A DNA stretch of 25,876 nt, from positions 1 through 25,876 of the IMG/VR virus record IMGVR_UViG_3300044987_001988; one strand, written 5' to 3'. The position numbers were made by a program, and so were the translations under genes. This stretch comes from a virus. Below the pieces are notes generated by a model, which worked only from the letters and a program-made list of their open reading frames with translations, searched no databases and had not been told where the DNA came from. Of the stretch, positions 1 through 25,876 are shown piece by piece. Position 1 is the first letter of the stretch. Each line of letters opens with the position of its first letter.

Positions 1-48
1 CGTACATGGAATTTAGTTATATCCATTAGAGTACATGGCTATCCATAG
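1..48 (+). CDS. 3' end of an upstream gene (partial)
   Basis: Frame 1 is open from the window edge to a TAG at 46-48. It encodes only 15 residues, ending RVHGYP, and overlaps the start of the next gene by 14 bases. The position, just before the tail chaperone region, would suit a tail or head-tail connector gene, but 15 residues cannot identify it. It may also be a chance open frame. Confidence 0.3.
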   Translation, partial: RTWNLVISIRVHGYP

Positions 49-463
49 CGGTATCGCTTTAGGTTTGCAACATCTTTCACTACAAGGAATTGAATTGGAA
101 GAAGTTATCTTTGCGGATTTAGATTTGCTAACAAGCATCGGTAAATACACAGTAGACCCAACTACTAATTCCATAATTATCATCGTAGACAAAACTCCGA
201 TTGATACTGATGCTGAGGCGATTGCTGAAATCACAGGACTTCTTTTGAATTATCAAATGAAGACACTTGAATATTTCTCAACGGATTCTTTATATACGAT
301 GGAAACATATTCTGCAAATGGAACATTCTTAGGTTCTACTCAGGCATCATCCACAAGTGTTTTAGTTTCTAAAATACTTACAATGGATGCTTCACAGAAT
401 GTCAATAGTGAAATTGGTTATCAAGAACATATTTTGAGGAGAGCGTTACAAGTTACCGCTTAA
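35..463 (+). CDS. Hypothetical protein, possible tail structural protein
   Basis: I do not recognise this 142-residue protein. An in-frame stop at 14-16 makes ATG 35 the first usable start; the ribosome site before it (TTAGAG) is weak, so translation may be coupled to the gene that ends at 48. The sequence is mixed beta-like with no membrane segment, signal peptide or metal motif. A hydrophobic strand (NSIIIIVD) lies near residues 45-52 and a polar Thr/Ser-rich stretch near 95-112. It sits 11 bases before the tail assembly chaperone, the slot in siphophage genomes usually held by the major tail tube or tail terminator protein. Its length is at the short end for a tube protein. The tail role is inferred from position only. 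Confidence 0.55.
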   Translation: MAIHSGIALGLQHLSLQGIELEEVIFADLDLLTSIGKYTVDPTTNSIIIIVDKTPIDTDAEAIAEITGLLLNYQMKTLEYFSTDSLYTMETYSANGTFLGSTQASSTSVLVSKILTMDASQNVNSEIGYQEHILRRALQVTA

Positions 464-474
464 CTAGAGGAACA

Positions 475-1074
475 ATGGACAAAATTAAACTTAAGTTTTC
501 AAAGAAATCAAATGTTGAAGTTTCATATTTCGGTGAGACAATATCTGTAAACCCAATTATAAAAATCTCGGAGCAATCTTTACTTAGAGAAACCTATTTG
601 GAATCACTTTTCAAAGACGGTAAAGAAGGAATATGGGATGAACAATTTGCTGAGTTCATGTTTAGGCGTGAAATTCTAAGAAGTAAAACAAACATTGATA
701 TTGACTCCATTGTGGAAGTAGAGGATGTAGACTCCTTGATTTGGGGTGAATTTTATGAGAAAGTATCTTCCGCAATTATAAACTATAAGGAAGTTGAAAG
801 CCTTATTCATTTCACTCTCTCAAACATCCTAAAGAAAATTGCTATCGAAAATAGCTCTGGGTTTTTGATTTCTGGATTGATTTCAAAGTTTAAACCATTC
901 TTGGATGAAATGATGAATATGAAACCAGAAGATTTAGATAAACTTAAGGCTTCTGCTAGTGAATTGATTGATAAAGCAAAACAAGAACCAATTGCCTCAA
1001 TACTTTCCGATATGAATGGAAACAAAACATCCCCCAAGAAAAAGTCCAAGAAGGATAAGGAATATGTTCAATAG
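475..1074 (+). CDS. Tail assembly chaperone
   Basis: This 199-residue protein resembles Gram-positive siphophage tail assembly chaperones (the role of lambda gpG), which hold the tape measure protein soluble while the tail tube polymerises. It has the usual start, a short beta region with VEVSYFGETISVNP near residues 14-27, then a mostly helical body and a Lys-rich tail (PKKKSKKDK). It lies upstream of the tape measure gene as expected, although a membrane-protein/RuvC/recombinase block intervenes. The start follows AGAGGAACA with good spacing. The next gene lies in the +1 frame and overlaps this 3' end, and a proline run (TCC CCC AAG) near 1030-1038 could allow a frameshifted fusion, as known for chaperones of many phages. 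The assignment rests on fold-like features and synteny, not on a signature motif. Confidence 0.65.
   Translation: MDKIKLKFSKKSNVEVSYFGETISVNPIIKISEQSLLRETYLESLFKDGKEGIWDEQFAEFMFRREILRSKTNIDIDSIVEVEDVDSLIWGEFYEKVSSAIINYKEVESLIHFTLSNILKKIAIENSSGFLISGLISKFKPFLDEMMNMKPEDLDKLKASASELIDKAKQEPIASILSDMNGNKTSPKKKSKKDKEYVQ
1030..1036 (+). other. Candidate +1 frameshift site in the chaperone gene
   Basis: The chaperone frame reads TCC CCC AAG here. Slippage of the proline tRNA by one base would enter the frame of the zinc-ribbon gene, which is open across this point and has no stop before 1351. A +1 shift at a proline codon is known for Listeria phage PSA structural genes, and frameshifting in tail chaperones is widespread (classically -1 in lambda G-GT). 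The downstream gene also has its own good start at 1064, so frameshifting is not required. Confidence 0.3.
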
Positions 1075-1351
1075 TGATACTAGTGTAATTGAAAATTTAG
1101 GAAGACTTAAACATACAACTAAAGAAACTTGTGAAGATTGTGAAAAATCAAAATTGCAACTTAGAGTTAGAACCGTAGAAAGTGCCGATGTGGAATATTT
1201 ATATTGTCCCAATTGTGGTTTTGAAAAATACAAAGAGCGTGTGAAGCTCGTGGATATTTATAAAAAACAAGCAAAAGAACTTTCGGAGTTTGAAGATAAA
1301 GTTGCGAAAAAACAAGAATTGAAAAATAAGAATAATTATAGGAGAAGATAA
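1064..1351 (+). CDS. Zinc-ribbon protein overlapping the chaperone gene
   Basis: This 95-residue protein has two CxxC knuckles, C23-C26 and C48-C51, about 21 residues apart, the spacing of a zinc ribbon. A charged, probably helical Lys/Glu-rich C-terminus ends in RRR. The start at 1064 is chosen because AAGGA lies 8 bases upstream; the open frame extends back to ATG 1016, but that start has no better site. It overlaps the chaperone stop by 11 bases in the +1 frame, so it may be made alone by coupled translation, as the tail of a frameshifted fusion, or both. Its place matches the T part of lambda G-T, but I know of no such protein with a zinc ribbon, so the function is open. Confidence 0.7.
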   Translation: MFNSDTSVIENLGRLKHTTKETCEDCEKSKLQLRVRTVESADVEYLYCPNCGFEKYKERVKLVDIYKKQAKELSEFEDKVAKKQELKNKNNYRRR

Positions 1352-1352
1352 A

Positions 1353-1706
1353 ATGAATTTAGAATTTTTAAAGGGTCGTGAAAGAATGTTGCTTGCTTTA
1401 GGCGGCGGAATTTTGTTCATGATTCTTCAAGTATTATTTCCCTCTATGAAATTAGACGAAACTCAAACCATGATGTTTGTTGGTCTTTTGGGTGCGTATA
1501 TGGTGGGAGAAGGTATCTCTGCTCAAAAACTTGGTGAGGGATTCAAAGATTTATTTAAATCACAAAAGTTTCAAGCCCTTCTTGCTGGAATTGCTGTGGT
1601 GATTGTTCAAGCCATTTTCCCTGACATCAAAGTATCAGAAGAACAGATTATGAGTTTAGTCGCCCTGTTGGGTACATTTATTCTTTCTGCTGGTGTTCGT
1701 AGTTAA
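1353..1706 (+). CDS. Duplicated small membrane protein, holin-like
   Basis: This 117-residue protein has four hydrophobic segments (about 11-30, 39-56, 72-91 and 98-114) and almost no other features. It is built from two copies of one unit of about 55 residues: ILQVLFPSMKLDETQTMMFV in the first half matches IVQAIFPDIKVSEEQIMSLV in the second, and each copy ends in a second helix (GLLGAYMV / ALLGTFIL). Single-unit proteins of this kind occur in phages and are often called putative holins. A holin would make the membrane pore that releases endolysin, but no endolysin gene is in this window. AGGAGA lies 7 bases before the ATG. A membrane protein is certain; holin is a guess. Confidence 0.65.
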   Translation: MNLEFLKGRERMLLALGGGILFMILQVLFPSMKLDETQTMMFVGLLGAYMVGEGISAQKLGEGFKDLFKSQKFQALLAGIAVVIVQAIFPDIKVSEEQIMSLVALLGTFILSAGVRS

Positions 1707-1716
1707 CTTATATATT

Positions 1717-1750
1717 CTAGGTGGGTTTATAATGAAATAGACCCACCTAG
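1717..1750 (+). other. Strong stem-loop before the RuvC gene
   Basis: The arms 1717-1730 (CTAGGTGGGTTTAT) and 1737-1750 (ATAGACCCACCTAG) pair over 14 bp with one G-U pair, closing a 6-base loop. No U-rich run follows, so it is not a standard intrinsic terminator. It fills the gap between the holin-like gene and RuvC and may act as an attenuator, RNA processing site or mRNA stabiliser. Confidence 0.7.
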
Positions 1751-1769
1751 ATAATTTAGAGGATTATAG

Positions 1770-2237
1770 ATGGAATATGTTATAGCGTTAGATTTATCTT
1801 TAAGTTCATCTGGAGTCGCTATCTTTAGTCAAGATGGTAAATTGAAGAAATTGATTACCATAGAAACTGATGCAAAATCAGAAACGCAAATTAGACTAAA
1901 AAAAATAGGGACTGAATTAAACAAAATAAAGAAAGAATATAAACCTAAAGTTGTAGTGTCAGAACACGGATTTACAAGATTTCATAAAAGTACACAATTA
2001 CTTTTCATGGTACACGGTATATCTCAATACATATATTCGGACAAAGAAATAGTTTATTATTATCCTATGACAATTAGAAAAATAGTTTGTGGTAAAGGGA
2101 ATGTAGATAAGGAATATGTTCGAGATTTTATAAATAGTAAATATGGGAACATAAAATTTAAAAATTATGATGAATCTGACGCTACGGCTATTGGTCTAGC
2201 ATACTTCATAGATACGGGAGTTATTACAAATGATTAA
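1770..2237 (+). CDS. RuvC-like Holliday junction resolvase
   Basis: This 155-residue protein has the RNase H-fold layout of RuvC resolvases. It opens with a beta strand carrying acidic D8 (ALDLSLSSSGVAIF), a second strand ends in E65 (VVVSEHGF), a Lys-containing GKGNVDK lies at 108-114, and a C-terminal DESDA motif (134-138) supplies the last acids. These residues bind the catalytic metals in the family. Phage RuvC-like enzymes cut branched DNA formed by replication and recombination, often before packaging. Its stop overlaps the start of the tyrosine recombinase by 8 bases, so the two are translationally coupled. A strong stem-loop precedes it. Its location inside the tail gene cluster rather than with replication genes is odd. 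Confidence 0.85.
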   Translation: MEYVIALDLSLSSSGVAIFSQDGKLKKLITIETDAKSETQIRLKKIGTELNKIKKEYKPKVVVSEHGFTRFHKSTQLLFMVHGISQYIYSDKEIVYYYPMTIRKIVCGKGNVDKEYVRDFINSKYGNIKFKNYDESDATAIGLAYFIDTGVITND

Positions 2238-3207
2238 AATTGATGATGTAACGGAGTCGGATTGGAATTCTATAAATCCATTTAATAAAAAAATAGTGGA
2301 GGAATTTTTAGAACAATCCACAACACTTAGTGACCAAACACTTAAACAATATAAATCATCTTTGCAGATATATTTCTTTTGGGTAAAGAAGAATGCTGGA
2401 GATAAGTCTTTTTACGAATTGAAATCTCGTGATTTTTTATTTTATCAAAATTGGCTTACAAAAATGGAACAATCTTCTGCGTCAATTAGATTTAAAAGAA
2501 GTGCTGTAAGTAGTTTCAATAATTATGTTTCTTTGTTTTACGGTGAGGAATATAAAGACTTCCGAAATTATATAAATAAAGGAATTCCCTTACCCCCAAG
2601 TAACTTTGTAAACGAAAAGAAACCATTAAACATTGGTGAGTACAAACTACTTTGTGAAGCATTGGAGAAAGAAGAACGGTGGCAAATATTAGCATATCTA
2701 AAGTTCTCTTTTTCTACTGGTGCGAGAAGAAGTGAAGTCAGGCAATTGCTAAAAGAAGTTTCTAATTATGAACCAAAAGTTTTAGAATCTAATGGTTCAA
2801 AGATAAATGTTTACACTACCCATAAACTCCGATGCAAAGGAAGAGGAAAAACCGGTAAGATTAGACAGTTGAACTTTGACCAAGAGGCAATGGACTCCAT
2901 TAAGAAATGGTTAGAAGTTAGAGGTGATGATGACTGTCCTTATGTTTTCGTCACTAAGGAAAACGGGAAATATTCAAATGTTGGAGAATCTACATTTAAT
3001 TCTTGGGCAGAAAATCACTTAGAAAGACTTGTCGGAAGAAGAGTTCACCCACATGCACTCCGAGAGTCACGGGCAACAAGTATGGTAGTGGAACAAGGAA
3101 AAGATATTTCCTCAGTTCAGAAATTACTTGGGCATGCGTCATCTGCAACTTCAGAAATTTACATTATTCGTGAAGATAAAGATGAGGCAGATGACGCATT
3201 TTTGTAA
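2230..3207 (+). CDS. int: Tyrosine recombinase / integrase
   Basis: This 325-residue protein is a tyrosine recombinase. An N-terminal helical core-binding (SAM-like) domain spans about 20-115 and the catalytic domain about 130-315. The catalytic residues visible are R166 (STGARRSE), a beta-hairpin lysine near 207-210 (KTGK), H275 and R278 (HPHALRES), H302 (LLGH) and the nucleophile Y311 (SEIYI). The second position of the common HxLRH motif is Glu (LRES). GGAG lies 9 bases before the ATG, within the RuvC gene. Possible roles are phage integration, XerC-like dimer resolution or DNA inversion; the window does not show which. I found no clear attachment core beside it, only an 18-bp palindrome just downstream. 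It implies a temperate lifestyle but does not prove one. Confidence 0.9.
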   Translation: MIKIDDVTESDWNSINPFNKKIVEEFLEQSTTLSDQTLKQYKSSLQIYFFWVKKNAGDKSFYELKSRDFLFYQNWLTKMEQSSASIRFKRSAVSSFNNYVSLFYGEEYKDFRNYINKGIPLPPSNFVNEKKPLNIGEYKLLCEALEKEERWQILAYLKFSFSTGARRSEVRQLLKEVSNYEPKVLESNGSKINVYTTHKLRCKGRGKTGKIRQLNFDQEAMDSIKKWLEVRGDDDCPYVFVTKENGKYSNVGESTFNSWAENHLERLVGRRVHPHALRESRATSMVVEQGKDISSVQKLLGHASSATSEIYIIREDKDEADDAFL

Positions 3208-3212
3208 CCCCA

Positions 3213-3230
3213 ATAAAATAGGGATTTTAT
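3213..3230 (+). repeat. 18-bp palindromic boundary site 1
   Basis: ATAAAA-TAGGGA-TTTTAT lies in the 47-base gap between the recombinase stop and the next gene's ribosome site. It is one of six sites with ATAAAA and TTTTAT arms exactly 6 bases apart. Here the arms extend to 7 bp around a 4-base centre. It could be a protein-binding operator or a small RNA hairpin just upstream of the Shine-Dalgarno sequence. Confidence 0.7.
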
Positions 3231-3254
3231 GATAGTCTTTTCATAGGAGATTAT

Positions 3255-3857
3255 ATGCCAAATATGACGAGTGAGTCTCAAATAAAAAAAATACTCAATG
3301 ACGCAATGTTAAAATGTTTAAATGAAGTAAGTGTAGAGGTGAGAAAAGACCTTCAAGAATATATCAAAATGGATGTGTACGAATATGACTACTTTCCCAA
3401 TTATAAGTATGAGGGTGGAAATGGCACATTCGGAAGTGGTAAACCGTCCTTTGAATTTGAAGAGGCTTTCAGATGGAAAGAAACTACTCGCTCCACTAAT
3501 GAAGTAAAAAAAAGACTTTATTATGCTTGGGAAAATATGACGATTGACCGACATACAGGTAGGCATTTTGAAGATGGAAGAGATACGAGAAAAGAACTTG
3601 CTGAAATGCTGAATGTTTACGGAATTGTTGGCAATAAGAAAAGAAGTGCTTATTGGGATAATTTCATAAGTGTTAGCGATAAAGTTTTTAAAGTTTATTT
3701 CGAAAGTTCGATGAAAAAGAAAGGATTTAAAATTGTTGAAAATGAACTTGCTTGGATGTCTCAGTTTACTGGCGGTACTGATTTGAAATCCGCAGTAAAT
3801 GGAATGATGGGAGCAATGGATAAGTTTCTATATGATATATATCCAAGTTTAATATAA
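3255..3857 (+). CDS. Hypothetical tail protein, possibly HK97-gp10-like
   Basis: This 200-residue protein starts at an ATG preceded by TAGGAG with good spacing. The N-terminal 40 residues look helical (KKILNDAMLKCLNEV), followed by the stretch LQEYIKMDVYEYDYFPNYKY, which resembles the segment of small tail-completion or neck proteins of the HK97 gp10 class where a helix ends in a V-Y-x-Y-x-P motif. The middle is rich in charged and aromatic residues (WKETTRSTNEVKKRLYYAW), and the C-terminus is helical. There is no membrane segment or catalytic motif. It directly precedes the tape measure gene. A structural role is likely from position; the family match is tentative. Confidence 0.55.
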   Translation: MPNMTSESQIKKILNDAMLKCLNEVSVEVRKDLQEYIKMDVYEYDYFPNYKYEGGNGTFGSGKPSFEFEEAFRWKETTRSTNEVKKRLYYAWENMTIDRHTGRHFEDGRDTRKELAEMLNVYGIVGNKKRSAYWDNFISVSDKVFKVYFESSMKKKGFKIVENELAWMSQFTGGTDLKSAVNGMMGAMDKFLYDIYPSLI

Positions 3858-3887
3858 CTCTCATATCGAGAGAAAGGAGGGTTATAA

Positions 3888-6800
3888 ATGTCTTCAAGTA
3901 ACGAATATTCTGTACTATTAAAAGCTAGATTGGACACATCTGGAATAGCGAAAGATGTATCATCTATTCAGGCAGAATTAAATAAGTCTATGATAAATGT
4001 GGGGACTAAGCAAAAATCTCCAGTTGTTGAAAAGTTGAAGCAAGAATTCAAGGCTGGAAAATTTGAAATAAGTCCAACATTCGATAAAAGTAAAATAGAT
4101 AAAGTTATGAAAGAAATCCAGTCAAAAGCTGGAAAGTGGGAATCTACAAGTATAAAAAGTGGATTTGATGAAAACGGTATTCAAAAGGCTGTATCCGCAA
4201 CAGTAAAATGGAGAGATGAGGCGGGTAACGCTTATTCCGAGTTTGTTAAATTAGATAATTCAATTAAGGGTACGGTTACTTCTACTCAAAAAGCCGCTTC
4301 TGCCCAAAAAACTTTAGGTAGCGAAATGGGTGCTGTGGTTCGTAGAACTTTAGAGTCTGCGGCAACACTAGGAATGATGTATGGTGCATTGAACCAATTG
4401 AGATTAGGTGTTCAATATATAACAGATTTAGATAAACAATTGACAAATATTCAGGTTGTTACAGGGATGAGTGAAGAGTCTGTAAATAAACTTGCAATTG
4501 GTTATAATGGATTAGCTAAAGAAATGGGCGTAACTACCCTAGAAGTTAGTAAGGGTTCTTTGGAATTTTTAAGACAGGGTAAAAGTGCCGAAGAAACGAG
4601 CATACTGATTAAGTCGTCTATGGTTCTCGCAAAATTGGGAAATCTTGAAGCGGCTCAATCTACAGAGTATTTGACATCAATGATGAATGGTTTTAAAATT
4701 GAAGCCAAAGACAGTATGGATACAATTTCAAAAATAATTTCTTTAGATAACGCATTTGCCACATCGTCTGGAGAAATAAGTTCTGCGTTACAACGCTCAA
4801 GTGTTTCCGCTCAACAGGCAGGTGTTACATTTGAAGAACTGGCTTCAATGATTACCGTTATTTCAGATGTGTCTCGCAAAGCCCCTGAAAGTATTGGAGA
4901 AAGTCTTAAAACTGTCTTCGCTAGGTATCAAGATATTCTTCAAGGTGGTGTTGATGAAGAAGGTCAAGGAATCAACAATGTAGGGAAAGCATTAGACAGA
5001 GTGGGAATCAGTATTAGAGATGCTGAAGGTGGGTTTAGAGATTTTAGTGATGTTTTAGATGATTTATATCCCAAATGGGGTAGTTTAAATGAAATTGAAC
5101 AAGCAAATATACTTAAGGCACTCGCCGGGACGAGACAGAGAGAATCTTTGCTTATTTTATTGGAAAATCAAGCTAAATACGAAAAAGGGTTAGAGGTTCA
5201 GCTAAATTCAACGGGTAAAGCTCTTGAGAGATACGATGAATATCTTGGGGGAGTTGAAGCATCTCAAAATAAAATGAAGGCTTCATGGGAAGAGTTGTGG
5301 CAAAAGGCTCTTAGTGGTGGGGCGGTTAAATCAGTTTATGATTTAGCTTCTGGTTTTTTAGAAGTAGTTGATGCCATAGGCGGATTACCAACAGTTCTTA
5401 CTTTAGCGACAAGTGCATTAGTCGCGTTTAATTGGGCGGCAATTGCCGCTTTTGCCGCTAATCCTGCAACTGTTTGGATTGTGGCAATCGGGGCAGTTGT
5501 TTTAGCGATTGGCACATTGATTAGTAGTATAGATTCGGCTGATGAAAAACTTATAAAATTAAATAAAAAATCTCAAGAGAATGCTTCGGAAATATCTTCT
5601 CTTAGAGATAAACAGAAAGAAGTTTCGGAACTTTCAGATAAATATTCAATTTTAAAAAAAGAATACGAATTAAGTGGAATAGCTTCCCAAGAATTTTTAG
5701 ATGTCCAAAATAAACTAAAGGAATTAATTCCTTCTTTGGGTGGAGTTTATGATGATTATGGGAACTTTATAATTAGCTCTACCGAAGATACGAAGTCTTG
5801 GACTCAGGCAATAAAAGATAATATAGTGGAACTTGTAAATCAAGACAAAATATTAAAAGACTCGGCGGGAGAAATATTCGTTGGAGAGTTAATAAAGTCT
5901 AAAAAAGCACTCGGTAATACTGGTTCTATAAATAAATTTACGGGCAAATTAAAATCGGAAGAATTTAATGACCAATTATTAGCATCAAAAGATGCTTTCA
6001 ATCAAATGTCTCAAGAAGGAAAGGATGCAGTAATAAAGGCTCTAAGAGATGGTGGAGAAGAAGGGATGGAACTCCTATCTCTATTTATGCTGGAAGATGC
6101 AAAGAAAATGTCTGGAGATTCTTGGATTGAAAAATTCAAACCTGAGAAAGAAGAAGTTGTAAATATCGGGAGAAAGAGCGGGGAAGATTTATATCTGGGT
6201 TTTAAACAAAGAATTGGTGAACTTACATCTGAAGAAAGTATTTTAGATTCTTTAACTAAAAAATCTATGTCTGGAGAATTAGGTTTTTCAGATGTTCAAG
6301 AAATTCCAGAAGAATATTTATCAGCATTAACTATTGAAGGGGAGAAATTACAATTAAATATTGATAAAGTGAAACAACTTCAGTTAGCAAAAGCGGCAGA
6401 GGCAGTTGAATCGGCTGAGATAGCATTAATTAGACAGGAAACAACTCAATCCGAAGTAGATATGCTCCAATTATATTACGACCAATTATTAGCACAATCA
6501 CAAAACACATTTGGTCAATTTAGTCAAACCGCTTGGCAGTATGATGAGTTGTTATGGTCAATTTCCAATGACGCTGTTGCCGCAGGATATTCATTTTTAG
6601 ATATGGAAGGAACTGCTTTAAATTCGGCTCAAGCCATATTTGATTATATGTCTCAAGGAGATGCTCAATTCAATCACGTTGTTCAACAAATTGCTCAAGC
6701 TACGGGTCGTTCCATTCAAGAAGTTATGGGCATAGTAAATCAGATGGTTGCTCAAAGTGTAAATAATGCGAGAGCTTCTGTTGCTCAAATTCAAGCGATG

Positions 6801-7781
6801 GTTTCTGGTGGATTATCTTCTGCAATTGTAGCTTCTGTGGGTGCTGGAACTGCCCCACAAATAGCCAATCTGTTTCCTGCATTATCTTCTCCAAGTAGTC
6901 TTGGAAGTGGTGGAGGTGGTGGAAGTTCATCATCATCTGGTGAAACTGCCGCAGATAGAAGAGAAGCAAAGAGACTTGCTAAACTAAAAGAAATTGAAGA
7001 TGCTATCGCTAAGGCTAGAAAAGAAGCAACTGATGATTTGAAAGACCAACTAAATCTTTATAAAGACATGGTAGACGAGAGAAAGAAGATTCTCGATAGC
7101 ATGGTTGAAGAAAGAAATTACCAACAAGATTTAGAAGAAAATCAAAACAATGTTGCAGATATACAAAATCAAATTGCGGAATTATCGTTAGATGATAGTG
7201 ATGAGGCTAGAGCGCAAGTTTTAGCACTACAAGAACAACTAGCGACTGCCCAACAAGATTTAGCAAATTTAGAATATGAACACGGTATTGAACAGCAAAA
7301 GACAGCATTAGATACTGAGTTAGAAAGAGTGACGGATTTAATAAATACGGCGATTGCTTCTATTGAAGGAATCAATGCAACTTCTTTGAATGCTTTCACT
7401 TCTCAACTAGCTACAATCTTAGCAAATATGGGTACTGCTGTTCCAACCTTCCACAGCGGGGGCGTTGTCGGTGGTCAATATCAAAGTAAAGAGAATGAAC
7501 AGTTTGCTAAGTTACTGAATAAAGAAGTCGTTCTTACTCCTGAACAAATGTCTGGATTTATGAATAAGACATTACCTAATTTAATGCAATCATCTCCCAA
7601 TATATCATCCAATATGAAAGGGATGGAAATTGGAACATTGATGTCATTCAATATTACGGGGTCAATGGATAAGTCGATTCTTCCAAATATTGAATCTTTA
7701 GCAAATAAAGTTGTTGAGAAATTGAATAATAATATGCTTTTACGTGGAACTAAGCGGTCTAGTAACCTATTTAGCTCCTAA
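3888..7781 (+). CDS. Tape measure protein (TP901 family)
   Basis: This 1297-residue protein sets tail length and later helps pass DNA into the host. A TP901-type domain spans roughly residues 165-350, with the hallmarks LTNIQVVTGMSEESVNKLA, a Ser-rich helical repeat region and SVSAQQAGVTFEELASMI. A hydrophobic block near 500-550 (LTLATSALVAFNWAAIAAF and after) would span or insert in a membrane. Coiled coils follow, a Gly/Ser linker lies near 1005-1020, and a long charged coiled coil covers about 1024-1150. The end carries the common FHSGGVVGG and LLNKEVVLTPEQ motifs near 1187-1215. At about 0.15 nm per residue the tail would be near 190 nm (inference). AAAGGAGG precedes the ATG, and a small CTCTC/GAGAG stem (3858-3872) lies upstream. 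There is no sign of a fused peptidase domain. Confidence 0.95.
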   Translation: MSSSNEYSVLLKARLDTSGIAKDVSSIQAELNKSMINVGTKQKSPVVEKLKQEFKAGKFEISPTFDKSKIDKVMKEIQSKAGKWESTSIKSGFDENGIQKAVSATVKWRDEAGNAYSEFVKLDNSIKGTVTSTQKAASAQKTLGSEMGAVVRRTLESAATLGMMYGALNQLRLGVQYITDLDKQLTNIQVVTGMSEESVNKLAIGYNGLAKEMGVTTLEVSKGSLEFLRQGKSAEETSILIKSSMVLAKLGNLEAAQSTEYLTSMMNGFKIEAKDSMDTISKIISLDNAFATSSGEISSALQRSSVSAQQAGVTFEELASMITVISDVSRKAPESIGESLKTVFARYQDILQGGVDEEGQGINNVGKALDRVGISIRDAEGGFRDFSDVLDDLYPKWGSLNEIEQANILKALAGTRQRESLLILLENQAKYEKGLEVQLNSTGKALERYDEYLGGVEASQNKMKASWEELWQKALSGGAVKSVYDLASGFLEVVDAIGGLPTVLTLATSALVAFNWAAIAAFAANPATVWIVAIGAVVLAIGTLISSIDSADEKLIKLNKKSQENASEISSLRDKQKEVSELSDKYSILKKEYELSGIASQEFLDVQNKLKELIPSLGGVYDDYGNFIISSTEDTKSWTQAIKDNIVELVNQDKILKDSAGEIFVGELIKSKKALGNTGSINKFTGKLKSEEFNDQLLASKDAFNQMSQEGKDAVIKALRDGGEEGMELLSLFMLEDAKKMSGDSWIEKFKPEKEEVVNIGRKSGEDLYLGFKQRIGELTSEESILDSLTKKSMSGELGFSDVQEIPEEYLSALTIEGEKLQLNIDKVKQLQLAKAAEAVESAEIALIRQETTQSEVDMLQLYYDQLLAQSQNTFGQFSQTAWQYDELLWSISNDAVAAGYSFLDMEGTALNSAQAIFDYMSQGDAQFNHVVQQIAQATGRSIQEVMGIVNQMVAQSVNNARASVAQIQAMVSGGLSSAIVASVGAGTAPQIANLFPALSSPSSLGSGGGGGSSSSSGETAADRREAKRLAKLKEIEDAIAKARKEATDDLKDQLNLYKDMVDERKKILDSMVEERNYQQDLEENQNNVADIQNQIAELSLDDSDEARAQVLALQEQLATAQQDLANLEYEHGIEQQKTALDTELERVTDLINTAIASIEGINATSLNAFTSQLATILANMGTAVPTFHSGGVVGGQYQSKENEQFAKLLNKEVVLTPEQMSGFMNKTLPNLMQSSPNISSNMKGMEIGTLMSFNITGSMDKSILPNIESLANKVVEKLNNNMLLRGTKRSSNLFSS

Positions 7782-7785
7782 TCAT

Positions 7786-7818
7786 AATACCCTTCAGTCT
7801 AATGGATTGGAGGGTATT
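7786..7818 (+). other. Strong stem-loop between tape measure and Dit
   Basis: The arms 7786-7799 (AATACCCTTCAGTC) and 7805-7818 (GATTGGAGGGTATT) can pair over 14 bp as RNA, two pairs being G-U, with a 5-base loop TAATG. No U-run follows, so termination would be weak or absent. It lies 5 bases after the tape measure stop and about 20 bases before the Dit ribosome site. It may attenuate or protect the transcript, giving more Dit and Tal message than tape measure or the reverse. Confidence 0.65.
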
Positions 7819-7844
7819 ATTAAATATGAAAATAAAAGGAGGTC

Positions 7845-7862
7845 ATAAAAATGCCATTTTAT
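7845..7862 (+). repeat. 18-bp palindromic boundary site 2, on the Dit start codon
   Basis: ATAAAA-ATGCCA-TTTTAT. The variable centre begins with the ATG of the Dit gene, so in RNA the start codon would sit in the loop of a 6-bp A-U hairpin just after AGGAGG. As DNA it is a sixth member of the ATAAAA-N6-TTTTAT family. The coding constraint makes chance more plausible here than at the purely intergenic copies. Confidence 0.55.
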
Positions 7863-8642
7863 GCCAGTGAATTTCAATATGAAAATATTGCAAGTTCGAC
7901 ATATAACCTATACATAAGTCAAATAGATGGAGATGGAGGTTCTACGGATATGGGTTCTTCTCCTATGGAAATATATAATCAAAAGTTATATAGAAGAAGT
8001 CAACCATATTTTTACGGAAGCACACCTTCTGAAAATTTGTCAATGGAAGTTTCAATATCTTCTCCTGACAACATAGATTCGGAAACATCTCAACTAATAA
8101 GTAAGTGGCTTTTTTCTAATCGCTCCTATAAAAAATTAATGATTATTCAACCTGATATGGAAGGAGTTTATTTGAACTGTATGTTTAATAAACCTCAAAT
8201 AGAGAGAGTTGGAAATTTTATTCAAGGATATACCGCAACATTGGAAGCAGATGCTCCTTATGCGTGGAGATTTCCTAGAACTAAGACGTATACCTACACA
8301 TCACCAGTAATTGACGCGAGTGTTGTGTTCAACAATAAGAGTGATGATAAAGGTGCTTATCTATATCCTAAACTCGTAATAACCATGAATAATTCTGGTG
8401 GAAATGTAACCATAACAAATTCAAGTGACGCGAGTAGGGTTTTTTCATTTACAGGACTCCTAACGAGTGAAGTTATTACCATTGATAATTCCTTACAACA
8501 AATAACTTCATCTACTGGATTATTGAGAATGTCTAATTTCAATAAGAAATTTTTCAGACTTATTCCAGAAATAAATAACCTTAGATTTCAAGGAAATATT
8601 GCATCCATAGATATGACATATCAATTTGTAGCAAAGATATAA
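7851..8642 (+). CDS. Distal tail protein (Dit-like)
   Basis: This 263-residue protein directly follows the tape measure gene, the invariant place of Dit, the hexameric hub linking the tail tube to the baseplate in Gram-positive siphophages. The N-terminal part is beta-rich, with a dipeptide pattern typical of the family (YNQKLYRRSQPYFYGS near 42-57), a mid segment FSNRSYKKLMI near 89-99 and an ADAPYAWRFP stretch near 133-142. That last stretch matches the conserved DAPYAW-like strand of Dit N-terminal domains. The C-terminal half (about 155-263) would be the second beta domain. There is no added carbohydrate-binding module. AAAGGAGG lies upstream and the start codon sits inside a palindromic site. 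The gene ends 15 bases before Tal. Confidence 0.8.
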   Translation: MPFYASEFQYENIASSTYNLYISQIDGDGGSTDMGSSPMEIYNQKLYRRSQPYFYGSTPSENLSMEVSISSPDNIDSETSQLISKWLFSNRSYKKLMIIQPDMEGVYLNCMFNKPQIERVGNFIQGYTATLEADAPYAWRFPRTKTYTYTSPVIDASVVFNNKSDDKGAYLYPKLVITMNNSGGNVTITNSSDASRVFSFTGLLTSEVITIDNSLQQITSSTGLLRMSNFNKKFFRLIPEINNLRFQGNIASIDMTYQFVAKI

Positions 8643-8657
8643 TCAAAGGAGGAATGT

Positions 8658-11318
8658 ATGATTAGAACCTTTGATTATTTCAATCAAGTCGAAGTTGAAA
8701 GTTTAACTCTATGTAATCCAGATAAGAGTGAATTATACTCTGTCGGTTTGGCTTACGATACAAAACTAAATTTGAGATATAATGCGATAGGTGATTTTTC
8801 ATTTACTTTCCCAAAGTCAATTGATGGCGGAGAAACTGAGATTGTTGCTTATCAACATATAAAAAATAAGAAGTTGGTATTGGTTGAAAATTTTGGATAT
8901 TATATTATAGATGATGTGTCTGAAGAAATGGATGGTTCTCAACCAATTAAGAAGGTATCGTGCAAGTCTTTAGAATATGAACTTGTTTCAAAAAGAGTTT
9001 CTGCTTATGGGGGAACTGTAAAACTATATGATATTCTAAGTCCTGCGGGAACACTATTAGATGACATGGTTGCGCTTGCTCCTAATTGGAGTGTCGGAGA
9101 TGTTGATATTTCTTTATTGACCAAATATAGAACTTTTAGCATTGCGGATTCTACTATCTATGGAGTATTGAGCGGGGAAGTTTCTACCGCTTTTGAATGT
9201 ATCTTTGTATTCGATAGTTTCAATAGAACCATTTCCGCTGTCGCTTATGACAACGTAACTTCGAATACAGATGTATTTTTGAGTTTTGATAACTTAATTG
9301 AAAACGCATCGTTGTCGGAAAAGACAGACGAAATAACCACTTGTCTTGCAGTTTATGGTGGTGGAACACTGAACATTAGAGGGGTAAATCCTCTCGGTAC
9401 AGATAGAATTTATGATTTTTCATATTATACAAATACTGATTGGATGAGTTCTGGATTAGTTACAGCCATTACAAATTGGAACGCTTTAATTTTAGTTGAA
9501 CAACCAATTTATGCTGATTACTTGACTACTTTGAAAACTTATAATTCAGAAATGATTGATTTGAGGTCTACCCTAACTCAATATAATTCTGACTATCTTT
9601 CTTTGGAAGGAGTTAAAAAACTTAGGGTTCAGGGTGGAGAAGATTTAACATCTATAAATATTGAATTAGCGGATAAACAACTTCAAATAGACTCTCAAAC
9701 AATTTTAATTCAAAATAAACAATTGCAGATAGATGTTGTTACAACTAATCTTCAAGCGATAAATACTTTAGTATCATTTGATAATCCTTTGAATTTTACA
9801 CCACTTCAATTATTGGAACTAAATAATTTCATATATGAGAACACGTATCAGAACGAAAATATAATCCAAACAGATTTGATGAACAATGTAGAAATCCAAG
9901 ATGCTCAACAGGATTTATATGACCAATCGAAAATTGTATTGGGCAGAATTTCTCAACCCAGATATGAGATTGAGTTTAAAGCCATAAACTACATAGAACT
10001 TCCAGAATTTACTGTGTTTACTCAACAGACCGAATTAGGTGCTACATTCAATGTAGAATTGAACGGCTCTAATGTGGAGACGGTTTTATTGGAGATGTCT
10101 TTGTCATTTGATAGTCCAACAGATTTTTCAATGACTTTCAGTAATAGATTTAGATTAGATAATGGAAATTTTGCTTACTCTGATTTATATGGAAATGTTG
10201 TTAAGACAGGTAGTAAAGTATCTTTCGATAATCTGAAATGGGGTAATTGGGAGAATGATTATAAAGACGATGTAACTACATTTATAACATCATCTTTAAA
10301 TACTGCTAATAACTCCATCATAAATAATAATAATCAAGAAATTCTAATTAACCAAAATGGATTGAGAGGAAGAACATTAAATCCTTCCACTGGAACATAT
10401 GACCCAACTCAAGTATGGCTTACAAGTAGTGTATTGGCATTTACCGATGATGGTTTTCAAACAAGTAAACTAGCTCTCGGTAGAATACCTACAAGTGCGG
10501 GAGATAAATTTGGTTTGGTTGCTGGAGTAATCTACGGAAATTTATTGGCAGGTAATACTCTCACCATTTCAAATGGTGCAAATAACTTTGTATTAGATGA
10601 AAGTGGTGCAACATTGAATAACGCTAAATTTTCAGTATCTACATTGAACACTAAGATAAATATAGACCCTACTGCTACCAATTCTTTTTCAATTCAAAAG
10701 AATGAAGGTGGTACATTTACTGATAAATTTTGGGTAGATAATGCAGGTAATGTGAACTTTAGTGGTAATCTATCTGGCGCAACGGGTACTTTTACTGGCT
10801 CAATAACTGCAAACAGCGGTTCTCTGGGTGGATGGACAATTAGTTCAGTAGGTATCTCTGATACTTTTGGAAACTATATTAGGAGTAACGGAAATATTAA
10901 ACTTGGGGGATTGACCATATCTGGTTCAACCGCAACATTTACGGGGAATATTTATGCCGATAAATTAGTTGGTGCAGTTAGTTATTCTCAACTGACAGAT
11001 ATTCCCGCCACAAAAATAACTTCGGGAACAATGAGCGGAAGTAGAGTCTATGGGGGAACTGTTGGTTTTCCAAGTGGGGGACTTCAAGAATCGGGTGGAC
11101 TTGTTCGCCTTTTTTCTTCTGGGAATCAAGTAGGAGTAAATTCGGTGGCTGTCTTACTACAGGCTCCTGACGTTTATGCTTCCGGAAGATTTCACATAGG
11201 GGGTGGAAATTTGTACATAGACGATAATTTAGCATTGACGACAAGTAAAATAATATTTACAAGTGCAGGTTATAAAACCTTTAATTTTATAAAAGGAATA
11301 TTAGTATCAGTTGTATAA
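8658..11318 (+). CDS. Tail-associated baseplate protein (Tal-like) with fibre-like C-terminus
   Basis: This 886-residue protein sits directly after Dit, where Tal, the trimeric baseplate hub, is expected. Residues 1 to about 250 form the hub domain (YNAIGDFSFTFPKS, a GYYIIDDV strand, CKSLEYELVSKRV), as in Gram-positive phage tail hub proteins. A helical, coiled-coil-like region covers about 275-420, where Gln/Leu/Ile-rich heptads repeat (KQLQIDSQTILIQNKQLQID). A second beta region follows. From about 575 the sequence is Gly/Thr/Ser-rich and beta-repetitive (NFSGNLSGATGTFTGSI), as in phage tail spikes and fibres, ending in a hydrophobic C-terminus. I see no peptidase or lysozyme motif, so cell wall cleavage is not supported. 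AAAGGAGG lies 7 bases before the ATG. Confidence 0.8.
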   Translation: MIRTFDYFNQVEVESLTLCNPDKSELYSVGLAYDTKLNLRYNAIGDFSFTFPKSIDGGETEIVAYQHIKNKKLVLVENFGYYIIDDVSEEMDGSQPIKKVSCKSLEYELVSKRVSAYGGTVKLYDILSPAGTLLDDMVALAPNWSVGDVDISLLTKYRTFSIADSTIYGVLSGEVSTAFECIFVFDSFNRTISAVAYDNVTSNTDVFLSFDNLIENASLSEKTDEITTCLAVYGGGTLNIRGVNPLGTDRIYDFSYYTNTDWMSSGLVTAITNWNALILVEQPIYADYLTTLKTYNSEMIDLRSTLTQYNSDYLSLEGVKKLRVQGGEDLTSINIELADKQLQIDSQTILIQNKQLQIDVVTTNLQAINTLVSFDNPLNFTPLQLLELNNFIYENTYQNENIIQTDLMNNVEIQDAQQDLYDQSKIVLGRISQPRYEIEFKAINYIELPEFTVFTQQTELGATFNVELNGSNVETVLLEMSLSFDSPTDFSMTFSNRFRLDNGNFAYSDLYGNVVKTGSKVSFDNLKWGNWENDYKDDVTTFITSSLNTANNSIINNNNQEILINQNGLRGRTLNPSTGTYDPTQVWLTSSVLAFTDDGFQTSKLALGRIPTSAGDKFGLVAGVIYGNLLAGNTLTISNGANNFVLDESGATLNNAKFSVSTLNTKINIDPTATNSFSIQKNEGGTFTDKFWVDNAGNVNFSGNLSGATGTFTGSITANSGSLGGWTISSVGISDTFGNYIRSNGNIKLGGLTISGSTATFTGNIYADKLVGAVSYSQLTDIPATKITSGTMSGSRVYGGTVGFPSGGLQESGGLVRLFSSGNQVGVNSVAVLLQAPDVYASGRFHIGGGNLYIDDNLALTTSKIIFTSAGYKTFNFIKGILVSVV

Positions 11319-11326
11319 GGATGAAA

Positions 11327-11566
11327 ATGTTAAAAAAAATATTATTAATATCCATTGTGCTTTCTGCTTTACTTATTTATTTGAATTTGATAAAAAAAGA
11401 TTTTAGAGTTGGATTTGAAAATAGAATAAATTCATACAGTAGCGTTTCCGATGTAAAAAATAAATATATTGAAATTCTTTTCTACTGCGAAAATAATTTA
11501 AGTAAAAACGGTCTGATGTGCGAAACATATATAAATGGAAAAACATACAGAATTGGAGAAAATTAA
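11327..11566 (+). CDS. Small membrane-anchored hypothetical protein
   Basis: This 79-residue protein has one N-terminal hydrophobic helix after MLKK (about residues 5-21, ILLISIVLSALLIYLNLI) and a charged exterior or cytoplasmic part with two cysteines. There is no lipobox cysteine after the helix, so it is a signal anchor or a secreted protein rather than a lipoprotein. The start at 11327 is preferred over ATG 11321 because TAAGG lies 6 bases upstream of it. The gene follows Tal closely and its stop overlaps the next start (TAATG). Small membrane proteins among tail genes can serve lysis or superinfection exclusion; neither is shown here. Confidence 0.65.
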   Translation: MLKKILLISIVLSALLIYLNLIKKDFRVGFENRINSYSSVSDVKNKYIEILFYCENNLSKNGLMCETYINGKTYRIGEN

Positions 11567-11742
11567 TGAAATCTTATAAATCTGATTTAGATATTAAAGA
11601 AGTAATGTCTAAACTAAATGTAAAACTTTCTCAAGTTGAAGTCAAAGGAGATTCTGTTGAGTTTCTTTTTGCGTCAAGATTGATATTGAAAGAATTGTTT
11701 GAGAAGATTGAAGAGGTCGAAGAAAAAGAAGAGGAGGATTAA
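11566..11742 (+). CDS. Small acidic hypothetical protein
   Basis: This 58-residue protein starts at the TAATG overlap with the previous gene, with GGAGA 6 bases upstream. An open frame runs further upstream, but this start is better supported. It consists of a short strand pair (VEVKGDSVEFLFA) and a helix ending in a very acidic tail, EEVEEKEEED. Its stop overlaps the next start by one base (TAATG), so the three genes are translationally coupled. The function is unknown. Confidence 0.65.
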   Translation: MKSYKSDLDIKEVMSKLNVKLSQVEVKGDSVEFLFASRLILKELFEKIEEVEEKEEED

Positions 11743-12095
11743 TGTCATACGCTTCATACTTAGAAATAAATTCTCTCGAAGAATTTTCTTTTATTGCTGG
11801 AGACAAGGTAACAATGTCATTTGCGGTATTTGATGATGATGGTGTTACCCCTATGGACTTAGGTGGAGCGAGTGTATATTTACCATTCGCCCCTTTTGGA
11901 CAACCTGAATATTCCGAGTTGAAGGTTACAGGAAGTGTTACAGGAGTGAATACATTTGAATTTGAATTAGATGGATTAACAAACGATATGAGTGGAAAAT
12001 ATATCTATCAGCCAACTATAGTTTCTTTCGGCGGAACTGAATATAGACCCGCTCAAGGATTGGTTACGATAGGGTCTAGAATCCCTTACGTTTAA
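11742..12095 (+). CDS. Ig-like baseplate protein (BppU N-terminal-like)
   Basis: This 117-residue all-beta protein resembles the N-terminal domain of the upper baseplate protein family (BppU) and related Ig-like phage modules. It has an opening FIAGDKVTMSFAVFDDDG strand pair (about 17-34), then GVTPMDLGGASVYL, and closes with GKYIYQPTIV and a C-terminal YRPAQGLVTIG strand. In the lactococcal phage TP901-1 this domain attaches receptor-binding protein to the baseplate. Here it stands alone without the helical linker and C-terminal part, so it may bridge the baseplate and the small proteins that follow. It is coupled to the previous gene. Confidence 0.6.
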   Translation: MSYASYLEINSLEEFSFIAGDKVTMSFAVFDDDGVTPMDLGGASVYLPFAPFGQPEYSELKVTGSVTGVNTFEFELDGLTNDMSGKYIYQPTIVSFGGTEYRPAQGLVTIGSRIPYV

Positions 12096-12113
12096 AAGGA
12101 GGAATATAATAAT

Positions 12114-12518
12114 ATGGCTATAACTTATCACTCTTCAAATAAAGTGGTGAACTATAATTTCGGTGGAGTGACTTATACAGTTCCTTCTACCTACTATTTC
12201 GGCTTGTCAACAACGACTATCAATATTGACGGCACTGGAGCAACAGAGCCTTCTGGCGGTGCATATGCTAGAGTTGGTTATGTAAATAGCGGAGGTTGGA
12301 CAACTCCCTCAATTGGAACGGCTACAAATACTGGTGCAATTACTTTTGCAGAAAGTACAGCTTCTTGGGGAACTATTACCTACGTTTTCGCCAGTGATGC
12401 TTTAACGGGTGGAAATATTTGGTGGTATGATGTTTTATCTCCCGCCAGAACAGTTGCTAGTGCTACAACCGTTTTGTTTGCAATTGGAGCGGTGACAATT
12501 CAATTCAATAATACTTAG
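12114..12518 (+). CDS. Tail-associated structural protein (mycobacteriophage Gp80-like family)
   Basis: This 134-residue protein shows the pattern of a widespread phage structural family typified by mycobacteriophage Gp80. It has YYFGLSTTTINIDGTGATEP, then GGAYARVGY near 50-58, TGAITFAESTASWGTITY near 78-95, a strand DALTGGNIWWYD, and a final APARTV-like turn. The family is all-beta and occurs near tail fibre genes; its exact role is unsettled. AAAGGAGG is well placed before the ATG. It lies among other adsorption-apparatus genes and is not much diverged in composition from them. Confidence 0.65.
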   Translation: MAITYHSSNKVVNYNFGGVTYTVPSTYYFGLSTTTINIDGTGATEPSGGAYARVGYVNSGGWTTPSIGTATNTGAITFAESTASWGTITYVFASDALTGGNIWWYDVLSPARTVASATTVLFAIGAVTIQFNNT

Positions 12519-12526
12519 GTATAAAC

Positions 12527-13012
12527 ATGAAAGGGAATAATAAAAGTTTTAATCTTATAACAAGAACTAGAAAAACTTTTTCATTGATATTGTCTTCTTT
12601 CGATTATGCGGTTACTTTTCTTTTTAGAATAAACGGCAAGATAAAACTTACATTTATCTCTAGTGCGATAATGAAATTCGTTTCAACAATAAATCTGAAG
12701 AGAATAAGAATGACAATCTCTCAGATGAAATTAGTTACTAAGATAACTCAAACAATAAATCTAAAAAGAGTTAGGATGGTAATTGTAATCAGAGAGAGGC
12801 TTAAAGCCGTTGCTGTATTCAATCAAAAAACGAGACTATCTTTCGTTTCTAAAGCTATTCAAAAATTGGTTTCTATTATAGTCTTAAAAAAAATAAAGAT
12901 TGTATTTTTACCAACATTGGCTACATTTTTCAGTCTTGGGTATTACGACCCACAGACACTACTTACTATGGATACTCAAACTTTAGGTAGTTTGGATTAT
13001 ATAGTTGCATAA
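12527..13012 (+). CDS. Basic repeat-containing structural-region protein
   Basis: I do not recognise this 161-residue protein. It is rich in Lys, Arg, Ile, Val and Leu in alternating polar/hydrophobic order, suggesting stacked beta strands. Internal repeats are plain: residues 41-64 and 104-127 align closely (INLKRIRMTI against IVLKKIKIVF, each preceded by a similar FxSxAIxKxVS stretch), and a third shorter copy, INLKRVRMVI, lies at 77-86. The C-terminus (about 139-161) is different, with YYDPQTLLTMDTQTLGSLDY repeating a DxQTL unit, a style seen at the ends of phage tail proteins. The ribosome site is weak (TTAGGT). Its place among baseplate and fibre genes suggests a tail component. It is not an obvious membrane protein despite its hydrophobicity. 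Confidence 0.6.
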   Translation: MKGNNKSFNLITRTRKTFSLILSSFDYAVTFLFRINGKIKLTFISSAIMKFVSTINLKRIRMTISQMKLVTKITQTINLKRVRMVIVIRERLKAVAVFNQKTRLSFVSKAIQKLVSIIVLKKIKIVFLPTLATFFSLGYYDPQTLLTMDTQTLGSLDYIVA

Positions 13013-13024
13013 AGGAGGACTTCA

Positions 13025-14149
13025 ATGACAACTACTACCCCTAATTTATCTCTAGTATTATATAATTCAACAACAGACCAAGCTGAATATTTTAGTAATT
13101 TTAGAGCCACAATTGCAGGGACTTCTGGAACAAGTAATTTTTATAAAATAGATACAGCATACGGTGTTCAAGCAGGGCAGATTACAGCACTTCAAACTAC
13201 TAGAGGTGCTATCTATGTTCCCGCAACATTTGTTTCTTCCAATTATTATGAATCGAGTGGAATTACAGAAATAACATCGTACATAACAAATATGACAATC
13301 ATTGTTAAATTGGATGTTGCTTCTGCTGGAACTGTTACTCTAAACATAAATTCATTAGGGACTAAATCCCTATATAAAATTAATTCTGCGGGGACAGGTG
13401 TAAATATCTCCGCTGGAGAATTAATGGTTGGGAAGAATTACCTGTTTAGATACGATGGGACACAGTGGGTTTGGGTTTCTTCAAACTCCGCAGACCAAGT
13501 ATATATTGCAGGAACAAGTGGAAACTTGGTAACGGTAAACTCGGATAACACATTGCTTGGCACAACGGCAATGATTGTAAAAGCCTCTGGTGCTGAATTA
13601 GATACTGGTACAGATGATGTTAAATTTGCTACGGCGAAAGCATTAAAAGATAGTCACAATGTTCCATCTGTCGCTCCATCTACGTCTGGGAATATCCTGA
13701 CTTCAAATGGAACAGATTGGACTAGCTCTGCTCCTACATTTTTAGTTACTACAAATAATCTATCTGACATATCTAGTGCTTCAACCGCTAGAACAAATCT
13801 AGGACTCGTAATCAATACGGACGTAATTGGATATGCAACTGGAACTATTACAAGTAGTGCCACACCTACACCAACTGGCTCATCATTGAGAACATTCTAC
13901 ACTATTACGGCATTAGGCGAAGGTGCTACTTTTGGAATACCTTCAGGCTCTCCCGTTGATGGAAATATGTTAAATATCAGAATTAAAGATGATGGAACGG
14001 CTAGAACACTTGCCTTTAATGCTATCTATCGGGCTGTCGGAACAGCACTCCCCGCAACAACCGTTTTAGGAAAAACTCTCTACATTTTGTTTTTCTATAA
14101 TTCAGCGGATAGTAAATGGGATTTGGTCTCTTTAGCACAGGAGGCATAG
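13025..14149 (+). CDS. Tail fibre-like protein
   Basis: This 374-residue Thr/Ser/Asn/Gly-rich, low-complexity beta protein is typical of phage fibres. The opening TTTTPNLSLVLYNSTTDQ resembles the starts of many fibre proteins, and two regions near 190-260 (DDVKFATAKALKDS and LSDISSASTARTNLGL) match the short triple-helical repeat motifs of tail fibres. The C-terminal part (about 280-374) is a beta domain ending in ILFFYNSADSKWDLVSL, a strand pattern common in fibre tip domains. It probably contacts the host surface. AAAGGAGG precedes the ATG, and the stop lies 1 base from the next start. There is no chaperone domain or enzyme motif. Confidence 0.75.
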   Translation: MTTTTPNLSLVLYNSTTDQAEYFSNFRATIAGTSGTSNFYKIDTAYGVQAGQITALQTTRGAIYVPATFVSSNYYESSGITEITSYITNMTIIVKLDVASAGTVTLNINSLGTKSLYKINSAGTGVNISAGELMVGKNYLFRYDGTQWVWVSSNSADQVYIAGTSGNLVTVNSDNTLLGTTAMIVKASGAELDTGTDDVKFATAKALKDSHNVPSVAPSTSGNILTSNGTDWTSSAPTFLVTTNNLSDISSASTARTNLGLVINTDVIGYATGTITSSATPTPTGSSLRTFYTITALGEGATFGIPSGSPVDGNMLNIRIKDDGTARTLAFNAIYRAVGTALPATTVLGKTLYILFFYNSADSKWDLVSLAQEA

Positions 14150-14150
14150 T

Positions 14151-14858
14151 ATGGCTGTAGATGATATTTATACAAAGGGGTTATTGCATTTTAACGGTGC
14201 AGATGGTTCAACAACTCTAACTGATGAAAGCGGGAAAGTTTGGACTCCAGTCGGTAATGCTCAAATAGATACTGCTCAAAGTGTGTTCGGTGGAGCATCT
14301 TTACTTCTGGATGGAACTGGTGATTATGCCACAACTCCCGATAGTGACGATTGGTACTTGAGTGATGGTAGTAATGCTAATTCATGGACTGTGGATTTTA
14401 GAGTTAGATTCAACGCAGACCCCGGAACTGCTTCCGCTGGCTTTATTCAACAACGAGCAGATAACAATAATTTCTGGTCTATATCACTAATTAATAATAA
14501 TCTCAATATTTTGGCTAGGGTAGCAGGGTCTAATATTATAAATATTGACTCTGCTTGGAATCCCGCTTCTGCAACTTGGTATCATGTAGCCTTCGTAAAA
14601 CAAGGGACAACTGGTTATAAGGGATTTATTAATGGAACTCAGATTGGAACAACTACAACGGACATAGACCCTTTACCAAACATTGCTGGTATTTTACAAA
14701 TCGGTAATTATATCAATTCTGCGGGGACAAACAATTATCTAAACGGTTGGATGGATGAATTGAGAATTAGTAAAGGAATTGCTAGATGGACGGCGAATTT
14801 CACACCTCCAACATCACAATACGAACCACCTCCGGGAAGATTTTTCTCGTTTTTCTAA
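14151..14858 (+). CDS. LamG/concanavalin-like adhesin, likely receptor-binding
   Basis: This 235-residue protein is a single LamG-type (Laminin_G_3, concanavalin A-like) jelly-roll domain. Hallmarks are GLLHFNGADGSTTLTDESG near 10-28, SLLLDGTGDYATTPDSDDW near 50-68, SWTVDFRVRF near 78-87, ATWYHVAFVKQGTTGYKGFI near 140-160, and the classic ending GWMDELRISKGIARWTANFT followed by PPTSQYEPP. Such domains bind carbohydrate. As the last structural gene before the terminator, next to the fibre, it is a good candidate for the host-range protein. An AGGAGG site lies in the end of the fibre gene. There is no signal peptide, consistent with a virion protein. Confidence 0.8.
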   Translation: MAVDDIYTKGLLHFNGADGSTTLTDESGKVWTPVGNAQIDTAQSVFGGASLLLDGTGDYATTPDSDDWYLSDGSNANSWTVDFRVRFNADPGTASAGFIQQRADNNNFWSISLINNNLNILARVAGSNIINIDSAWNPASATWYHVAFVKQGTTGYKGFINGTQIGTTTTDIDPLPNIAGILQIGNYINSAGTNNYLNGWMDELRISKGIARWTANFTPPTSQYEPPPGRFFSFF

Positions 14859-14881
14859 CACAATAATGATTTTGTTTAAAT

Positions 14882-14910
14882 AAAAATATCTCCATAATGG
14901 AGATATTTTT
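14882..14910. terminator. Bidirectional intrinsic terminator between convergent halves
   Basis: A perfect 13-bp stem (arms 14882-14894 and 14898-14910, AAAAATATCTCCA and its complement) closes a 3-base loop. T-rich sequence follows on the + side, and the arm's own A-run gives U's on the - side. It lies between the last late gene and the dUTPase stop, so it can end both convergent transcripts. Confidence 0.9.
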
Positions 14911-14920
14911 TTACTATTTT

Positions 14921-15526
14921 TTATTTATTTGTACTTCCAAACCCACCAACTCTAATTTCACCAGAATAATTATTGTCACCGTCAACTAGAAGATATTCGC
15001 TGAAGATACATTGTGCAATTGCGTCACCTTCTTCAATTGAAACTTTCTCGCTACCTTCATTTCTAATCTTCACTAAATAATGACCCTCATTCTTAGCACA
15101 GTTGAAGTAATCAGAGTCACCAATCCCAACGGTATTTGCTAATCTAACAAAATATTTAAATCCCAATCCGCTTCTAGGATAAATTGATAATTTCTCATTT
15201 GCGTTCATATAAACCTTAAAACCAGTTGGGATACTAATTGATTCGTTTGGTTCTAATGTAAATTTGAAAGGTGAGAAAATATCATATCCTGCCGCTGATG
15301 CTGTTAGTCTTTTCGGCATTTCCAATTCCCAATACTCTCGGCAACTATCTACAACAGTTGGGATTTTCTTTGTATCCAAGTTCCATTGCAATTCGGAAAT
15401 CTTTTCAAATCCTCGATTACGTTTCTTTGTGAACAACCAAACTCCCAAAAGGTTTGAATAATAAACCAAAGGGATGAAAACCATACCAATAATTATTAAT
15501 TCTACAAATTTATAAGCAAGTGACAT
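14921..15526 (-). CDS. dut: dUTPase with N-terminal membrane segment
   Basis: This 201-residue protein converts dUTP to dUMP and pyrophosphate, keeping uracil out of phage DNA and feeding thymidylate synthesis. All five trimeric dUTPase motifs are visible: AAGYDIF (78-84), PRSG (117-120), VGIGDSDYFN (133-142; D137 is the likely catalytic Asp and Y140 stacks on the base), GDAIAQCIF (167-175) and RVGGFGSTN (192-200). Unusually, about 70 residues precede motif 1, starting with a hydrophobic helix at 8-32 (ELIIIGMVFIPLVYYSNLL) followed by KKRNR, as in a membrane anchor with its enzyme inside. The start is supported by AGGAG 11 bases upstream; internal starts lack a site. It is the last gene of the transcript. 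A two-hairpin leader of about 160 bases precedes it. Confidence 0.9.
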   Translation of the reverse strand: MSLAYKFVELIIIGMVFIPLVYYSNLLGVWLFTKKRNRGFEKISELQWNLDTKKIPTVVDSCREYWELEMPKRLTASAAGYDIFSPFKFTLEPNESISIPTGFKVYMNANEKLSIYPRSGLGFKYFVRLANTVGIGDSDYFNCAKNEGHYLVKIRNEGSEKVSIEEGDAIAQCIFSEYLLVDGDNNYSGEIRVGGFGSTNK

Positions 15527-15553
15527 ACTTCTGTGTTCTCCTGTTTTTAGACT

Positions 15554-15580
15554 AAAATATGGCTTAAAATAGCCTATTTT
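15554..15580 (-). other. Stem-loop in the dUTPase leader
   Basis: AAAATA, one unpaired base, GGCT (15554-15564) pairs with AGCC TATTTT (15571-15580) around the loop TAAAAT. With the palindrome at 15587-15612 it forms two consecutive stems in the leader upstream of dUTPase. No U-run follows in the - direction. It may regulate expression of dUTPase; nothing matches a known riboswitch. Confidence 0.5.
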
Positions 15581-15590
15581 CTCGATTACG

Positions 15591-15608
15591 ATAAAATCAG
15601 CATTTTAT
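15591..15608. repeat. 18-bp palindromic boundary site 3 (longest arms)
   Basis: ATAAAA-TCAGCA-TTTTAT, with perfect arms extending to 11 bp (15587-15597 and 15602-15612, TACGATAAAAT and complement). It lies in the 162-base gap upstream of dUTPase, the largest gap in the window. The flank TACGATAAAA is shared with the copy at 25393. A degenerate relative (TAAAATGACTTTTT) occurs nearby on the - strand around 15660-15675. Confidence 0.75.
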
Positions 15609-15688
15609 CGTAGTTTTAGGGGCTTTTTTCACCGTATAACTCGGACTCTTTTTTTTCAAAAAGTCATTTTACCCCATAAAATAAAAAA

Positions 15689-16006
15689 TCACGCTTTTTT
15701 AGAATTTTTGAATATTCTACTTTTTTTGGAAAAATATAAACAGTGGATATATTCGTTTAGGGTATAAGACAAATCCTCGCCCATCTCCATAATCCATGAC
15801 TCTATTTTCTCCGTTGCATATAGAGGATTTGATGAAGCCATTACCCACACATCATTCCAAAACTCTATTCTGTCAAATAATTCTGAAGGAATATCAGGAA
15901 AGGTTTCTTTAGGATTGCCGTGACAAATTCCACAATGACTACACCAGACCCCGCTAGATGCGAAGTCTGGGATTATTTCAATAGATTTTTTACAAACATC
16001 ACACAT
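15689..16006 (-). CDS. Cys-rich hypothetical protein
   Basis: This 105-residue protein has a probable zinc site: C2 and C5 (MCDVC) with C22, C25 and C28-H29 (WCSHCGICH). A helical region follows (PSELFDRIEFWNDVWVM) and the C-terminus is Lys-rich. I do not recognise the family. The start lies 2 bases after the previous stop with no strong ribosome site, so it probably depends on reinitiation. It belongs to the transcript running from the promoter near 17710 to dUTPase. A role in host takeover is typical for such small early proteins but unproven. Confidence 0.6.
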   Translation of the reverse strand: MCDVCKKSIEIIPDFASSGVWCSHCGICHGNPKETFPDIPSELFDRIEFWNDVWVMASSNPLYATEKIESWIMEMGEDLSYTLNEYIHCLYFSKKSRIFKNSKKA

Positions 16007-16008
16007 AA

Positions 16009-16299
16009 CTACATCACTTTAGAAATGTCTATGTTTTTTACCATATTTTTGAATTTTTCAATATCTGCCTTATCTGAGATAATTACATCAAAGAAACAAT
16101 ATTTCTTACCGATAATAATGTACCAAATCAATTTTATTCTATCTTTGAATTTGTCAAGGAGTGTTTCTTGATTGGAATAGAAAGAACTTGTGTAGTGGGA
16201 GATTGTTACATCTCCCCCATATTCAAACTGCGAGATATTCAACATTGAACAGCCACAATCACATTGCAGAAGTAAATCTTCTGAAAACGATGTCTCCAT
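16009..16299 (-). CDS. Hypothetical protein with CxCxC motif
   Basis: This 96-residue protein starts with a cysteine cluster, C13, C15 and C17 (LLLQCDCGCSML), then strands (GGDVTISHYTSSF) and a hydrophobic aromatic segment (LIWYIIIGKKYCFFDVII) near 57-75 that looks like buried beta strands more than a membrane helix. It ends in an acidic/basic helix. The start overlaps the stop of the upstream gene (TAATG), so translation is coupled. It does not match a family I can name. The N-terminal cysteines suggest metal binding. Confidence 0.6.
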   Translation of the reverse strand: METSFSEDLLLQCDCGCSMLNISQFEYGGDVTISHYTSSFYSNQETLLDKFKDRIKLIWYIIIGKKYCFFDVIISDKADIEKFKNMVKNIDISKVM

Positions 16300-16628
16300 T
16301 ACTTTACCGTGACACGAGCGGGTTTAGGAGAACCTTTAGGTGCTTCCAGTTGCAACGCCTCACAAACTTCTTTCCACTTAACCGATGGCTCATAAGTTGT
16401 CGAGTATGGGAAAATATCAAAATCTGACGGCATATTAGAAAGTGCAAAGTTTTCATAATCAGGAGTTTCAAAACTTGGTTTATAGTAACTAGCTTTTACT
16501 CCTGCAATCTCCGCAGATTTACCACGAGCGAGAATTTCTTCTTTAATCTTTTCCTCCAATTCACCACTTCGTTTCTTAGTTTCGGCATAATCAATAAACA
16601 ACTGAGTCAATTCAATTTCTGTAAGCAT
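16299..16628 (-). CDS. Hypothetical helical protein
   Basis: This 109-residue protein starts at ATG 16628, chosen because AGGAGA lies 8 bases upstream; an ATG further upstream adds 15 residues but has no site. Residues 1-37 form a charged helix (KKRSGELEEKIKEEILARGK). The middle reads AGVKASYYKPSFETPDYENF, followed by VKWKEVCEAL and a basic end (KPARVTVK). This helix, a short strand and VxWKxVC is a common layout for small phage early proteins of unknown function; no enzyme motif is present. Confidence 0.6.
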   Translation of the reverse strand: MLTEIELTQLFIDYAETKKRSGELEEKIKEEILARGKSAEIAGVKASYYKPSFETPDYENFALSNMPSDFDIFPYSTTYEPSVKWKEVCEALQLEAPKGSPKPARVTVK

Positions 16629-16641
16629 TTTTATTTCTCCT

Positions 16642-16815
16642 CTAATTAAATCTATTTGAATACATTCGTTCAATCATCAGGATAGAGTTTCTACTAATAT
16701 CAGTTTCTCTACCTTCTTTGATTGCATTAAAAACACCTTGAAAAAGTTTATAACTATAGTTCGGTAATGACGAGAAAATCTTTAGTGCTTCCATCTTTGC
16801 AATGATTTCATTCAT
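16642..16815 (-). CDS. Small hypothetical protein
   Basis: This 57-residue protein begins MNEIIAKMEALKIF and ends MYSNRFN. GGAG lies 7 bases before the start, and it overlaps the upstream gene's end by 8 bases (ATGAATGA). Its TAG stop lies in the ribosome binding region of the next gene. It fills what would otherwise be a 180-base gap in an otherwise tightly packed transcript. It is probably a helical bundle; the function is unknown. Confidence 0.65.
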   Translation of the reverse strand: MNEIIAKMEALKIFSSLPNYSYKLFQGVFNAIKEGRETDISRNSILMIERMYSNRFN

Positions 16816-17011
16816 CCTGTTTCTCCTTTATTTCTGTTACTTCGTTGATGTGTGGATTTAGTCTGTATTTACCTCTGATTTGAAACTGGTCACTGTTGGC
16901 TACATTCTCCCACCAATAAGCATCGTCATAACCATTCCATTTCACAAAATCTTTACCGTCAAAAATTTCCCAAAACATATCTCTTCTGATTTGCTGAAAT
17001 CTTGCTTTCAT
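16808..17011 (-). CDS. Small aromatic-rich hypothetical protein
   Basis: This 67-residue protein with many Trp/Phe/Tyr residues (DMFWEIFDGKDFVKWNGYDD, then AYWWENV) reads as a small beta barrel or sheet. GGAGG precedes the start. It sits in a chain of overlapping or closely spaced small genes with start-stop coupling. I cannot assign a family. Confidence 0.6.
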   Translation of the reverse strand: MKARFQQIRRDMFWEIFDGKDFVKWNGYDDAYWWENVANSDQFQIRGKYRLNPHINEVTEIKEKQDE

Positions 17012-17023
17012 AATCCTCCATGA

Positions 17024-17230
17024 TTATTTGTTCCAATCTCTTTCCTCAATAGGTTTTTTCAATTGTTCTTCGTACCAATCATCGGGGTCAGGTTCTTCTG
17101 GAATTACGAAGCCACATTCACAAACTTCTCCACCAGAAACAAATTTCATAACTCTACCACAATCACAGTTCCAGAAATATCCAACTATTCCGTATCCATC
17201 ATTAAAGGGTTCATAGTTTAATTTTTCCAT
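17024..17230 (-). CDS. Small zinc-binding hypothetical protein
   Basis: This 68-residue protein has two CxC knuckles, C22-C24 (WNCDCG) and C37-C39 (VCECG), 12 residues apart, forming a likely four-Cys zinc site. An acidic C-terminus (PEEPDPDDWYEEQLKKP) follows. The start overlaps the kinase-like gene's stop (TAATG), so its translation depends on that gene. It could be a partner of the kinase-like protein, which is inference from coupling alone. Confidence 0.65.
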   Translation of the reverse strand: MEKLNYEPFNDGYGIVGYFWNCDCGRVMKFVSGGEVCECGFVIPEEPDPDDWYEEQLKKPIEERDWNK

Positions 17231-17679
17231 TAGTCTTTTTTCAATCTCCCATAGTCATAGCAGAGAATTTTATTATCTGTAGTTATACCACACCCATACA
17301 TAGTATTATCTGGATAAATATCTGCATCCCATCTCAAATCATAGTATTCAAGAATTTCTAAGAACTTGTCCTTATCTTTATGTTTCTTTGGATTAGGATG
17401 CTTCCTAAACTTCTTCTTTTCCATTATCACATACTCTGTATTTTTTATTTTTCCAAACTCAAGTACGGGAACAAAGAATTTTTTATGGTGTTCTAAAAAC
17501 TCGTTCCATTTTTTATATTCAATTAAAGATTGTTTGCCGTCACCAAAATCTATCTTTACGATGAATTCATTATTGTAATAAATATCTCTCGTAAAGTCTC
17601 CAGTTACTTGACCTCTCTTTTTAGTAAGTCTTTCTCCGTTGAGGTAAACTTTCGATTTACTTATATATCTCAAGTCCAT
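17230..17679 (-). CDS. Minimal protein-kinase-like protein
   Basis: This 149-residue protein keeps the core motifs of the protein kinase fold in order. There is a strand with K42 (FIVKID, the ATP-anchoring Lys), a helix with E54 or E60 (SLIEYKKWNEFL), a hinge-like YVIMEKK near 83-89, a catalytic-loop pattern D120-x4-N125 (DIYPDN) and a metal-binding DYG at 142-144 (CYDYGRL). The chain ends just after DYG, so the activation segment and most of the C-lobe are missing. It could be a small-molecule kinase, a compact protein kinase or a pseudokinase. The start at 17679 has GGGAG upstream; an earlier ATG lies upstream of the predicted transcription start. It is the first gene of the promoter near 17710, a place for an early host-modifying protein. 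Confidence 0.6.
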   Translation of the reverse strand: MDLRYISKSKVYLNGERLTKKRGQVTGDFTRDIYYNNEFIVKIDFGDGKQSLIEYKKWNEFLEHHKKFFVPVLEFGKIKNTEYVIMEKKKFRKHPNPKKHKDKDKFLEILEYYDLRWDADIYPDNTMYGCGITTDNKILCYDYGRLKKD

Positions 17680-17702
17680 ATAATCTCCCGTGATTAGAAT
17701 TG

Positions 17703-17726
17703 CCCTTAGTCTATCACAACTAAGGG
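17703..17726 (-). promoter_or_regulatory. Inverted repeat overlapping the kinase-operon promoter
   Basis: CCCTTAGT (17703-17710) and ACTAAGGG (17719-17726) form perfect 8-bp arms 8 bases apart. They lie across the -10 box and spacer of the promoter. No T-run follows on either strand, so it is not a terminator; it looks like a repressor operator. Confidence 0.6.
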
Positions 17727-17744
17727 TAATTGTCAAGGGTCAAT
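17708..17744 (-). promoter_or_regulatory. Promoter for the kinase-like to dUTPase operon
   Basis: On the - strand, TTGACA (17731-17736) is followed after exactly 17 bases by TAGACT (17708-17713), preceded by TGA, an extended -10 of the TGn type. A second TTGAC lies 7 bases upstream (17739-17743), giving TTGACCCTTGACA; it overlaps the HNH gene's TGA stop. Predicted transcription starts near 17701, about 20 bases before the kinase-like start codon. It matches the promoter at 25350-25385 in layout. Confidence 0.75.
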
Positions 17745-18192
17745 CAAAATTTGTTTTTGCAAATTCTCCAAACATTTCTCTTGCCTTTTGGTCGTATGCT
17801 TTGGCGGCTTCTACTTCATCTTTATATCTTCCGATATAAATATATTTACCGTTCAACATTATTACAGACTTCCAACTTCCAGAATTAAATGTTATACCTT
17901 TGTATCTACTGAATGAATTATAGTTTTTTCTCCTATTTCTTAAGTTTTCTGCTTTTGTACAGACTCTTAAATTAGACTTCTTATTATTTAAACCGTTTCC
18001 ATCTATATGGTCTATAACTTTTCCAACAGGATACCCCATTATAACCCTATGCATTAAAACTCTTCCTATACCAGCATATGATATATTTTCATTTATTATC
18101 AATTCTTTCCATTGAAATTTTGATAAATAAACGTAATCATCATCGTCCACAAGTGCATAGTTTTTTGTATTTTCAAATTTTATTTTTTTCAT
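17740..18192 (-). CDS. HNH-AP2 homing endonuclease
   Basis: This 150-residue protein is a free-standing HNH nuclease with an AP2 DNA-binding domain, a mobile-gene type that copies itself into cognate sites. The start is the family's usual opening (YALVDDDDYVYLSKFQW near 12-28). The HNH core is at about 48-78, with H48 (LMHRVI), D61-H62 (VIDHIDG), N70 and N74 (NNKKSNLR). The AP2 domain is at about 96-148 (SRYKGITFNSGSWKSVIML, then GRYKDEVEAAKAYD). It lies 18 bases after the ribonucleotide reductase stop. There is no Shine-Dalgarno site, and a palindromic site overlaps the start codon, so expression may be low or specially controlled. Confidence 0.9.
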   Translation of the reverse strand: MKKIKFENTKNYALVDDDDYVYLSKFQWKELIINENISYAGIGRVLMHRVIMGYPVGKVIDHIDGNGLNNKKSNLRVCTKAENLRNRRKNYNSFSRYKGITFNSGSWKSVIMLNGKYIYIGRYKDEVEAAKAYDQKAREMFGEFAKTNFD

Positions 18193-18208
18193 AAAAGAGT
18201 CATTTTAT
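18191..18208. repeat. 18-bp palindromic boundary site 4
   Basis: ATAAAA-GAGTCA-TTTTAT between the reductase stop and the HNH gene, overlapping the HNH ATG by two bases. It replaces a ribosome binding site at this start. Its flank (TTTTATTG) is shared with the copy at 25593. Confidence 0.7.
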
Positions 18209-18210
18209 TG

Positions 18211-19830
18211 CTATAATCCACAAACCCCATCTGCACATTCTTCATTGCCTTCAAAAACAACATTTTTCTTTGTGATTGCCTCATTAAAGTCAACGCTCGT
18301 TAAAGGCTGTCCTCCTCTAGAACCATCTGGGTAGACAGTAATACCTCTTAATTTTGGCAGATATTTATAAAGAATTTCCCCGAACTTCTTGGGGTCATTG
18401 TTTCCAATAGAGCCAAAAGGAGAAGTGTTTATTGTTGAAGAAATTGCATTATCCACATAACTCTGAACAAATGCTTGAAATGAAATTCTTTTTTCAACAT
18501 TCATAGCCAAAGAATATGAATCCTCAACTTTACTCATATCATAACCTTCTTCATGAAGTCTTTCTGCAACAAAGTCCACAACATACTGCTGTTTCCATCC
18601 TTCAGGGGTTAAATATCTTCGCTTATAAGCTAAAGAAAAGATTGGTTCGATTCCAGAGGTTGTTTGACCACCAGCAATACTAATCGTGCCATTTGGTGCG
18701 AGTGCGCGTAGTTTAATTGGTTTACTAACTCCAAGTTCCCTAGACCATTTTTCAGATGCATTTTCACTTTCATCTTTCCAATTCTGCAACCATTCTCCAA
18801 AAAGGTCATTTGGTTCATACTTCTGACCGTTTCTAATTAACCACTCATGGATACCCATCAGTCCCAATCCTAAACGCCTATTTCTTCGTTTAACCTCTTT
18901 TACTTTCGGATGAGGAACGTCTGAATATTCTGTCCCAGACAACAAAAATAAAATCGCCAAATTAGTTACTTCTTTCAATTCTTCAATATCTTTAATTTTT
19001 GGAAGATTAATTGAACCAAGACAACAAACATCGCAATCATCTTCTGAAACAATTTCCGTACATGCATTTCGGAGGGATTCATTTTTATTGTCATAATCAA
19101 CGCTAAATCCCGGTTCGCCATTTCTAACCATACTTTCAACTACTTTCCAGTAAATATCTTTAGCGTGCTTATGCAGAGGGTTTTCTTTATCATCGTATGC
19201 ATCAAAGAAATCTTTATCTAAAATAACAGAAATATTTGTCATATCCAGAGGTGCTGGAAAATCAAAATCCTTTTCCTTTATTTTTTTTACTTCTTCAGTC
19301 CAATTCTTAGCTTCAATAAAATCAAAAATATCTCCATGAGACCATCTTAGTCCAGCCCAAATAGCTGAACGCCTCTTTCCTCCCGCCATTACACCTCTTC
19401 CAATTTCATTAATCATTTTCATTAGAGGAATTGAACCAGAAGAAACACCTCCACTTCTTTTGAGGGGTGAATTTTTAGGTCTAAGATTTGAATAATCAAT
19501 ACCTAAACCACCACCAGACATAAGCATAACCGTTGCTTTATTTGCCAAATCGCCCCAAGATTCTCTGGTGTCTTCAGCTCTCAAAAGAAAACAATTATTT
19601 ACTTGATGATAATCCCTACCTGCCTGAGCAAGAAATCTTCCACCGGGAATAAATTTTCTTTCGGCAATCATCTTTTCTATTTTTTTCTGATAAATTTCCC
19701 TGTCTGTAAACTCAATTGGAGAAAGAATAAATTTCGAAACTCTTTTTGCAATATCTTCCCAAGTTTCCTTACTCCCATCAGGTTTGTCCCAAGAATACCT
19801 CAATTTCATAATGTCTTCTGAAAATCCCAT
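18211..19830 (-). CDS. nrdJ: Class II (B12-dependent) ribonucleotide reductase
   Basis: This 539-residue protein reduces ribonucleotides to deoxyribonucleotides using adenosylcobalamin to make the radical, so it needs no separate radical subunit, and none is seen. Visible motifs are C80 (NNCFLL, first redox Cys), GGGLGIDYSNLRP (107-118), SGGVSSGSIPLMKM (126-139), the active-site NACTE (255-259, radical Cys C257), C270 or C269 (second redox Cys, CLGSINLP), PNGTISIAGG (379-388), SGIEPIF (392-398) and the C-terminal CADGVC pair (C532, C537) that passes electrons to thioredoxin. It is shorter than many bacterial class II enzymes, as phage forms often are. AGGAGG is 9 bases before the ATG. HNH genes flank it on both sides. 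Confidence 0.92.
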   Translation of the reverse strand: MGFSEDIMKLRYSWDKPDGSKETWEDIAKRVSKFILSPIEFTDREIYQKKIEKMIAERKFIPGGRFLAQAGRDYHQVNNCFLLRAEDTRESWGDLANKATVMLMSGGGLGIDYSNLRPKNSPLKRSGGVSSGSIPLMKMINEIGRGVMAGGKRRSAIWAGLRWSHGDIFDFIEAKNWTEEVKKIKEKDFDFPAPLDMTNISVILDKDFFDAYDDKENPLHKHAKDIYWKVVESMVRNGEPGFSVDYDNKNESLRNACTEIVSEDDCDVCCLGSINLPKIKDIEELKEVTNLAILFLLSGTEYSDVPHPKVKEVKRRNRRLGLGLMGIHEWLIRNGQKYEPNDLFGEWLQNWKDESENASEKWSRELGVSKPIKLRALAPNGTISIAGGQTTSGIEPIFSLAYKRRYLTPEGWKQQYVVDFVAERLHEEGYDMSKVEDSYSLAMNVEKRISFQAFVQSYVDNAISSTINTSPFGSIGNNDPKKFGEILYKYLPKLRGITVYPDGSRGGQPLTSVDFNEAITKKNVVFEGNEECADGVCGL

Positions 19831-19861
19831 ATTGTACTACCTCCTAAATTTTAGATAACAA

Positions 19862-19883
19862 ATCCACCATATTTCAGGTGGAT
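19862..19883 (-). terminator. Stem-loop between zinc-HNH gene and reductase
   Basis: ATCCACC (19862-19868) pairs with GGTGGAT (19877-19883) over 7 bp around an 8-base loop, in the 80-base gap downstream of the zinc-HNH stop. The tail in the - direction (TTGTTA) is only weakly U-rich, so read-through into the reductase is likely. It may be a partial terminator or an mRNA stabiliser. Confidence 0.4.
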
Positions 19884-19910
19884 ATTATTTTTACTGTTTT
19901 TCAATCAAAA

Positions 19911-20507
19911 TTACCATAAATCATCGTAGTGAAGTTTTATATGTTCTTCTCTGGTCAACTCTTGTAAATTTTCAATTCTATCATCCTTAGAATTCTTGTT
20001 TATGTGATGAATAACATTTCCATTTTTAATATCTCCATTATGTTGTTCCCACACCCAAATAGAATAGAATTTCCATTCATTCTTACCAATTTTTATTTTA
20101 TTTCTCTCTTTGTTATTATTATCTAAAAATGTTACTACGTCTCCTATTTTATAACCATAATGGCTCTCTCTTTCACAAGAATTACACCTAATAGCTTTTT
20201 TACTTATCTTTATTCCACACTCTAAACAAACCCCTTTATATGGGTCACATTTAACACAAAGAGATTTTAATCCATTTATGTTATTAAAACTTTCTCCACA
20301 CCCACTACATATTCCGATATATATTCTTTCACTAGGAATAAAGCAGTTTTTACAAGTTAAAATCAAAATCCTTCCTTTATTTTTTACATATGCTCCACAC
20401 CTTTGACAATGATGGAAACAGTATTTACATCTTTTTTGAACTCCTGTTGTCGGAGTAAATATTTTTCCGCAAGATTCGCAATTCTTTTTCTTAAAAATTT
20501 TTTTCAT
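19911..20507 (-). CDS. HNH endonuclease with four N-terminal zinc ribbons
   Basis: This 198-residue protein carries eight CxxC pairs in its first 111 residues (C10/13, C27/30, C34/37, C52/55, C67/70, C84/87, C94/97, C108/111), enough for four zinc ribbons. A linker strand (GYKIGDVVTF) leads to a C-terminal HNH domain at about 150-195, with the conserved VIHHINKNSKDDRIENLQEL core (H167, H168, N171, N180) and H189/H193 after it. The zinc array probably reads DNA for the nuclease. It starts in an ATGA overlap with the DUF1599 gene and has no strong ribosome site. It lies beside the reductase, as homing endonucleases often do. Confidence 0.85.
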   Translation of the reverse strand: MKKIFKKKNCESCGKIFTPTTGVQKRCKYCFHHCQRCGAYVKNKGRILILTCKNCFIPSERIYIGICSGCGESFNNINGLKSLCVKCDPYKGVCLECGIKISKKAIRCNSCERESHYGYKIGDVVTFLDNNNKERNKIKIGKNEWKFYSIWVWEQHNGDIKNGNVIHHINKNSKDDRIENLQELTREEHIKLHYDDLW

Positions 20508-20779
20508 TTAAATAATACCATTGACTGTATCGAATAACCCGCAATGTCTAAGAATGTATCTTCAATTGTTTCACTCTTTACAGAAATTTCTTTTTTTTCA
20601 AATATTAAATTATGAAGTCTAGAAATCTTGTCCGATAATCTAACTAGAACCCCTAGTCTCCCATATCTCAATAGGTTTTCACTACCATAATCCCGATGTT
20701 TCGAAATAAGCAGTAATTTTATTTTATTCAAAACCTCATCTAGTTTTTTTTCATATTCATCAAACTCAATATTATTCAT
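20504..20779 (-). CDS. DUF1599 / MazG-like nucleotide-associated protein
   Basis: This 91-residue protein matches the DUF1599 group (nucleotide modification associated domain 1, related to MazG-like helical proteins). It has KHRDYGSENLLRYGRLGVLV (28-47), RLSDKISRLHNL (47-58), and the acidic ETIEDTFLDIAGYSI (70-84). The Glu/Asp residues would bind metal and nucleotide phosphates. Such proteins sit in phage nucleotide-metabolism clusters and may clean up or handle dNTPs. GGAG lies close to the ATG inside the upstream gene's 3' end, and the stop overlaps the zinc-HNH start. Confidence 0.75.
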   Translation of the reverse strand: MNNIEFDEYEKKLDEVLNKIKLLLISKHRDYGSENLLRYGRLGVLVRLSDKISRLHNLIFEKKEISVKSETIEDTFLDIAGYSIQSMVLFK

Positions 20780-21062
20780 TTTTCTCCATATAAATAAGTA
20801 TTAAATTTTCAATATTCGTTAAAACACTTTTTAAAACATCTTCGGTATTTCTATTCTCCCTACAATCGCAGACAATTTTAAGGTCTAAATAAGTTGAAAA
20901 TAAATTATCTAAAATCTCATCAATCTCTAATTTTTTACTTTTTATAATTCTAAGTTCTTGATAAGGAATTATCAATTTAGTTATTTTCTCAGGATAAGGA
21001 AAATTGGTATTCTTTAAATAATCATTTTTAATTTTGTCATAATACTTATTACTAACAGACAT
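20772..21062 (-). CDS. Hypothetical helical protein
   Basis: This 96-residue protein starts at ATG 21062, chosen for AGGAG upstream (CAGGAGTAAAAATG). It is mainly charged helices, with YPEKITKLIIPYQELRIIKS in the middle and LTNIENLILIYMEK at the end. It overlaps both neighbours by about 8-11 bases, giving a coupled run. I see no motif that assigns a function. Confidence 0.6.
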   Translation of the reverse strand: MSVSNKYYDKIKNDYLKNTNFPYPEKITKLIIPYQELRIIKSKKLEIDEILDNLFSTYLDLKIVCDCRENRNTEDVLKSVLTNIENLILIYMEKNE

Positions 21063-21303
21063 TTTTACTCCTGTATAATCTCTCACGCTGTCTATCAATC
21101 CCGATAGCAATTCGATTGAAGTGATTTACCAAGTCAATATAGTCTCTATCGGCAAACCAATCTGAGGCATCCCTATAAGATTGGGGGTCATTATTCAATA
21201 CAGCATATGAGATAATTTGAATAATTTCCACAAACTCTCTCTTTTCTGAAAACTTACCGAAGATTGATTTCACTAAATATTCTTTATCATAGCAGTTATA
21301 CAT
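21052..21303 (-). CDS. Hypothetical protein
   Basis: This 83-residue protein has helices (REFVEIIQIISYAVL) and an acidic aromatic segment (SDWFADRDYIDLVNHFNRIA). The start follows only a weak purine site and overlaps the FmdB-like gene by 8 bases, so it is likely translated by coupling. The family is not recognised. Confidence 0.55.
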   Translation of the reverse strand: MYNCYDKEYLVKSIFGKFSEKREFVEIIQIISYAVLNNDPQSYRDASDWFADRDYIDLVNHFNRIAIGIDRQRERLYRSKNVC

Positions 21304-21487
21304 CTTTCTTTACTCGTTTGGTGAAGCCTTTTGCCCTGTACACAACGGGGAAAGATTTTTTGATGACACTTACAATTCTATTTGACTTACCACACTCAGG
21401 ACACTTAATTGGTTTAGTATCCGTGTAAGACCGTTCAACCTCAAATTCGTTATTGCAATTTCCACACTTTTTGTCGTACTTTGGCAT
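21296..21487 (-). CDS. FmdB-like zinc-ribbon protein
   Basis: This 63-residue protein has the FmdB-family zinc ribbon: MPKYDKKCGNCNNEFE with C8 and C11, then IKCPECGKSN with C29 and C32, then the characteristic PVVYRAKGFTKR tail. FmdB-like proteins are small putative transcriptional regulators; a phage copy might alter host transcription. GGAGAG precedes the ATG, which lies 1 base from the upstream stop. Regulatory function is inferred from the family name and is not well established. Confidence 0.75.
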   Translation of the reverse strand: MPKYDKKCGNCNNEFEVERSYTDTKPIKCPECGKSNRIVSVIKKSFPVVYRAKGFTKRVKKDV

Positions 21488-21488
21488 A

Positions 21489-21698
21489 TCAACTCTCCTT
21501 CGTAAATGTGATTAAATATGAATTTCTAACCTTTTCTTTATAGTCTAACCAAATCAAAATCCTATAAAGTAATGCAGATAATGAATTGAATTTAGTTGAG
21601 TTATCTCTATCTGACCATAACATAAAATGTTCTGTGTCGAAGCATACGAAACTTTTTTTACTATCACTGTATAAACTTGTTTGCTTTATATTTTTCAT
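21489..21698 (-). CDS. Small hypothetical protein
   Basis: This 69-residue protein begins MKNIKQTSLYSD, has a beta hairpin (SFVCFDTEHFMLW), then a helix (LSALLYRILIWLDYKEKV) and a short strand (SYLITFTKES). AAGGAG precedes the start by 7 bases and lies just after the polymerase stop. It does not match a known family. It sits in the replication operon immediately after DNA polymerase. Confidence 0.6.
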   Translation of the reverse strand: MKNIKQTSLYSDSKKSFVCFDTEHFMLWSDRDNSTKFNSLSALLYRILIWLDYKEKVRNSYLITFTKES

Positions 21699-21710
21699 TT
21701 ACACTCCTTT

Positions 21711-24395
21711 TTAAATTTCATTTACAATTGAATAGTCTAAAAGCCAATAATCGTACTTACCTTCAATTGGGTCATATTTAGGTTTACCGTTTTCATCTTC
21801 TCCAGCAAATCTAACTGACTGTTTTTTGTCTATTCCACCATCGGGCAACGATAATATTTGACCTACACAAAATTCTTTCTTAGCAAATATCTTTCTAGCT
21901 ACTTTGAAAGTTTCAATATTACCAAATTTAAGTGACTGTATCTTAGCCTTCGGGGAATTCTTCGTATCTAAATCAATTACGAATCCCATTCTACCTTTCA
22001 ATCCATCAAACTTAGTTTCAATTCTACCAAGAATGGTTAATTCATTTGAGATTTTTTCCATTACTGAAAATTCTTCTTCAGGTAAACTATTCCAGATTTC
22101 TTGTAATTCTCCCAATCTTTTAACCTTAGATTTTTCAGCAAGTTTATTGGTGTACTTGGACTTCCCCTTTCTAAACTCTTGGAAAAATTTAAGAAGTTTC
22201 TTACCTGAGCCATATTGTGAAAAATAGCCTATTTTAATTAGGTCTTCGAATTTACTAGCTACCATCGAGTTATTTTCTGCTAAAACTAGGAAGTCTACAA
22301 ATGATGTTTCATTGGAATTGTTATTTATCCATAATAAGTTATCCACGACCTTATCTGCAAGTCCCTTCATTCCTCTTAAGGAGTAAAACAATTCATCTTT
22401 TTGTTTTCCATCATTTTCTGGAACAAATCCTTCTTCTTCGTCAACGAATGCCTCCATTGTTTCATTGTATATAATTGCATCGTCCAATAAGGCTCTACAT
22501 TCTGACAAATAATAATCGTAATCTATATCATATTGTGAAAAATCAATAGAAGAATCGAAATCGTTCAACATCCTAACTTTTTTTCCAACATATAAACCAA
22601 TTACTCCTTTTTCTTTTTTAATTGGCTCACCTTTTTCATCTCTTGCAAAATCACTTATCCAAGTTACAAATTCCATTTCTCCAACAGTAGAACCCTTCCT
22701 TCGTTTAATTAATTTTCCACCAGATTTAGAAATATAAAACCTATTTGTTTTTTGCAGTATTTCCACAGTCTTATCATCTTTATGGTATTCAGCAACAAAG
22801 TCAGAACCCATTTTCTGAGAAGCACAAAAATCAAGAATATTTCTATGAGAGTAGAGAGTTTCTTCAATTGGGATATTATTTATTACATACTGATAAACTG
22901 CCTTCGGTACAATTGGATATTTATACCCTTTTTTAATTTCCGCATAAGGGATATATACACCTTTTGTTTTTACTCTATCCTTTTCTTCACCATATGGTTT
23001 TTCACTAATATAGTTATTGATGTCTCTTCTGAAATATTGTTTATAATCAGTAAACTCTACACCTATCCCTACTTTCTCAGCAAAACCGTTTGCAATTGAG
23101 TAATATGTTTCTTCTAACTCTATAGGTATTCTACATACAATACCGTCAGTGTTCGCGGAAATAACTTGAATTCCAGCAAGTACAAAAGATTCAATCATCA
23201 TCAACAAATACAATTGTCCGGGGAGAGTAACTTTCAATACTGCCATGTTGTCCCTAAACCAAGAACCCGCAAAGCCCAACTTCCCGTAAACTGAATTAAC
23301 AGTTACCTTCAATGCCGCCGCTTTAACTTTATCTGTGGCTTTCGCTTTTACACGTTCTTTAGTAATTTCATCCAAGATAACTAGGAAATCATCTTTAACA
23401 TGTTCTGGCTTAACTTTATTTTTAATCATCATTGAGGTGTAGTAGCTCGAAAAATCACAATCCCTCAATATGTATTTGTCGTCCGTGAAAAACCTTGCTG
23501 GAAAATCTACACTATGTAAACCACCTGAAGCAACCTTATATTCTACTCCACCAAAGTTTACTATCTTTGTCATGGCGTAATTTGTCGTTTTTCTTACCAA
23601 TGTTTCTGAGATTTCTCTTAATATTCTTTTAAAGTAGTTTGTCTTAAATTCAACATCAGATGGGATGCAATCCTTAATATAAAATTGTTCTCTCTCCACA
23701 ATAAAATCTTTTAGTTTTCTAACGTTGATTTCACCAGTCTTTTCTTTATAGAACTTCTCTAATAACTTATCTCCAATTTTACTATCACTATCACTCATCA
23801 AATTTAACGAGTACATCTCCGAAAGCTGTTCTCTTAAAATAATGTCTTTATATATCTTTTCATATAATTTTAATGAAATCCAAACATCATTCAAGTTGTA
23901 TGAAATAATTAGATTTGCTTCGTTCCAATTCTCTACCTTGTGGTCAAAGGGTAGTGGTAGGTCTTGTATTTTATGCCATTGTAAATTTATTCCAACCTGT
24001 TTTAAACTTGGAACATTTCCGTTTACTTCAATAATTTTCATTAAATCTATCTGATTGTATTTAACATTTTCTGTATATTGATATTGTTTAAGTTCTGGAT
24101 GATACCCACCTTTTTCCATATGAATCAAGTCACTTGAAAATTCAAATGCGTCTTCAAGTAATCTGTTTGAAGTCTTATTTTGTATAATAAATTGCATAAC
24201 TGGAGCATCATATGAAATATTGTTGAATCCAACAATTGTTATCTCGGAATTTAAAAAATCAATTAATTCATTCAATTGGTTAACTTCTTTGAAAATTGTA
24301 AAAACTAGAACCTCAGATGTATCGAGAACATTCATGAAGGTTACACAAAAGAAGTTTCCTCCCATTAATTCTATATCATATACATATCGTTTCAT
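21711..24395 (-). CDS. Family B DNA polymerase with 3'-5' exonuclease
   Basis: This 894-residue protein is the replicative DNA polymerase. The exonuclease domain has D7-I-E9 (Exo I), N58-x3-Y62-D63 (Exo II, VGFNNISYDAP) and Y166-x3-D170 (Exo III, SYNLNDV). The polymerase domain has an SGGLHS turn (290-295), motif A D314 (CDFSSYYTS, where the usual Pro is Thr), motif B KVTVNSVYG (363-371) and motif C NTDG (415-418). Motif C has Asn where most family B enzymes have the first Asp, but the second Asp D417, the metal ligand, is kept. Residues beyond about 560 form a long C-terminal region not clearly matched here. GAGG in the end of the upstream HNH gene is its ribosome site. A protein-primed type is not supported: there is no terminal protein. 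Confidence 0.93.
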   Translation of the reverse strand: MKRYVYDIELMGGNFFCVTFMNVLDTSEVLVFTIFKEVNQLNELIDFLNSEITIVGFNNISYDAPVMQFIIQNKTSNRLLEDAFEFSSDLIHMEKGGYHPELKQYQYTENVKYNQIDLMKIIEVNGNVPSLKQVGINLQWHKIQDLPLPFDHKVENWNEANLIISYNLNDVWISLKLYEKIYKDIILREQLSEMYSLNLMSDSDSKIGDKLLEKFYKEKTGEINVRKLKDFIVEREQFYIKDCIPSDVEFKTNYFKRILREISETLVRKTTNYAMTKIVNFGGVEYKVASGGLHSVDFPARFFTDDKYILRDCDFSSYYTSMMIKNKVKPEHVKDDFLVILDEITKERVKAKATDKVKAAALKVTVNSVYGKLGFAGSWFRDNMAVLKVTLPGQLYLLMMIESFVLAGIQVISANTDGIVCRIPIELEETYYSIANGFAEKVGIGVEFTDYKQYFRRDINNYISEKPYGEEKDRVKTKGVYIPYAEIKKGYKYPIVPKAVYQYVINNIPIEETLYSHRNILDFCASQKMGSDFVAEYHKDDKTVEILQKTNRFYISKSGGKLIKRRKGSTVGEMEFVTWISDFARDEKGEPIKKEKGVIGLYVGKKVRMLNDFDSSIDFSQYDIDYDYYLSECRALLDDAIIYNETMEAFVDEEEGFVPENDGKQKDELFYSLRGMKGLADKVVDNLLWINNNSNETSFVDFLVLAENNSMVASKFEDLIKIGYFSQYGSGKKLLKFFQEFRKGKSKYTNKLAEKSKVKRLGELQEIWNSLPEEEFSVMEKISNELTILGRIETKFDGLKGRMGFVIDLDTKNSPKAKIQSLKFGNIETFKVARKIFAKKEFCVGQILSLPDGGIDKKQSVRFAGEDENGKPKYDPIEGKYDYWLLDYSIVNEI

Positions 24396-24398
24396 CTA

Positions 24399-25130
24399 TT
24401 ATTCCTCTATTCCATATTCCTCAAATAAGTGACGCTGTGGGGCAAATTCTCCATACAGGTCTCTTTCCAACTCTAATCTTCTAGTTACAGCATCATGAAA
24501 GTATTCAAAGTAATGATTAATTCTTTTCCCATTATTTGAAATATAAGAATGCCATACGGATTCACTAACTCTACTTACCCCAATTACACCTGAAGTATTA
24601 TTTGTTAGAGAACGTTCTCTATTTATGTTATTCAATTGTATTGTAATTAGTCTCAAATTTTCGTCTCTATTATCGTTTCTTTTTCTGTTTATGTGGTCAA
24701 CAGTTCTTATTTTTGTAGCACCCATAATTAAGTTGTGCATAAAAATTGTTCCACTACCCATTCTTGCTTTAGTTTGAGCATAACCCTGATTTCCAACAGA
24801 CCAAGAATAATCTTTAAGCATTTCGTATTTATTTTTACTAAAATAAAATTCTTTTCCTTTATAGTCTACTCCAAGAATTACATTTCCTTCCAATTCATAA
24901 TATTCATTAACTTTATGACATGCTTCCCAAACTTTATCTAATCTAGTACACCCACAGCCCGCAGTCATATTACGCCTAATGTTTTTTCCTAAAACATGAA
25001 GTTTTTCATTTCCACAGTCACAAATACAATCACAAAAATCTCTGTTTTCCCCAGTTGACATTTTCTCATAATATTGCCTTAGAACAGTTAACATACCGTA
25101 CTTCTTTCCAACCATATCTTCAACTGTCAT
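24399..25130 (-). CDS. HNH-AP2 homing endonuclease with zinc N-terminus
   Basis: This 243-residue protein combines three domains. An N-terminal zinc module (C33, C35, C37, C39 in DFCDCICDCGNE, with C59 and C61 in AGCGC) has the common CDCGN...CGC pattern of AP2-linked nucleases. A KGKEFYFSKN beta module precedes the HNH core at about 131-165 (H132, D145-H146, N148, N154, DHINRKRNDNRDENLRLI). An AP2 domain follows at about 180-232 (GVIGVSRVSESVWHSYI, then FHDAVTRRLELERDLYGEFA). It lies just upstream of DNA polymerase, whose ribosome site is inside this gene's last codons. The start overlaps the previous small gene by 11 bases. Confidence 0.9.
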   Translation of the reverse strand: MTVEDMVGKKYGMLTVLRQYYEKMSTGENRDFCDCICDCGNEKLHVLGKNIRRNMTAGCGCTRLDKVWEACHKVNEYYELEGNVILGVDYKGKEFYFSKNKYEMLKDYSWSVGNQGYAQTKARMGSGTIFMHNLIMGATKIRTVDHINRKRNDNRDENLRLITIQLNNINRERSLTNNTSGVIGVSRVSESVWHSYISNNGKRINHYFEYFHDAVTRRLELERDLYGEFAPQRHLFEEYGIEE

Positions 25131-25296
25131 GAATATCTACCCCATTTAGAAAATCTGCGATTATTTCTAAGTATTGAGAAGGGAAATAACTACCCTGAAG
25201 CCATTCTCCAAAATCGTTTTCCCAAACATAGTATGTAGTGTTGGGATTCCTAACACTATTAGATTTAGCAAGTTCATAAACTTTATTCTTATCCAT
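25120..25296 (-). CDS. Small hypothetical protein, first gene of the replication operon
   Basis: This 58-residue protein begins MDKNKVYELAKSNSV and carries an aromatic acidic segment WENDFGEWLQGSYFPSQYL. AGGAG lies 9 bases before the ATG, and the stop overlaps the HNH start. It follows a promoter and inverted repeat directly, so it is the first product of the replication transcript. There is no family match. It may be a small regulator, which is speculation from position. Confidence 0.65.
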   Translation of the reverse strand: MDKNKVYELAKSNSVRNPNTTYYVWENDFGEWLQGSYFPSQYLEIIADFLNGVDIHDS

Positions 25297-25325
25297 AGCT
25301 TTACTCTCCTCTGTTCATAAATAAA

Positions 25326-25354
25326 AAACTACTTCTTTATTAGAGAAGTAGTTT
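25326..25354 (-). terminator. Terminator hairpin that also overlaps a promoter
   Basis: Arms 25326-25336 (AAACTACTTCT) and 25344-25354 pair perfectly over 11 bp with a 7-base loop. In the - direction the stem is followed by TTTTTTATTT, a classic intrinsic terminator for the upstream zinc-ribbon transcript. Its right arm covers the -10 box of the promoter at 25350-25385, so the same sequence may act as an operator. Confidence 0.75.
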
Positions 25355-25385
25355 ACCATAATGTTTCATTTCTGTCAAGTGTCAA
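25350..25385 (-). promoter_or_regulatory. Promoter for the replication operon
   Basis: On the - strand TTGACA (25373-25378) is followed after 17 bases by TAAACT (25350-25355), with TGG just before (extended -10). A second TTGACA sits 7 bases upstream (25380-25385). Predicted start is near 25343, inside the terminator hairpin, giving a leader of about 47 bases before ATG 25296. It shares layout and the 14-base ATTGACnCTTGACA with the promoter near 17710. Confidence 0.75.
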
Positions 25386-25392
25386 TTCTACG

Positions 25393-25410
25393 ATAAAAGC
25401 AGTATTTTAT
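25393..25410. repeat. 18-bp palindromic boundary site 5
   Basis: ATAAAA-GCAGTA-TTTTAT directly upstream of the replication promoter (8 bases from its upstream TTGACA) and overlapping the stop codon of the zinc-ribbon gene. It shares the flank TACGATAAAA with the copy at 15591. Its place just above the -35 region suits an activator or repressor site. Confidence 0.75.
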
Positions 25411-25580
25411 GACGTTATTTTATAGCAATCACATTTCGGACAGTAATCATAATAGATTGTAATTTTCATCATGTGTCCAGCCCAATCCACAAGTTCAACC
25501 CCCATAACTTTTCCTGTAACCGCATTATCGTTACCACATTCTTCGCATTTGTATTTTTCACCAAAAACAACGTGTTCCAT
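25407..25580 (-). CDS. Small zinc-ribbon protein
   Basis: This 57-residue protein begins MEHVVFGEKYKCEECG. It has C12/C15 and C47/C50 (YCPKCDC) forming a four-Cys zinc ribbon with strands between (LVDWAGHMMKITIYYD). AGGAG lies 9 bases before the ATG, and a palindromic site lies just upstream of that. Its stop codon lies in the next palindromic site. The function is unknown. Confidence 0.7.
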   Translation of the reverse strand: MEHVVFGEKYKCEECGNDNAVTGKVMGVELVDWAGHMMKITIYYDYCPKCDCYKITS

Positions 25581-25592
25581 TTATTCACTCCT

Positions 25593-25610
25593 ATAAAAGT
25601 GACGTTTTAT
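25593..25610. repeat. 18-bp palindromic boundary site 6
   Basis: ATAAAA-GTGACG-TTTTAT, overlapping the stop codon of the upstream gene (25607-25609) and ending 3-4 bases before the AGGAG of the zinc-ribbon gene, as transcribed. Its flank TTTTATTG matches the copy at 18191. Confidence 0.75.
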
Positions 25611-25876
25611 TGTAATTTCGGAATTATGTTAATTCTTCCAAACTGAATGACTTCCGAATTATTCCTTGAAACCCTATAATTATAAAATCCCCCAAATAGA
25701 CTTGGAAGACTTATTTGAAAAGGGTTGTCTACAATAAGAATGCTCAATATGATTTTTCCCTTATGTAAAATTTCAAATTTAAAAAAATCTTTATTTTGGA
25801 AATTTATATCTATTAAGTTTCCATCTTCATTAAAAATTTTATATTCAAAATAATACGGAATTCCTTCAATGTGAGT
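25607..25876 (-). CDS. Partial hypothetical protein (C-terminal 89 residues)
   Basis: A frame open from the window edge to TAA at 25607-25609 encodes at least 89 residues. It is beta-rich (GIPYYFEYKIFNEDGNLIDI, then IILSILIVDNPFQISL) and ends GRINIIPKLQ, reading like a single beta-sandwich domain. The start is outside the window. I do not recognise the family. It is the upstream neighbour of the zinc-ribbon gene, two bases of its stop lying in a palindromic site. Confidence 0.65.
   Translation of the reverse strand, partial: THIEGIPYYFEYKIFNEDGNLIDINFQNKDFFKFEILHKGKIILSILIVDNPFQISLPSLFGGFYNYRVSRNNSEVIQFGRINIIPKLQ

Follow-up and report, generated by a model that had tools for sequence, protein, structure and literature searches.

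The window, i.e. the whole 25,876-nt stretch that was analysed (the entire IMG/VR record IMGVR_UViG_3300044987_001988, yet only a fragment of a bigger phage), contained two minus-strand promoters, here designated P1 and P2, each carrying a second TTGAC word 7 bases above the -35 box and each situated within a strong inverted repeat overlooked in the preliminary description of this DNA. The same word, in the form TTGnC, recurred at the same distance in related phages, and the doubled element is thus probably a real, undescribed accessory promoter element, position-locked and typical of one phage family, and not a coincidence. As the best explanation, P1 and P2 would be host primary-sigma promoters that start gene blocks, with TTGAC serving in some promoters as an accessory element spaced at a 7-base period and with each promoter fused to a stem-loop, a composite reading that we hold at about even confidence.

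Direct reading of the minus strand confirmed the claimed layout at both sites, ATTGACnCTTGACA, a 17-base spacer ending in TGn, TAnACT, and A; the coordinates previously assigned were correct for P1 but one base short for P2, in which the full motif begins at nt 25386 instead of 25385. P1 (nt 17744-17707) consisted of ATTGACCCTTGACA (17744-17731), the 17-base spacer ATTACCCTTAGTTGTGA, TAGACT, and A. Its upstream element, ATTGACC, occupied nt 17738-17744, with TTGAC itself at 17743-17739 (7 bases above the -35 box, at about -42), followed by the -35 box TTGACA (17731-17736) and the -10 box TAGACT (17708-17713) preceded by TGA. P2 (nt 25386-25349) consisted of ATTGACACTTGACA (25386-25373), the 17-base spacer GAAATGAAACATTATGG, TAAACT, and A, in which the upstream element ATTGACA (25380-25386; TTGAC itself at 25385-25381, about -42), the -35 box TTGACA (25373-25378), and the -10 box TAAACT (25350-25355, preceded by TGG) were located. 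Both matched 10 of the 12 consensus bases of sigma-70/sigma-A promoters with a spacer of 17, and TGA and TGG represented the optional extended -10. With a consensus TTGACA and a TATAAT-like -10, the two sites were promoter-like, in line with the earlier view of them. From the position of the -10 boxes, transcription was predicted to start at about nt 17701 and 25343, respectively. For sites of the form TTGACA-N16-18-TANACT, the expected number in the window was 0.10, and two were present in only 3 of 100 shuffled sequences; even with 5 mismatches allowed, no third copy of the full motif was found in the rest of the record.

The plus strand of the record encoded tail proteins, whereas the minus strand encoded DNA polymerase, HNH endonucleases, ribonucleotide reductase, and dUTPase. 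Host primary-sigma RNA polymerase would read P1 and P2, each opening a minus-strand gene block. Directly after P1 was a minus-strand gene for a protein of 149 aa (nt 17230-17679), function not assigned, whose orthologues in two relatives, G012 and G001, were also preceded by promoters. Between the ribonucleotide reductase gene and P1 was a minus-strand gene for an HNH/AP2 homing-type endonuclease (nt 17740-18192), the stop codon of which (17742-17740) overlapped the extra TTGAC of P1. This gene was absent at the corresponding site of G012, where the promoter directly succeeds the reductase gene; by this comparison it looks like an insertion upstream of P1. Downstream of P2, the order was a gene for a protein of 58 aa (nt 25120-25296, function not assigned), an HNH endonuclease gene (24399-25130), and the DNA polymerase gene (21711-24395), all on the minus strand. 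A strong hairpin followed by a T tract at nt 14882-14910, between the plus-strand tail block and the dUTPase end of the minus-strand block, is likely a terminator for convergent transcripts.

Search of a phage collection with the window DNA gave no match and protein matches were distant, and no relatives were found with the DNA polymerase as bait. The ribonucleotide reductase, however, retrieved a pair of relatives, G001 (147.7 kb) and G002 (129.7 kb), with 76% identity, and alignment of a tail protein yielded 40 loci, including two short contigs of the same phage (L323 and L324, 100% identical) that contained tail genes only. The records from this alignment that were taken whole or nearly whole were G011, G012, G013, G016, G017, G019, G020, G021, G023, G025, and G026; the relatives were picked by protein homology, independently of the promoter motif. 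The tail genes matched those of phages of Bacillus, Lactococcus, and Clostridioides, which only suggests a host belonging to Bacillota. The large relatives possessed numerous tRNA genes, 24 in the pieces of G001 searched (L317 and L321) and 7 in those of G002 (L308, L311, and L312), some of them directly behind promoters of the same kind; the window fragment has no tRNA gene. Two int-alpA RNAs (RF02996) were observed in G002 (L309:8261-8329 and L309:3360-3427, near nt 28160 and 23260) directly downstream of the family promoters at nt 28125 and 23226, and similar small RNAs without a match were located behind the promoters at G002 48325 and G001 113814. In this phage family, several int-alpA RNA copies seem to be expressed.

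Of 151 promoter-like sites in 12 relatives, the window being excluded, 14 had TTGnC at an upstream distance of exactly 7 bases from the -35 box; 39 other offsets gave 0.62 on average, and among 893 non-promoter sites there were 3 (Fisher 5e-10). The offset and the word TTGAC had been taken from the preliminary description, while the form TTGnC was picked after a peak for TTGAC with up to one mismatch had been seen in the same data. That peak comprised 23 of 126 promoters of the relatives (window again excluded), as against 0 to 9 at other offsets, and when the columns were permuted with composition kept, 12.1 were expected (p<0.0002). Among all gapped 4-mers at all positions above the -35, TTGnC ranked first (14 observed versus 2.7 expected), and those ranked second and third, AAT.G at -9 and AAA.T at -10, were the same motif extended to AAATTGnC. 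In eight more distant relatives the peak was there but weak (3 of 127 versus 0.54). The preliminary description had made its case depend on further promoters with the doubled element, and these were found in relatives, with exact copies of TTGACCCTTGACA at G001 50253, G002 86659, and G021 5363 and 72494. A ribosome site and an ATG lay within about 130 bases downstream of 10 of the 14 doubled sites, compared with 115 of 890 non-promoter sites. The upstream TTGnC was carried by only about one-tenth of the family promoters. A perfect TTGACA was present in all 14 doubled promoters (99 of the 137 others), indicating that the upstream element does not rescue a weak -35, whereas TGn was present in 3 of the 14 (68 of the 137 others). 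At P1 and its orthologues, the upstream word read TTGACCC in the window, TAGACCC in G012, and GTAGCCC in G001; thus CCC, TTGACA, TGn, and the -10 stay while TTGAC drifts, and the element is optional at a given promoter.

The motif was not general among viruses, its enrichment being confined to relatives of this phage. Across IMG/VR, the exact doubled motif was found in 22 contigs, compared with 20 for a control of the same composition and 23 for a shifted control, representing 9, 6, and 10 lineages by spacer similarity, respectively. No exact TTGAC at offset 7 was observed in an unbiased set of 127 viral TTGACA-N14-TGnTAnACTA sites, and among these generic viral loci TTGnC occupied offset 7 in 3 of 392 promoter-like sites with no peak; the control-level contig counts together with these two results rule out a general viral motif. 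In the generic viral promoters (L043-L162), TTGnC peaked instead at offset 5, as TTGnCTTGACA (9 of 392, with a mean of about 1.4 elsewhere), a tandem spacing different from that of offset 7. Six viral contigs and one contig of a bacterial MAG (L003, L004, L010, L012, L014, L019, and L042) shared the full doubled motif in near-identical contexts, apparently within coding sequence, which probably reflects a single conserved gene that matches by chance.

These counts bear on the possibility that the doubling at P1 and P2 is coincidental, the family favouring A/T and then ACC or CCC above TTGACA and so yielding TTGACCC or TTGACAC. CC at -2/-1 is indeed typical of the family (C at -2 in 30 of 69 promoters versus 13 of 127 generic viral promoters, p=2e-7), the P1 orthologues retain CCC and not TTGAC, and the exact motif does not exceed its controls across all viruses. 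However, the column permutation retains composition and largely refutes this explanation, many doubled sites lack CC (TTGCCTA, TTGGCTA, and TTGACTA), and offset 7 is sharply unlike offsets 6 and 8. We consider coincidence aided by composition improbable, and the permutation rules out family composition, that is, CC above the -35, as the full cause.

Concerning the reader of the element, ten family records, which are fragments, gave no match to Sigma70_r4 or Sigma70_r2 above the cut-off, with a single sub-threshold r4 match in G001. This finding argues against reading by a phage-encoded sigma factor, and the host RNA polymerase is the most likely reader of these promoters. When 291 genomes from a single bacterial class, entered via one Oscillospiraceae genome (L031, G044), were surveyed, TTGnC above TTGACA-N17-TATAAT was found at period 7 in 57 places in 44 genomes, compared with 34 at period 6 (31 genomes), 25 at period 8 (20 genomes), and 17 for the scrambled TGTnC at period 7 (16 genomes), the places being counted without de-duplication and a few being repeats of one sequence. 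Thus, period-7 TTGnC was about 2-3 times commoner in this class than the shifted or scrambled controls. Such mild enrichment would favour a reader that bacteria share, the simplest candidate being RNA polymerase itself. In the explanation preferred here, an accessory element with a consensus of roughly AAATTGnC(C/T)(A/C) would abut the -35, always with a period of 7 bases, in some of the family promoters. The host polymerase may contact this element by way of sigma region 4 or the adjoining alpha C-terminal domain, in the stretch from about -45 to -38. The contact would strengthen the promoter and provide no alternative start register. A bipartite -35, in which bacterial primary-sigma polymerase has a second, sequence-specific contact with TTGnC exactly 7 bases above, as a so far undescribed core-promoter element with heavy use in one phage family and sparing use in bacteria, is proposed as a possibility of rather low likelihood.

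Class II activators are centred near -41.5 and touch sigma region 4. The preliminary description had already raised an activator or repressor, and the main rival to an accessory element read by host polymerase is that a regulator encoded by the phage or its host binds the upstream TTGnC and either touches sigma region 4 in such a class II-like manner or represses by overlap. The position from -42 to -38 would suit a class II activator or an overlapping operator, and the restriction to a subset of promoters of one phage family is in line with regulation, but all 14 doubled promoters have a perfect TTGACA, a core of this strength being unusual for promoters that depend on an activator. With a spacing of 7 bases, moreover, the repeats face different sides of the helix, the mild bacterial enrichment points to a common reader, and no candidate regulator was identified; we give a regulator a rather low likelihood. 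It had also been suggested that the two TTGAC copies offer two polymerase registers and hence two start points. The upstream TTGACA of P2 does have a 10/12 match, with spacer 16, to CATTAT, but P1 is without any such match, and the best -10 candidate at a distance of 16-18 bases from the upstream copy averaged 3.14 of 6 matches in doubled promoters and 3.07 in the others. As no extra -10 exists at the matching distance, a tandem promoter with an alternative register was rejected, and we regard it as highly improbable.

The inverted repeat at P1, AATTACCCTTAGT-tgtgatag-ACTAAGGGCAATT (nt 17698-17731, minus strand), spans the spacer, the -10, and the start region, lacks a T tract, and gave an RNA fold of -13.8 kcal/mol (z -4.1). 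In G012, the orthologous promoter (nt 22605), located before the orthologous gene, reads TAGACCCTTGACAAATTACCCCATCCGTGATAAGATGGGGTAATTCTAAT; four stem pairs were altered on both sides with the stem intact, and the gene downstream is the same in the window and in G012. These compensatory pairs argue for selection on structure, and the two sequences would fit either an RNA hairpin or an operator that changed together with its repressor. At P2, a predicted intrinsic terminator, AAACTACTTCT-ctaataa-AGAAGTAGTTT followed by a T tract (nt 25326-25354, minus strand; -11.3 kcal/mol, z -3.6), begins inside the -10 and overlaps the predicted start, which lies in or just before the terminator loop. RNA initiated at P2 would therefore miss the 5' arm, and the full hairpin would form part of transcripts arriving from genes upstream. 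Transcripts of upstream genes would then stop at the terminator, while those started at P2 would escape it.

In the family, dyads reaching p<=1/61 contained 10 of 71 promoters, where about 1.2 would be expected, and the type of overlap seen at P2 was also observed at G002 69457 and 105164 and at G001 75477, the first of these being the promoter of the orthologous DNA polymerase gene and built like P2. On these grounds the stem-loop, not the doubled box, might be the feature that matters, i.e. cassettes of a promoter and a stem-loop by which genes are insulated and shuffled, as reported for T4-type phages. Both window promoters are in dyads, the family total exceeds expectation, four compensatory changes preserve the P1 dyad in G012, and the P2-type overlap recurs in two relatives. 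Such cassettes leave the offset-7 peak unexplained, however; most doubled promoters have no strong dyad, and P1 has no T tract. Cassettes of this kind are entertained tentatively, as a minority view, and they are compatible with, not exclusive of, host-sigma promoters bearing an accessory element. Dyads such as AACCCTTGAcaaaTCAAGGGTT, centred on the -35 itself and in several cases followed by TTTT, were located at G002 60475, 96235, and 115639 and G016 49715, and represent a predicted second mode of terminator-promoter fusion in the family.

Elements just above the -35 are usually seen as A/T-rich contacts of the alpha subunit or as activator sites. If the element is real, a G/C-containing word at one exact distance would be a sequence-specific addition to the core promoter, enriched in phages without a detectable sigma factor and mildly in bacteria. 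The overlap of promoter and terminator suggests that compact phage genomes may end one transcript and begin the next within about 50 bases.

A search of the literature on tandem -35 boxes and on terminator-promoter overlap found nothing directly relevant; partial likeness to four known systems was evident. Promoter-early stem-loop cassettes of T4-type phages, in which an early-type promoter and a stem-loop occupy intergenic gaps, were reportedly described by Arbiol et al. in 2010 (cited in PMC4177764). P1 and P2 likewise have a promoter joined to a stem-loop, although here the hairpin overlaps the -10 or the start itself. Lambda CII-dependent promoters have TTGC-N6-TTGC around the -35, with a period of 10 and poor -35 boxes. 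Direct repetition of a TTG word around the -35 is shared, whereas the family shows a period of 7 with no peak at the CII-type period of 10, and its doubled promoters have a perfect -35. T4 early promoters are of the sigma-70 type, their UP, -35, TGn, and -10 elements all coming close to consensus (PMC2988021), and are likewise element-rich promoters of the host polymerase with extra consensus outside the core (PMC2988021). Their upstream signal, however, is an A/T-rich UP element, in contrast to the TTGnC locked 7 bases above TTGACA in this family. The UP element, A/T-rich and extending from -60 to -40, is bound by the alpha C-terminal domain (PMC2988021). Its proximal subsite overlaps the same stretch, and the family consensus also starts with AAA, AAA.T at -10 and AAT.G at -9 being enriched along with TTGnC; the TTGnC word itself, however, holds a conserved G and C in place of an A tract.
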